From: a virus
Reading direction: 5' to 3' (one strand)
DNA: 36,955 nt
IMG/VR virus record: IMGVR_UViG_3300042560_001089
Coordinates: 1-36,955 of that record
In this document: in pieces, positions 1-36,955 of the stretch
How positions within the stretch are numbered: position 1 is the stretch's first letter
How the letters are laid out: the number at the start of each line of letters is the position of its first letter
Notes under the pieces: model-generated
Databases searched by the model: none
The model's input: only the letters and a program-made list of their open reading frames with translations
What the model was told of the DNA's origin: nothing
Translations under genes and position numbers: made by a program

Positions 1-146
1 TGGCGCGATCCGTCAAGGACCGACCCGCAACGCCGGGGGATGCCGAAGCCATGCCGACAAGATTATTCACCAAGCCGAACGCGCCCGGCATGGCTACGTT
101 CGCCAGCGTCGAAAACGGCTTGTCCTGAAGGTCTTGCACAAACTCG
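1..146. repeat. Terminal redundancy, left copy (pairs with 36810-36955)
   Basis: Bases 21-146 are identical to 36830-36955, and bases 1-20 match 36810-36829 except at 16, 17 and 20. Both copies lie inside one open reading frame that continues across the ends. This indicates a circular or circularly permuted genome opened at an arbitrary point, not a phage-encoded terminal repeat in noncoding DNA. A genuine direct terminal repeat cannot be excluded from sequence alone. Confidence 0.9.
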
Positions 147-577
147 CGGGGCTGGTTTCTCGCCCAATCAAACGCACGTTGCGGCATAGAGCGCGGGGAG
201 TATTGGGCCGCTTGCGCTGCTTCGTCGTACATGGGATTGAACGCGGAAATCGTCGCCGAGCGCGTATCGGCTAGGTCATTCGGGTTGAAGCCGAGCGCCT
301 GCTGATCCTGCGGCGAGAGGTCCGCGATCTGCCCGCCACCGGCATCATTCTGGTTGTCAAAGCCGCCGCCGAAGCCGGTTTCCTGACCGCCGCCGCTCCC
401 AGCCTCACCGACGCCCTGATCGGAAAACTCAAGAAGCCCCGTCTTTGGATTGACCGTGCCAGAGCCGCCCAACAGCTTAAGCAGCATTGCCTCGCGCGGG
501 TTGATGTGCGCGACGAGCGTATCCCCTCCGCGCCCGTGGTCATCGAGCTTCGCGGCTACTTTCTTAAGGTGCTTCAT
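1..577 (-). CDS. Virion-associated protein, N-terminal part (continues at 36955-36478)
   Basis: The ATG at 577 opens a frame that runs off the left edge and continues in frame at the right edge to a stop at 36478. Joined, it encodes about 302 aa. The N-terminus is basic (MKHLKKVAAKL) and followed by GGDTLVAHINPREAMLLK, which resembles the 'GDT..AHl.P.E' segment common in phage virion proteins. A Gly-rich stretch and a moderately hydrophobic region around PGAFGLVNNLVGMAS follow. The gene lies directly downstream of the tail hub gene (3-nt gap) and is TAATG-coupled to the GNAT-like gene at 36478. Its position between tail hub and ejection genes suggests a virion or ejection role; the exact function is not recognisable. 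Confidence 0.8.
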   Translation of the reverse strand, partial: MKHLKKVAAKLDDHGRGGDTLVAHINPREAMLLKLLGGSGTVNPKTGLLEFSDQGVGEAGSGGGQETGFGGGFDNQNDAGGGQIADLSPQDQQALGFNPNDLADTRSATISAFNPMYDEAAQAAQYSPRSMPQRAFDWARNQPREFVQDLQDKPFSTLANVAMPGAFGLVNNLVGMASASPGVAGRSLTDRA

Positions 578-579
578 GG

Positions 580-2112
580 CTAGATCATCCCGCCAGGTAT
601 GAACACAAAGTCAGTCGCAATCCACCCGGCACTAAGGGTCGAAGATGCCGTTTGCATCCGAACCGACGCCGCACGCCCGTATCCGCGAACACCAATCCAG
701 CCATCGTAAATGTCCGCAGCACCGCCCCATATATCCACGTCCCACTCCGCCGTATCCCAAATGCCGCCGCTTGTGGCGAGCGAAGTCGGCACACTCTCGG
801 GCGGGTAAACGCGGAAGTCGGTATTGAGTTCCAGAGCAATCATCGGCGTGCCGTCCGCCTCGAATGTCGGGCGGGCAAGCTTGAATGCTTTGTTCATTCC
901 CGGCTTGCCGAAATACGAGAACGCCTGCAAGGCGTCGGTCGTGATGTTCGATCCAGCGTCCGAAGTCGCCCCGCCGTCAAACTTATAGACCGTGCCGTTA
1001 GACGATCCGAAGTAGGCGTCCGAACCTTTCAGCGACCAGCAAATAGCGGGGATATTGACGAACCGACACGGGGCTTTCGTGATCGTGTTGAACGTAATCT
1101 GATAAGCCGCCGTCGTGGAAATCGGCACGTTGAGCATGAGCATTGTACGGCGGGGGTAGATGAACGGTTGCCAGCCGTAGATGCTGCCGTAGTCGCGGAC
1201 GTAATCGTTAAACGCTTTGTTGATTTGCTGAGTAAGCGCGACCTTTTCGGCCTGCGACTTGTCAACCGAGAGAATGGACGACAACGGGACCGCGCCGTCC
1301 TCCGTCAGCAGAATGCAATCACCGCCAGCCTTGATGAAGCACCGACGCCCGATGGGCTTGCCGATGAAGAACACACCGATTAGCGCCCACGTATTCGCGC
1401 TCGAGGGGTCTGTGCCCTGATAGACAATCGCCTCGCCTTCGGATGTCATAAACACGGCAACGTCATCCAACCCATCGCCCGCGTCACGGGTCCAGGTTGC
1501 CATTGCCATGATATAGCCGCCGCGCTTGGCGATGCCGTAAAGCGGAAACTCAGTCGCGGCACCGGAGATCGTGTTGACGGGCAGATACCACGCCGAAAGC
1601 GAATCCTTCTCCCCGACCCACAAGCGCCGCTGGTGCGCGTTGATCCAGATGAGGTTTGCTGCCGTGGGGCCGGTTATCGCCGTCGTCGCCCATGTCGCGC
1701 CGTCGTAGATGCGGGGTGTATCGACACCGTTAACGCATCGGAGGAACTGACCGCCCGCCGTGCCGAAGTTCACATACTGCCAGCGTGCATTCGTGAGACT
1801 GGAAACGACCGCAGCACCCACCGCACCCGCCGACGACACGTCATAGATATTCGTACCAGCCGCCGCAAAGAGTTGCGCCGTCCCGTTGCGCGGAACGTAC
1901 TCCATCAGGGTTTCAACTGCGGAACCAAGTCCAGTCGCGTGCGATGTGTAACCCGGACGAATCGAAACTTTATCCGTCTGGCAGAACCAGTTATCCAGAA
2001 TGACCGCGCGCTTCGGCGGCATGTCCGCAAGGGCTTCGCGCGTATCCCAACCTTCTACAGGGGCGGGTATCGTAGACGATACCGCCGCCGCCCGAGATAT
2101 CGACCGGCTCAT
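580..2112 (-). CDS. Tail hub/stabilisation protein (P22 gp10-like position)
   Basis: A 510-aa protein starting at ATG 2112, which overlaps the stop of the upstream gene (ATGA); longer reading to TTG 2121 is less likely. The N-terminal third has a pattern familiar from podovirus tail-stabilisation or hub proteins: APVEGWDTREALADMPP, then AVILDNWFCQTDKVSIRPGY, then ARWQYVNFGTAGGQFLRCVNG. The rest is rich in short beta-strand segments, consistent with a propeller-like fold. The preceding gene resembles a tail-adaptor protein, as in the P22 order gp4-gp10. It should act at the tail tip or hub below the adaptor ring. The family assignment is by pattern and position, without a database comparison. 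Confidence 0.72.
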   Translation of the reverse strand: MSRSISRAAAVSSTIPAPVEGWDTREALADMPPKRAVILDNWFCQTDKVSIRPGYTSHATGLGSAVETLMEYVPRNGTAQLFAAAGTNIYDVSSAGAVGAAVVSSLTNARWQYVNFGTAGGQFLRCVNGVDTPRIYDGATWATTAITGPTAANLIWINAHQRRLWVGEKDSLSAWYLPVNTISGAATEFPLYGIAKRGGYIMAMATWTRDAGDGLDDVAVFMTSEGEAIVYQGTDPSSANTWALIGVFFIGKPIGRRCFIKAGGDCILLTEDGAVPLSSILSVDKSQAEKVALTQQINKAFNDYVRDYGSIYGWQPFIYPRRTMLMLNVPISTTAAYQITFNTITKAPCRFVNIPAICWSLKGSDAYFGSSNGTVYKFDGGATSDAGSNITTDALQAFSYFGKPGMNKAFKLARPTFEADGTPMIALELNTDFRVYPPESVPTSLATSGGIWDTAEWDVDIWGGAADIYDGWIGVRGYGRAASVRMQTASSTLSAGWIATDFVFIPGGMI

Positions 2113-2807
2113 ACCGACCAATAGCCTTCAGGGACATAGATGCCGGGGCGGCGCGTATCCCATCCACCGGACATATCGAGCGTTACCTTCGGCTTGTTGC
2201 CGATCAGGTATTGCCTAATCTGTCCTTCGTAGGTGCCTTGCTCGTCCTGATACGGCTGGCCCGTCGCCTTGAGGAATCGCCAAATGATCCCGAGCGTAAA
2301 AAGTTCTTCGGGGATGCGGCCTGTATCCGTGTCCGCCGTCCAGACCGCTTGCGGAGTACCACCGGACGAAGCGCAGTAATTCGAGGAGATGTATTCAAAC
2401 GCGAACGTCTGCCCCGCTGCCGGAACGGGCTGCACGAGAATGTCCGAGCCGTAGAACGTATAACAGTCCACAATCGGGGACGAAGACATAGCCTTAAGCG
2501 TCTGCCAGTCCTGCGACGTTAGCGGTCCCTTCAACTGACGACGCGCCGAGCGGTTCCAGAAAGTCTCGTTGATAAACCGCACGAGGTCGGTCGGGACCAT
2601 GCCCGTTTGTGCCTCTTGTGCAAGGGTCGTAAATGTCGATTGCGTGCGAAGCTGCTGCCACTCCCCGCGCTTCGGGAGTTCAAGACCCTCTTTCTTCGCC
2701 AAACGAAAAAGATGCTGCACTTCCGCATCGGACGAGCCGACAACCGCAGAAGGACGGCGAATCTGTAGTTCGTCGGTCGCGTCTTGGACTATGGAAAGCA
2801 GCGTCAA
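2109..2807 (-). CDS. Head-to-tail adaptor (gp4-like tail accessory protein)
   Basis: A 232-aa protein. The start is TTG at 2807, chosen because AGGAG lies 7 nt upstream and no ATG is near. The N-terminus (MTLLSIVQDATDELQI..P..VVGSSDAEVQHLFRLAKKEG) is typical of podovirus head-tail adaptor proteins that bind beneath the portal ring. The middle contains FWNRSARRQLKGPLTSQDWQ and a FYGSDILVQPVPAAGQTFAFEY segment seen in this family. It overlaps the tail hub gene by ATGA, supporting coordinate translation of the neck/tail parts. The function rests on family resemblance plus gene order. Confidence 0.72.
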   Translation of the reverse strand: MTLLSIVQDATDELQIRRPSAVVGSSDAEVQHLFRLAKKEGLELPKRGEWQQLRTQSTFTTLAQEAQTGMVPTDLVRFINETFWNRSARRQLKGPLTSQDWQTLKAMSSSPIVDCYTFYGSDILVQPVPAAGQTFAFEYISSNYCASSGGTPQAVWTADTDTGRIPEELFTLGIIWRFLKATGQPYQDEQGTYEGQIRQYLIGNKPKVTLDMSGGWDTRRPGIYVPEGYWSV

Positions 2808-2819
2808 CGCAATCTCCTG

Positions 2820-3407
2820 CTAGGCCGCTTCGGCCTTCGGCGGACGCCCACGACGCGGCATGTTGTTTGCCGCTGCGAGCTTGTCCATGTTCTCGATCAC
2901 TTCCGCGAGTTGCTGGCGAAGGTCCGCAATTTCTGCGTCCTTCTGCGCTACAGCCTCCGCAAGCGGGGCCATGTCCTTCTTCGCGGATACAAACGCGCGT
3001 GCCTTATCGCGAAGGGCCAGCGCACCCATGCCGACGCGGTTCATGTCCGCATCGTTCATGCCCGCAACATCCTCAACCGTGCGAAGATGCAGCGCCTTGA
3101 GCCGATCCGCCTGTGCGGGATTTACGCCGGGCCATGCCGAAAGCGGAGTGCCATCGGTCGGCTCTTCCTGACCCTTGAGCCAGGATTTATAAGCAGGCTC
3201 GATGATATCCCTCATCGCGCCGTCCTTGAACGAGCGGGCGACCTTCTCGCAGGTCGTCGCGCCGTTCGTGCCCTTCTTTACCCACTCGACCATGTGGACT
3301 TCACGAGGCTCGCCGGGCTTTCCCGCCACATCCTCGTACTCGATCCAAAAGCGGAGAACGGCGATGTTCGGGCGTTCTCGGTTGTACGCGCTGTTGTCGA
3401 TGTCCAT
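2820..3407 (-). CDS. Conserved virion-region protein with HhH-like segment and coiled coil
   Basis: A 195-aa protein; the ATG at 3407 was chosen over an upstream in-frame start because GGAGGG precedes it and because the longer form would cross a terminator and a neighbouring gene. The N-terminus (FWIEYEDVAGKPGEPREVHMVEWVKKG) looks beta-rich. Residues around 90-130 (AWPGVNPAQADRLKALHLRTVEDVAGMNDADM) resemble a helix-hairpin-helix. A predicted coiled coil (AEAVAQKDAEIADLRQQLAEVIENMDKL) precedes a basic AT-hook-like tail (RRGRPPK). Proteins of this layout occur between capsid and neck genes of many phages. Its role is unknown; head completion or DNA contact are possibilities. Confidence 0.7.
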   Translation of the reverse strand: MDIDNSAYNRERPNIAVLRFWIEYEDVAGKPGEPREVHMVEWVKKGTNGATTCEKVARSFKDGAMRDIIEPAYKSWLKGQEEPTDGTPLSAWPGVNPAQADRLKALHLRTVEDVAGMNDADMNRVGMGALALRDKARAFVSAKKDMAPLAEAVAQKDAEIADLRQQLAEVIENMDKLAAANNMPRRGRPPKAEAA

Positions 3408-3423
3408 TGTTTCGGTTCCCTCC

Positions 3424-3460
3424 GAAAAAAGAAAAAGGCGGGAGGCCGAAGCCCCCCGCC
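3424..3460 (-). terminator. Rho-independent terminator after the decoration gene
   Basis: On the - strand a 10-bp stem (one A/C mismatch) closes on a TTCG tetraloop and is followed by TTTTTCTTTTTT. The stem occupies 3437-3460. It lies 12 nt beyond the decoration gene stop at 3472 and immediately upstream of the Shine-Dalgarno sequence of the 3407 gene. Confidence 0.85.
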
Positions 3461-3471
3461 CGAAATGCCCG

Positions 3472-3954
3472 TTAGTCCGGGCAGGTGACGAGAACGATCT
3501 TGGCCGAATGATCGACCGCAATCGCGCAGATGTGGTCGGTGACGAGGGCCGACACGTCGAGCGTGCCGTCCGTCGAGCCAACCGGGGTCAGTGCGTTGCC
3601 GTCAGCGCCAGCCGTCAGCGCCGTGGTGAGCGTTGCTACGCCGGAAATCTGAATCCAGCCGTATTCGCCCGTAGCGATGACGGCCTGAAGGACGCCAGCG
3701 CCGACGTTTGCCGAGTCCGACAGGTCCGACGTGACAATCGAGGTCGATCCAGCCGAAACGCCGCCCGGTGCGTAGTAGTAGGCGAAGTTGCCAGCCGCAG
3801 CGGCGACCGCACCGGCCCCGCTGTTGTACTGCACAAGCTTGTACTTGATGCCCGTGTTGTCCGTGTAGATGTCACCGAGAGCGAAGCCCGCGCCCGGCGT
3901 GTTGCTGTTGAGAGACGAGTACGTCTCGGACAGCTTGGCTCCAAAAGTCGCCAT
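3472..3954 (-). CDS. Capsid decoration-like protein
   Basis: A 160-aa protein starting at ATG 3954 with GGAAAGGG upstream. It is small, acidic, rich in Gly/Ala/Thr/Ser and beta-forming residues (for example GEYGWIQISGVATLTTALTAG near residues 97-117), with almost no charged helical segments. The segment GYGWIQ..G is typical of beta-barrel head-decoration or head-fibre proteins. It sits immediately after the major capsid gene and is insulated on both sides by terminators, as expected for an abundant stoichiometric virion part. Decoration function is inferred from composition and position. Confidence 0.68.
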   Translation of the reverse strand: MATFGAKLSETYSSLNSNTPGAGFALGDIYTDNTGIKYKLVQYNSGAGAVAAAAGNFAYYYAPGGVSAGSTSIVTSDLSDSANVGAGVLQAVIATGEYGWIQISGVATLTTALTAGADGNALTPVGSTDGTLDVSALVTDHICAIAVDHSAKIVLVTCPD

Positions 3955-3971
3955 GTGTTTTTACCCTTTCC

Positions 3972-4006
3972 GAAAAGAAAAGGGCGAGGCCCGAAAGCCC
4001 CGCCCC
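3972..4006 (-). terminator. Rho-independent terminator after the major capsid gene
   Basis: On the - strand a 9-bp stem with one A/C mismatch (3982-4005) and a 6-nt loop is followed by TTTTCTTTTCGG. Stem layout, mismatch position and T-tract closely match the terminator at 3424-3460. It follows the capsid stop at 4025 and precedes the decoration gene ribosome site. Confidence 0.85.
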
Positions 4007-4024
4007 TGTTGGTTTACGCAGCTA

Positions 4025-4990
4025 TTAGGCCGCGTCGATGAGGATACCCTGGAGGCTGCGGTTGGAGCAGACAAGCTGACCCATCCACAGAACAGGGATA
4101 ACAACGCCGTCCTGGTTCACCGAGAACTTCTCGTCCATCGTCGTCCACTTCGCATCGCGGTGTTCGACGAGTTCGAGATAGTTGGTGTTCAGGAAGTACA
4201 TGCGCTCGCCGGTCGTGGCGAAGTTCGTGTTCGAGTCGAAGATGACGTCCGAGTCCACGTACTTCAGCGAGCGGAAGCCCGCCGTGGCGCTGTCGCTGTC
4301 GGCGTAACGCTGCAAGTCCTGAAGGCTCTCCCAGTACATCGCGAAGAAGTCATGGGTCGAGACCACGAGATCCGGCTTGTCCGCACCACGAACGAGGTCG
4401 AGATAAAGGGTGTTCATAAAACCCTTGATGTTCGACTTCGTGACGAGGTTCGTGCCAGTCGCCTCGAGGAACTTGTTGCGCCAGAACGTGTAGGTCGTGG
4501 AGTTGATGCCGCCGACCGTGCCCTGACCGTTCGTCTGGATGATGTGCGAGAGACCGCTCATCTGGTTGGTCAGAGCGCCCGACGAATACAGATCGACGCT
4601 CATGTTGTTGGCGGCGGTACGCATGGCGTTCTTCAGGCGAGCGGCAGCCAGATCGATAAGCTGCTCCTTGCCGGAGTTCATGCGGAGTTCTTTGCCCGAG
4701 GCCACGATGTTGATCGCAGCCTGCACCCAGTCGTACTTAGCGGCGGTGAGAACGTCCGACGCGTTGACGTTCAAGGTATCAAATCCTGAATAGCGCTGAA
4801 AAGTGCTATTTTCCGCATAATCCAGTGGGCGAACAATCTCATAGCCGCCCGAGAGCGACTTGATCTTGCCGCGCTTCTTCAGGCGCGAGTACAGAGCGTT
4901 GTTGGTCGAGACGTTGTCCGACACTTCCGTCGGGTGGTTCCGAAGCGTCGTGGTGACGATTTCGGTAAACGTGCTGTTGGGGCTAGGCAT
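4025..4990 (-). CDS. Major capsid protein
   Basis: A 321-aa protein starting at ATG 4990 with AAGGA upstream. It starts NSTFTEIVTTTLRNHPTEVSDNVSTNNAL, then GGYEIVRPLDYAENSTFQRYSG, and contains SSGALTNQMSGLSHII and VGGINSTTYTFWRNKF. These segments are typical of a widespread family of phage capsid proteins of about 320 aa. It lies between a scaffold-like gene upstream and a decoration-like gene downstream, the standard head-gene order, and is followed by a strong terminator. An HK97-type fold is likely but is inferred from family and context, not seen directly. Confidence 0.85.
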   Translation of the reverse strand: MPSPNSTFTEIVTTTLRNHPTEVSDNVSTNNALYSRLKKRGKIKSLSGGYEIVRPLDYAENSTFQRYSGFDTLNVNASDVLTAAKYDWVQAAINIVASGKELRMNSGKEQLIDLAAARLKNAMRTAANNMSVDLYSSGALTNQMSGLSHIIQTNGQGTVGGINSTTYTFWRNKFLEATGTNLVTKSNIKGFMNTLYLDLVRGADKPDLVVSTHDFFAMYWESLQDLQRYADSDSATAGFRSLKYVDSDVIFDSNTNFATTGERMYFLNTNYLELVEHRDAKWTTMDEKFSVNQDGVVIPVLWMGQLVCSNRSLQGILIDAA

Positions 4991-5014
4991 GGCCTATGTC
5001 CTTATGAGGTGGGG

Positions 5015-6154
5015 TTAGGCCGCGTTAAAGATACGATCAGCCGTCTGGCGGACCGTTTCTTCCATAGACTTGGGCGTGGACGGGGAAGCCCCCACGGTGC
5101 CGCGCGTGGCTACGTTGGTCTGCGCGACCCGTCGTGCTTCTGACGCTTTCTTCTCGGCTTCTGCTTTGCGTGCGGCTTCCTGCGCGGTCTGCTGTGCGGC
5201 AAAGACCTTCGCGCGGGTTTCCGGGTTGGCGTGGACCGCCCGGTCGTAAGCCTCTTTCAAAACCTGATCAGGCGACAACTCAGGGCGCGTAGCCTTGAGA
5301 TGCGACACCATCGGAAGCATGTCGGCTTCGACCGCTTCATAGTGTTCGTTCACCGGATCGGACTTGAACCGCTCGATAAGCGAGAGAATATGCGTCTGCT
5401 TTTCCTGCTGTTCCGCCTGTACGCGGGAATTCAGGAAGCGTTCCGTCTGCTCAAGCCGCTGCTGTAGCGCGGCAAGGTTGGGGTCCAGTGGGGCTTGATA
5501 GCCCTGCTGTGCCCCGGTTTGGACACTGCCGAGGTCGATCCCGTACATGCGGGCAATCTCGCGGATTGCCTGCTGTGGGTTGGTTCTAAGCGCCTCATCT
5601 GCCGCCGCGAGGTTCGACACGTATTGCGCGGGGTGAATGTTGTTCACCCTCAAACGCGCTTCCACGGGCCGCAACGCTTCCGCAATCGGAGCGAGATTGC
5701 CTAGTTTGCCTTCGTACTCGGCTTTAAGTTTTGCAACGCCGTCCTGCTGCTGTTTCTCGCGCAACGCGACATAATCGCGAAGAGCGGGATCGGCTTTATC
5801 CAGGAGTGCGCGCTTGTCTGCCGCCCAGCTTGTCGGTGCCGACACAACGGGCTGCGGTTCCGCCTTTGTAGGGGCGGGATTTGGTTCGACGGGAGCGGCC
5901 ACAGGGGGCGCTTCTGCCGTCTTGGTTTTCTCGATAAACTTGCCATCGGGGCCGCGTAACCTGTCCGGGTTGGACGAAGGAACGGGCTGCTCGCTCTCAT
6001 GCTCAACCGATGGAAGGCCCGCGCCCTCTGGGAGGGACTCAGCGGGGGCGGACGCCTCGGAGGCCGCGATCTTGTCGAACGCGGCGCTCATGGTTTCTTC
6101 GATAGAAGGCTTCTCGGCGGGCGTTGTCGCGCCCCCGTTGGCAACGTCGGTCAT
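5015..6154 (-). CDS. Scaffolding protein
   Basis: A 379-aa, very acidic and Ala/Pro/Glu/Gln-rich protein starting at ATG 6154. The first 120 residues are low-complexity and probably disordered. After that come long charged helices (REKQQQDGVAKLKAEYEGKL; LQQRLEQTERFLNSRVQAEQ; QEAARKAEAEKKASEARRVA), ending with a short conserved-looking SMEETVRQTADRIFNAA. Absence of hydrophobic core, high helix content and position directly upstream of the capsid gene are characteristic of internal scaffolds that are removed before packaging. No protease is evident nearby. Confidence is moderate to high on context. Confidence 0.8.
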   Translation of the reverse strand: MTDVANGGATTPAEKPSIEETMSAAFDKIAASEASAPAESLPEGAGLPSVEHESEQPVPSSNPDRLRGPDGKFIEKTKTAEAPPVAAPVEPNPAPTKAEPQPVVSAPTSWAADKRALLDKADPALRDYVALREKQQQDGVAKLKAEYEGKLGNLAPIAEALRPVEARLRVNNIHPAQYVSNLAAADEALRTNPQQAIREIARMYGIDLGSVQTGAQQGYQAPLDPNLAALQQRLEQTERFLNSRVQAEQQEKQTHILSLIERFKSDPVNEHYEAVEADMLPMVSHLKATRPELSPDQVLKEAYDRAVHANPETRAKVFAAQQTAQEAARKAEAEKKASEARRVAQTNVATRGTVGASPSTPKSMEETVRQTADRIFNAA

Positions 6155-6167
6155 TTGGTCCCTCTGG

Positions 6168-6470
6168 TTAAGCGCCGATAGTCGTCGGCAATCTCACGGG
6201 CTTGGCGAGCGGATCACCGCCAACTTCCAAGCCGCGTTTCTTCGCAAACTCTGCATTCCGATAGACCGGCTTGAACTCGGATGGGTCAACCTCACGCGAG
6301 CCGGAACGCTTCAAATCTTCACGTCGAGCAGCGCGGCCATCCACCGCTTTGCCCGTGACAGGCGAAATGTACGTCGGCGTATCACTGATAATGAAAGGCC
6401 CGACGCGCGGTGCCTTTTCCAGAGTTGCCACGTCCACCCAATCATTCCCGCCCCATATATATTTGGTCAT
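6168..6470 (-). CDS. Conserved hypothetical virion-region protein
   Basis: A 100-aa protein starting at ATG 6470 and overlapping the upstream gene stop by 4 nt (ATGA). It contains the segment PFIISDTPTYISPVTGKAVDGRAARREDLKRSG, which I recognise as recurrent in proteins just upstream of phage scaffold genes. Its function is unknown. Co-translation with the 144-aa gene upstream and the scaffold downstream suggests a head-assembly role. Confidence 0.75.
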   Translation of the reverse strand: MTKYIWGGNDWVDVATLEKAPRVGPFIISDTPTYISPVTGKAVDGRAARREDLKRSGSREVDPSEFKPVYRNAEFAKKRGLEVGGDPLAKPVRLPTTIGA

Positions 6471-6901
6471 GACAGCAGCAGAATCGCCTCTTCGTCGTCG
6501 AGTTCGCGCAAGTAGTTATCGCGTGCAATCAAGGCCGCTTCGTATGCAGCCAGAACCACGCGCGTTGCTTCTATGTCCGCAGCCAGTGCCGCGAAGTCGA
6601 TTGCCGATACCGGCGGAAGTCTTGTATCCGATGCCGCAGCGTGCGGGGCGACGGCGGCGCGGATTTCCGCAACGTCCGCAACCTCGATAAGCTCGCCATT
6701 CAGGATGGCGTAGGCCCGCTGTAGTTCGGCCTTCCAGTCTAGGTCTTTGCGTTCCCACTCAAGGCCGCGCTTCTTGCGCTCGCCCTTTGCATACGGGATG
6801 AAACCGCCCGTGCCGGTCGTCGGCGGGGTCGGCGGCGGAATGTATATCTGGAATGCGTCATTCTGAAACGCATCAGCCTGGAACGCCGTCGAGAACGTCA
6901 T
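6467..6901 (-). CDS. Hypothetical structural-region protein
   Basis: A 144-aa protein starting at ATG 6901, TAATG-coupled to the 46-aa gene upstream. The N-terminus (FSTAFQADAFQNDAFQ) is a short degenerate repeat found in phage proteins of this location. A Pro/Thr-rich linker and a charged helical C-terminus (from about residue 45) with several Ala-rich helices follow. Function is unknown; gene position points to the head. Confidence 0.72.
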   Translation of the reverse strand: MTFSTAFQADAFQNDAFQIYIPPPTPPTTGTGGFIPYAKGERKKRGLEWERKDLDWKAELQRAYAILNGELIEVADVAEIRAAVAPHAAASDTRLPPVSAIDFAALAADIEATRVVLAAYEAALIARDNYLRELDDEEAILLLS

Positions 6902-7041
6902 TACTCAAGCCCGCAGAAAACCGCTTGTTCCTCGTCAATCCTGCGATAGATCAAACCGCTAAACACACGCTCCGTGCCGATGACCCATCCGCCGCCGTCA
7001 ACCACAGTCCCGCCAAGTTCGCCCGCCGAGAGGTGAACCAT
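6901..7041 (-). CDS. Small coupled protein, 46 aa
   Basis: ATG at 7041, 5 nt after the stop of the 486-aa gene, with a stop at 6903-6901 that overlaps the next ATG (TAATG). The frame fills the gap between two larger genes exactly. The product begins MVHLSAGELGGTVVDGGGWV and contains RVFSGLIYRRIDEEQAVFCG. It is not similar to anything I recognise. The fit between neighbours and stop/start coupling at its 3' end are the evidence that it is translated. Confidence 0.6.
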   Translation of the reverse strand: MVHLSAGELGGTVVDGGGWVIGTERVFSGLIYRRIDEEQAVFCGLE

Positions 7042-7046
7042 CGGAC

Positions 7047-8507
7047 TTACTCGAAATAGCCGTTGATCGTAATCATGCCGCGAATGACCTGTGAGCCGGT
7101 CGCGGTGCCAATCGGAACGCGGACGATGCCGTTGACGCGCGTACCGGGGGCGACGACCACGGGGGCGTCAAGGTTCACGTTGATTGGCGTTGCCTGCGCG
7201 CCAGCGACCGCGCCGACGATGAACGACTGGATACCGAGCGGGATGCGCCGGAAGGCCCTTGTCGCTGCCGTCAAGCTGTCCGCCGTCGCCAAGTCCGCAG
7301 CCGTGCCGCCGACGCCAAGCGCCCAAAAGAGCGTCGTCGCCGTTGTCGCAACGGCAGCACCCGTGTTTACCGTGTCGATACGAACGCCGCGAATGACGAG
7401 GTTCTTGCCGGGCTGCGTGACTGAACCAGCGGGAACAAGATAGGTGAAGATCACGAAGTCGGTTTCCGCGCCAGCCGGTGCGGCGAACTGGTACAGACCG
7501 CCAAGCGTGGCGAGCGTGTTAGCGCCAGCACCGTTGTTCGCGAGAACGATAGACGCCGGGGCGGCGCTGTTTGTCCACGTCGCGGACTGCGCTGCGGTCG
7601 CACCCGGAGGAATCTGGTGCGCGCCCAGTTCCATTCCGGCCATCTGCGTATCCCAAGGGCGGTTCGTCGCAATATCGCCCATCGAGACGGATACTTCGGC
7701 AATGCGAAGCGACTTGCCCGCCGACGCCGTACCGCTGTTGAACAAGCGGGCGACAAACGGAAGTGCGGGCGAGCGCGTGACGCCGTGGCCGGTGTATGTC
7801 GTGACGGCGGTAAGACGGGCGCGGAAGATACCGTCGATCCAGAATTCAACGTCCTCATCGTTCATCACGATGAGGTATTCGCCGCGCTCGTTGTCGGAAA
7901 TCTTCGTAAGCGCGGGGGTTTCGGTTTCGACGCTGTTGTTATTCAGCACGCCGACTAGATCGCCGTTGAGCTTCCAGCGGAAGAACACGCCATCGGTTGC
8001 CGTCGCCGTCGTTAGCGCGTAGCCAAGCCCGATATCGCATTGCGCGTTCGTGGCGGTCTGGTTTACGCCGATGGCTGCAAAATAGAGATACGTCGGCGCG
8101 GCGTTAATGACCGGGAACGTGCGATAGGTGCGAATGACGACATGGTTGCCCGTCGCGGTCGCAGCCGCCGCGTTAAGCGTCAAAAGGCCGGTGTTCGTGG
8201 ACTGGTCGATTGTCATCGTGGACGTGACGACGCCATAGGCCGACGCATTGATCGGCGTGTACGAGAACACGTCCTGCCACAGCATCGTGTCGATGCCGAC
8301 GCGCTGGCGGAAATCGGCGGAAACGTCAAACTCGCGCCGGATGCCGTTCGCGACGACGGTGCCGGGGTCAACAACGCTCATTGCCGACTGATAGCCAGCC
8401 TCGGCAAGTGTTGCCTCATTCGAGACAACCAGCGCGACTTCGCCGCCAACGCCCGCCTTTGCATCCGGCAACAGACCAGACGCGCCACCACGAAGAACAA
8501 CTGACAT
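7047..8507 (-). CDS. Large beta-rich virion protein, lectin-like domain
   Basis: A 486-aa protein starting at ATG 8507. It is Ala/Thr/Val-rich and has strong beta periodicity. Residues about 180-245 (FFRWKLNGDLVGVLNNNSVETETPAL...NERGEYLIVMNDEDVEFWIDGIFRARL) resemble concanavalin-A-like sandwich domains, in which a 'vefwiDG' turn is common. The C-terminal half is a second beta domain ending in MITINGYFE. It lies between portal and scaffold genes with a short Shine-Dalgarno region and may be a head fibre or large decoration protein that binds glycans. This is inferred from fold-like pattern and position. Confidence 0.68.
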   Translation of the reverse strand: MSVVLRGGASGLLPDAKAGVGGEVALVVSNEATLAEAGYQSAMSVVDPGTVVANGIRREFDVSADFRQRVGIDTMLWQDVFSYTPINASAYGVVTSTMTIDQSTNTGLLTLNAAAATATGNHVVIRTYRTFPVINAAPTYLYFAAIGVNQTATNAQCDIGLGYALTTATATDGVFFRWKLNGDLVGVLNNNSVETETPALTKISDNERGEYLIVMNDEDVEFWIDGIFRARLTAVTTYTGHGVTRSPALPFVARLFNSGTASAGKSLRIAEVSVSMGDIATNRPWDTQMAGMELGAHQIPPGATAAQSATWTNSAAPASIVLANNGAGANTLATLGGLYQFAAPAGAETDFVIFTYLVPAGSVTQPGKNLVIRGVRIDTVNTGAAVATTATTLFWALGVGGTAADLATADSLTAATRAFRRIPLGIQSFIVGAVAGAQATPINVNLDAPVVVAPGTRVNGIVRVPIGTATGSQVIRGMITINGYFE

Positions 8508-8510
8508 GCT

Positions 8511-8876
8511 CTAAAGCCCCGCAGCGTTGAAAGTGTATTGGCCCCACGTTCCATACGGAGCGTGCGCCGTGATTGTGAAACCGACGCCAGCCGTCAATTC
8601 GGTAACGCTGGCCGTGATCTGTTCTAGAAGCGCGTCCTCTACGTCGTGGTCTGCCGTCGCAGCGCCAGGAGAAACGACGATGATCGAGGATGCCGTGACC
8701 CACGTTGCCGCGACACTTACAGACGCATCGCCGTTGCCCTCGGTCGTCCCGAAGTCAACCGTGCCGGATGCCTTTTCAAGTGCGCCGTCGTGCGTGTCGT
8801 TCCAGTTGGACGGCTGGACAATCGTGGTGTCGCCACTGTCCGGTATGGCTGAGACGAACTTATGGGTTACAGACAT
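8511..8876 (-). CDS. Small virion-associated beta protein
   Basis: A 121-aa protein starting at ATG 8876, overlapping the portal stop (TAATG). It opens with VTHKFVSAIPDSGDTTIVQPSNWNDTHD, a motif I recognise from the N-termini of many phage fibre or head-associated proteins. The rest is a Thr/Ala/Val-rich beta segment ending in a hydrophobic tip. It is coupled to the portal gene, so its synthesis probably follows the portal. It may form a trimeric or capsid-bound appendage; the function is unproved. Confidence 0.72.
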   Translation of the reverse strand: MSVTHKFVSAIPDSGDTTIVQPSNWNDTHDGALEKASGTVDFGTTEGNGDASVSVAATWVTASSIIVVSPGAATADHDVEDALLEQITASVTELTAGVGFTITAHAPYGTWGQYTFNAAGL

Positions 8877-11095
8877 TACTGAACCCCGATGGCCCGACCG
8901 TCAGGCCCGCGCACGATCTGCTTGGGCTTCGTCACGACTTCCCGAAGCGCATTCACGGCCTCGATGATTGCCGCCTGCGTCTGTCGGTTGCTCTCGACCG
9001 TGCCGCCCACGATTTCCTTGGTAAGCGATGCGAGGTCCGCGACGGACTGCTTGGCGTCGATCTCGGGCTGGACCACGGCCATTTCCTGTTCGCGCTGCTC
9101 GTGGCGTGCGGACTGGCTGTCTTGGAGCTTGGCACCCTCAATCGCGGCGCGCGTCTCTAGGTCGCGTTCCTTCAGGCCAAGTTCGCGGCTCGATAGCTCA
9201 AGTTCCCGTTCACGGATGGCAAGTTCGCGGTCCTTAAACTGCGCTTCCATCGCAAGGCGCTGCTGTTCAAGTTGCGTCTTGCCTGCGAGGTCTTGGCCCT
9301 GCATCTGCAAGCGGGCCTGTTCGATCTGGCCAGACTGCTGGAGTTCCGCCTGCTTGGCCTGCATATCCATCTGCGCCTTTACCACAGCCGGATCGGGCGG
9401 CGGGGGCTGCGGGGGCGCGTTCTTCTGTTCTTCGATCTTCTGCGTGGTCTGCTGTTCCCACCCGTCAAGCGCATCTTCGGCCTGCTTGCCGAGTTTGAAC
9501 GGACGCGCAAGACCCATGAATAGTTTAATCGCCACGTCCGGGGGCATCGCACCCGACTGGATGACGGGGCCGATAGCCTGGAAGAACGTTCCCGCACCTT
9601 GGATGAACTGCCCGGCCTGCTGTTGCGCCTTCTGCACGTCGGCCTGAATGGTCGAGTCCGTCTCGATATCAATCCGGTAGGAGCGCACGATATCGGAGCG
9701 AAGGATCTGCTCCATCTCCGGCGTGACCTGTACGCCCGTCATGTTCGACAGGGTTTCAGGGCTGAACCGTGTAGCGATGATCTCCGCCTTGATTCGGAAC
9801 AGGTCACGGACGTAGCGTTGAACGTCGGCCTGCTGCGCCTGAAGTCGGAGGCTTCCCCACTGGGATTTAAGCTGCTGTGCCCCAAGCGTCTCGCCTGCGT
9901 CGGTCTGACCGCGCATAACGTCCGCAACGCCCGTAATCTCGAAGATGACCGCCTTGATCTGTTCTCGGGCGAGGTAGAGTTCCTTAACAACCCCGATGAT
10001 GGCATCGAGCGGCCACTGCCAGACGGCGTTATCAAGCCCACCCTGTAGGAACGCCTGGATGTTGTCGGACGGGACATACTCGCCGTCCTTCGCGTCCTTG
10101 ACGAGCGAGAACGCATCCGACAGGTCGGAGGCATACACGCCACGGGCCTTGAGAACCTTCGTCAGCGCGGTAATGCGTCGCGTGATGATATCGAGTTCTT
10201 CGGCCTGATCCTTGTAAAGCCGGTACGGCTCAATCGGCGTCTGTGTGTCCGGGGTTTCCACAGCCAGCATGGGGCGCGGAACGTCGAAGAAGCCTTCCAG
10301 CTTCAGAATGTCGGACTCTTTCTTGAGCGGAGCCTGCTTGTACGAAGGCGCAATAAAAAGAATTTCTCGCGCTTCCTTGTCCCAAATCTCCCACACCATA
10401 AGACGCTTGAACACGTCCGGGGCGCGGTTGTCGTCATCGTCCTTGTTGGACTTACCGTCTACGCGGCTGTCGAGCGGGATCGTTGCGCCAATCTGCTCGT
10501 TTAACCCGATGACCTGTTCGCGGGTTAGATAATGACGGTAGGCAATCCAAGGTGTCTTAGACCAGATGCGCGCAGGACCGATGCGGAAGTCCGCCCAATC
10601 CACCGGTTCACAGACGACGGCCTCATAGACCACGTTGTTTTCGGTGTCGAATTTCGGCTCGTACCGAACACGAGTAACAGCACGCCCCGGCAACAGCCGA
10701 TCCTTGACCGCCGCGCGCATTGTGCCGTCGAAGTCGTAGGTATCGACCGAGTACGACAGCGCCCGCTCAATGACCTGCGAGACTTGCTTATCCAGCGGGT
10801 TGCCCGACATATACCGGGGGCGAACGTCGGGGATCGGGACTGAGTTGTAGAGCGCGGGGGCGAGCGTCTCGGTATTGGCGTACAGGATGTTGTACGCCTT
10901 GTCTTTGCGTTCGGCGTGCTTGGAATCCCGATACGTGTCGATGCTCGATTGGGCAGCCTTGCGCCAATCTTCCTCGGTGCGCGACGACAGGTCGAGCGCT
11001 TCAAGCCAGAGCTTGACCAGCCCTTCCTCGCCCGGCCCAGCGTCCTTGCGGGTATCGAATACCGCGCCGGATTCTGTCGTGTCGTCAGCGGCCAT
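8876..11095 (-). CDS. Portal protein
   Basis: A 739-aa protein starting at ATG 11095. The first 500 residues carry features of podovirus portals: YNILYANTETLAPALYNSVPIPDVRPRY near the N-terminus, VTRVRYEPKFD, KTPWIAYRHYLTREQVIGL, and ELYLAREQIKAVIFEITGVADVMRG around residues 365-390. After about residue 545 the sequence becomes a long Gln/Glu/Lys-rich helical region (QMDMQAKQAELQQSGQIEQA and repeats of QRLAMEAQ type), likely the barrel or internal crown. The length fits the larger portal class. It would form the dodecameric DNA channel at one capsid vertex and dock the terminase encoded upstream. Confidence 0.88.
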   Translation of the reverse strand: MAADDTTESGAVFDTRKDAGPGEEGLVKLWLEALDLSSRTEEDWRKAAQSSIDTYRDSKHAERKDKAYNILYANTETLAPALYNSVPIPDVRPRYMSGNPLDKQVSQVIERALSYSVDTYDFDGTMRAAVKDRLLPGRAVTRVRYEPKFDTENNVVYEAVVCEPVDWADFRIGPARIWSKTPWIAYRHYLTREQVIGLNEQIGATIPLDSRVDGKSNKDDDDNRAPDVFKRLMVWEIWDKEAREILFIAPSYKQAPLKKESDILKLEGFFDVPRPMLAVETPDTQTPIEPYRLYKDQAEELDIITRRITALTKVLKARGVYASDLSDAFSLVKDAKDGEYVPSDNIQAFLQGGLDNAVWQWPLDAIIGVVKELYLAREQIKAVIFEITGVADVMRGQTDAGETLGAQQLKSQWGSLRLQAQQADVQRYVRDLFRIKAEIIATRFSPETLSNMTGVQVTPEMEQILRSDIVRSYRIDIETDSTIQADVQKAQQQAGQFIQGAGTFFQAIGPVIQSGAMPPDVAIKLFMGLARPFKLGKQAEDALDGWEQQTTQKIEEQKNAPPQPPPPDPAVVKAQMDMQAKQAELQQSGQIEQARLQMQGQDLAGKTQLEQQRLAMEAQFKDRELAIRERELELSSRELGLKERDLETRAAIEGAKLQDSQSARHEQREQEMAVVQPEIDAKQSVADLASLTKEIVGGTVESNRQTQAAIIEAVNALREVVTKPKQIVRGPDGRAIGVQ

Positions 11096-11202
11096 TAGGC
11101 TGTCACCGCGTACAGTTCACGATAGGGCGACCACATGGGGCAAAAGCGCACGGCACCCGTCGGCGTCATGTACGCCCAAATCGGAGGCTGCCAGATACGC
11201 AC
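11095..11202 (-). CDS. Small coupled protein, 35 aa
   Basis: GTG start at 11202, 3 nt after the stop of the upstream gene, with AGG upstream. The TAA at 11097-11095 shares its last base with the portal ATG (TAATG). The product starts RIWQPPIWAYMTPTGAVRF and ends PYRELYAVTA. It fills the gap between the 101-aa gene and the portal precisely. Comparable tiny aromatic peptides precede portal genes in other phages, but I cannot name a family. Confidence 0.58.
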   Translation of the reverse strand: MRIWQPPIWAYMTPTGAVRFCPMWSPYRELYAVTA

Positions 11203-11205
11203 TTG

Positions 11206-11511
11206 TTAGACCTGGCCCCGACGGATCGGCGCGAAGTTCACCGTGGTGGGACCAGCCGCAGACCCGATAGCCGCAACGTGCGTGACCAATTCATTCGCGG
11301 GGAGATACGCCACGCCAAGCGGGGGAAGCACCACGTCGGTCGTCAGCACCGCAGTCTGCGCGCCCGTGCCGATGCGAACGCCCACATGCAGGGTCGCGGA
11401 CGTGTTCGCCACGCGCACCACATCGCAGCCCGTGCAAGTGATCGTGCCGCCGACACTCGATGCCGTGGCCGCGACGTTCACCGCCGTGCCGGGTACAACT
11501 GCGTCAATCAT
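11206..11511 (-). CDS. Hypothetical beta-rich protein between terminase and portal
   Basis: A 101-aa protein starting at ATG 11511, 2 nt after the terminase stop; TTG at 11517 is an alternative. It is Ala/Val/Thr-rich with one CTGC pair (around residue 26) and alternating hydrophobic residues, which suggests an all-beta fold. No signal peptide or membrane segment is visible. Its position suggests a minor capsid or head-decoration part, but I do not recognise it. Confidence 0.68.
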   Translation of the reverse strand: MIDAVVPGTAVNVAATASSVGGTITCTGCDVVRVANTSATLHVGVRIGTGAQTAVLTTDVVLPPLGVAYLPANELVTHVAAIGSAAGPTTVNFAPIRRGQV

Positions 11512-11513
11512 TA

Positions 11514-12854
11514 TCAATCCTCAGCTTGTCTGGAGCGCTCTTTGCGCTTGATGATTTCGCTAAACGTCAGGCCCGAGGTGATTGAGCCGTCCTGCTTGGC
11601 GATAAAGTCGTAGACTGGTTTCGGTGCCACTGGATCGGCGCGCAACTCACGCCATGCCATCGCCATGTAACGGGCCGCGTCTGCCGTGTGGCTCGTCCAG
11701 TCGTGTCTAGGACGATCCTTGAAGGTCTTTAACTTCTCGTCGTATTCGGTCCGGTATTGCCGTAGAGCTTCGATGCCCTCACGGCACCGCACCGCATCCC
11801 ACCTAGACCGCGGCATGGACACGCGAAGGGCGTTGATACCGTCCATCACGTCGTTCTGCCGCAGGACATTGGGGAACGCGCCCGTCAATTCCTTGAGCGT
11901 TTCAACCCGCGTCCGACCCGTGCCTAAGTCTCGGGCCATCGCATCATGCGGAACGTAGTGCTTGGCGTACTTGTAAGGCTTGGACTGTAGGACCGCCGCG
12001 TAGTGCTGTAGCCCGTGGCCGTGGGCCTCGTAGTGGTCGATTACATGTAACTCTGGCCCGACAACCTGGAAGAACCAGATGGCCGTAGCGTCGCCTATGC
12101 CCAAGTCCCAAGCGGTGTAGACCGAAACAGCGGGATCATACGGAACGTCTGCGATGCGGCCCTGCTTATCGAGGTCCGCTAGTTCCTTGCCGTAGAACGA
12201 CCCGAGAATTGCGGCATCGAATGAACACTCAAACTCGCCTTGATACTGTTCGGGCGTCATTTCAGCGCGGGCGGCGTCAAGTTCCGACTGAGCAAGCAAA
12301 CCAGTCTCGGACGCCCTCAGAACCGCGCTATACCAATCGCTGTCGGCCTTCGATCTTTCGTACACATCCCAAAAGGCGTTGCGGCCCTTTGGCGTACCAA
12401 TGAACACCGCCCAACCCTGCCGGTCGGCTAGTGCCGGTCGTATGACCGCACCCCATGCCGCAGGGGGCATGTCGGCGTATTCATCGAGGATTACGCCGTC
12501 TAGGTAAATGCCGCGCAGTCGGTCGTAGTTATCGGCACCGTAAAGTCTGATTCGCCTGTCGCCCGGTAGATCAACCCGCAACTCGGCTTCGTTAAACGCC
12601 GTACCGGGGATATCCCGCGTCATGCGCTTGACGTAACCCCAAGCTACGTCCTTCGCCTGCACGAACAACGGCGCGATGTATGCGAACCGTGGGCTAGGCT
12701 TATCGCACCGTAGCGCCGCGTCGATCAGGTCAGCGACACAAGCAACCGTCTTACCAGCGCGTCTGTGTGCGACAAGGCAGGCCCAACGCTCGCGGCGTTC
12801 GTGGAACGGTATGAACTGGTCGCGGGGTCTGTAGCCTAGGTCAACCGTTGGCAC
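11514..12854 (-). CDS. Terminase large subunit
   Basis: A 446-aa packaging motor protein. The Walker A motif is AHRRAGKT (residues 29-36), and the Walker B with catalytic acid is GVILDE (120-125). A coupling motif is suggested by FIGTPKGRN. The C-terminal RNase-H-like nuclease shows TAWDLGIGDA (about 246-255) with the first metal-binding Asp and a final acidic motif HTADAARYM near residue 400. Length and motif order are normal. The start overlaps the putative small terminase gene by 14 nt. It cuts concatemers and drives DNA into the capsid through the portal encoded two genes downstream. Confidence 0.93.
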   Translation of the reverse strand: MPTVDLGYRPRDQFIPFHERRERWACLVAHRRAGKTVACVADLIDAALRCDKPSPRFAYIAPLFVQAKDVAWGYVKRMTRDIPGTAFNEAELRVDLPGDRRIRLYGADNYDRLRGIYLDGVILDEYADMPPAAWGAVIRPALADRQGWAVFIGTPKGRNAFWDVYERSKADSDWYSAVLRASETGLLAQSELDAARAEMTPEQYQGEFECSFDAAILGSFYGKELADLDKQGRIADVPYDPAVSVYTAWDLGIGDATAIWFFQVVGPELHVIDHYEAHGHGLQHYAAVLQSKPYKYAKHYVPHDAMARDLGTGRTRVETLKELTGAFPNVLRQNDVMDGINALRVSMPRSRWDAVRCREGIEALRQYRTEYDEKLKTFKDRPRHDWTSHTADAARYMAMAWRELRADPVAPKPVYDFIAKQDGSITSGLTFSEIIKRKERSRQAED

Positions 12855-13089
12855 GCGGCACGCCGCTGATCACTTTCAGAATGGTCTCCGGCGTTCCACC
12901 ATCAGCGCCAACCTGCGCGGCCAAATCAGGAATCGCCTTCTTGAGCAGGCCGAGTGCTGCCGTCACCTGCGAGGGGACCATATCAACCTTGCCATCTATA
13001 TGGCCTTGCAAGCGATTTATAATCTGGGTGGTTCTGATTTTCTCGCGCGCTTCGGCAATGTTCATCGCGTTGCGCTTGGTCGCTGCCAT
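12841..13089 (-). CDS. Putative terminase small subunit
   Basis: An 82-aa protein starting at ATG 13089. The sequence AREKIRTTQIINRLQGHIDGK...MVPSQVTAALGLLKKAIPDLAAQV is a pattern common in short proteins immediately upstream of phage large terminase genes. The predicted helical pair could bind DNA or oligomerise. It is shorter than classical TerS proteins (usually over 130 aa), lacks an obvious C-terminal region and might need a partner. The 14-nt overlap with the large subunit gene supports coordinated translation. Confidence 0.6.
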   Translation of the reverse strand: MAATKRNAMNIAEAREKIRTTQIINRLQGHIDGKVDMVPSQVTAALGLLKKAIPDLAAQVGADGGTPETILKVISGVPRANG

Positions 13090-13103
13090 TTCACGTTAAC
13101 CGG

Positions 13104-13139
13104 TCAGCACTTGCGACCGCCGCCCTTTTTCTTTTTCAT
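13104..13139 (-). CDS. Possible 11-aa basic peptide
   Basis: The peptide MKKKKGGGRKC is encoded between ATG 13139 and TGA 13104, with GAGGG 6 nt before the start. Tiny Lys/Gly/Cys-rich peptides at the head of packaging operons occur in other phages. It might be a leader for the small terminase gene or chance coding. Length gives no statistical support. Confidence 0.3.
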   Translation of the reverse strand: MKKKKGGGRKC

Positions 13140-13151
13140 GATGCCCTCACA

Positions 13152-13165
13152 AAATAAATTTATTT
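13152..13165. promoter_or_regulatory. AT-only perfect palindrome upstream of the late genes
   Basis: AAATAAATTTATTT is a perfect 14-bp inverted repeat made only of A and T in otherwise GC-rich DNA. It sits just after the terminator and about 75 bp before the small terminase start. It could be an operator for a late activator or part of a promoter. Confidence 0.4.
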
Positions 13166-13170
13166 CAGCA

Positions 13171-13204
13171 AAGAAAAGCCCCGCAGCCTGTTACAGCGCG
13201 GGGC
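13171..13204 (-). terminator. Rho-independent terminator closing the replication block
   Basis: On the - strand GCCCCGC (13204-13198) pairs with GCGGGGC (13184-13178), and TTTTCTTT follows. An inner CTG/CAG pairing can extend the hairpin. It lies about 110 nt after the DUF6362-like gene and before the terminase genes, so it may separate middle from late transcription. Confidence 0.78.
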
Positions 13205-13311
13205 CAAGTTTGACAGGGAGGAGAAACACCACGACGCGGAATGATCCAGCGTCACACGAACTATGCCATGCAAATCGAGCCGCACGTCGGTTCATGATGC
13301 CTTGGCATTGC

Positions 13312-13716
13312 CTAGGCAGCTTTCTTGGCGCACCAGATAAACACGGCGAGGGTCAATAGCGCTTCCTCGTGACGCTTGCGGGCGGTCTCACGCGATACGC
13401 CCAAGTGCTGCGCCATGATCTTCCAGCCTAGCCGTGTGCCGCGGCCCCAAAGCAAGTAACGGGCTTCTGCGGGGTCTTCAAAGGGTGCCTCGAATATCCA
13501 CACCAGGAGCGCGTCGAGCCGATCGATCTGATCCGCGCTTGGGGTGAACCTCGGCATGGCTACTTTGTCGTACCCGTAGGCCTCGATCTGCTCGCGCACG
13601 ACTTCCGGCATCCCCGAGCGGAGTTGCATCGGTCTGGTCTGTCCCACGGGTAGATTCCGCAAGGTCCGGACTGCCTCGCAGATTAGAAGCTCTAGCGTCT
13701 GTCGATAGTCAGTCAC
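13312..13716 (-). CDS. DUF6362-like helix-turn-helix protein
   Basis: A 134-aa protein. The start is GTG 13716, with GGAGG 8 nt upstream; a longer in-frame ORF to 13806 lacks such a site and overlaps the upstream gene. The C-terminal third (ARYLLWGRGTRLGWKIMAQHLGVSRETARKRHEEALLTLA) looks like a sigma-region-4 or resolvase-type helix-turn-helix, with a preceding acidic helix. The pattern matches DUF6362 phage proteins as I remember them. As the last gene before a terminator and the late operon, it is a candidate late-gene regulator or a DNA-binding packaging factor. Confidence 0.7.
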   Translation of the reverse strand: MTDYRQTLELLICEAVRTLRNLPVGQTRPMQLRSGMPEVVREQIEAYGYDKVAMPRFTPSADQIDRLDALLVWIFEAPFEDPAEARYLLWGRGTRLGWKIMAQHLGVSRETARKRHEEALLTLAVFIWCAKKAA

Positions 13717-13745
13717 GGTTGGCCTCCGAAGAAAAATATTTGTTG

Positions 13746-13931
13746 TTAACCTTTGCGGACCCCGTATTGGCGGTTCGCGATGTTCGTCACGATCTGGCGT
13801 TCCCAATCGTCCGATAGCCTGTCCACGTGTATGCAGGCCACGCCGTCAAACTGCCACGCTCTACGGCGGAACTCGTCCAATTCCCATTCCGGGGTTTGGG
13901 GACGGCCCGTGTTCGGCCAAGAGGACTTCAC
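13746..13931 (-). CDS. Small protein, 61 aa, GTGA-coupled
   Basis: GTG at 13931 overlaps the upstream TGA (GTGA), preceded by GGGGG. The product begins MKSSWPNTGRPQTPEWELDE (GTG read as Met) and contains RAWQFDGVACIHVDRLSDDWERQIVTNIANRQYG. The longer in-frame ORF to 14039 would run through the upstream gene. There is no recognised family. It reuses the same junction sequence as the gene upstream. Confidence 0.65.
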   Translation of the reverse strand: MKSSWPNTGRPQTPEWELDEFRRRAWQFDGVACIHVDRLSDDWERQIVTNIANRQYGVRKG

Positions 13932-13947
13932 GCCACTTCCCCCTTCT
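13928..13947. repeat. Junction repeat copy 1 (tcacgccacttcccccttct)
   Basis: A 20-nt sequence identical to 14095-14114. On the - strand it encodes the end of one gene (KGEVA then stop), supplies the GGGGG ribosome site and provides the GTGA stop/start overlap for the next gene. Confidence 0.85.
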
Positions 13948-14095
13948 TCAACCGTGCTCGCGCCTCGGCCGCGTATCGGGTTGCGCTTTCCGTCCACGCA
14001 GCGCGCTCCGCACGATGACGCGCTTCCATGTTGCGCCACTCCTGCTGCATTTCCTCGGGCAGGTCGATCATCGGTTCATCGTCGTACATAAACAT
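13928..14095 (-). CDS. Small acidic/helical protein, 55 aa
   Basis: ATG at 14095 (TGATG with the upstream stop) or GTG at 14098 (GTGA), with GGGGG upstream in either case. The product reads MFMYDDEPMIDLPEEMQQEW, then a charged helix RNMEARHRAERAAWTESATRYAAEARARLKKGEVA. The C-terminal KGEVA is identical in DNA to the end of the gene upstream, because both contain the repeated junction. The function is unknown. Confidence 0.65.
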   Translation of the reverse strand: MFMYDDEPMIDLPEEMQQEWRNMEARHRAERAAWTESATRYAAEARARLKKGEVA

Positions 14096-14114
14096 CACGC
14101 CACTTCCCCCTTCT
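14095..14114. repeat. Junction repeat copy 2
   Basis: A second copy of the 20-nt junction at 13928-13947, 167 bp away in direct orientation. It again spans a KGEVA-stop end, the Shine-Dalgarno sequence and the next start codon. Confidence 0.85.
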
Positions 14115-14679
14115 GTCCGATGCCCGCCTTGAACTTCTCCCAATCGGCCATTGCGGATTTGAACGCGGGATTTTCCACGCGGTCTCGGGCTTCCTTCTGG
14201 CGTGGGGTCTCGATCTTCGCCGCCGCAACCCGCGATGCCTGGAATCTGATTTCCCGCGTGCGCGCCGTGATCTCGTCAAACATCGTGGAAAGTTCCGCGA
14301 CGGACGGGAACCACTTGAAGCGGGCGGCGGCGTTTTTCAGCGAGTTTTTCGTGAAGCACATGGGCGGCGCATCGATGATCGCCACATAGCCCGCAATCCG
14401 CGTGCGCGCGTCTTCCAGCGGCATGTTGCCCGCGACCAACGGACCCAGCGCCCCAAGCCACCTCGTCACTGTATCGCGCTCTGCGGGGCGAAGAGAGGCA
14501 TTGCACGAGGCAAGCAGCCTTTCAGCCTCTTCGCGCACGCCCGGCGTCACCGGCAATCCGATCCGGTGTTCAGGCGGCTTCGTCAAGTCCTCCGCCACCG
14601 CGCGCAATGTCTTCGATGGCTCCGGAACGGATAAGCTCAGCGAAACCGTTTCCGCCCGTTGTGCGATGCTGTTGCCCAC
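14095..14679 (-). CDS. Putative lambda P-like helicase loader
   Basis: A 194-aa protein with GTG start 14679 preceded by AGGGG. The core (residues about 40-135: GVREEAERLLASCNASL...WLGALGPLVAGNMPLEDARTRIAGYVAIIDAPPMCFTKNSLKNAAARFKWFPSVAELSTMFDEI) has the helical pattern of replication-associated proteins that follow O-like genes in alphaproteobacterial phages. The KWFPSVAEL segment is typical. The C-terminus is a charged helix. It overlaps the upstream O-like gene by 110 nt in another frame, which is long; a shorter start could exist, but no ATG with a ribosome site was seen. Helicase loading is inferred from position. Confidence 0.6.
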   Translation of the reverse strand: MGNSIAQRAETVSLSLSVPEPSKTLRAVAEDLTKPPEHRIGLPVTPGVREEAERLLASCNASLRPAERDTVTRWLGALGPLVAGNMPLEDARTRIAGYVAIIDAPPMCFTKNSLKNAAARFKWFPSVAELSTMFDEITARTREIRFQASRVAAAKIETPRQKEARDRVENPAFKSAMADWEKFKAGIGQKGEVA

Positions 14680-15367
14680 CTCGTGATCCCCTTTCCGCTA
14701 TCGTTCCAATCCTGTTTTGCCAAGTCGTTCGCCAGCCTCGGGCGGTTCGCATTTCCCCCGCCCCCTTACCGTCCGTCCAATACGCGGCGTACTTCGTTTG
14801 CTCGCGGACGATCTCGGCATCCGAAAGGCCCATTCGCTTGGCGAAGTCGATGTCGATTTCGTCGGCCACCCAATCGCGCGGCAAAGCCATCTTCGGTTCA
14901 CGCTTGCGGGGCGGCGGTGTAACAACAACATCAGATGTCTTGTTATGTTCTGTATTGTTATGTGTTGTAGCCGGAATTTTCCGGTCGTTTCCGGAATTTT
15001 CCGGAACTTCCGGCTCAGGTGCTTCCGGTTCCGGATCGGGCTTAGACTTGCGGTTCTCTTTCCGCTGTGCGTCGTTCCCGTTCTGCCGCTCGCCCCACTT
15101 GGCGATTGATCCGTCTTCCGAAATCAGGTTGCGCGTGGTGAATCCAGAGAGGATCGCGGCGGCTTCCGTTTCCTCGCAATCGAGGCACACGGCCAATTCT
15201 TCCGCCGTCAATGATGATGCGTTACCGCGCGGCTTCGACTGTGCGGCCCGCTCTAAAGCGATTGCCCACGCCGCCAAGACATCCCCAAGGCGCACGCCAG
15301 CGGCCCGCGCTATCAGCTTGAACTTGGGGTCTGAGTGGGTGCCGACGTGCCAGCAAAGCCAATTCAT
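14570..15367 (-). CDS. Lambda O-like replication initiator
   Basis: A 265-aa protein starting at ATG 15367 (ATGA with upstream gene). Residues 1-95 (MNWLCWHVGTHSDPKFKLIA...VRLGDVLAAWAIALERA...LTAEELAVCLDCEETEAAAILSGFTTRNLIS...IAKWGERQ) form a winged-helix pattern typical of phage replication organisers. Residues about 105-155 are a Pro/Glu/Asn/Thr low-complexity linker encoded by the palindromic repeats at 14971-15034. A C-terminal helical part (about 160-235) includes AYWTDGKGAGEMRTARGWRTTWQNRIG, a pattern of replisome organiser C-termini. The initiator should bind the repeats inside its own gene and recruit the next gene's product. Confidence 0.75.
   Translation of the reverse strand: MNWLCWHVGTHSDPKFKLIARAAGVRLGDVLAAWAIALERAAQSKPRGNASSLTAEELAVCLDCEETEAAAILSGFTTRNLISEDGSIAKWGERQNGNDAQRKENRKSKPDPEPEAPEPEVPENSGNDRKIPATTHNNTEHNKTSDVVVTPPPRKREPKMALPRDWVADEIDIDFAKRMGLSDAEIVREQTKYAAYWTDGKGAGEMRTARGWRTTWQNRIGTIAERGSRGGQQHRTTGGNGFAELIRSGAIEDIARGGGGLDEAA
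14939..15034. other. Candidate replication origin inside the O-like gene
   Basis: Two identical 14-bp palindromes CCGGAATTTTCCGG lie at 14971-14984 and 14991-15004, spaced by 20 bp start to start. They are followed by related TTCCGG half sites at 15007-15012, 15023-15028 and 15029-15034. Next to them is an AT-rich tract (14939-14970) with two TTGTTATGT direct repeats. Iterons plus an AT-rich unwinding region inside the initiator gene is the lambda ori arrangement. Confidence 0.7.
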
Positions 15368-15834
15368 GCTGCGACCTCGCGAATCTTCCGATATGCCTGT
15401 GCGTGCTTCACTCGAAACGCCTCCGGGTCTGACTTCATCTTCGCGTAGAGACTCTTCCGTGCTTGGCGGACGATCAAATCTAATGCGAGGCGGTCTAGCT
15501 CCGTCACCGACTTAGGCTGTTGAACTTGCGGCAGTTCTGCGGAGAAGCACTTGCTCACGGCTTGCAGCTTCGACTGGAAGTCGGCATCCGCGATGCGTTC
15601 CTCGATGCGGTTCATTCCGTTGATGACCGACGTATGATCCCGTCCGAACGCCCGCCCGACTTCCGCGTAGGACTTGCCGAATTTCATCCGCATGACCCAC
15701 CAGACGACATGACGGGCGCACGCCGTAGCCGGAATCCTGGACGTGCCCATGATCTGACACACAGGGATTCCGAACTCCCGCGACACGACAGCGGCGATCC
15801 GGTGTTCAAGTGGTAGGTTCCCGTCGAAAGGCAT
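15364..15834 (-). CDS. Stand-alone DnaA domain IV-like DNA-binding protein
   Basis: A 156-aa protein starting at ATG 15834. Residues 10-80 match the layout of DnaA domain IV: IAAVVSREFGIPVCQIMGTSR, then ACARHVVWWVMRMKFGKSYAEVGRAFGRDHTSVINGMNRIEE. The diagnostic RDHT(S/T)V is at 65-70, preceded by a basic residue and the AEVGRAFG helix. The AAA+ ATPase and other DnaA domains are absent, and a different helical tail (residues 95-156) follows. It is coupled (ATGA) to the O-like gene. It probably recognises DnaA boxes and could redirect or compete with host DnaA. Two DnaA-box-like 9-mers lie just upstream. Confidence 0.82.
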   Translation of the reverse strand: MPFDGNLPLEHRIAAVVSREFGIPVCQIMGTSRIPATACARHVVWWVMRMKFGKSYAEVGRAFGRDHTSVINGMNRIEERIADADFQSKLQAVSKCFSAELPQVQQPKSVTELDRLALDLIVRQARKSLYAKMKSDPEAFRVKHAQAYRKIREVAA

Positions 15835-15941
15835 CCGTTATCCCCGTTGTTCACATCAGGTTGCGCTTTGTACTTGACCCATCTTCCGCGTGTCGAATGA
15901 GCGCATCTATGGAAAAGCGACGAAATCGCGCTGTTTGCGAG
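15835..15941. promoter_or_regulatory. Intergenic region with DnaA-box-like sites
   Basis: This 107-bp gap lies upstream of the DnaA-like gene. It holds TTGTTCACA at 15847-15855 (one mismatch to TTWTNCACA). A second box, TTGTCCACA on the - strand (15957-15965, + strand tgtggacaa), lies just inside the end of the DUF1064-like gene. GGGGATAACGG precedes the ATG at 15834. I see no convincing promoter hexamers. Confidence 0.5.
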
Positions 15942-16358
15942 TTATCCCGTGGTTTGTGTGGACAAGTCGGCGTGCTCGTTCTTGATGGAGAACTTGGCTT
16001 TCTTCTCGACCACCCGCTTGATGGGCGCGCACGGCACCCCGTTTATGCAGAACTCGACCGCAGGGAACATCGCCTGAGCGAGCTTCCAGCGGATCGTCCA
16101 AGCCCTCGTCTTTGTCGGGGCCACCTTGTGCTCGTCCCACACTTCCTTCTGCCCCCGGAAATAGGCGAAATCGCATCGAATGCTCGTGATCTTCACCCCG
16201 TTGACCACCAGCGGGACGTTGAGTTGGCGGCGGAGCGTTCGGATCTCCCCCGCGCGTTCTAGGAGCTTCAACTCGCACCACCGCCGATGCTCGGCCTGAC
16301 TGTCGAACGTGATCCCGTCTACCGTCACCCGCTTGTTTCCGTACTTGGGGCGCTTCAT
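15942..16358 (-). CDS. DUF1064-like nuclease
   Basis: A 138-aa protein starting at ATG 16358 (ATGA with the methyltransferase stop). It shows the DUF1064 signature: KYGNKRVTVDGITFDSQAEHRRWCELKLLERAGEIRTLRRQ, then G.KI..I.CDFAYF.....V.DEHK. The E/D/QxK arrangement (FDSQAEHRRW; CDFAYFRGQKEVWDEHK) fits a PD-(D/E)XK-type nuclease fold. Such proteins are common in phage replication blocks and are thought to act on DNA branches or ends. The biochemical activity is inferred from the family. Confidence 0.8.
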   Translation of the reverse strand: MKRPKYGNKRVTVDGITFDSQAEHRRWCELKLLERAGEIRTLRRQLNVPLVVNGVKITSIRCDFAYFRGQKEVWDEHKVAPTKTRAWTIRWKLAQAMFPAVEFCINGVPCAPIKRVVEKKAKFSIKNEHADLSTQTTG

Positions 16359-17147
16359 GCGGCACCGTCCAAGAGGCTCGCTTGAACGGGCTTAGGCGCT
16401 GGCTCGGCAAAGAGGCGGGGCTGCTTGTATGCGTCGTCAATTCGCTTGCAGGCTATGTCGAAGTATTTCGGCTCCAACTCTATGCCGACGAACTTCCGCC
16501 CGAGCTTTGCGCACGCAACACCCGTGGTGCCGCTGCCCATGAAGGGGTCGCAGACCGTGTCGTCGCCGCTTGTGTGTATCGACACGAGCCGCTCGATCAA
16601 CTCGATGGGCTTTTCGTTCGGGTGCAACCGTTCGCGGGGCGGCATTTGCGAGAGAATGTTGGCAACCGTTCCCGCGTCGGGATTCCACCGGATGCGCCCG
16701 CCCGTTTTGTGCGCGACCATCACCATCTCATGCTGCCTGCGATACCGAAGGCCGAGTCGGGGGTTTTTCTTGTCCCAAACCAGCGAATGAAAGAACTGCA
16801 AGCCGCCGCGATCCATGCGCTCTGCGAGCCACGCGAACACGGGGCGAGGCCCCCCCCCCGCCACAAAAGCAACAGCACGCCGACGCCCCTTTGGGGAGCA
16901 ATCGGGCCACTTCCAGAAGCATCCCGTCGACCACGCGCCGCATTGAGTCCGCGTCGTCGTTCGCTATCGGCTTGCTTTCGATCCCACGGTGTTCGTTTAG
17001 GCGCGCGTTAAAGTCGCCGTCATGGTTGGAGTTGCCGTAGGGCGGATCTGTAATGCAGGCATCCACCTTCCCAAGCGTCGGCAGTATCTCTAGGCAATCC
17101 CCCAGGATCAGCCGGGCGTCTCCGATGATTTCCTCTCGGTAGGTCAC
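16355..17147 (-). CDS. DNA methyltransferase, interrupted by a frameshift at a poly-G tract
   Basis: Two overlapping frames encode one protein. The N-terminal frame starts at GTG 17147 (GTGA coupling) and carries ITDPPYGN (DPPY at residues 34-37), the catalytic motif of N6-adenine or N4-cytosine enzymes. At 16859-16850 the coding strand has ten consecutive G residues; with nine, the reading passes directly into the second frame. That frame contains [35 protein letters not shown] and the SAM-binding [33 protein letters not shown], ending at 16355. Motif order (DPPY before the GxG loop) fits the beta class. As written, translation ends at 16728 and lacks the SAM site. The split is a sequencing or assembly error, slippage expression, or phase variation. 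It may protect phage DNA from host restriction. Confidence 0.85.
16850..16859. repeat. Ten-base homopolymer (C on +, G on coding strand)
   Basis: The longest homopolymer I noticed. It sits exactly where the methyltransferase changes reading frame. A tract of nine or twelve would restore a single open frame. Confidence 0.9.
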
Positions 17148-17395
17148 TCCGCCAGCACCTTCTCGACCGTCTGGACCTCGCGACTGATTAGGTCGCTGAT
17201 CTTCAATAGGGCTGCGTCCAAGTCGGAGCCGCGCGCGTGCTTGTATTGGATGCGAACGCCGACAACGCGGCCAACTGCGAAGCCATCGGGGCTTTCACGG
17301 TCCACTGAGACATAGAAACTCGCGCCGGCATCTTCGCGGGGCTTGATCTTGAACGTCTCGCAGACCGTGCGGTTAGGCGGGCGGCGGCGGCTCAT
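17144..17395 (-). CDS. TSCPD-like small protein
   Basis: An 83-aa protein starting at ATG 17395, ATGA-coupled to the 40-aa gene upstream. The sequence [21 protein letters not shown]...[23 protein letters not shown]...[25 protein letters not shown] follows the layout of TSCPD-type domain proteins (basic 'LPnRR.sEtf' start, short beta region, helical C-terminus). These occur alone in alphaproteobacterial phages and fused to ribonucleotide reductases elsewhere. No activity can be assigned. It overlaps the methyltransferase start by 4 nt. Confidence 0.6.
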
Positions 17396-17514
17396 AGTGC
17401 GCGAGCCTTCGCCAATACCCATTCACGGCGGCGCTTGACGCGATATCCGGGGGCCGCTGTTCTGTATCTCTGGCGGGCGACTTGCTCGCCGTGGGTCCAG
17501 AAATCAAGCTGCAT
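17392..17514 (-). CDS. Small basic protein, 40 aa
   Basis: ATG at 17514, with GAAGG upstream, inside the last codons of the preceding gene (11-nt overlap). The stop at 17394-17392 overlaps the next ATG (ATGA). The product begins MQLDFWTHGEQVARQRYRTA and continues [20 protein letters not shown]. It is strongly basic and helical. It fills the interval between neighbours exactly. I recognise no family. Confidence 0.62.
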   Translation of the reverse strand: MQLDFWTHGEQVARQRYRTAAPGYRVKRRREWVLAKARAL

Positions 17515-17809
17515 CGGACACCTTCGGGGCTTCGGGTGCGCGCAACCGCATGTAAGCATCTGCGAATGCGTGCTTGGCTTTCAGCTTTTCCACGCGGTCG
17601 CCGCCATCTTCGGCGTCCTGTAGCGCGGCTTTTTCCATGCTCTTGATGAACTGGAAGCCGTCAAAGCCGTCCGCCTTGAACTGCTTGCGAAGCTCTGTCC
17701 AATCCGCGCTAAGGGCTAGTTCGTCTTTCATCAGGTTGGCGACACGGTCACCGTAAGCGGCGTATGCCTGCTCGCTGCCGTTGGAAAAATTATTATTTTC
17801 TTCGCTCAT
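17504..17809 (-). CDS. Hypothetical helical protein, 101 aa
   Basis: Starts at ATG 17809 (ATGA with the upstream gene). It opens with an Asn/Ser-rich stretch (MSEENNNFSNGSEQ) followed by helices: MKDELALSADWTELRKQFKADGFDGFQFIKSMEKAALQDAEDGGDRVEKLKAKHAFADAYMRL. The 'AK.dGFD...l' spacing and YMRL end faintly recall GapR/DUF2312 proteins, which bind overtwisted DNA in Alphaproteobacteria. The resemblance is weak and should be treated as a hypothesis only. Confidence 0.65.
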   Translation of the reverse strand: MSEENNNFSNGSEQAYAAYGDRVANLMKDELALSADWTELRKQFKADGFDGFQFIKSMEKAALQDAEDGGDRVEKLKAKHAFADAYMRLRAPEAPKVSDAA

Positions 17810-18666
17810 GCCGCGTCCTCCATGCAGAAACAGTCAATCCGGTTCTCGTCGGGGAAGTCGAGATTGGTTTGAGCCAGTACCGCCCGTTTCATTTCCGCGT
17901 AGCCGGGTCGGTCTTTGCGAAACCGCGCGCCCATAGGCTTGCTTGTGCGTGCCTCAGCCTCAGCCTCAGCCTCAGCCCACCAATCGGCTAGTTCGGGATT
18001 GGCGCGAATCAAGCCAGCAATCGTCGCCGCAGACTTTAAAAAACACAGGTCGCAGTTACCGGCTGGTGTCGTGCCGTTAATATTTGGCAAGCGAAGGTCA
18101 AAGTTTTGCTTCTGCCAAAACGCGAGAACATCCCGCTTTGTAATGCCCGCCGTTGCGAGCGGAGCGAACGGCTCAACGCCAGCACGGTTTTGATTTCGGA
18201 TGCGGGCCACGCGGGCCGGTTCGTCGGCGCGAAGCCCTAGCGCCTTATCGTATTCCGTCCATCCCAAGCCAAATTTAGCGTACCGTTCGCACGGAAAAAT
18301 CTTAAGTTCGACCGTGCAGAAGCGCGTGACGGGGTTCGGCAGATACCCCTTCTTGTCGTTGACCGCCTTGAACGGCTCACCATTCCGCGCCGCCGTCTCG
18401 TAAGTCACTCGCTCCCAACGGTCCTTGGTTTCTTCGGCGTCCTTGTATTGAAGCCAAACGATATCGACGCCCCACCGCTCGCCGCAATCGCGCACGAAAT
18501 CCAATGTTTGCGGCATCTCTTTGCCGGTGTTCGCAAACGTCACCTTAACGTCATCGGGTAGCGTGCCGCCGTGCGCTTGAAGAATGCGCCAGAGCATGTA
18601 ACCGCTCGTCCTGCCGCCCGAGAACGAGATCAGCGCGGGGCCGTCGATCTTAAATGGATCGTTCAC
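17806..18666 (-). CDS. PAPS-reductase/adenine-nucleotide-alpha-hydrolase family protein
   Basis: A 286-aa protein. GTG 18666 was chosen because GGGAGG precedes it and it overlaps the upstream stop (GTGA). The PP-loop SFSGGRTS (residues 14-21) starts an alpha-hydrolase domain, followed by VTFANTGKEMPQTLDFVRDC and VDIVWLQYKD, typical of PAPS-reductase-like enzymes. Further motifs are PNPVTRFCTVELKIFP and Cys clusters GNCDLCFLKS and IDCFCMED at the end, which could hold a metal or Fe-S centre. Phage members are linked to sulfur transfer or nucleotide modification rather than sulfate assimilation. Substrate is unknown. A GCCTCA hexanucleotide tract encodes Ala-Glu repeats near the C-terminus. Confidence 0.8.
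   Translation of the reverse strand: MNDPFKIDGPALISFSGGRTSGYMLWRILQAHGGTLPDDVKVTFANTGKEMPQTLDFVRDCGERWGVDIVWLQYKDAEETKDRWERVTYETAARNGEPFKAVNDKKGYLPNPVTRFCTVELKIFPCERYAKFGLGWTEYDKALGLRADEPARVARIRNQNRAGVEPFAPLATAGITKRDVLAFWQKQNFDLRLPNINGTTPAGNCDLCFLKSAATIAGLIRANPELADWWAEAEAEAEARTSKPMGARFRKDRPGYAEMKRAVLAQTNLDFPDENRIDCFCMEDAA
17951..17974. repeat. GCCTCA tandem repeat (4 copies)
   Basis: Four perfect 6-bp units inside the PAPS-reductase-like gene, encoding an (Ala-Glu) tract. Each unit is six bases, so changes in copy number would keep the reading frame. It is probably a surface linker that tolerates length change. Confidence 0.85.
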
Positions 18667-19064
18667 GCAGCCTCCCCATTCCCGTACTGCACAACCCCGC
18701 CAAGCGTCCGATCCGCCTCGGGGTTTCTCGACAGCGCAACCGTGTTCGCGAATGCGCGGGAGTAATCGAATGGTCTGCTTGCGGGGTGGTCTTCGTATGT
18801 GATCGGCATATCCACCCACCGCTGGTAATCGTCCCGTCTCGCAAGGCGGTCCATTTCCGCCGCAGATGCCGCGCGTGCAGCTTCGCGCCGCTCCCGCTCG
18901 ATCCGCCGTAACTCTGCTTCCTCGCGGCGGCGCTCGATTTCCTTGGCCGTCATCCGTTCGCGGTTCATCACCATTGAGACGGGTATCTTGAATGCCTTGG
19001 CAACCATCCTGGGACTGTTGCCAGCGGCTAGAGCGGCGTCGATTACTGCGGCGGTTATGGTCAT
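18663..19064 (-). CDS. HTH-like protein with charged coiled coil
   Basis: A 133-aa protein starting at ATG 19064 (ATGA). Residues 1-35 (TITAAVIDAALAAGNSPRMVAKAFKIPVSMVMNRERM) look like a helix-turn-helix. Then comes a long Arg/Glu helix (AKEIERRREEAELRRIERERREAARAAS) and a less regular C-terminus. It could be a small DNA-binding dimer. Its family is unknown. It is GTGA-coupled to the PAPS-reductase-like gene, so both are likely made together. Confidence 0.65.
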   Translation of the reverse strand: MTITAAVIDAALAAGNSPRMVAKAFKIPVSMVMNRERMTAKEIERRREEAELRRIERERREAARAASAAEMDRLARRDDYQRWVDMPITYEDHPASRPFDYSRAFANTVALSRNPEADRTLGGVVQYGNGEAA

Positions 19065-19237
19065 GTCCTCACCTTCGCCAATCGTTCCGCCCTCAATAAC
19101 AGGCTTTCCGACTGTTTCAATATTAGCCCCGCTTCTAGTGCTACATAAGCGGCCCTAATGGAAACCGGCCCGACGCTCGATTCGCGGTCGGATGCCGAGC
19201 CGGTAGCGACCACGGCAAGCGTGGGTGCGCGTGTCAA
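19061..19237 (-). CDS. Small protein, 58 aa
   Basis: The likely start is TTG 19237 (TTGA overlap with the regulator stop, GAGGG upstream); the in-frame extension to 19330 would lie inside the regulator gene. The product (Met)TRAPTLAVVATGSASDRES...IRAAYVALEAGLILKQSESLLLRAERLAKVRT is helical at the C-terminus. No function is recognised. Coupling on both sides supports translation. Confidence 0.55.
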   Translation of the reverse strand: MTRAPTLAVVATGSASDRESSVGPVSIRAAYVALEAGLILKQSESLLLRAERLAKVRT

Positions 19238-19443
19238 GCTGCCCTCGACCGTGCGGGGGTCAGGAAATCTGCGGGAACGGCAACGCGGGCCTTTTTGGCG
19301 ACGGCTGCGACCTGTGCGCGCCATTGCCAAGATATGCCCCGTTCCTGCCAGTTCCAGACCAGATTCGGCGTAACGTCGAGTTTCTCGGCCAAGGCGCGGA
19401 AACCGCCCAATTCATCGATTAGCTTTGCGTGGGTGTGTGCCAT
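19234..19443 (-). CDS. Cro/YdaS-like transcriptional regulator
   Basis: A 69-aa protein starting at ATG 19443. The sequence AKLIDELGGFRALAEKLDVTPNLVWNWQERGISWQWRAQVAAVAKKARVAVPADFL is a compact helix-turn-helix of the type found in Cro, YdaS and 'carph-isopro' regulators; the recognition helix is around TPNLVWNWQER. It is the first gene of the left operon and lies next to the divergent control region, so it probably represses one or both promoters there. No separate CI-like repressor is seen. Confidence 0.82.
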   Translation of the reverse strand: MAHTHAKLIDELGGFRALAEKLDVTPNLVWNWQERGISWQWRAQVAAVAKKARVAVPADFLTPARSRAA

Positions 19444-19451
19444 GTCCAATC

Positions 19452-19479
19452 CCTATCACACAGCGTTTCCGCTTGTCAA
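19452..19479 (-). promoter_or_regulatory. Candidate leftward promoter
   Basis: On the - strand the perfect -35 TTGACA is followed after 16 bp by GATAGG, a poor -10, just before the regulator gene at 19443. The weak -10 may indicate regulated expression or that the true -10 is elsewhere. Confidence 0.5.
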
Positions 19480-19523
19480 ATACATTTCGTGAAAATAATT
19501 TTGGGCGATACGCATTTTATATC

Positions 19524-19551
19524 TTGCATCCCGCACGCGGCGTGATATTGT
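19524..19551 (+). promoter_or_regulatory. Candidate early rightward promoter
   Basis: TTGCAT, 16-bp spacer, TATTGT. Transcription would begin about 35-40 bp before the first gene of the right operon at 19598. It is a reasonable sigma-70-type match; no experimental support is visible. Confidence 0.6.
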
Positions 19552-19597
19552 CTTTCCATACACAGCGGCAACGACGCCGCAAATGGAGGGAAAAAAG

Positions 19598-19780
19598 ATG
19601 GACGCGCTAACGATTCTTTCCGATGAATTCCAAGGGTGGACTTCCGAGAACGATCTTCCCGAAGAAGGTGACGCGCTCGAACTTACGTTTATTCCGACGC
19701 TTACACCGTCGCAGCGTTCGTGGCTTCTCAATTTCATCGACCGTTGGAATGCGGCGCAGACTTTTGCGGAGGCCCGCTGA
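19598..19780 (+). CDS. Early protein, 60 aa
   Basis: ATG 19598 has GGAGGG ideally placed upstream; an in-frame ATG at 19583 lies before that site and is unlikely. The product reads MDALTILSDEFQGWTSENDL, then PEEGDALELTFIPTLTPSQRSWLLNFIDRWNAAQTFAEAR. It is acidic and helical. It is the first gene of the right operon, a position often used for host-takeover or anti-defence proteins. I recognise no family. Confidence 0.72.
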   Translation: MDALTILSDEFQGWTSENDLPEEGDALELTFIPTLTPSQRSWLLNFIDRWNAAQTFAEAR

Positions 19781-19968
19781 TGCGCCCCGCGAAGGAAGTC
19801 TGGACCGAAGCCCACGACATGGCGCTCAAGCGCGGCTTTGGCCCCGTAGAGGCTGCCAAGCACGCCTCGCAAGTCACCCTGAGTTACGCCGACCGCATGG
19901 TGAACGCATCGGTCGAGCGGCACGACGACGACAAGCTCGAACGCAAGCTGTGGGGGAATGGACGATGA
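19780..19968 (+). CDS. Early protein, 62 aa
   Basis: ATG 19780 overlaps the upstream stop (TGATG), with GGAGG in the upstream gene's last codons. It contains VWTEAHDMALKRGFGPVEAAKHASQVTLSYADRMVNASVERH, a helical pattern seen in small phage early proteins. Function unknown. Confidence 0.72.
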   Translation: MRPAKEVWTEAHDMALKRGFGPVEAAKHASQVTLSYADRMVNASVERHDDDKLERKLWGNGR

Positions 19969-20306
19969 GCGAACTCAGCGCAAGCATGATGGTCAACGTT
20001 CCGAACGTCGAACGGCACACGCCGGGGCCGTGGAGATACAACCACGTCCACACGCCGCAAGACCAGTACGGGCATCATTACTTTGAATTCGTCGCCGGTC
20101 GGGGCCACTCGGAAAACGGCTTTTGGCTTTCGGGCATCGTCGCTCCGGCAGATGCCCGCGTGATCGTTTCGGCTCCCGAGCTTTTGGCCGAACTGGAACG
20201 CCTCGTTGAGCGCTGCGACGGCGAAGAAGGCGTCCGCGCTGATGGGTCCAATATCGACACGCGCGCCGCGAACATGCTGCTGGCCCGCATTCGGGGGGAT
20301 CGCTAG
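19965..20306 (+). CDS. Conserved phage early protein, 113 aa
   Basis: ATG 19965 (ATGA). Residues around 20-30 read ERHTPGPWRYNHVHTP, the 'HTPGPW' motif of many short phage proteins. Then come HHYFEFVAGRGHSENGFWLSGIVAPADARVIVSAPELLAELERLVERCDG, in which 'DARVI..APELL..L' is also typical. The function of this widespread group is unknown. The longer ORF to 19623 is in another gene's frame and was not used. Confidence 0.75.
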   Translation: MSELSASMMVNVPNVERHTPGPWRYNHVHTPQDQYGHHYFEFVAGRGHSENGFWLSGIVAPADARVIVSAPELLAELERLVERCDGEEGVRADGSNIDTRAANMLLARIRGDR

Positions 20307-20645
20307 ATGCTCCACGATTACGAAGGCCACCTCGAAATCCCGTTCCGCACCGCCCTTCCCCACGGTGACACGTACACCGAAGTCGAGATCGAGGTGGATT
20401 ACGACTACACGGCACCCTTTCGCGGATCTTGGGACGAACCCCCGCACGGGGGAGAAGTCGAGATCGTGTCCGTGAAGTTCAAGCGCCCGAACGGGACCAA
20501 GTGGCGGAATCTCCCGAAGCGCGCATTCGATTACGTCGCGCTCGCGGATCGTATCTATGACGACCACGAGGATGACGACGGCGGATACGCGGATTACCGA
20601 TACGAGCAGATGCGCGAAGAACGGATGGAGGCGCGCCATGGATAA
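20307..20645 (+). CDS. Acidic early protein, 112 aa
   Basis: ATG 20307 directly follows the upstream TAG. The N-terminal half is beta-rich (HLEIPFRTALPHGDTYTEVEIEVDYDYTAPF), and the C-terminal half holds a run of acidic and aromatic residues (DDHEDDDGGYADYRYEQM). The high negative charge is reminiscent of DNA-mimic proteins, but no family is recognised. Overlaps the next gene by 8 nt. Confidence 0.68.
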   Translation: MLHDYEGHLEIPFRTALPHGDTYTEVEIEVDYDYTAPFRGSWDEPPHGGEVEIVSVKFKRPNGTKWRNLPKRAFDYVALADRIYDDHEDDDGGYADYRYEQMREERMEARHG

Positions 20646-20784
20646 AGACAAGGTGCGCCCCGCCAGTCTCGGCAAGTACGTCGGCCAAGCGGTCTACGAC
20701 GGCATCCGCGTCCTGACGCCCAAAGAGGTTGAGCGCCTGAAGCGTGCTCGCGAGGAATCCGAGAAGAACGGGGGCGGCAAGTGA
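20638..20784 (+). CDS. Small basic early protein, 48 aa
   Basis: ATG 20638 lies inside the end of the upstream gene with GGAGG 5-10 nt before it. The product begins MDKDKVRPASLGKYVGQAVY and continues as a Lys/Arg-rich helix (KEVERLKRAREESEKNGGGK). Function unknown. Confidence 0.66.
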   Translation: MDKDKVRPASLGKYVGQAVYDGIRVLTPKEVERLKRAREESEKNGGGK

Positions 20785-21011
20785 CCATCGCCCTACTCAG
20801 CGAAGCCGCCGAAGCCCGCGCGCAGGAGCTTCGCCGCCAGTCGTACCTTCTGAACGACCTCGGGGGATACGCGGAGGCCGACGCTCTACGGTCGAAGGCG
20901 CGAGACCTTGAGAACACGGCATCTTTCGCACGCCCACAGTTGGTCACGCGGGTGGTGGTGCCGATCAAGTCTTGCTCGTCGTTCGCGATTGATAATGGAG
21001 GAGCGGCATGA
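20781..21011 (+). CDS. Small early protein, 76 aa
   Basis: GTG 20781 overlaps the upstream stop (GTGA), preceded by GGGGGC. It is helical in the first half (EAAEARAQELRRQSYLLNDLGGYAEADALRSKARDLENTA) with a more hydrophobic C-terminus. No family recognised. Confidence 0.66.
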   Translation: MTIALLSEAAEARAQELRRQSYLLNDLGGYAEADALRSKARDLENTASFARPQLVTRVVVPIKSCSSFAIDNGGAA

Positions 21012-21295
21012 CGTTTAGTGTGGGGCAGAAGGTGGTTTGCGTGGATGCCGCCGTGAAGGATGGCTGTTATCGCCTTCCTGGTCATGATCTGCGTGTTGGC
21101 GCGATCTATACGATACACGGGTTCACGACGGCCCGCAGTGGTCACGAGAACGTAGAGCTGGCGGAGTTGCCGAAGCCGAACGGGTTTCTCGCCTCCCGCT
21201 TCCGCCCCCTCATCGACACCACCAAGCAGGTAGAGGCGATCAAGTCTCTCATTGCCCCGATATTCGAGGGCAAGGAAGTGGAGCTGGTCCGATGA
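21008..21295 (+). CDS. Conserved early protein, 95 aa
   Basis: ATG 21008 (ATGA). The pattern SVGQKVVCVDAAVKDGCYRLPGHDLRVGAIYTIHGFTTARSG...VELAELPKP.GFLASRFRPLIDT is characteristic of a common phage small-protein group with an SH3-like or beta-barrel look ('kG.iYTI...'). Its function is unknown. It is ATGA-coupled at both ends. Confidence 0.74.
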   Translation: MTFSVGQKVVCVDAAVKDGCYRLPGHDLRVGAIYTIHGFTTARSGHENVELAELPKPNGFLASRFRPLIDTTKQVEAIKSLIAPIFEGKEVELVR

Positions 21296-21570
21296 CCGAA
21301 GATGAAGCGAAAACCAAGTGGTGCCCGGCAGTGCGCTGGGCCGACGGTTGGTTTAACCGCCCCAAGGGTAGCGAACACGCGCGCTGCATCGCATCGGAGT
21401 GCATGGCGTGGCGGGCAACAACCGAACAGATGGTCAAGAGCACAAGCCAATCTGGCGATCTACGTGCCATGGTTGGCCGCGATGGCTGGCGATTGGCGAA
21501 TGGCGACCACGCCTACGCAGTGACCATTGAGCGAGACACGGGCTACTGCGGACTGGCAGGCAAGCCATGA
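21292..21570 (+). CDS. Cys-containing early protein, 92 aa
   Basis: ATG 21292 (ATGA). It starts TEDEAKTKWCPAVRWADG and has RCIASECMAWR; the spaced Cys residues (WCP, RCIASEC) suggest a small zinc-binding site. This N-terminal pattern recurs in phage proteins. DNA or protein binding is possible; no function assigned. Confidence 0.72.
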   Translation: MTEDEAKTKWCPAVRWADGWFNRPKGSEHARCIASECMAWRATTEQMVKSTSQSGDLRAMVGRDGWRLANGDHAYAVTIERDTGYCGLAGKP

Positions 21571-21794
21571 TCTGCACATTGATCATCTGCGCCCTCATCG
21601 CCGGTTCCGGTACGTGCGACCGCGACAAGACTCCCGAGATTGTCGATTACCCCGCGATAACTCGGGCGACGGATTGCCAAGACTTCGGCGCGTTCATCCG
21701 GTCGGGCGGTCTGCCGATACCCGGGAACTTCAAGATCATGCGGGCAGAGATGATCCAGGCGCCCCAACCGCAAACCGCACAGGAGCCGAAATGA
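21567..21794 (+). CDS. Small possibly exported protein, 75 aa
   Basis: ATG 21567 (ATGA). Residues 1-16 (MICTLIICALIAGSGT) are hydrophobic and could serve as a short signal or anchor, though no basic residue precedes them. The rest is polar, ending in a Pro/Gln tail. The location is uncertain. Confidence 0.62.
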   Translation: MICTLIICALIAGSGTCDRDKTPEIVDYPAITRATDCQDFGAFIRSGGLPIPGNFKIMRAEMIQAPQPQTAQEPK

Positions 21795-22018
21795 ACGGAA
21801 GTTTCCAGATCAAGGCCGCTGACAAGATGGACGCGGTTCTGACGCTTACCGGCCCCGTTGGGGACTTCCGCGCCCTCGCAAAGCACATTCGCGCGATGGT
21901 GCCGGACGGTGACCTCGTGGCGTGGCCGGTATGCAACCTGCTGCGACAGATCGACGACATGGTGCGCATGGCAGAGAAGTCATTCTTTGCTGCTAGTGAA
22001 GAGGAGCCGCGCCGATGA
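21791..22018 (+). CDS. Small early protein, 75 aa
   Basis: ATG 21791 (ATGA), with AGGAG upstream; a longer ORF beginning at 21527 runs in the wrong frame through two upstream genes. The sequence FQIKAADKMDAVLTLTGPVGDFRALAKHIRAM...AWPVCNLLRQIDDMVRMAEKSFF has an alternating beta then helix look. Function unknown. Confidence 0.66.
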   Translation: MNGSFQIKAADKMDAVLTLTGPVGDFRALAKHIRAMVPDGDLVAWPVCNLLRQIDDMVRMAEKSFFAASEEEPRR

Positions 22019-22206
22019 TCGACTACAAGCACCACTCGGTAGCAAGGGCGAACAAGTTCCGCGAGGCCCCCGATGCGTTTGTCGGCTCGTACCTTCTCGG
22101 ATTCCGCGACGAGACAAACGGCAAGATGGCGGCGGGATCGGCGGTTGAGAAGGCCGTCTGGCATTGGCTCATTCACGAAATGGAGACGCCCCATGTCGGC
22201 ACTTGA
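22015..22206 (+). CDS. Small early protein, 63 aa
   Basis: ATG 22015 (ATGA). The product (MIDYKHHSVARANKFREAPD then AFVGSYLLGFRDETNGKMAAGSAVEKAVWHWLIHE) resembles the N-terminal part of PD-(D/E)XK exonuclease-like proteins (fixed 'aGtavH'-type segment), but the catalytic part is absent at this length. It could be a remnant or a short independent protein. It overlaps the next gene by 14 nt. Confidence 0.6.
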   Translation: MIDYKHHSVARANKFREAPDAFVGSYLLGFRDETNGKMAAGSAVEKAVWHWLIHEMETPHVGT

Positions 22207-22744
22207 TATCGCCCTTGCGGAGTTCGACGCCACGATGGCTGGAGAAGTCACGAAAGAGCGTGACGACCTCGCCTGTATTCTAGAGCAGGCAAAACTGGCG
22301 CTAGCACCCTTCGGGAAGCCTTTAACGTACCAAGCCCCCGTCAGACTGGCTCCAGGCGAGCGGTTCGGCCTTCGCTATGGCGTGATCGGATACACAGATT
22401 TCGGATACGACGCATTCGACGTTGACCTAAAGGTTACTTGGGCGATGCCGTCGAAGCCGAAGTTCTCGCATGTGTGTCAGGTCGGCACCTACAGCAAGTT
22501 GCGCGGGGATAAGCCGCAACGGCTTTGCTATGTGACCCCGAAGAAGCACGCAATTTACGAGTTGTCGCCCGAAGAGTTGGATATGGGCTGGCGCACCACG
22601 TTTGCGACGTGGAAGCGAATTGAAACGATGTTGAGCATCATCGAGACGCCCGCCGACGCGACCAGCCTTTACCCGCTGAACCTCGATTCTTTCTATTGGA
22701 GTGAAACCACTAAAGCAAAAGCCATGAAGGCTTGGGGGATTTAA
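22193..22744 (+). CDS. Hypothetical protein, 183 aa
   Basis: ATG 22193 lies in the end of the upstream gene; a longer form from 22073 runs through that gene and was rejected. The N-terminal helix (ALDIALAEFDATMAGEVTKERDDLACILEQAKLAL) precedes a beta-rich middle (FGLRYGVIGYTDFGYDAFDVDLKVTW) and a C-terminal helical part. It is coupled to the annealing-protein gene (TAATG). No family recognised. Confidence 0.7.
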   Translation: MSALDIALAEFDATMAGEVTKERDDLACILEQAKLALAPFGKPLTYQAPVRLAPGERFGLRYGVIGYTDFGYDAFDVDLKVTWAMPSKPKFSHVCQVGTYSKLRGDKPQRLCYVTPKKHAIYELSPEELDMGWRTTFATWKRIETMLSIIETPADATSLYPLNLDSFYWSETTKAKAMKAWGI

Positions 22745-23520
22745 TGGAAACCGCAATCGCCACATCTACACCGGACGCCACCGCTATCGAGCAAGTCTTG
22801 ATTGGCGGCGACCTGTCGAAACTGACGCCCGACCAGCGCCTTGTTTATTACAAGAACGTCTGCGAAAGCGTCGGCCTCAATCCGCTGACGAAGCCGTTTG
22901 ACTATCTCACGCTGAATAGCAAGTTGGTCCTGTACGCCAAGCGGGACGCGACTGACCAGCTTCGGAAAATCCACGGCGTTTCGCTTCGCATCACGGCGAG
23001 GGACACCATCGAGGGTGTGTACGTCGTCACGGCATCGGCAAGCGACAAGCACGGGCGCGTGGACGAAAGCACCGGAGCCGTGAATATCGCCAGCCTCAAG
23101 GGCGACAATCTGGCGAACGCGCTAATGAAGGCGGAAACGAAGGCCAAGCGCCGCGTCACGCTTTCGATCTGCGGCCTCGGGATGCTCGATGAAACGGAAA
23201 TCGAGACGATCCCGGACGCTGCCCGCGTGTCGGAAGTCATACCGCCCGCCAATCCCGCGCCGATGAAGGCGAAACTTGCCGCCGTCACAAGCAAGGTCAA
23301 GGTGGCCGAGCCGAAGCCCGAGGAGCCGCAACAGGTCAACCCCGAGGCGCTGAAACTCGCCGCCGACATGATCCGCAAGGAATTGGAAAATTCCCCGGAC
23401 CAGATGGCGGTTGACGAAACCTTCGCGCACCACGCGACAACCCTCGACGCGATCCAGAAGGCAAGCGCGAAACTCTACGCCTGGACGGTCGGCAATCACA
23501 AACAGACGGAGGCCGCATAA
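22744..23520 (+). CDS. Putative single-strand annealing protein (RecT/Red-beta-like)
   Basis: A 258-aa protein starting at ATG 22744 (TAATG); the in-frame GTG upstream is not needed. The core is GGDLSKLTPDQRLVYYKNVCESVGLNPLTKPFDYLTLNSKLVLYAKRDATDQLRKIHGVSL, followed by IEGVYVVTASASDKHGRVDESTGAVNIASLKGDNLANALMKAETKAKRRVTLSICGLGMLDE. 'GLNPLT.PFDY' and the conserved KAETKAKRR near residue 130 are seen in a family of phage annealing-type proteins. A Pro/Lys linker and a C-terminal helical part follow. The next gene is SSB-like, as expected for a recombination pair. Assignment is moderate; no comparison was possible. Confidence 0.62.
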   Translation: METAIATSTPDATAIEQVLIGGDLSKLTPDQRLVYYKNVCESVGLNPLTKPFDYLTLNSKLVLYAKRDATDQLRKIHGVSLRITARDTIEGVYVVTASASDKHGRVDESTGAVNIASLKGDNLANALMKAETKAKRRVTLSICGLGMLDETEIETIPDAARVSEVIPPANPAPMKAKLAAVTSKVKVAEPKPEEPQQVNPEALKLAADMIRKELENSPDQMAVDETFAHHATTLDAIQKASAKLYAWTVGNHKQTEAA

Positions 23521-23521
23521 C

Positions 23522-23779
23522 ATGGGCTATGAGACAAAAGACATGACGGGTTCGATCTTCGCTAACGAAAAGAAGGCGAAGGACACGCACCCCGACCGCA
23601 CCGGATCGTGCGTCATCGACGGGACCGAGTATTGGGTTTCCGGCTGGCTCAAGAAAACGAAAGACGGCAAGCCGTTCCTCTCGCTGTCGTTCAAGCCGAA
23701 AGATACCGAGACGAAGCCCAAGGATGGCGGACTGTCGGGCAAGACGACGGTTGACGATCTCGGGGACATCCCGTTCTGA
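23522..23779 (+). CDS. Small SSB-like protein
   Basis: An 85-aa protein starting at ATG 23522. The sequence GYETKDMTGSIFANEKKAKDTHPDRTGSCVIDGTEYWVSGWLKKTKDGKPFLSLSFKPKDTE is a phage small-SSB pattern. The end TTVDDLGDIPF is an acidic, Phe-terminated tail like those of SSB proteins that recruit partners. It probably binds ssDNA together with the annealing protein upstream. The next gene overlaps by TGATG. Confidence 0.75.
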   Translation: MGYETKDMTGSIFANEKKAKDTHPDRTGSCVIDGTEYWVSGWLKKTKDGKPFLSLSFKPKDTETKPKDGGLSGKTTVDDLGDIPF

Positions 23780-24111
23780 TGACCCTCCCCCGCAAGATCG
23801 AACGACAGCCGCGCTTCAACATGGCGAAGCGCATCCGCTCACCGGGGCACCTCGCCTTTGTCCGCGAGCACGGTTGCTGCGTTCCGTCCTGCGGGGGAAT
23901 GCCTATCGAGGCCGCGCACGTAAGGACGGGTACGCAAGCGGGAGTTGGCATCAAACCTGACGACTGCTGGGCAATCTCGCTTTGCTCAACGCACCACCGC
24001 GAGCAGCACCAGATAGGCGAGCGGGCATTCGAGATAAAGCACGGAATCGACATGAAGGCACTTGCGCGGGAGTTCGCCGCCAAGTCGCCCAAGCTCAAGG
24101 GGAAGCGATGA
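23779..24111 (+). CDS. HNH-like protein (DUF968/NinX-type)
   Basis: A 110-aa protein starting at ATG 23779 (TGATG). The sequence GHLAFVREHGCCVPSC.GMPIEAAHVRTGTQAGVGIKPDDCWAISLCSTHHREQHQIGERAF shows paired Cys (residues near 33-38), an AAHVR motif with catalytic-type His, and C..HHREQH. This is the HNH/zinc layout of DUF968 proteins, which are commonly encoded next to recombination genes. It may cut branched DNA or act as a structure-specific nuclease. Activity is inferred from the family. Confidence 0.78.
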   Translation: MTLPRKIERQPRFNMAKRIRSPGHLAFVREHGCCVPSCGGMPIEAAHVRTGTQAGVGIKPDDCWAISLCSTHHREQHQIGERAFEIKHGIDMKALAREFAAKSPKLKGKR

Positions 24112-24245
24112 CCGATCAATTTTGGACGTGGTTCTTCACGTATCCGCCGGGCGTCGGCTTTGCCCCGTGGGAAATCGTCTGGTACGTCGCAACGTACATC
24201 GGCGGGTTTGCGGTTCTGATTTGGATCGAAGGCCGCAAGTCATGA
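24108..24245 (+). CDS. Small membrane protein, 45 aa
   Basis: ATG 24108 (ATGA). It contains FWTWFFTYPPGVGFAPWEIVWYVATYIGGFAVLIWIEGRKS, with one clear transmembrane helix (about residues 18-38) and several aromatic residues. Function unknown; early membrane peptides can act in superinfection exclusion or host effects. Confidence 0.66.
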   Translation: MTDQFWTWFFTYPPGVGFAPWEIVWYVATYIGGFAVLIWIEGRKS

Positions 24246-24685
24246 CCGACCTAGCCGCCATCGATGCTGAATTTGTCGATTTCAAGCTGATCAAGGGCCG
24301 CAAGGTCGTTGTGATCTGCCTCGAAATCCCGCTTGAGAAGGCCGACAGGGCGCTTGCCGTGCTTGGGGGCATACCGAACCCCGCAGAGTCACGGTACGTC
24401 GCCGTAGCGCGATTGGAAACGCAACCGGCGAAGGTCGAGAAGCCCAAGGGACCGACACCCTCTCAAAGGGCTTGGGCGCTGTGTCAGTCGGGGCGGTTCC
24501 AGTCTTGGCTCTTTCGGAACACGCCAAGCGACAACGCTTATGACATGGCCCCATCGGCGGAAGAAACGGCAAGCGCATTGCGCTACCGTCTTGGGGTTAA
24601 GTCGCGAGGCGAGTTGGACACGAACCCCGAAGCCCGCGCCCGCTTTGAAACCCTCGAACGCGAATACCAGGAAGCACACCGATGA
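24242..24685 (+). CDS. Conserved phage early protein, 147 aa
   Basis: ATG 24242 (ATGA). The N-terminal half (DFKLIKGRKVVVICLEIPLEKADRALAVLGGIPNPAESRYVAVARLE) is a compact beta-alpha unit that I recognise from early operons of alphaproteobacterial phages. The C-terminal half has WALCQSGRFQSWLFRN and ETASALRYRLGVKSRGELDT. Function unknown. The family is often beside recombination genes. Confidence 0.72.
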   Translation: MTDLAAIDAEFVDFKLIKGRKVVVICLEIPLEKADRALAVLGGIPNPAESRYVAVARLETQPAKVEKPKGPTPSQRAWALCQSGRFQSWLFRNTPSDNAYDMAPSAEETASALRYRLGVKSRGELDTNPEARARFETLEREYQEAHR

Positions 24686-25506
24686 CCGAGAGACTTAGCC
24701 CAAGCCAGTGGCGCGACCTTGCGACGTTCTGGGCCTATTGGGTCGGGGACGCAAAGGTATCGAAGATGATGATGGATCACGCGGGACATATGGAGGCCGA
24801 ATCCGCGAAGGACGGCAAGACGCGCGTTGTCGGCGGCGGGGGCGCACACAGCGGCGTTATGGCGTACGCAAGCGAAGGTCCGGGCAGCGCCGACGCTCGC
24901 AAGTGCCGGGCATGCGGGGCATCCGATGGGGATATGTGCGGCATGTTTGGACAAACACCCCGACCCGACGATTGCCTTGCGTCGTACAAGCCCGCCCCTG
25001 CCGCCGACGATCTGGTGGTGTTTCTGCGGGGCAGATACCAGCAACACTGTACGCTAGCCGCCGACCGCATCGAGGCGCTGACAAAAGAGGAGGCACGCCT
25101 GACCGGAATATACCGTGAAGCCGTGCAGAGCAGCCAGCGTTGGCAGGAACGTGCGCTGAAAGCCGAGGCCCGCGTGGCTGAGTTGGATGCGTCATCCGGC
25201 GAGTTGACGCAAGCTGCGTTAGATGCACGGTTCTCAATTGAGCAACTGGAGGAGGACAAGACGGCGCTACAGGCCCGCGTGGCTGATCTTGAGCGTGACA
25301 AACAAATCCTGCAAGGCCGCGATCCTTTGGCACAGGCCCGCGTGGCGCGGCTGACGAGACTTGGGCGGCAGATGCTTGGCGAAACCTACGTCACAACCGA
25401 TAGCCGTCCGAACGTGGCCGTGGGTCGCCCGACTGTGTTGGTCGATTATGACGCCGCGCTCGCCATGTGGGATGCTCTGATAGCGGAGGCCAACGATGCC
25501 GGATGA
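24682..25506 (+). CDS. Hypothetical protein with Cys cluster and coiled coil
   Basis: A 274-aa protein starting at ATG 24682 (ATGA). Residues around 74-100 (KCRACGASDGDMCGMFGQ..RPDDC) form a zinc-ribbon-like cluster. From about residue 130 a long coiled coil begins (KEEARLTGIYREAVQSSQRWQERALKAEARVAELDASSG), with heptad units ARVAEL, ARVADL and ARVARL encoded by a 13-bp direct repeat. The C-terminus resembles phage Lysozyme-region 'Ea'-type proteins only weakly. Function unknown. Confidence 0.68.
   Translation: MTERLSPSQWRDLATFWAYWVGDAKVSKMMMDHAGHMEAESAKDGKTRVVGGGGAHSGVMAYASEGPGSADARKCRACGASDGDMCGMFGQTPRPDDCLASYKPAPAADDLVVFLRGRYQQHCTLAADRIEALTKEEARLTGIYREAVQSSQRWQERALKAEARVAELDASSGELTQAALDARFSIEQLEEDKTALQARVADLERDKQILQGRDPLAQARVARLTRLGRQMLGETYVTTDSRPNVAVGRPTVLVDYDAALAMWDALIAEANDAG
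25166..25346. repeat. AGGCCCGCGTGGC direct repeats inside the coiled-coil gene
   Basis: The 13-mer AGGCCCGCGTGGC occurs at 25166-25178, 25271-25283 and 25334-25346. Spacings are 105 and 63 bases, both multiples of 21 (one heptad). They encode heptad-repeat segments (ARVA) of the coiled coil, so most likely result from internal duplication. Confidence 0.75.
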
Positions 25507-25714
25507 ACTGTACACCTGTGATTGGCGTTGTCCGCCGGTCGAGCCTGAACCAGTCGGCTTCACGCTGGCCGACGTGCGGCGGTTGTACATGCGCCTGTGG
25601 CTGAGACACGCCCACGAGGGACACCCCGCGCCGGATGTGCCGTGGTCTGCCGAGGATGACGCCGCGTTACGCGCGTGCGCTTCTGTTGTCAAGGAGAAGA
25701 ACGATGCCAAGTGA
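25496..25714 (+). CDS. Small early protein, 72 aa
   Basis: ATG 25496 overlaps the upstream gene by 11 nt. It contains TCDWRCPPVEPEPVGFTLADVRRLYMRLWLRHAHEGHPAPDVPWSAEDDAALRAC, with two Cys and a helical core. No family recognised. Confidence 0.66.
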   Translation: MPDELYTCDWRCPPVEPEPVGFTLADVRRLYMRLWLRHAHEGHPAPDVPWSAEDDAALRACASVVKEKNDAK

Positions 25715-26369
25715 CACCGCAGAGCCGAGCGACGAGGCGCTGATCGACATGTGGCGTCACGAGGAATGGGAGGTGGCGTGTGCCGCACGCGACACACTCC
25801 GCGCCCGCCTCGCGTCGAATGCCGAAGCCCTCGCCAAGGCGCAAGCCAACAACGAGCGCAACCTACGCCTTCGCCGCGAGGAAGAGGACAAGGTGGATGC
25901 GCTTAAGGTCGCTCTGGCCGAGTGCAGCGCCGCGCTCCAACCGCAGGGGCCGACGACTAACCCACACCACGGAGGCAAGGTGTACCCGTCGCTTGACGCG
26001 CAAAATCCCACGACGGATGACGCGGCGGTGCTGGATGAATACGAGAAGGCGATTTCCTCGTTCCGAACCAGCTTCACGCAGGAAGATATTGAGGCGTCTC
26101 AGGATTGGTACAACGACACCCGCGCAGCCGTCCTCGCCCGCATGTCCGCAGCAGAGTGGAAGCGCGAGCTAGTCCACAAGACGATTGCAAAGACCTTACA
26201 GAACCACCGCCTGCAATACTCCGGCGATGGCGACGGCGGCCACTATCCGCTGCTGGACGCCTTGACGCCCGAGGGTGAAACCGTCGCAGTCGGCCAAGAA
26301 GAAATCGAATTGCTGACCGACGCGATATACCTCGATTTGCTCGCCGCCGCCCCTACGGAGGTCAAATGA
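25704..26369 (+). CDS. Hypothetical coiled-coil protein, 221 aa
   Basis: ATG 25704 overlaps the upstream stop; AAGGAG lies just before it. The first 90 residues are charged helix (ACAARDTLRARLASNAEALAKAQANNERNLRLRREEEDKVDALKVALAEC). The rest contains VLDEYEKAISSFRTSFTQEDIEASQDWYNDTRAAVLARM and a terminal AIYLDLLAAAP helix. Function unknown. Confidence 0.66.
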   Translation: MPSDTAEPSDEALIDMWRHEEWEVACAARDTLRARLASNAEALAKAQANNERNLRLRREEEDKVDALKVALAECSAALQPQGPTTNPHHGGKVYPSLDAQNPTTDDAAVLDEYEKAISSFRTSFTQEDIEASQDWYNDTRAAVLARMSAAEWKRELVHKTIAKTLQNHRLQYSGDGDGGHYPLLDALTPEGETVAVGQEEIELLTDAIYLDLLAAAPTEVK

Positions 26370-26491
26370 CCGCCCAGCAACCGAAGAAAGGCAAGCCGCT
26401 AAAGGTCGTCGCATCCCGTAAGCGCAAGCCCTTGTGGAAGATCAGGAAGGAAATGAAGGTGCCGGACGCCTGCCGTGAGGACAAGACATGA
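26366..26491 (+). CDS. Small basic protein, 41 aa
   Basis: ATG 26366 overlaps the upstream stop (ATGA), and the stop at 26489-26491 overlaps the next ATG. The product begins MTAQQPKKGKPLKVVASRKR and continues KPLWKIRKEMKVPDACREDKT. It has high Lys/Arg content and may bind nucleic acid. The perfect fit in the coupled operon supports it. Confidence 0.65.
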   Translation: MTAQQPKKGKPLKVVASRKRKPLWKIRKEMKVPDACREDKT

Positions 26492-26694
26492 CGCGCTATC
26501 CAGAAAGAAAGCTCGTTTCCCCCGCCCTGTCGTCGTCGGGTAAGCGTGTGTCATTGCCGCGCGCGGGAACGAAAAGCTATCCGCTCGTCTGGCCGGACGG
26601 GCGCGACCCAACCGGATCGGAGATTTGCGGCGAGGTCGTCTACGAGATCGATCACGCAAGGGGTGTGGCTGTGATTATCGAGGTGAGGAAATGA
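26488..26694 (+). CDS. Small early protein, 68 aa
   Basis: ATG 26488 (ATGA). It contains YPERKLVSPALSSSGKRVSLPRAGTKSYPLVWPDGRDPTGSEICGEVVYEIDHARGVAVIIEV, with a beta-rich C-terminal half. It is the last full-size gene of the right operon. Function unknown. Confidence 0.68.
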   Translation: MTRYPERKLVSPALSSSGKRVSLPRAGTKSYPLVWPDGRDPTGSEICGEVVYEIDHARGVAVIIEVRK

Positions 26695-26780
26695 CGCAGC
26701 CGCGCTTTATGCGCCCCTACCGCGACAGGCTCTTAATGGTCTCGTCTTTCGCCTTAGACGACGCGGACGATCCGAAGTAA
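26691..26780 (+). CDS. Possible 29-aa peptide at the operon end
   Basis: ATG 26691 overlaps the upstream stop (ATGA) with AGGTGAGGA before it, like all preceding junctions. The product begins MTQPRFMRPYRDRLLMVSSF. It would overlap the end of the opposing holin gene by 64 nt, so it may be chance. Confidence 0.3.
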   Translation: MTQPRFMRPYRDRLLMVSSFALDDADDPK

Positions 26781-27244
26781 TAAGAAATAACCTGATCCGC
26801 CTTGGCCGAGACGTAGCCTATGAGTGTGCCGGTTAGCGTGGCCGTCATCGGGTCTTTCAGCCCGTCAACGTAGCCCGCGAGCACCATGTAGACGGTGCCA
26901 AGGAAGCCCCCGACAACCACGGCGGCGAGTACGCGGGGCGTCCAGTCCTTGACCTTCTCTTCCCGTTTGCGGGCGCTGTCCCTGTCCCCTGCTGCAACGG
27001 CCTCTCGGTCTAAGCCGAGCTTTTCCATAGCCTCCGCGTGCCGGTTGTCTTCGGCTTTCAGAGCGAGCAGTTGTTCCGGCGTGGCATTCTGAACCGCTTT
27101 CGCGATCTGTGCTTCCGAAGAACCGCCATCGAGGCCGAACACCGCCAGAATTGCGGATATGGCCGTGCCCGCGAGGGGACCGCCAAGCATGGTTCCGAGA
27201 GTGGGGGCGACGGTCGAAACTGCGGCTTTCCAGTCGAAGGCCAT
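26717..27244 (-). CDS. Holin, GTA_holin_3TM type
   Basis: A 175-aa protein starting at ATG 27244. The sequence WKAAVSTVAPTLGTMLGGPLAGTAISAILAVFGLDG, followed by EAQIAKAVQNATPEQLLALKAEDNRHAEAMEKLGLD and DRDSARKREEKVKDWTPRVLAAVVVGGFLGTVYMVLAGYV, is the GTA_holin_3TM pattern. Membrane segments are about 12-36, 103-124 and 132-150. It should form holes or carry the endolysin across the inner membrane. It is the last gene of the lysis cluster. Confidence 0.88.
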   Translation of the reverse strand: MAFDWKAAVSTVAPTLGTMLGGPLAGTAISAILAVFGLDGGSSEAQIAKAVQNATPEQLLALKAEDNRHAEAMEKLGLDREAVAAGDRDSARKREEKVKDWTPRVLAAVVVGGFLGTVYMVLAGYVDGLKDPMTATLTGTLIGYVSAKADQVISYYFGSSASSKAKDETIKSLSR

Positions 27245-27310
27245 CTTGATCTAGTCCTTATGTGTTATACGCAAATCCGTATATCTGCGGGTTATGCGCG
27301 AGCGCGTATA

Positions 27311-27703
27311 TCAGCCGTACGACCACAGCGTCGGTCTCGGCTGCATCGCCGCCGCAGGGCACGTATCAAGGTGAACGAACCGCCCCGCGTGTGGCCCGTG
27401 CTGCTTCACCCCTACCCCGGTGAAACCGAGGTCCAGCGCCAGCCCGATAAGCCTCAGAGCGTCACCGCCCGTTATGGCTACGTCCACCGCCCGGCCCTGT
27501 ACGTGCGCCCCTGACGTGCCCTTGTTCGCTTCTACTGGGTGCGTCTTGTCCCGGTATCCCGACGTGATGACCATCGGATGATTGAACCGCTCCCGAAGGC
27601 GGATCAGTCTTTCCATGAACGCGGGGTCCATCTCGCATTTGCCGGTGTGCTTGCAGGCGAGTTCGGCGCGAGAAAAATATTTGTTTGCGGGGAAGTCGGT
27701 CAC
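27311..27703 (-). CDS. Endolysin, D-Ala-D-Ala carboxypeptidase-like (peptidase M15)
   Basis: A 130-aa protein, GTG start 27703 (GTGA overlap with the upstream gene, GGAAG before it). It has the M15_3 zinc signature: MVITSGYRD, then GTSGAHVQGRAVDVAI with the first His and Asp, and GRFVHLDT with the last His. The N-terminal part (NKYFSRAELACKHTGKCEMDPAFMERLIRLRE) is typical of this endolysin type. It should cut the peptide cross-links of peptidoglycan. No signal peptide, so release needs the holin. Confidence 0.9.
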   Translation of the reverse strand: MTDFPANKYFSRAELACKHTGKCEMDPAFMERLIRLRERFNHPMVITSGYRDKTHPVEANKGTSGAHVQGRAVDVAITGGDALRLIGLALDLGFTGVGVKQHGPHAGRFVHLDTCPAAAMQPRPTLWSYG

Positions 27704-27900
27704 AGTTCTTCCTTCAGCGACTTGTCGAGATATCCAGAGAGGATGGCGAGTTCCATCAGGGACGAAGCCCAGTACGTGTAAACGCCGCCGTCCTTGTGCA
27801 TGTAGGACACGGCAATGGCTTCGATGTTCTCGCGGTCGGCGTGGAGTTCTTCGATAAGGTCGGACGCGACGGCACGCTTGAGCTTCACAACGTCACCCAC
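27700..27900 (-). CDS. Small lysis-cluster protein, 66 aa
   Basis: GTG 27900 with GGAGG 8 nt upstream. The product includes GDVVKLKRAVASDLIEELHADRENIEAIAVSYMHKDGGVYTYWASSLMELAILSGYLDKSLKE, a helical-beta pattern common to small phage proteins of the lysis region. No membrane segment. Function unknown. Confidence 0.68.
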   Translation of the reverse strand: MGDVVKLKRAVASDLIEELHADRENIEAIAVSYMHKDGGVYTYWASSLMELAILSGYLDKSLKEEL

Positions 27901-28090
27901 GCTTGCGCCTCCGCTTTTTCTTCGTCTGTCCCGGTGTTATGTCGAAGCCCAACGGCCCCCTGAAAGGTTCGTAGGGCTTGCCGGGCGGGTCTTTGTCCGA
28001 GAGTTGCGATATATGCCCCATGCCGAAATGACCGAGATGCCACGCCCATTCGGGGTCGTTGTCGTCATCATCGGCGCGGCGCTTAGGCAT
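27893..28090 (-). CDS. Small charged protein, 65 aa
   Basis: ATG 28090 overlaps the upstream gene by 8 nt. It is rich in Asp (DDDDND) at the start, then HLGHFGMGHISQL and a strongly basic C-terminus (TKKKRRRKRG). It might bind nucleic acid or membrane phosphates. No family recognised. Confidence 0.58.
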   Translation of the reverse strand: MPKRRADDDDNDPEWAWHLGHFGMGHISQLSDKDPPGKPYEPFRGPLGFDITPGQTKKKRRRKRG

Positions 28091-29081
28091 AAAGCTGCTC
28101 TAGCTCAAGCATCGAAACGAACTTGGCGCTTTCGATATGCCCGCCCCGGATGAAGAGTTCGTAGACGCCCCACGTCCATCCGCTCAGGCTATCGCGTGCG
28201 TAGTCCTCGACATGTCCGTCCGGTAGAGCGCACCCGAGATTGAGTACCGTAACGTGGGCATAGGGGCCGATCTTGGGCTGTCGGATTTGTCGGGCGACAT
28301 GGCTATGGCCGATGACGAGATCGTGAACACTGTCATTGCAGATGGTGTTCTCGCTATTTTTTCCGCCGTATGTCTTTCCAAGGCGGTTAAGGGCGGCATG
28401 TACAAAGCCAACCCCGCCCAAGTAAAAGATGGTGCCATAATCATGCGTTTCCCATCCTTCTGAATGGAAAGCCGATAGAAGCGGGCCGGTAAGTAAACCG
28501 GCGGATTCGGGGTTGGCATCTTCGTAGAGCCAAGCCCTACGTTCGTGATTTCCTAACGTGACGACCTTCTTGCACTCGTGTCCGTACATCCCGCCGTTAA
28601 ACGCCTCTAGGGACGCTTGAAGGGAGACGAGGTCATCAACGAACGGCGACTTCTGCTTGGCCTGTAGCGTCTCGTTGGGGATATGCGAGTTGAGGCTGTC
28701 GAGTGTCGCCCAATCCCCGATCTGCACAACGTAGTCCGCCTTAATCGCGGCGGCGTGTTTGCCGAACCAGTGGAAGCGATCTTTCGGAATATGCGGATCG
28801 TCGTGCGCGTCTCCGATTGCGAGCACGCGATAGCCGTTCCCCGTAGGTGACGCGACTTGCATCCGAACGCGGGGCTTGGATCGAAGAACCTCCACAACAT
28901 CGGGGGCCGTCTCGACCTTTGGGGCGTGGGCCGCCTTCCATGTTCGCGCCGATTGCACGCGGGCGTCCATCGTGCCGCGTGGTATTCCTAGTTTTCTGGC
29001 CGCGTTTGTTACGCTGCCGTGTGCTTCCAATAAATTTAGTGTCTTGATATGGTCGGCGGGCGTCAGCTTTGCCGTTGCCAT
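28083..29081 (-). CDS. Metallophosphoesterase with N-terminal helix-turn-helix
   Basis: A 332-aa protein, ATG 29081 (a TTG at 29084 is less likely). Residues about 6-45 (TPADHIKTLNLLEAHGSVTNAARKLGIPRGTMDARV) form a helix-turn-helix. From about residue 84 the calcineurin-like set appears: AIGDAHDD, QIGDWAT, TLGNHERR and VIGHSHVA, with NLGC and GVYEL later. These motifs bind a di-metal centre that hydrolyses phosphoesters. Phage members of this type occur close to lysis genes and could act on DNA, nucleotides or a signalling molecule. The fused HTH suggests DNA as site of action. Confidence 0.82.
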   Translation of the reverse strand: MATAKLTPADHIKTLNLLEAHGSVTNAARKLGIPRGTMDARVQSARTWKAAHAPKVETAPDVVEVLRSKPRVRMQVASPTGNGYRVLAIGDAHDDPHIPKDRFHWFGKHAAAIKADYVVQIGDWATLDSLNSHIPNETLQAKQKSPFVDDLVSLQASLEAFNGGMYGHECKKVVTLGNHERRAWLYEDANPESAGLLTGPLLSAFHSEGWETHDYGTIFYLGGVGFVHAALNRLGKTYGGKNSENTICNDSVHDLVIGHSHVARQIRQPKIGPYAHVTVLNLGCALPDGHVEDYARDSLSGWTWGVYELFIRGGHIESAKFVSMLELEQLYA

Positions 29082-29084
29082 CAA

Positions 29085-29306
29085 TCACCCTTTGAACGGG
29101 AGGAACGGGACCACCTTCGCCACTACCGCGCCAATCGCAGCTGCGACACCGGCAAGCCCCATCATGGTTTTCCACGAGCCGCGCGCTTCTTGGGTAAAAC
29201 GAAGCATCTCGCGCACGTCGCCCTTGATCTCGTGCAAGTCGTCTTTCACGTCGCGCATCTCACTTTGGAGGACCGCGATATCGGCCTTCGTCGTGTCATC
29301 TCCCAT
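29085..29306 (-). CDS. XhlA-like holin/lysis protein
   Basis: A 73-aa protein starting at ATG 29306. Residues 8-45 form a charged coiled coil (KADIAVLQSEMRDVKDDLHEIKGDVREMLRF), followed by one transmembrane segment (TMMGLAGVAAAIGAVVAKVVPFLPF, about 47-71). This layout matches the hemolysin XhlA-type lysis proteins. It may regulate the 3TM holin encoded downstream. Start/stop overlap with both neighbours is close. Confidence 0.8.
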   Translation of the reverse strand: MGDDTTKADIAVLQSEMRDVKDDLHEIKGDVREMLRFTQEARGSWKTMMGLAGVAAAIGAVVAKVVPFLPFKG

Positions 29307-29307
29307 A

Positions 29308-29649
29308 TCAAGCCCCGTTCGCTCGCCATGCCTGATACAGCGCGACCGGAACCGTGTCCGAGAACACCGTGCAATTGTCCGCCGTGTATCCGATCAGAAG
29401 GAACACCGGCACGCCCTGAGCCGTGACGACCGCGATATGATCCACGACGTGAGTGGAAACGGGCTCAATCGCGTTGTAGTTCTGCAAGACCCAATGCGCG
29501 TCGGCTCCCGATAGAATCTCAAGCATCCTGGCGGTCGGAACCGGGGCCGTTGCCTGGGCGTAGACCATCGCCGGATGCACGCATTCTTGCGCGGCTGCTG
29601 GCAGGCACAAGAAAACCGCCACGAGAGCGGTCGAGATAGCGCGGATCAT
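29308..29649 (-). CDS. Exported protein of the lysis region, 113 aa
   Basis: ATG 29649 was chosen because GGAAGG precedes it and a signal peptide begins there: MIRAISTALVAVFLCLPAAA with likely cleavage after AAA before QEC. The mature part has two Cys (ECVHP near its start; DNCTVFS near residue 98), suggesting a disulfide. A spanin or superinfection role is conceivable, but no lipobox is present. Function unproved. Confidence 0.72.
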   Translation of the reverse strand: MIRAISTALVAVFLCLPAAAQECVHPAMVYAQATAPVPTARMLEILSGADAHWVLQNYNAIEPVSTHVVDHIAVVTAQGVPVFLLIGYTADNCTVFSDTVPVALYQAWRANGA

Positions 29650-29653
29650 GGGC

Positions 29654-29728
29654 TTACCTTCCGGGCCAGAGGAAATACGCCATCGCCACAAAGGCCACGA
29701 TTGCAGCAACCGCTAGAACCTCTTCCAT
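29654..29728 (-). CDS. 24-aa membrane peptide coupled to the tail fibre gene
   Basis: ATG 29728 shares its first base with the fibre stop (TGATG). The product begins MEEVLAVAAIVAFVAMAYFL and ends WPGR, i.e. one transmembrane helix with an acidic start and Arg end. Its last codons (GGA AGG) provide the Shine-Dalgarno sequence of the next gene. This resembles tiny holin/antiholin-like peptides at the head of lysis cassettes. Confidence 0.6.
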   Translation of the reverse strand: MEEVLAVAAIVAFVAMAYFLWPGR

Positions 29729-31473
29729 CAGATTGTCACCTCGAACACGATATCCCGCGTGGCGTTCGTGCGGTTGTAAGCCGTGGTGTAGGTGTCCTGA
29801 TTGGCCGAGGATGTGTCGGAGAAAGTCACCGTCAGCATATCCGTGGCGGCGGAATTAATTGTTTCAGAACCGAGGTTGAGTGGTTCCGAGCGCGACGAAG
29901 AGTTGACCAGAAGCGCTGTGACGCCAATCACGTCGTCACCGGAATCCGCAAACCCTGAAGGGGTTGTGCCGGATGCGTCTGCGGACGTGCCAATCTTTGT
30001 GTAAGCAACCCATCCAGATTGGGTCACCTTTTTCCGTGCGCTGTCGAATGCACCCGATCCGGAAATGTAAAAAGTGACGATGTAGTTCTGCGTCTCGTCT
30101 AGCGTAAATGTCGTGGCGTCCGAGGTCAGCGTCGAGTTGGATGAAACCGTCCCGCCGTCTACACCGGAGAACAGGACCGTGACGCCGGTTGTCGAAAAGT
30201 CCCACGCATTGCCAGAACCGGCCTGCTGCTGAATGCGGCAAGTGGTGAACGTCAGCCCTTCGGCGGATGCCGATTGCAGCGTGACCTTGATCGACGTTCC
30301 AGATGTAGAAATCGACGCGGCGGGGATAAGCTGGCGCACGGCGTATGTCGATGAGTTGTTGAAATCGGCGTCAAGCGTAGAGGATGCCGTATTCGAAAAG
30401 GTATCCGTCGCAATGTACCCGTGCGGAATGCGCTCGCGTGCGCCGCTGTCCGTGAAATGCTGCACCGACACGCTGCCAGCCGATGCGAGGGCGGAATTGC
30501 GGACGGCAAAGGTCGTCGTCGGATCTGGGTCGAAGTCAACTTCCGTCGTGGAAGCCGCGTACCCGACAAGGCGAACCGCGTTCTGCGTGCCGGACGAAGG
30601 CACGGCAGGTTCCGTCTGCGTCAAAATGCCCGCAGTCCCCGAGGCCCACACACCTTGCCCCGCCGTCAACGCGGAAAAGCCCGAGACGCGACCAGGGCGG
30701 ACCTGTGCCTGCCCCGTGTTCCCCGACGTGATCGCCGCAAGCGCAATACCAAGGCGCGGGGAAATCCTGACCGGTCCCGTCGCGTCTGAATCGACCTTGT
30801 ACCAGCGGGTCGCGCCCGATCCGCGCTGGTTGAACAAATCCTGATAGATCAAATCCCGGTCTGCGAGGTTTTCGCCTGCGGTAATCGTGATTTGCGTCTT
30901 TAGCGCGTCCTCGACCTTCGCGTTCGTGATTGAGCCGTCCGCGATGGAGCTATTTCCGCTAACGCGCGAAAGCTGGAACGCGGTGCCGTCGTAGAGGATT
31001 TCGTAGTATTTGTTGGCGGTGATATCCCCGGCGACTAGGGCCGCGTCGTTAAGCTGGACCGCCTTCGCCACAAGACCTGAGACCGCAACCGTCGTCGCTC
31101 CGGTGTTCGCGCTCGATGAGGCTTTGAACTGGAACCGCTGGCCGGTGGCATATGCGGTGATCGAAGGGGTGACGGTGAGCGTCAGAGCGTCGGCAGTCCC
31201 GCCCGCTGTTCCCGCCCATGTAAACGAGTTATCGGCAACCTGACCCGCCGCCGCGTAGTCCGTGCGCGCAGACGCATTACCGACGCCCGTATGGCGATAA
31301 GTTCCCATCGGGAGGTTCGCCGTGGGTACGGTCTGCCCGTCTTTTGCAATAGACGCGGTGAGAGCGTTCGCAATGTCCGACAGGTCGGAGTTAACCGCAG
31401 TCGAACTGATAACCGTGCCGCTTACAAATGCGGCCTCTGGAAGGGAATAGGTTCCTGATCCGTTTCGGGCCAC
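29728..31473 (-). CDS. Tail fibre protein
   Basis: A 581-aa protein, GTG start 31473 with AAGGA upstream. The N-terminal region NGSGTYSLPEAAFVSGTVISSTAVNSDLSDIANALTASIAKDGQTVPTANLPMG is a classic tail-fibre virion-binding start. The repeated Ala/Thr/Ser-rich beta segments (FTWAGTAGGTADALTLTVTPS; VAVSGLVAKAVQLNDAALVAGD) that follow fit a trimeric shaft. A C-terminal beta domain (about 340-581) may carry the receptor-binding tip. It is preceded by a terminator and coupled to the lysis cassette by the 24-aa peptide. The function is well supported; host range is unknown. Confidence 0.88.
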   Translation of the reverse strand: MARNGSGTYSLPEAAFVSGTVISSTAVNSDLSDIANALTASIAKDGQTVPTANLPMGTYRHTGVGNASARTDYAAAGQVADNSFTWAGTAGGTADALTLTVTPSITAYATGQRFQFKASSSANTGATTVAVSGLVAKAVQLNDAALVAGDITANKYYEILYDGTAFQLSRVSGNSSIADGSITNAKVEDALKTQITITAGENLADRDLIYQDLFNQRGSGATRWYKVDSDATGPVRISPRLGIALAAITSGNTGQAQVRPGRVSGFSALTAGQGVWASGTAGILTQTEPAVPSSGTQNAVRLVGYAASTTEVDFDPDPTTTFAVRNSALASAGSVSVQHFTDSGARERIPHGYIATDTFSNTASSTLDADFNNSSTYAVRQLIPAASISTSGTSIKVTLQSASAEGLTFTTCRIQQQAGSGNAWDFSTTGVTVLFSGVDGGTVSSNSTLTSDATTFTLDETQNYIVTFYISGSGAFDSARKKVTQSGWVAYTKIGTSADASGTTPSGFADSGDDVIGVTALLVNSSSRSEPLNLGSETINSAATDMLTVTFSDTSSANQDTYTTAYNRTNATRDIVFEVTI

Positions 31474-31493
31474 GATTTCAATTCCTTAGCTGT

Positions 31494-31525
31494 TAAAAGC
31501 AAAACCCCGCCGGGTTAGGGCGGGG
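31494..31525 (-). terminator. Rho-independent terminator after the ejection genes
   Basis: On the - strand CCCCGCC (31525-31519), a 7-nt loop and GGCGGGG (31511-31505) form a stem followed by TTTTGCTTTT. It lies in the 245-bp gap between the large ejection gene and the tail fibre gene, just before the fibre ribosome site. Confidence 0.82.
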
Positions 31526-31545
31526 CTGTGGTAAACTCGTCGGCT

Positions 31546-31722
31546 ATGGACCCTGCGGCCCGCGCCTTTTTGATCGTCGGAAACATCGCTATCGTCGCCC
31601 TGCTAGTCGGGGCCGCCCATGTTGTCGGTTGGGCTGGCCCGTCCTATGCGGCGGGGTTTCTGAGCGGTGTGTCCCTGTTCTTCTGCTGGTACAAACTTCG
31701 CAACGGTAAGTGGCCCGATTAA
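31546..31722 (+). CDS. Possible small membrane protein on the opposite strand, 58 aa
   Basis: ATG 31546 (MDPAARAFLIVGNIAIVALL) opens a frame that ends at 31722, overlapping the end of the - strand gene by 4 nt; an in-frame GTG exists at 31528. Two membrane segments are predictable (about residues 8-30 and 36-50), ending in KLRNGKWPD. It fills the only sizeable gap in this region and is the only + gene here. No promoter or strong Shine-Dalgarno sequence is visible. Confidence 0.5.
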   Translation: MDPAARAFLIVGNIAIVALLVGAAHVVGWAGPSYAAGFLSGVSLFFCWYKLRNGKWPD

Positions 31723-33770
31723 GGGGCCGTGTATCCGCCCGCGACGGCACCGCCGCCCATCAAGGCACGAGCAAGCCGCGCACGATCCGAAGCGTTCATT
31801 TCGACCGACTGCATGGCCTGATTAAGTGCCTGCGTATTCCGCCCCGAAAGCATCTGAGCGAGTTGCGCCCTGACGGGTTCCGGTGTTCCCATGCGCGCCT
31901 TGGCGTCTCCGAGATACCGGACACCCGCACGAACGTAGTTCATCGGGTTGAGCGGGTTGGCTGCGAGACCCACGAGGTCTTGCGCCATGCCGCCAGGATC
32001 GCCGTTTAATGCCGCATCTGCCGCCATGCGTTCGGCGGTTTTCGAATTGCCCTTGATCGCGGCGTAGCTATCGAACATCGTTCGTTCGTTGTTGAGCATG
32101 TCGATATATCGGCGAAACGTGTCTTTGTCCCCGAAAGCCGCGCGGATACGATCTTCCAGCGCGGGGATATCCATAACCTTTTTAGTCGCGTCGGCGCGGA
32201 CGTTGAGGTTATCGAGTTTACTTTTGATTGCCTGCGCCGCGCCCATACGGAACGCTTCCTGATCTTCCGGCGTCATCTTGGCAAGGCTGGCCGCAATGCT
32301 CTTGGCGTTCCCGAATTCCGCGCGGTTCATAAAGGCGGTTCCGGCTTCCGCCGCTTCCGTCGTCCGCCATGCCGCTGCCGTTCCCGTTCGACCCGCGTTG
32401 TATGCCTGCCCGCCCTGCCCCGACGATTCTATGGCGGAAACGAGCTTGTCTTGAAACTCGCGGATTTTGGCTTGGCCGACCTTGCCGATTGAGTTGCGGC
32501 CTTCACCGGACGACATAAGGTCATCAATCGCCATCTTGGCTTGATGCAAGGTATCAATTGCGATTTCTGGCCTGTCGCCCTCGTCCACGACAAACGAACG
32601 AACGCGCTCTAGGGCCGACTTGATGCCGCCCTTTGACCGTCCGATTTCGTCGTCCAAGTCTTTCAGCATCGGGGCAACGTCTACGAGGTCGCCGGAAGCG
32701 TTCGCGGCGTTGTAATTCCTGCCCTGCGCCTTGCGCTGCGCCGCCGCCTTGGCGAGTGTTGCGTCGAACTTGTCGGGAATTAGGCCGTCAATCCCCGACA
32801 TGACGCGCTGCGTCTGCGAGCCGGAAAGCACGTTGTCCGCGTTTCGGACGCCCTCTTGACGTGCAGTAACGAAGCCTTCAAGCGCCGCCTTGCCCCGCCC
32901 CGGAGCGCGTGCCGTGGCCGCTGCAAGGGCCTGCGAGTTGGGGCCTACGTCGAGTAGAGCCGCATCGGGGCCAAGCTGCTGGACGCGCGCCAATGCCGCC
33001 TGCGGGTCCATCCCGTCACGCTGTAGGGCTTCCGCAATCTTTCGCGCCGCGACCGTAGATTGGTTTGTCGCGCCCATGCGACCGATGGTCTGGTCCGCAA
33101 GATAGCGAAGCCCCTTCGATGCACCTTCTACAAGTGCGGGAGCCGCTGCACCCACGGCACCACCGACCAGTCCCCCCGTAAGCGCACCCTCGCCCCGGTC
33201 GCCTAGATCGCCTTCCGCCGTATTGAAGCCGTAAGCCGCACCACCAAGAGCGCCGCCCGCTGCCGACCGAGCCGTATTGGCGAGCATCCCCGCGCCCGCC
33301 TGAGAACCTGGCAAAAGCCGCGCGAGCGGGTTCGCCATGCCAGCGACCATATCCATGCCGAACGCGGCCACGGGGGATGCTTCGCGCGCCTGTTGCGTGC
33401 GGCGGACGCTATCGTTACGCCCGGAGGAATAGGCATCCGAAATCGCGCCGGGTTGCGGCATCGGCGTGGAGCCAATCTGCGAGGTCGGAAGCCCGAACCG
33501 TTCCGCAATGCCCCGCGCGCCCGTCTCCGCAATGCTTCGCGCGCCCTGAATGACTGGCGCAGCCATCCGAGCCGCGCCTGCCATTTCGTTATTTAGGCCG
33601 AGCGTGAATGTCTCGTTCATCACGTCGGACAGCCCGCCTTGACGGCCACCGGACGCGGGCTTCGGGACGTTCTGCCGCGCAAACTCGATGACTTGATCCG
33701 GCGTTGTTCCTTCCGGAACCTCAAAACGGGCAATGCGCCCGTCGTCCAGCTGGATCTTCGCAATCGGCAT
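31719..33770 (-). CDS. Large internal/ejection protein
   Basis: A 683-aa protein starting at ATG 33770 (TAATG). The N-terminus IAKIQLDDGRIARFEVPEGTTPDQVIEFARQNVPK is a small ubiquitin-like/beta-grasp segment common in podovirus internal proteins. A hydrophobic, Gly/Ala-rich middle (ANTARSAAGGALGGAAYGF; GGLVGGAVGAAAPALVEGASKG, about residues 145-215) could span a membrane. Long helices follow. It is probably ejected with the DNA, like P22 gp16 or T7 gp16 in position. No lytic transglycosylase motif was seen. Confidence 0.78.
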   Translation of the reverse strand: MPIAKIQLDDGRIARFEVPEGTTPDQVIEFARQNVPKPASGGRQGGLSDVMNETFTLGLNNEMAGAARMAAPVIQGARSIAETGARGIAERFGLPTSQIGSTPMPQPGAISDAYSSGRNDSVRRTQQAREASPVAAFGMDMVAGMANPLARLLPGSQAGAGMLANTARSAAGGALGGAAYGFNTAEGDLGDRGEGALTGGLVGGAVGAAAPALVEGASKGLRYLADQTIGRMGATNQSTVAARKIAEALQRDGMDPQAALARVQQLGPDAALLDVGPNSQALAAATARAPGRGKAALEGFVTARQEGVRNADNVLSGSQTQRVMSGIDGLIPDKFDATLAKAAAQRKAQGRNYNAANASGDLVDVAPMLKDLDDEIGRSKGGIKSALERVRSFVVDEGDRPEIAIDTLHQAKMAIDDLMSSGEGRNSIGKVGQAKIREFQDKLVSAIESSGQGGQAYNAGRTGTAAAWRTTEAAEAGTAFMNRAEFGNAKSIAASLAKMTPEDQEAFRMGAAQAIKSKLDNLNVRADATKKVMDIPALEDRIRAAFGDKDTFRRYIDMLNNERTMFDSYAAIKGNSKTAERMAADAALNGDPGGMAQDLVGLAANPLNPMNYVRAGVRYLGDAKARMGTPEPVRAQLAQMLSGRNTQALNQAMQSVEMNASDRARLARALMGGGAVAGGYTAP

Positions 33771-35158
33771 TAGGGGGAACCTTCAAAGCCGAGGAACTTG
33801 ATGCCGCCACCGGACGCGGGGGCTTGTGCGGGAGTTTGAGCCGGAGCCGCCTGCCCACCACCGCCGAAAAACTTTTGGAACGGCTGGCGGTTCTGGTTGA
33901 GCGTCGGGGTTTTGGTGTTCGTCGGGTCGAAGATCGGATTGGCATCGAGATAGCTCTGCCAATGCTGGTCAGCACCGCGAAGGCTTCCGCCGTTTGCCGT
34001 GGCGTAGGCTTCCATAAATGCAAGCCGGTCCTGCTGAAGCTGTTGGGCAGCCCGACGCCCCGCAATGATGTTGCGGTTCGTCTGCGGGTCTTTATCGACG
34101 CCGACCGTCGCGGACTGAAACATGCGCGCATCAAAGTCAGACGTTGCGCCGCTGCCCGGCTGGCGCATCGTCGGCGCGATCTTGTCGGAAAGAGACTGCA
34201 TTTCCCGAACCTCGGGATCGAACACACCCGCCACGCCGCGAGCAAGTCCGCCGACAAGCGGGAGGCTGTAGATGCCGCCCGTCTTTTGCACGTCCTGAAG
34301 CTGGCCGAACCGGTTTAGGTCTGCCATGGCCGCGCGGCCTTGTGCCGTTTCTTCGCGGAGACCGGAAAGCTCGCGCTCGGTATTCTTCGCCTGTTCGCGT
34401 GCGAGTGCTTCCGCTGCCTTCGGGGGAAGCGTCGATAGCGGGTCCACCGGCTGAAGGGGGACGCCCAACTGACCGGCAAGCGCCTGACGCTCTTCGGGGA
34501 CCATTGCGGGGGGCATCGTGTTAGTCGCGCCAGGAGTTGGGGCGCGCATACCCGCCGCCTGCGACTGTGGAACGTATGTGCGCTTCGTCGGGTCGTTCGG
34601 GTCCACCGTCTCGACAAGCGGGTCCGCTCGATTTCCGGCGCGAAGCTGCGCGGCTTCAAGCGCGGTGCGGCGGTTCATTTCTGCGAGCGCCGTCTGCTGC
34701 TGCCGTGCGGCTTCCGCCTGCTGTGCGGTGAAATCGCGCTGTGCCGCCGTCTGCTCGTTGCGTGCGGCGAGGTCGCGGTTAAACCGTTCGCTCTCCATTG
34801 CCGCCCTGCGCTGCTCCGCATCCTGCGCCGCGCGCTGCTGTATCGACATTTGGCGAAACTGCATGGCTTGCGGGGCCGTGTCGGGATTGGCCGCGAGTGC
34901 AGCCGCCATAGCCTCGGGATCGTTTGCGGAGAACGCCCCCTGCATCGTGGTCGTGTACGCCCTCTGGCGTTCGTCCGCGCGCTGGTCCTGCTTCTGGCCA
35001 ATGAGTCCACCGGCAAGAGCTTGGGCAAGACGCGCGGCACCCTGCGTCCAATGCTGGACCGGAGAACTGTCCGACCCCTGCCCAATTAACTGAGCGGCGA
35101 GACGATCACGGTATTCTGAGCGGCGGGCCTGTGACCCGTAAAGCGGAGACTGAGCCAT
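33770..35158 (-). CDS. Ejection-type protein with Gln/Ala coiled coil
   Basis: A 462-aa protein starting at ATG 35158. Residues 30-70 (SPVQHWTQGAARLAQALAGGLIGQKQDQRADERQRAY) recall DNA-injection proteins. A long coiled coil spans about 100-190 (QMSIQQRAAQDAEQRRAAMESERFNRDLAARNEQTAAQRDF and on). The region LSGLREETAQGRAAMADLNRFGQLQDVQKTGG...LPLVGGLARGVAGVFDPEVREMQSLSDKIAPTMRQPGSGATSDFDARMFQSATVGVD is a pattern I recognise from such proteins. Likely inside the virion and ejected on infection. Confidence 0.78.
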   Translation of the reverse strand: MAQSPLYGSQARRSEYRDRLAAQLIGQGSDSSPVQHWTQGAARLAQALAGGLIGQKQDQRADERQRAYTTTMQGAFSANDPEAMAAALAANPDTAPQAMQFRQMSIQQRAAQDAEQRRAAMESERFNRDLAARNEQTAAQRDFTAQQAEAARQQQTALAEMNRRTALEAAQLRAGNRADPLVETVDPNDPTKRTYVPQSQAAGMRAPTPGATNTMPPAMVPEERQALAGQLGVPLQPVDPLSTLPPKAAEALAREQAKNTERELSGLREETAQGRAAMADLNRFGQLQDVQKTGGIYSLPLVGGLARGVAGVFDPEVREMQSLSDKIAPTMRQPGSGATSDFDARMFQSATVGVDKDPQTNRNIIAGRRAAQQLQQDRLAFMEAYATANGGSLRGADQHWQSYLDANPIFDPTNTKTPTLNQNRQPFQKFFGGGGQAAPAQTPAQAPASGGGIKFLGFEGSP

Positions 35159-35161
35159 CTA

Positions 35162-36028
35162 TTACCCCCAATATCCGCCAGCGAGTGAACCACCGAGAGC
35201 CGCGCCGCCAAGGCCGAACAGTCCGCCCATTGCCGCGTTGTTCTGGCCCATCTGCGACTGATACATCGCATTCTGCTGATTTGCCGCCAAGCCCTGCGCG
35301 CCGATAATGTCCGTGCCCTGCACACCCGTCTGCGGGGTATTGACATACGAAGGCGTCGAAAGCTGAGTACCGCCCGCGAGTGCTGCGAGTTCGTTAAGCG
35401 ACTGCTGACGGGGCAAGAGCATTTCCCCGATCTGGTTCTGCCGGGACTGCTGCATACGGGAGTATTCGTTGCCAGCGAGGTTTCCGGCGTTTAGGTCGGC
35501 ACCCAAGAGGAAGTCATTGTACCCGCGATTGTATTGATCGAAGGCGTTGTTATACGCAACCGTGCCGGGGGTCAGACCTTGGTTTGCAAGCTGCGTCTCT
35601 AGCGCGGTGCGCTGCTGATCGAACTGCGGCTGAGAACGAGTGATAAGCGCCTGGCGCTGCTGATCCCTGAATGCCGTGTCATATGTCGGGGCCGCACCGA
35701 GCGTCGAAAGATCAACAGGGCTGGATAGCGTACCCTTGACGGAATTCAGAAGCGCGTTTCCGGTCTGCCCGTATGTCTCGGAAGCGTTCTGCCGCTCGTC
35801 AAAGATGCGCTGCTGTTGCGGCGTCAACGTCTGCGTAGCGTTGAAGCGCGGCGTGCCGTCGGCCCATGTTCCGTTCTGCGTGTATTCAAGTGACCCACTC
35901 GGGCCATACTGGTTCATCGCATTGAGGCCAGTTTGGGCAATGGCGGTTTCCTTGTTAGCAGCCCCTTGCGCGCGTGCCGTCGCGGACGCATCAATCGGCG
36001 TGGGAGCCTGTGGCGAACTTTTACCCAT
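35162..36028 (-). CDS. Ejection-type/internal virion protein, Asn/Gln-rich
   Basis: A 288-aa protein starting at ATG 36028. It opens PTPIDASATARAQGAANKETAIAQTGLNAMNQYGPSGSLEYTQNGTW, a pattern recurrent in podovirus internal proteins ('AQg.aNketA...n.mnq..P.Gs..y'). The middle is helical and Gln/Asn-rich; the end has a Gly/Ala stretch (GGLFGLGGAALGGSLAGGYWG), which may insert in a membrane. It is followed by two further ejection-type genes. The exact role is inferred. Confidence 0.78.
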   Translation of the reverse strand: MGKSSPQAPTPIDASATARAQGAANKETAIAQTGLNAMNQYGPSGSLEYTQNGTWADGTPRFNATQTLTPQQQRIFDERQNASETYGQTGNALLNSVKGTLSSPVDLSTLGAAPTYDTAFRDQQRQALITRSQPQFDQQRTALETQLANQGLTPGTVAYNNAFDQYNRGYNDFLLGADLNAGNLAGNEYSRMQQSRQNQIGEMLLPRQQSLNELAALAGGTQLSTPSYVNTPQTGVQGTDIIGAQGLAANQQNAMYQSQMGQNNAAMGGLFGLGGAALGGSLAGGYWG

Positions 36029-36031
36029 GTA

Positions 36032-36478
36032 CTACGCTCCGTAAACCCGCGCGTAGTCGGGCGCGAGCATTTGACATATGACGCCGTGCTTCTTTGGCCC
36101 GTAGACGTGCGGGACAATTGGCTTGCGTTTAAATCCGATGTGTTCGTTTACCTTCAGCGCGCGAACGTTCTCGATAGGCGTCATCGTCCAGACCATCCAC
36201 ACACCCAACTGCTTGAACGGGTAGTGGAGAAGCGCGCGGATTGTTGCCTTCGTCGCCCATAGCGGACTGTCCGCCGCCATGCTCAATTGCACGTTCTGCA
36301 AGGGCTTCTGATATTCGTGGTAGACGATGCCCGCGTACAACGTCCCGCGTTCTGCGCTTCCGACGCCGATTGCGACACACGGGCCAAACTGCCCGCCGTG
36401 CATGTGAGGGATACGGGACGCGACCCATTCGGCCACTTGTGCGTCATGGCCGAACAACAGACGAGGTTCCGAACGCAT
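36032..36478 (-). CDS. GNAT-fold virion protein
   Basis: A 148-aa protein starting at ATG 36478 (TAATG with the gene crossing the contig join). The pattern GQFGPCVAIGVGSAERGTLYAGIVYHEY, then WMVWTMTPIENVRALKVNEHIGFKRKP with the 'N.rA...le..GF' turn, is that of acetyltransferase-fold proteins often encoded at the start of podovirus ejection genes. The canonical acetyl-CoA loop (R/QxxGxG/A) is not clear, so it may be structural. It may help assemble the internal virion core. Confidence 0.72.
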   Translation of the reverse strand: MRSEPRLLFGHDAQVAEWVASRIPHMHGGQFGPCVAIGVGSAERGTLYAGIVYHEYQKPLQNVQLSMAADSPLWATKATIRALLHYPFKQLGVWMVWTMTPIENVRALKVNEHIGFKRKPIVPHVYGPKKHGVICQMLAPDYARVYGA

Positions 36479-36955
36479 TAGCCCCTATAAGCCCACGGGC
36501 TGACGTACTGGCGACCAAACGGGCTGTAAGTCGAGTTCAACGCGCCGTAGGTCATCCGTCCGCCGTTCTGCTGGTTCGACGGGGTTGTCCCCATGAGAGC
36601 CTGAGCAATAGGCGATACGCCCGACCCGGACGCGCCGGATTGCGTGGGGTTGTAGTTATCCGCCGTACCGGAAACCGGGCCTTCATTATCCGTTTCGCCG
36701 GAAGGGCCGATTGCCGCCGTGGTCTGCCCCGTCACGCTGCCGGATGCGGTCTGTGTATTCGGTGCGGACTGCGGGCCGTTAAAGCCGGTCATGCTCGCAA
36801 TTCCGCCGATGGCGCGATCCGTCAGAGAGCGACCCGCAACGCCGGGGGATGCCGAAGCCATGCCGACAAGATTATTCACCAAGCCGAACGCGCCCGGCAT
36901 GGCTACGTTCGCCAGCGTCGAAAACGGCTTGTCCTGAAGGTCTTGCACAAACTCG
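36478..36955 (-). CDS. Virion-associated protein, C-terminal part (continues from 577-1)
   Basis: The right-edge portion of the gene starting at 577. It is in frame with the left-edge portion when position 146 is aligned with 36955; the joined protein has about 302 aa. This part reads LVNNLVGMASASPGVAGRSL, followed by a Thr/Ser/Gly/Asn-rich stretch (residues about 220-270) and an aromatic end YGALNSTYSPFGRQYVSPWAYRG. Low complexity and neighbours suggest a flexible virion part. Translation from an in-frame GTG at 36948 is only an artefact of the cut. Confidence 0.8.
   Translation of the reverse strand, partial: EFVQDLQDKPFSTLANVAMPGAFGLVNNLVGMASASPGVAGRSLTDRAIGGIASMTGFNGPQSAPNTQTASGSVTGQTTAAIGPSGETDNEGPVSGTADNYNPTQSGASGSGVSPIAQALMGTTPSNQQNGGRMTYGALNSTYSPFGRQYVSPWAYRG
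36810..36955. repeat. Terminal redundancy, right copy (pairs with 1-146)
   Basis: Matches 1-146 except at three positions near its start (36825, 36826 and 36829), all silent in the overlapping gene. See the left copy. Confidence 0.9.

Follow-up and report, generated by a model that had tools for sequence, protein, structure and literature searches.

A stand-alone DnaA domain IV gene coupled to a putative replication initiator gene in a phage genome

A 36,955 bp viral record (IMG/VR IMGVR_UViG_3300042560_001089, referred to here in its full length as the window) carries on its minus strand a gene (15364–15834) whose 156-residue product, which we call D4, resembles the DNA-reading part of the bacterial initiator DnaA, and the locus raises the question of what a phage does with this part alone beside its own replication genes. 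The observations in the initial annotation of this region are mostly right, and its interpretation, that such a protein may place DnaA boxes under phage control, act as a decoy against DnaA, or add a second origin-binding activity, is partly supported.

D4 is a DnaA domain IV and contains no other part of DnaA. It matches the Pfam family Bac_DnaA_C (PF08299; 2.6e-16, 59.8 bits against a curated cut-off of 31.5), the domain occupying residues 12–77, and is the only protein in the whole record with a match of this type; the matches returned by sequence search are solved DnaA structures. The ATPase part is absent, as the initial annotation had claimed, and with the full-length DnaA model TIGR00362 the 156 residues, which include no AAA+ ATPase, score 56.5 bits (cut-off 343.9). 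The structural comparison with DnaA domain IV that had been proposed also bears this out: an AlphaFold2 model based on an alignment of 48 phage sequences (pLDDT 91, pTM 0.70) aligns with 1J1V (TM 0.88 on the target, rmsd 1.8) and also with 3PVP, and the PDB entries that it matches best show the DNA-binding domain of DnaA in complex with DnaA boxes. D4 is like these domains in its fold and DNA-contact residues but lacks DnaA domains I–III and has an additional C-terminal helical hairpin (residues 112–155 of the model), the sequence of which is common to the window and the related phage L006. By alignment, D4 R41 corresponds to E. coli DnaA R399, and D66, H67 and T68 to D433-H434-T435; these four residues, together with R33 and R65, are nearly invariant among the phage relatives. 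The R399-equivalent arginine, at a position outside our search pattern, is present in all 100 aligned phage D4 sequences, and the D433, H434 and T435 equivalents, all three inside that pattern, in 99, 99 and 96 of them. Conservation of these residues supports the earlier suggestion that D4 could read DnaA boxes, to which a box cluster in this phage, described below, adds weakly.

D4 is the first of three overlapping genes running on the minus strand from 15834 to 14095, followed by an O-like gene (14570–15367, 265 aa) and a third gene with a GTG start (14095–14679, 194 aa). The reported ATGA coupling is confirmed, with the D4 stop overlapping the O-like start at 15367–15364, and the same stop-start overlap is found in the related phages L004, L005 and L006. 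The O-like protein has weak matches to phage 'replication initiation protein' families (phrog_3729 at 1.1e-5, phrog_9474 and phrog_1408 at ~2e-4), and its assignment as a probable initiator draws on these and on the stronger PHROG matches of its relatives; it has no sequence similarity to lambda O (hhalign probability 0.1%), and no relatives were found in the bacterial genomes searched. Within its gene lies the window's densest cluster of CCGGAA/TTCCGG, with nine positions in 100 bp, seven of them non-overlapping, a number reached in none of 300 synonymous-codon shuffles. The iterons and the palindrome TTCCGGAA at 14971–15034, which had been noted from the sequence, are thus well founded, and they are followed by a 50 bp AT-rich stretch (14920–14969, 30% GC), likewise not reproduced in the 300 shuffles, that could serve as an unwinding element. 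Internal iterons followed by an AT-rich stretch form a lambda-type layout, and we predict this to be an origin inside the O-like gene.

The third gene had been described as P-like and as overlapping the O-like gene. The overlap is real (110 bp), but the P-like label failed tests of sequence and fold and is positional, referring to the place where a helicase loader might be expected: searches of Pfam, PHROG and NCBIfam gave nothing of note, a profile comparison with lambda P gave no match (hhalign probability 1%), and the low-confidence structure model (pLDDT 66) has no structural matches. The module therefore resembles lambda O-P in having an initiator gene with internal iterons beside an AT-rich stretch and then an overlapping gene, and differs in that neither the O-like nor the third protein matches its lambda counterpart. 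It differs also in that the phage brings its own DnaA domain IV, whereas lambda uses host DnaA at pR, and the earlier view that this is not the textbook lambda arrangement holds. Two features near the operon may be recorded here. A 20 bp exact repeat occurs at 16339–16358, at the start of a DUF1064 gene, and at 13928–13947, near the end of a small ORF. A DNA methyltransferase gene (16355–17147, minus strand) is broken near 16850, where a run of C separates it into two overlapping frames, by either sequencing error or a phase-variable homopolymer; the gene is intact at the corresponding place in L005.

The initial annotation implied that a separate DnaA domain IV is rare, and this does not stand. 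A pattern scan of IMG/VR, which selected for D-H-T, found at least 316 stretches encoding relatives among 600 listed. A search of IMG/VR by protein pattern for close relatives of the window D4 found none. Matches to D4 also occur among predicted viral structures labelled 'DnaA C-terminal', and the lone domain is therefore not a novelty; these proteins (UniProt/BFVD entries from uncultured Caudovirales and Nonlabens phage P12024L; PHROG 27829) are about 90–205 aa long and consist of the same lone domain, but their identity to the window D4 is low (12–34%). The literature searched contained nothing specific on a phage-encoded DnaA domain IV and no reported function. We examined 89 phage loci, drawn from the scan and from phage records, in which the D4 ORF is shorter than 330 aa and was taken as stand-alone, and neighbours were counted in 67 non-redundant loci with seed sequences excluded. 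An initiator is detectable by profile in 32 of the 67, lying on the D4 strand in 31 (21.6 expected from gene orientation) and within 1 kb of D4 in 20 (permutation mean 9.3, p=0.0002), where the profiles were seeded partly by D4 neighbours and the permutation null ignores operons. The initiators beside D4 are of several unrelated types (DUF1376, O-like and winged-helix), and 13 of 80 loci found by terminase similarity carry D4. Many phages thus have a stand-alone D4 gene, in most cases as a member of the replication operon. Among cultured phages, Rhizobium phages RHph_TM3_3_3 and RHph_N28_2 have a stand-alone D4 beside a DUF1376 initiator.

Some phage D4 genes have other associations. In L134 (287–1015) D4 is fused to a second HTH of transcription-regulator type, a fusion also present in L063, and in L145 (2429–3054) D4 and a small protein similar in type to the second HTH of L134 are encoded by adjacent genes. 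A NusG-like antiterminator gene directly follows D4 in L063, L068, L078 (4668–6064), L054 (4734–5876) and L185. Sinorhizobium meliloti 4H41 has a close relative of the L063 D4.

Comparison of the nearest relatives shows that D4 is exchanged separately from O at the junction of the two genes, and that the iterons travel with O. The D4 proteins of L004 and L005 are 94% identical, but the N-termini of their O proteins are only 41% identical and the repeats differ, with DNA similarity stopping ~45 bp into O. The reverse is seen between the window and L004, where the O N-termini are 77% identical and the iteron is the same but the D4 proteins are only 29% identical, and DNA similarity starts at the O start. 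At the iteron position in the O gene, different hexamers are repeated in L006 and L010, and the repeats of L005 at this position are not significant (p=0.09). Because the iterons track O and not D4 across these exchanges, a role for D4 at the iterons is unlikely; from this pattern we reject a D4 that reads the iterons, and the proposal of a second origin-binding activity there is not supported. A separate mosaic joint is present in the large terminase gene of the window (11514–12854, minus strand), whose product shares its last 35 residues without a difference with the L005 terminase (11261–12736), although the two proteins differ elsewhere.

Upstream of D4 is a 107 bp gap (15835–15941) that offers a place for a D4 promoter, although a consensus scan of the gap found no match to a sigma-70 promoter. 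The two DnaA boxes that had been pointed out, TTGTTCACA (15847–15855, plus strand) and TTGTCCACA (15957–15965, minus strand, inside the 3' end of the DUF1064 gene), are present and are the only matches to TTRTNCACA in the 36,955 bp (0.7 expected), both at the gap. Box scoring adds a weak site, TTATCCCCG (15838–15846, plus strand), which abuts the first. The gap is the densest DnaA-box-like cluster in the record, with a score equalled somewhere in 5 of 40 shuffles, and the assignment of these predicted D4 target sites is suggestive only. DnaA boxes show no enrichment across the phages that carry D4 (TTATNCACA 23 observed, 18.5 expected), in the initiator genes, or upstream of D4 at the 89 loci, of which 4 rank in the top 5% against 4.45 expected. 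For lack of enrichment we rejected arrays of DnaA boxes as a general target of D4.

The only characterised stand-alone domain IV proteins that we found are GafY (formerly HdaB, CCNA_01111) of Caulobacter and the N-terminus of GafA, DNA-binding regulators in a phage-derived element, a setting that D4 shares. GafY is an activator of the genes for the gene transfer agent that binds at its own promoter and makes contact with sigma-70 (PMC9632790, PMC11150451); it was reassigned by its authors from control of chromosome replication to transcription (PMC9632790). The initial annotation had overlooked this family of transcription activators. There are differences, however. GafY is paired with DUF6456/GafZ and acts on late genes of the gene transfer agent, whereas the window D4 lies beside an O-like initiator, its downstream neighbour, with no DUF6456/GafZ adjacent. 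Seven GafY genes next to DUF6456 (L188–L192, L195 and L196) encode proteins without the histidine of the R-D-H-T motif that DnaA and the phage D4s share, five having R-D-R-T and two departing further, and the loss of this histidine suggests a changed DNA specificity. The seven form their own group in a tree from a short alignment, and because of this and the difference in the recognition helix we do not class the window D4 as a GafY. D4 also scores only 32 bits against a cut-off of 136 on NF004688, the closest NCBIfam short DnaA-like model, which we assume to cover GafY.

The sigma-like gene nearest to D4 in the window encodes a DUF6362 protein with weak similarity to sigma-70 region 4 (13312–13806, minus strand), and L004 (8956–9465), L005 (9829–10602) and L006 (6063–6620) carry both D4 and DUF6362. 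The DUF6362 gene lies upstream of the terminase genes, the place taken by NusG-like proteins in related phages, and its product is a candidate late regulator. No D4 was found in any of 20 DUF6362 stretches from alphaproteobacterial genomes (6.5–20 kb examined in each), and DUF6362 as an obligate partner of D4 is not supported. A D4/DUF6362 combination equivalent to GafY/GafZ was rejected as the main explanation on this count and on the differing recognition helix.

We propose, with a probability of about 40%, that D4 is a phage-encoded DnaA-box reader that regulates transcription of the replication operon. D4 would bind the promoter-region sites ahead of its own gene (15838–15965) and, presumably by contacting RNA polymerase and as an activator rather than a repressor, govern the transcription of all three genes of the operon. 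Because the origin is inside the O gene, this transcription would also run through it, a requirement of lambda-type origins. Lambda needs its origin to be transcribed; host DnaA stimulates this activation of ori-lambda at pR, and sites resembling DnaA boxes are found next to pO (PMC3985674). A D4 acting at the operon promoter, with the origin contained in the second gene of the operon, would fit this role of DnaA. The phage would thereby replace the job of host DnaA at pR with a DnaA-like activator of its own and escape the host's control of DnaA. GafY shows that a lone domain IV can act as a transcription factor, and the fusions of D4 to an HTH and its NusG-like neighbours point in this direction too. 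This proposal builds on the fold and contact residues of D4, the coupling of its gene to O and the origin within O, the repeated occurrence of D4 and an initiator in one operon, and the distinction from GafY. It is countered by the relatives, which lack the upstream box signal, by the missing sigma-70 consensus in the gap, and by the consideration that a common early operon is no proof of a common mechanism.

The main rival to regulation of the operon is a decoy or take-over directed at the host, in which D4 occupies DnaA boxes at the host oriC or dnaA promoter, blocking host initiation and freeing DnaB and the replisome for the phage. We consider this possible but rather unlikely. The contact residues of D4 are kept without a surplus of DnaA boxes in the phage genomes, which is what targets on the host chromosome would lead one to expect, and the independent exchange of D4 and its association with non-orthologous initiators suggest that its partner may be a host component. 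A decoy needs neither start-stop coupling to O nor steady membership of the replication operon, however, and the related GafY/HdaB was first assigned to chromosome replication and later to transcription (PMC9632790).

A GafY-like activator of late genes, working with the sigma-like DUF6362 protein (13312–13806) or a NusG-like protein, has in its favour the known examples of lone domain IV, the D4 genes directly ahead of NusG-like genes, and the joint presence of D4 and DUF6362 in the window and L004–L006. We nonetheless think it improbable, given the R-D-R-T motif of most GafYs and the separate grouping of all of them, the low score on the short DnaA-like model, the DUF6362 stretches that lack D4, and the replication initiator as a frequent neighbour of D4 in phages. 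That D4 acts at the phage origin as a co-initiator, helping O to melt DNA or load the host helicase, would account for the shared operon, the overlap with O and the origin within it, but seems very doubtful: nearly identical D4 proteins accompany different O proteins and iterons in L004 and L005, the reverse holds for the window and L004, the initiator genes are not enriched in DnaA boxes, and D4 lacks the parts of DnaA for oligomerisation and helicase loading.

Regulation of the replication operon and capture of the host oriC could be aspects of a broader, and at present quite tentative, picture in which phages carry widespread, exchangeable DnaA mimics that consist of the DNA-reading domain only and occupy a cassette slot ahead of the replication initiator; through them the phage would gain control of DnaA-box sites in its own operon, the host oriC, or both, and its replication would no longer follow the host DnaA clock. 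For transcription through its origin, lambda relies on host DnaA. GafY, the only well-studied lone domain IV, is a transcription factor that was first taken for a replication regulator. With its reading head kept, coupled to an initiator and exchanged independently of the origin, the D4 family gives direct access to the question of how DnaA's DNA-binding part functions alone, and the cultured Rhizobium phages that carry D4 make its role testable. The family is also a way into how phages coordinate with, or break from, the replication of their hosts.

Follow-up and report, generated by a model that had tools for sequence, protein, structure and literature searches.

Does the repeat-rich DNA inside a phage initiator gene serve as that phage's own replication origin? 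The question arises from the minus-strand gene P0001 (14570–15367) of the IMG/VR virus record IMGVR_UViG_3300042560_001089, which is classed as linear and which we analysed in its entirety (36,955 bp; hereafter the window). P0001 encodes an O-like replication initiator of 265 amino acids, and the candidate origin lies in the DNA encoding its linker. A sequence-only reading had proposed, on the logic of phage lambda, that an origin is carried here within a tolerant linker; comparison with relatives supports this proposal, in the absence of binding or replication data. We consider it very likely, with a probability of about 0.87, that the site is a phage replication origin situated within its own initiator gene, with binding, melting, helicase loading and origin activity all being inferred.

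P0001 matches, weakly, two families of replication initiation proteins, phrog_3729 (E 1e-5) and phrog_9474 (E 2e-4), and the phrog_3729 profile also matches 55 of 55 aligned relatives. No Pfam family matched P0001, and Pfam-level homology to a known O family was not seen. Its N-terminal domain (15083–15367, minus strand; MNWLCWHVGT..DPKF ... KWGERQ) is conserved across relatives in our alignments. The basic segment DAQRKENRKSK (15041–15073, minus strand) was assigned in the window by position only; the equivalent segment in relatives covaries with the iteron triplet.

Repeats and a low-stability tract in the initiator gene

The 14-mer CCGGAATTTTCCGG occurs at 14971–14984 and 14991–15004, 20 bp apart from start to start, with no other copy in the window. 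TTCCGG is found at 14979, 14989, 14999, 15008, 15023 and 15029; three copies lie outside the two 14-mers, and the copy at 14989 overlaps the second of them. The sequence-only reading had reported two exact palindromes 20 bp apart, three further TTCCGG half sites and two TTGTTATGT repeats. Rechecking the sequence confirmed the repeats at these positions and in these numbers, with the 20 bp measured start to start and the extra TTCCGG at 14989 overlapping the second CCGGAATTTTCCGG, but the description as exact palindromes failed. The reverse complement of CCGGAATTTTCCGG is CCGGAAAATTCCGG, which makes the element an inverted repeat, CCGGAA-TT-TTCCGG, with a two-base centre. We abandoned the palindrome reading and regard the inverted arms as a by-product of direct repeats of about 10 bp on the coding strand.

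Read on the coding (minus) strand, the array runs CCGGAAGTT CCGGAAAATT CCGGAAACGA CCGGAAAATT CCGGCT, with spacings of 9, 10, 10 and 10 bp. CCGGAA cores thus descend from 15013 to 14969 at intervals of 9–10 bp, with two outlying copies at 15029–15034 and 15023–15028. The first iteron core (15008–15013) is followed 9 bp on by the second (14999–15004), and then at 10-bp steps by the third (14989–14994), the fourth (14979–14984) and a degenerate fifth, CCGGCT (14969–14974), which adjoins the low-stability tract.

A chance cluster without function is all but excluded. Short two-copy repeats are common, which favours such an explanation; against it, the array ranks first for lag-10 matching among all sites of the window (22 of 30, compared with a maximum of 21 in 100 Markov shuffles) and is its densest hexamer cluster, with nine CCGGAA on either strand between 14971 and 15034 where shuffled sequences reached at most 4–7, and the layout recurs in about 150 relatives. 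The pattern CCGGAAN4CCGGAA, allowing at most one mismatch, has three matches in the window, all within the array, a number reached in 0 of 100 shuffles. The linker repeats also exceeded those obtained by synonymous recoding of the same protein (p = 0.003 with family codon usage, p = 0.010 with codon permutation). The array and its excess over both chance and coding need are thereby shown by computation, as is the low-stability tract next to it.

This tract, 14920–14979, is a candidate duplex-unwinding region that holds ACATAACAATACAGAACATAACAAGAC on the coding strand and TTGTTATGT at 14940 and 14955. Nearest-neighbour stability is lower here than in any other 60-bp stretch of the window (rank 1 of 36,896 positions), and the tract's GC content lies below the synonymous expectation, with 0 of 200 recodings as low. 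The AT-rich tract that had been described beside the repeats is therefore present, although its left edge had been set too short, as low stability extends to about 14920. Next lowest in stability within the window is the 60-bp stretch 19472–19531, which is close to a switch in gene orientation and to the skew minimum, and could be a divergent promoter region.

A GC-skew plot had been suggested as a check on the origin and was run: the cumulative curve has no inflection at 14.9–15.0 kb and reaches its minimum near 20 kb, at the point where the genes change orientation. GC skew thus gives the site no support, but it is confounded by gene orientation. Because the cumulative skew minimum of lambda likewise falls at its transcription divergence, skew discriminates poorly and was used neither for nor against the origin. 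DnaA boxes were not enriched, TTATCCACA with at most one mismatch having three matches in the window against 3.05 expected. Among relatives, perfect TGTGGATAA DnaA boxes just past the tract were seen only in the linkers of L072 and L086.

A proposed origin layout shared among relatives

Scans of IMG/VR and GTDB genomes yielded about 90 loci, and later scans added more. The closest relative of P0001, L002, is 52% identical; it shares the CCGGAA array and the ACATAACAA tract with the window, whereas its linker protein and C-terminus differ. Compared with synonymous recoding, its array alone gave p = 0.013 and 0.055. The CCGGAA class consists of only two sequences, the window and L002.

More widely, about 150 relatives share a layout of tandem iterons with a 10-bp period, followed by a T-poor, A/G-rich tract. 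The iterons of distant relatives differ, being mostly of the form NNN-ACGC, and their copies are read in all three frames. Across the family, lag-10 identity was 0.443 in linker DNA, compared with 0.245 for the part encoding the N-domain and 0.267 for that encoding the C-terminus. Of 72 non-redundant genes, 63 had a best lag-10 score above that of synonymous resampling (p<0.01). The lag-10 score was chosen after the repeats had been seen, and in some genes the best stretch is the tract and not the iterons. Iterons are concentrated on the coding strand of linkers, where they number 18.5 per kb; the opposite strand has 2.3 per kb and the remainder of the gene 2.7. Counted from the start of the last iteron core, the family tract sets in after about 10 bp and extends for about 40 bp. 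In 62 of 66 genes its GC content fell short of that expected from synonymous recoding (p<0.05), and its arginine codons are mostly AGR (160, with 28 CGN), the reverse of what is found elsewhere (99 AGR, 1462 CGN). Conservation of this layout is shown by computation, and the expectation that relatives would keep the layout while the linker protein changed is met by L002 and by the wider family.

These data bear on the possibility that the repeats serve the protein, repetitive DNA being a by-product of a low-complexity linker selected for its amino-acid composition. In its favour, the linkers are low in complexity and charged, and the ACATAACAA pair of the window is spaced by 15 bp, that is, in frame. 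Against it, a 10-bp period puts successive copies in all three frames, the DNA exceeds synonymous resampling in 63 of the 72 genes, and the tract combines low GC (62 of 66 genes) with a switch from CGN to AGR arginine codons that is confined to it. We regard this explanation as practically ruled out: since repeats and tract exceed what the protein needs, the DNA is the object of selection.

A second alternative treats the repeats not as an origin but as an operator through which the replication operon regulates itself, with either the initiator or a different phage regulator binding there. Any sequence-specific tandem array could regulate, and binding by the initiator would equally predict the covariation of protein segment and iteron triplet described below. 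However, the array lies in mid-gene, the family's AT-rich tract of about 40 bp follows directly and in fixed placement, as in lambdoid origins, and the tract in the window is its least stable 60 bp. An operator in place of an origin thus appears very improbable.

The loci L239–L318 have identical N-domains and nearly constant iterons, with a tract that varies by in-frame six-base units (GATAAA/GATACA); from their appearance, we take them to be mostly E. coli records. When E. coli-type N-domains were used as seeds, the scan gave 80 loci whose N-domains were 100% identical to a single query, and was uninformative for the code set out below.

The C-terminal domain is swapped among relatives. In L075, L076 and L081, the initiator N-domain continues into HNH-endonuclease-like sequence ahead of the basic segment; the same contigs bear L354, L355 and L357, with a second initiator-like match about 500 bp on (L075/L354, contig coordinates). 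In L374, L377, L384 and L386, the N-domain is followed by sequence resembling, by eye, a GIY-YIG/T5orf172-type domain, and no iteron class was called.

Basic segment and iteron triplet

Just upstream of the iterons, relatives encode a basic segment, R-x1-x2-x3-x4-R, that covaries with the variable triplet (NNN of NNN-ACGC). In the resulting code, K at x1 with Q at x4 corresponds to GTC, S to GCA, T to GTG, A to CGA, and V to GAA or GTA. This covariation in relatives is shown by computation. Across about 150 relatives, two or three initiator residues largely predict the iteron word that the protein is inferred to bind, so that origin specificity may be legible directly in the sequence. The code was noticed in the first relatives, and the rule was fixed in writing before subsequent scans; the script for parsing and class calling was produced once the held-out rows had been inspected, meaning that the rule was blind but those choices were not.

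On the training loci, the code was right in 59 of 63. The held-out set comprised 48 new distinct loci, 37 of them scoreable, and the code was right in 33, with two of the four misses being ties; several held-out loci yielded no call, and the motif rules for scoring were our own. Where the held-out class was unambiguous, the code was right in 33 of 34 loci versus 20 of 34 for the nearest neighbour by N-domain, and the maximum in 10,000 label shuffles was 17. On reading, five named phages with divergent N-domains also agreed with the code. A scan of 80 loci from a more distant group contained 66 distinct genes; of the 49 that could be scored, the code was right for 38. Among the 11 misses, 8 combine K at R+1 with W-K at R+4/R+5 and have GGA or GCA iterons, and this K..WK class was added to the code afterwards.

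Over 160 pooled loci, which include those that suggested the rule, covariation peaked at R+1 (1.76) and R+4 (1.52 of 2.48 bits of excess information), was weaker at R-3 to R-6 and R+8, and was low at R+3, R+6, R+7 and R+9. The covarying positions may fit one face of a helix, a helix that is inferred only from their spacing; a search of solved structures found none related.

Covariation could alternatively reflect shared descent of a few linker blocks exchanged whole, and not base recognition, an explanation that bears on the code and not on the origin. At least 26 changes of iteron class on the N-domain tree indicate that segment and iterons travel together; the two are only about 50–100 bp apart, and R-3, R-4 and R-6 also carry some signal. 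Against this, the signal is uneven, near maximal at R+1 and R+4 and low at R+3, R+6, R+7 and R+9. In close pairs, R+1 differs in 93% of cases if the iteron class differs and in 2% if it is the same, and the CGA class with A at x1 recurs on distant N-domains (L003, L077/L078, L238). Block exchange is therefore an unlikely full account, and co-inheritance of blocks might still contribute part of the covariation.

Base recognition remains our preferred reading. The code does not cover the iterons of the window (CCGGAA) or its segment QRKENRKSK, leaving both the window and L002 unscorable by the rule, and the recognition residues for the CCGGAA class are not established by it. In a bolder form that we hold to be probable, a large group of phage initiators would carry a short recognition helix whose residues R-2, R+1 and R+4 dictate the variable triplet, the 10-bp iterons concerned being encoded a few dozen bases further along that gene; reader and target would evolve as a cassette, the sequence would reveal origin specificity, and the window and L002 would represent a divergent CCGGAA class of the same design.

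If true, the novelty would be a relation between residues and bases that holds for a whole group of phage initiators, derived from comparison and tested on held-out loci. With it, origins could be found and assigned to specificity groups from sequence alone, and one could predict which resident prophages have origins in common or compete for them. In the open-access literature searched, mostly as titles and abstracts, we found no paper describing a segment-triplet code, which is weak evidence of absence.

Proposed mechanism, known origins and neighbouring genes

In the proposed mechanism, P0001 would be made from its gene and then bind the 10-bp tandem iterons that its own linker DNA contains, probably with one subunit per helical turn on the same face of the DNA, and would oligomerise. 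Contact would be made by a basic helix just after the N-terminal domain, the complex would open the adjoining tract at 14920–14979, and the C-terminal domain would recruit the helicase or its loader. These biochemical steps are inferred by analogy with lambda-type origins (PMC7466680) and 80alpha (PMC5499656). Points against the origin reading are the weak replication-family matches of P0001, the lack of a skew inflection and the restriction of the CCGGAA class to two sequences.

Phage origins inside initiator genes are already known. In the lambda origin within gene O, and in lambdoid and Stx phages, iterons lie in the linker-coding DNA of the initiator, as in the window, and a coding-strand T-poor, AT-rich tract follows them, as in the window's family; in such origins, base changes in the iterons that preserve the protein sequence abolish plasmid replication (PMC7466680). 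The likeness to lambda that had been proposed held only in part: lambda has four annotated 18-bp iterons about 20–24 bp apart in place of direct repeats of about 10 bp, and lambda O has neither a clear lag-10 signal nor an xxR-x1..x4-R segment.

ORF20 of Staphylococcus phage 80alpha, a putative replisome organizer with an annotated rep_origin within the gene, is similar in having repeats followed by an AT-rich tract, an embedded origin and a DnaC-like loader as the next gene; ORF20 is not complementable in trans, which suggests an embedded ori (PMC5499656). It differs in that the stretch examined has no 10-bp period or basic-segment code. Organizers of the Phage_rep_org_N type (PF09681) in Escherichia phage Tritos and Aeromonas phage pAEv1818 have N-domains 38–40% identical to one family member (tblastn) and show the same iteron-tract layout and the same code as the family, although their iteron class differs from the CCGGAA of the window. 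PF09681 itself has no match in P0001 and matches 1 of 57 family members (E 1.3e-4). The Rep protein of TP901-1, annotated as an experimental replication protein, likewise has an AT-rich stretch inside its gene, though without a clear iteron signal at 10 bp.

In Cy-LDV1 and pAEv1818, the gene following the initiator encodes a helicase or DnaC-like loader. The downstream neighbour in the window, P0003 (14095–14679, minus strand), is without a family match, and a role as helicase loader is a possibility suggested by its position only. P0003 (window 14095–14125) and the initiator of L003 (L003 3868–3894) share the terminal residues GIGQKGEVA, suggesting tail exchange. The upstream neighbour, P0002 (15364–15834, minus strand), encodes a DnaA domain-IV-like protein (Pfam Bac_DnaA_C, E 2.6e-16). 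A peptide-pattern search of IMG/VR found no relatives of P0002. Small genes of DnaA domain-IV-like type also lie directly upstream of the initiator in L002, L003, L004, L237 and others, and a profile built from four P0002-type sequences, of which that of L004 is mis-framed, matched 25 ORFs in the collected loci, several being duplicates from a single contig. Elsewhere in the window, two overlapping minus-strand ORFs (16355–16864 and 16728–17147) match DNA methyltransferase families over different parts of the profile and may represent a frameshift or a split gene.

Follow-up and report, generated by a model that had tools for sequence, protein, structure and literature searches.

A ten-G tract at the frame junction of a tailed-phage DNA methyltransferase gene, a candidate site of phase variation

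In the genome of an uncultivated bacterial virus, a DNA methyltransferase gene is read in two frames that meet exactly at a run of ten G, and the best-supported reading of this arrangement, to which we give a probability of about one half on the basis of sequence comparison, is slipped-strand phase variation of the enzyme. The source record is linear (IMG/VR IMGVR_UViG_3300042560_001089), and its whole length of 36,955 bases was analysed as the window, in which tailed-phage portal, terminase and amidase proteins are also encoded. A search for the host through prophages carrying the portal protein gave a single distant match, in a Euryarchaeota MAG. The order small ORF, methyltransferase, RusA-like resolvase, with 4-base overlaps, is common to the window and its closest relative phage, IMGVR_UViG_3300042924_003291 (L019), which is 91% identical over 8.3 kb. 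A PAPS-reductase-like gene (phrog_424, 17806-18819) adjoins this operon, and a related phage has a C5-methyltransferase near that position. The features of the locus are as follows.

15942-16358, minus strand: RusA-like Holliday junction resolvase; 4-base overlap with the methyltransferase stop, same order in L019
16355-17147, minus strand: beta-class N6/N4 DNA methyltransferase gene, frame-broken in the window copy; motif order DPPY then FxGxG
16355-16864, minus strand: ORF of the C-terminal half, 169 aa, with the target-recognition region, NEKP and the AdoMet motif FMGSGT; PF01555, E=2.2e-25; 62-67% identity to L004/L003
16526-16549, minus strand: DPFMGSGT, motif I, AdoMet binding
16551-17069, minus strand: middle segment of the methyltransferase, swapped in the closest relative phage; no blastn match there, flanks 84-91% identical (window vs L019/L091)
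16728-17147, minus strand: ORF of the N-terminal half, 139 aa, with the DPPY catalytic motif; 70-72% identity with L003/L004 as far as the junction
16850-16859, minus strand: G10 tract (C10 on the plus strand), the frame junction
16863-16877, minus strand: Cys-rich stretch TGC TGT TGC TTT TGT, counterpart of the poly-Cys strand of relatives
17037-17048, minus strand: DPPY, motif IV
17144-17422, minus strand: small ORF; 4-base overlap with the methyltransferase start, same order in L019

The initial annotation held that the two halves lie in different frames joined exactly at ten G and that nine G would give one intact enzyme, and both statements were borne out by the ORFs and by frame arithmetic. 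Read on the minus strand from 17147 to 16355, the halves meet at the G10 tract, and with 9 or 12 G they would be joined as ...CCCFC(G)nPRPVFAW in a single frame, such that ten G is one surplus; the final ~40 codons of the N-half ORF, past the tract, are out of frame relative to the homologues. The tract is the sole G/C run of at least 7 in the window, where a first-order Markov model of the same sequence predicts 0.08 runs of at least 10, and runs of at least 6 are rarer than this model predicts (5 seen, 18 expected). An outlier of this kind, positioned exactly at a frame junction, is not a chance reading.

We conclude that an uncultivated tailed phage here carries a single orphan DNA methyltransferase gene of the beta class, whose product has a CcrM-like fold as read from the predicted structure of a homologue. 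The motif order of the class, a DPPY-type motif IV before an FxGxG motif I, is present across the two frames in the window and within one polypeptide in the homologues. The N half alone falls below the Pfam threshold but matches phrog_67 (E=6e-12). For the L004 homologue, an AlphaFold model (pLDDT 81) had CcrM (6pbd) as its best fold match (E=2e-17), with 6pbd, 2zie, 5hfj and 8urk as the top structures. CcrM, M.BceJIV, M1.HpyAVI and TTHA0409 share fold and motif order with the window family at 21-25% sequence identity, and no poly-Cys/poly-Gly run or poly-G tract was noted in them.

Homologues with the two halves as separate genes, which the initial annotation had counted as evidence against its reading, were looked for and were absent: of 31 distinct relatives, 30 have an ORF that crosses the homologous junction without interruption. 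In the remaining one, L013/L014, the junction itself is in frame and the gene is broken further downstream, at an A7 run near 6078, in two assemblies, showing that stray homopolymer frame breaks do occur. Since the homologues are single genes, a reading of the window as two separate genes that act as a split methyltransferase, the second starting at the GTG at 16864, is contradicted; this codon does precede the C half, but no ribosome-binding-like sequence is evident upstream of it, and we regard such a split enzyme as highly improbable.

Both halves bear the mark of coding constraint in their own frames. Mismatches of the N half fall at third codon positions in 37/64 cases against L003 and 39/62 against L004, those of the C half in 61/112 against L003, and the out-of-frame C half runs for 169 codons without a stop. 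This bias and the open frame show that the gene is not an old pseudogene but was under coding selection until recently. Viral contigs were searched for a near-identical copy of the gene with a different tract length, and none was found. Apparently split methyltransferases of the isolate phages Rhizobium 16-3, Nostoc Nsp-JY10 and Mycobacterium Juniper1 were set aside as being, by annotation, adjoining separate genes and not broken ones.

At the position of the tract, the relatives have a feature that is in itself unusual for a protein, namely 4-12 consecutive Cys followed by 3-6 Gly, usually encoded as (TGC)n(GGC)n; to our knowledge, Cys runs of this length are very unusual in proteins. Such poly-Cys/poly-Gly phage beta-class methyltransferases (L003, L004, L011, L015, L158, L176 and others) are homologous to window 16863-16877, and the AT-rich member L016 codes the junction with TGT/GGT rather than TGC/GGC. 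In the L004 model, the junction is predicted to form a strand (86-94) and then a loop. These genes (L003-L025, L149-L182) are direct homologues of the window gene, to which each half is up to about 70% identical, but they are in frame at the junction with GGC/GGT codons, where the window has a G homopolymer. Two different contigs, L158 and L176, carry (TGC)12(GGC)4 and (TGC)7(GGC)6, respectively, between flanks identical for 292 bp upstream and 549 bp downstream; thus, the junction changes length readily, here in whole triplets that keep the frame. A junction of G7 or longer was found in no member of the poly-Cys family besides the window copy, to which the pure G tract is therefore private. 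In the window, an uninterrupted G run has taken the place of the Gly codons, and there a slip of one base is of consequence.

In the closest relative phage, the methyltransferase at the same locus has ends 84-91% identical to those of the window, and its middle gives no blastn match to window 16551-17069; the swapped segment (L019 5790-6303) starts shortly ahead of DPPY and stops shortly ahead of DPFMGSG. Closely related phages have thus exchanged the central part of the methyltransferase, from DPPY through target recognition, and have kept the ends. This L019 gene has an in-frame G9 of its own, at another place than the window tract. In a more distant relative, 3300037541_000317, the N and C parts of a C5-methyltransferase are read in different frames and are separated by G8 and G9 runs, and, as read from three translations, one shift at the G9 would make both the methyltransferase and the overlapping ORF continuous again. 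Across 1.95 Mb of non-redundant phage DNA, four of the ten G/C runs of at least 9 fall in methyltransferase genes, which make up 7.6% of bases (binomial p=0.005, only a guide since the sample comes mostly from methyltransferase queries, includes the window and related phages, and is phylogenetically non-independent). Long G/C tracts in L035, L168, L111 and L191 have no methyltransferase link, and a G16 at L019 2282-2297 directly follows the stop of a repressor-like HTH ORF, outside any methyltransferase.

Long G tracts were also found in phage C5-methyltransferases. Viral contigs were scanned with a pattern (CAGGACAT, 6-20 bases, G9), which yielded 47 stretches; 35 of these are phage C5-methyltransferase genes in which G9-G15 immediately follows the catalytic PCQ motif. 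At 98% identity these form 28 clusters, of which about 19 are in frame, 8 include an out-of-frame copy and 1 lies at a contig end, a ratio that is selected because the scan required G9 or more. Among C5 genes fetched regardless of tract length, 44/45 are intact, the lone break being the G8/G9 case of 3300037541_000317. A near-identical pair, L311 (G9, out of frame) and L316 (G10, in frame), differs by 16 substitutions in 800 flanking bp and by the tract, and three contigs that match exactly for at least 963 bp carry the same out-of-frame G11. In six clusters that are one G short (L291, L294, L299, L310, L311, L325), the reading frame of the N-terminus leads into a long overlapping frame, itself present in phage C5 genes, and continues for 80-227 codons past PCQ; the overlapping ORF in L019 matches phrog_1008. 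The sequences suggest that the C5 tract is a possible frame toggle between two proteins. Among isolate and complete-genome loci (isolate phages, E. coli genomes and a plasmid), no G6+ tract was found at the PCQ site; one E. coli copy is a pseudogene through an internal stop, not through a tract.

Several other explanations of the frame break were weighed. A sequencing or assembly error, in which case the phage would really have 9 (or 12) G and encode an uninterrupted methyltransferase, is unlikely but deserves serious weight, given a single contig, a homopolymer site, intact relatives and an out-of-frame half that has not decayed. Against it, few indels separate the window from close relatives over 8.3 kb, and none was seen to break a confirmed gene, although several near 3430-3521 are ambiguous; in addition, one OFF tract is repeated in three contigs of another group, and OFF copies go with long tracts in the phage C5 genes. 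We likewise consider it unlikely that the gene was inactivated in the window lineage by a single recent slippage event, with no adaptive switching. The privacy of the tract fits such an event, which a slippage-prone junction predicts, and the same locus exchanges cassettes with relatives; however, long tracts recur in the methyltransferases of the same phage group and are enriched in methyltransferase genes, and in-frame versions are in excess among tract-bearing C5 genes.

The initial annotation had also named programmed or transcriptional slippage as possible roles of the tract, and this part fared worse. Its view of one methyltransferase gene broken at a slippage-prone tract stood, but the C half lies in the +1 frame, not in the -1 frame of a downstream ORF reached by programmed frameshifting, and since restoration needs +1 (or -2), programmed -1 frameshifting is excluded by direction. 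The usual tract for transcriptional slippage is poly-A/T, not poly-G. Transcriptional slippage or +1 ribosomal frameshifting on the G10 that yields a full-length enzyme would agree with a long G run exactly at the junction and with constraint on both halves, but the relatives keep no homopolymer at the junction and slippage at the RNA level found no specific support, so that correction of the frame at expression seems very unlikely.

Slipped-strand phase variation, in comparison, gains indirect support because the junction varies in length between contigs with identical flanks, because G9 tracts occur in other methyltransferases of the same phage group, and because C5 genes exist in in-frame and out-of-frame versions. 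The tract would slip in replication, such that populations would hold both in-frame genomes, with 9 or 12 G, and out-of-frame ones, with 10 or 11, the deposited contig being taken as an OFF molecule. The out-of-frame product would keep DPPY and lack the AdoMet-binding and target-recognition parts, and thus is expected to have no activity; the phage would thereby switch its progeny between a methylated and an unmethylated state, as a means of countering, for instance, host restriction or methyl-dependent nucleases. Several observations count against phase variation: the tract is private to the window copy, with no other poly-Cys member at G7+; the L158/L176 variation is in whole, frame-keeping triplets; homopolymers are sites of sequencing and assembly failure, which could yield the C5 OFF copies too; viral contigs yielded no further near-identical copy of the window gene; L013/L014 break at an A7; and C5 loci of isolates have no G6+ at PCQ.

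In bacteria, phase variation of methyltransferases by poly-G tracts is an established source of diversity in restriction and gene expression. In Type III mod phasevarions (ModA, ModM, ModH), simple repeats switch the frame of a methyltransferase, as proposed here for the window; these genes belong to the host, most of them switch by other repeat units, and a restriction partner accompanies them. The closest described system is Campylobacter jejuni Cj0031, in which a nine-G tract splits a type IIG methyltransferase/nuclease into two frames and switches in vivo (PMC4889913). As in the window, an intragenic poly-G divides a DNA methyltransferase into two frames with conserved domains on both sides (PMC4889913), whereas Cj0031 is a chromosomal bacterial gene with a fused nuclease and measured switching and the window gene is a phage orphan methyltransferase known from sequence. 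The window gene has a long intra-ORF tract at which ±1 base toggles the frame, and with the tract in the ON state it would be intact, with both parts under coding selection; by this analogy, it is a candidate member of the poly-G contingency loci. A literature search of incomplete coverage returned nothing relevant on phage-encoded poly-G phase variation or on poly-cysteine methyltransferases.

More broadly, and more tentatively, tailed-phage methyltransferases of both the N6/N4 and C5 types may be poly-G contingency loci that leave clonal progeny mixed in methylation, with the C5 tract toggling two proteins. The in-frame and out-of-frame pairs listed above are specific contigs on which switching can be checked with existing reads. 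If phages do switch their own methyltransferases by poly-G tracts, the phages of one burst would be mixed in their capacity to escape restriction, with consequences for host range and counter-defence.
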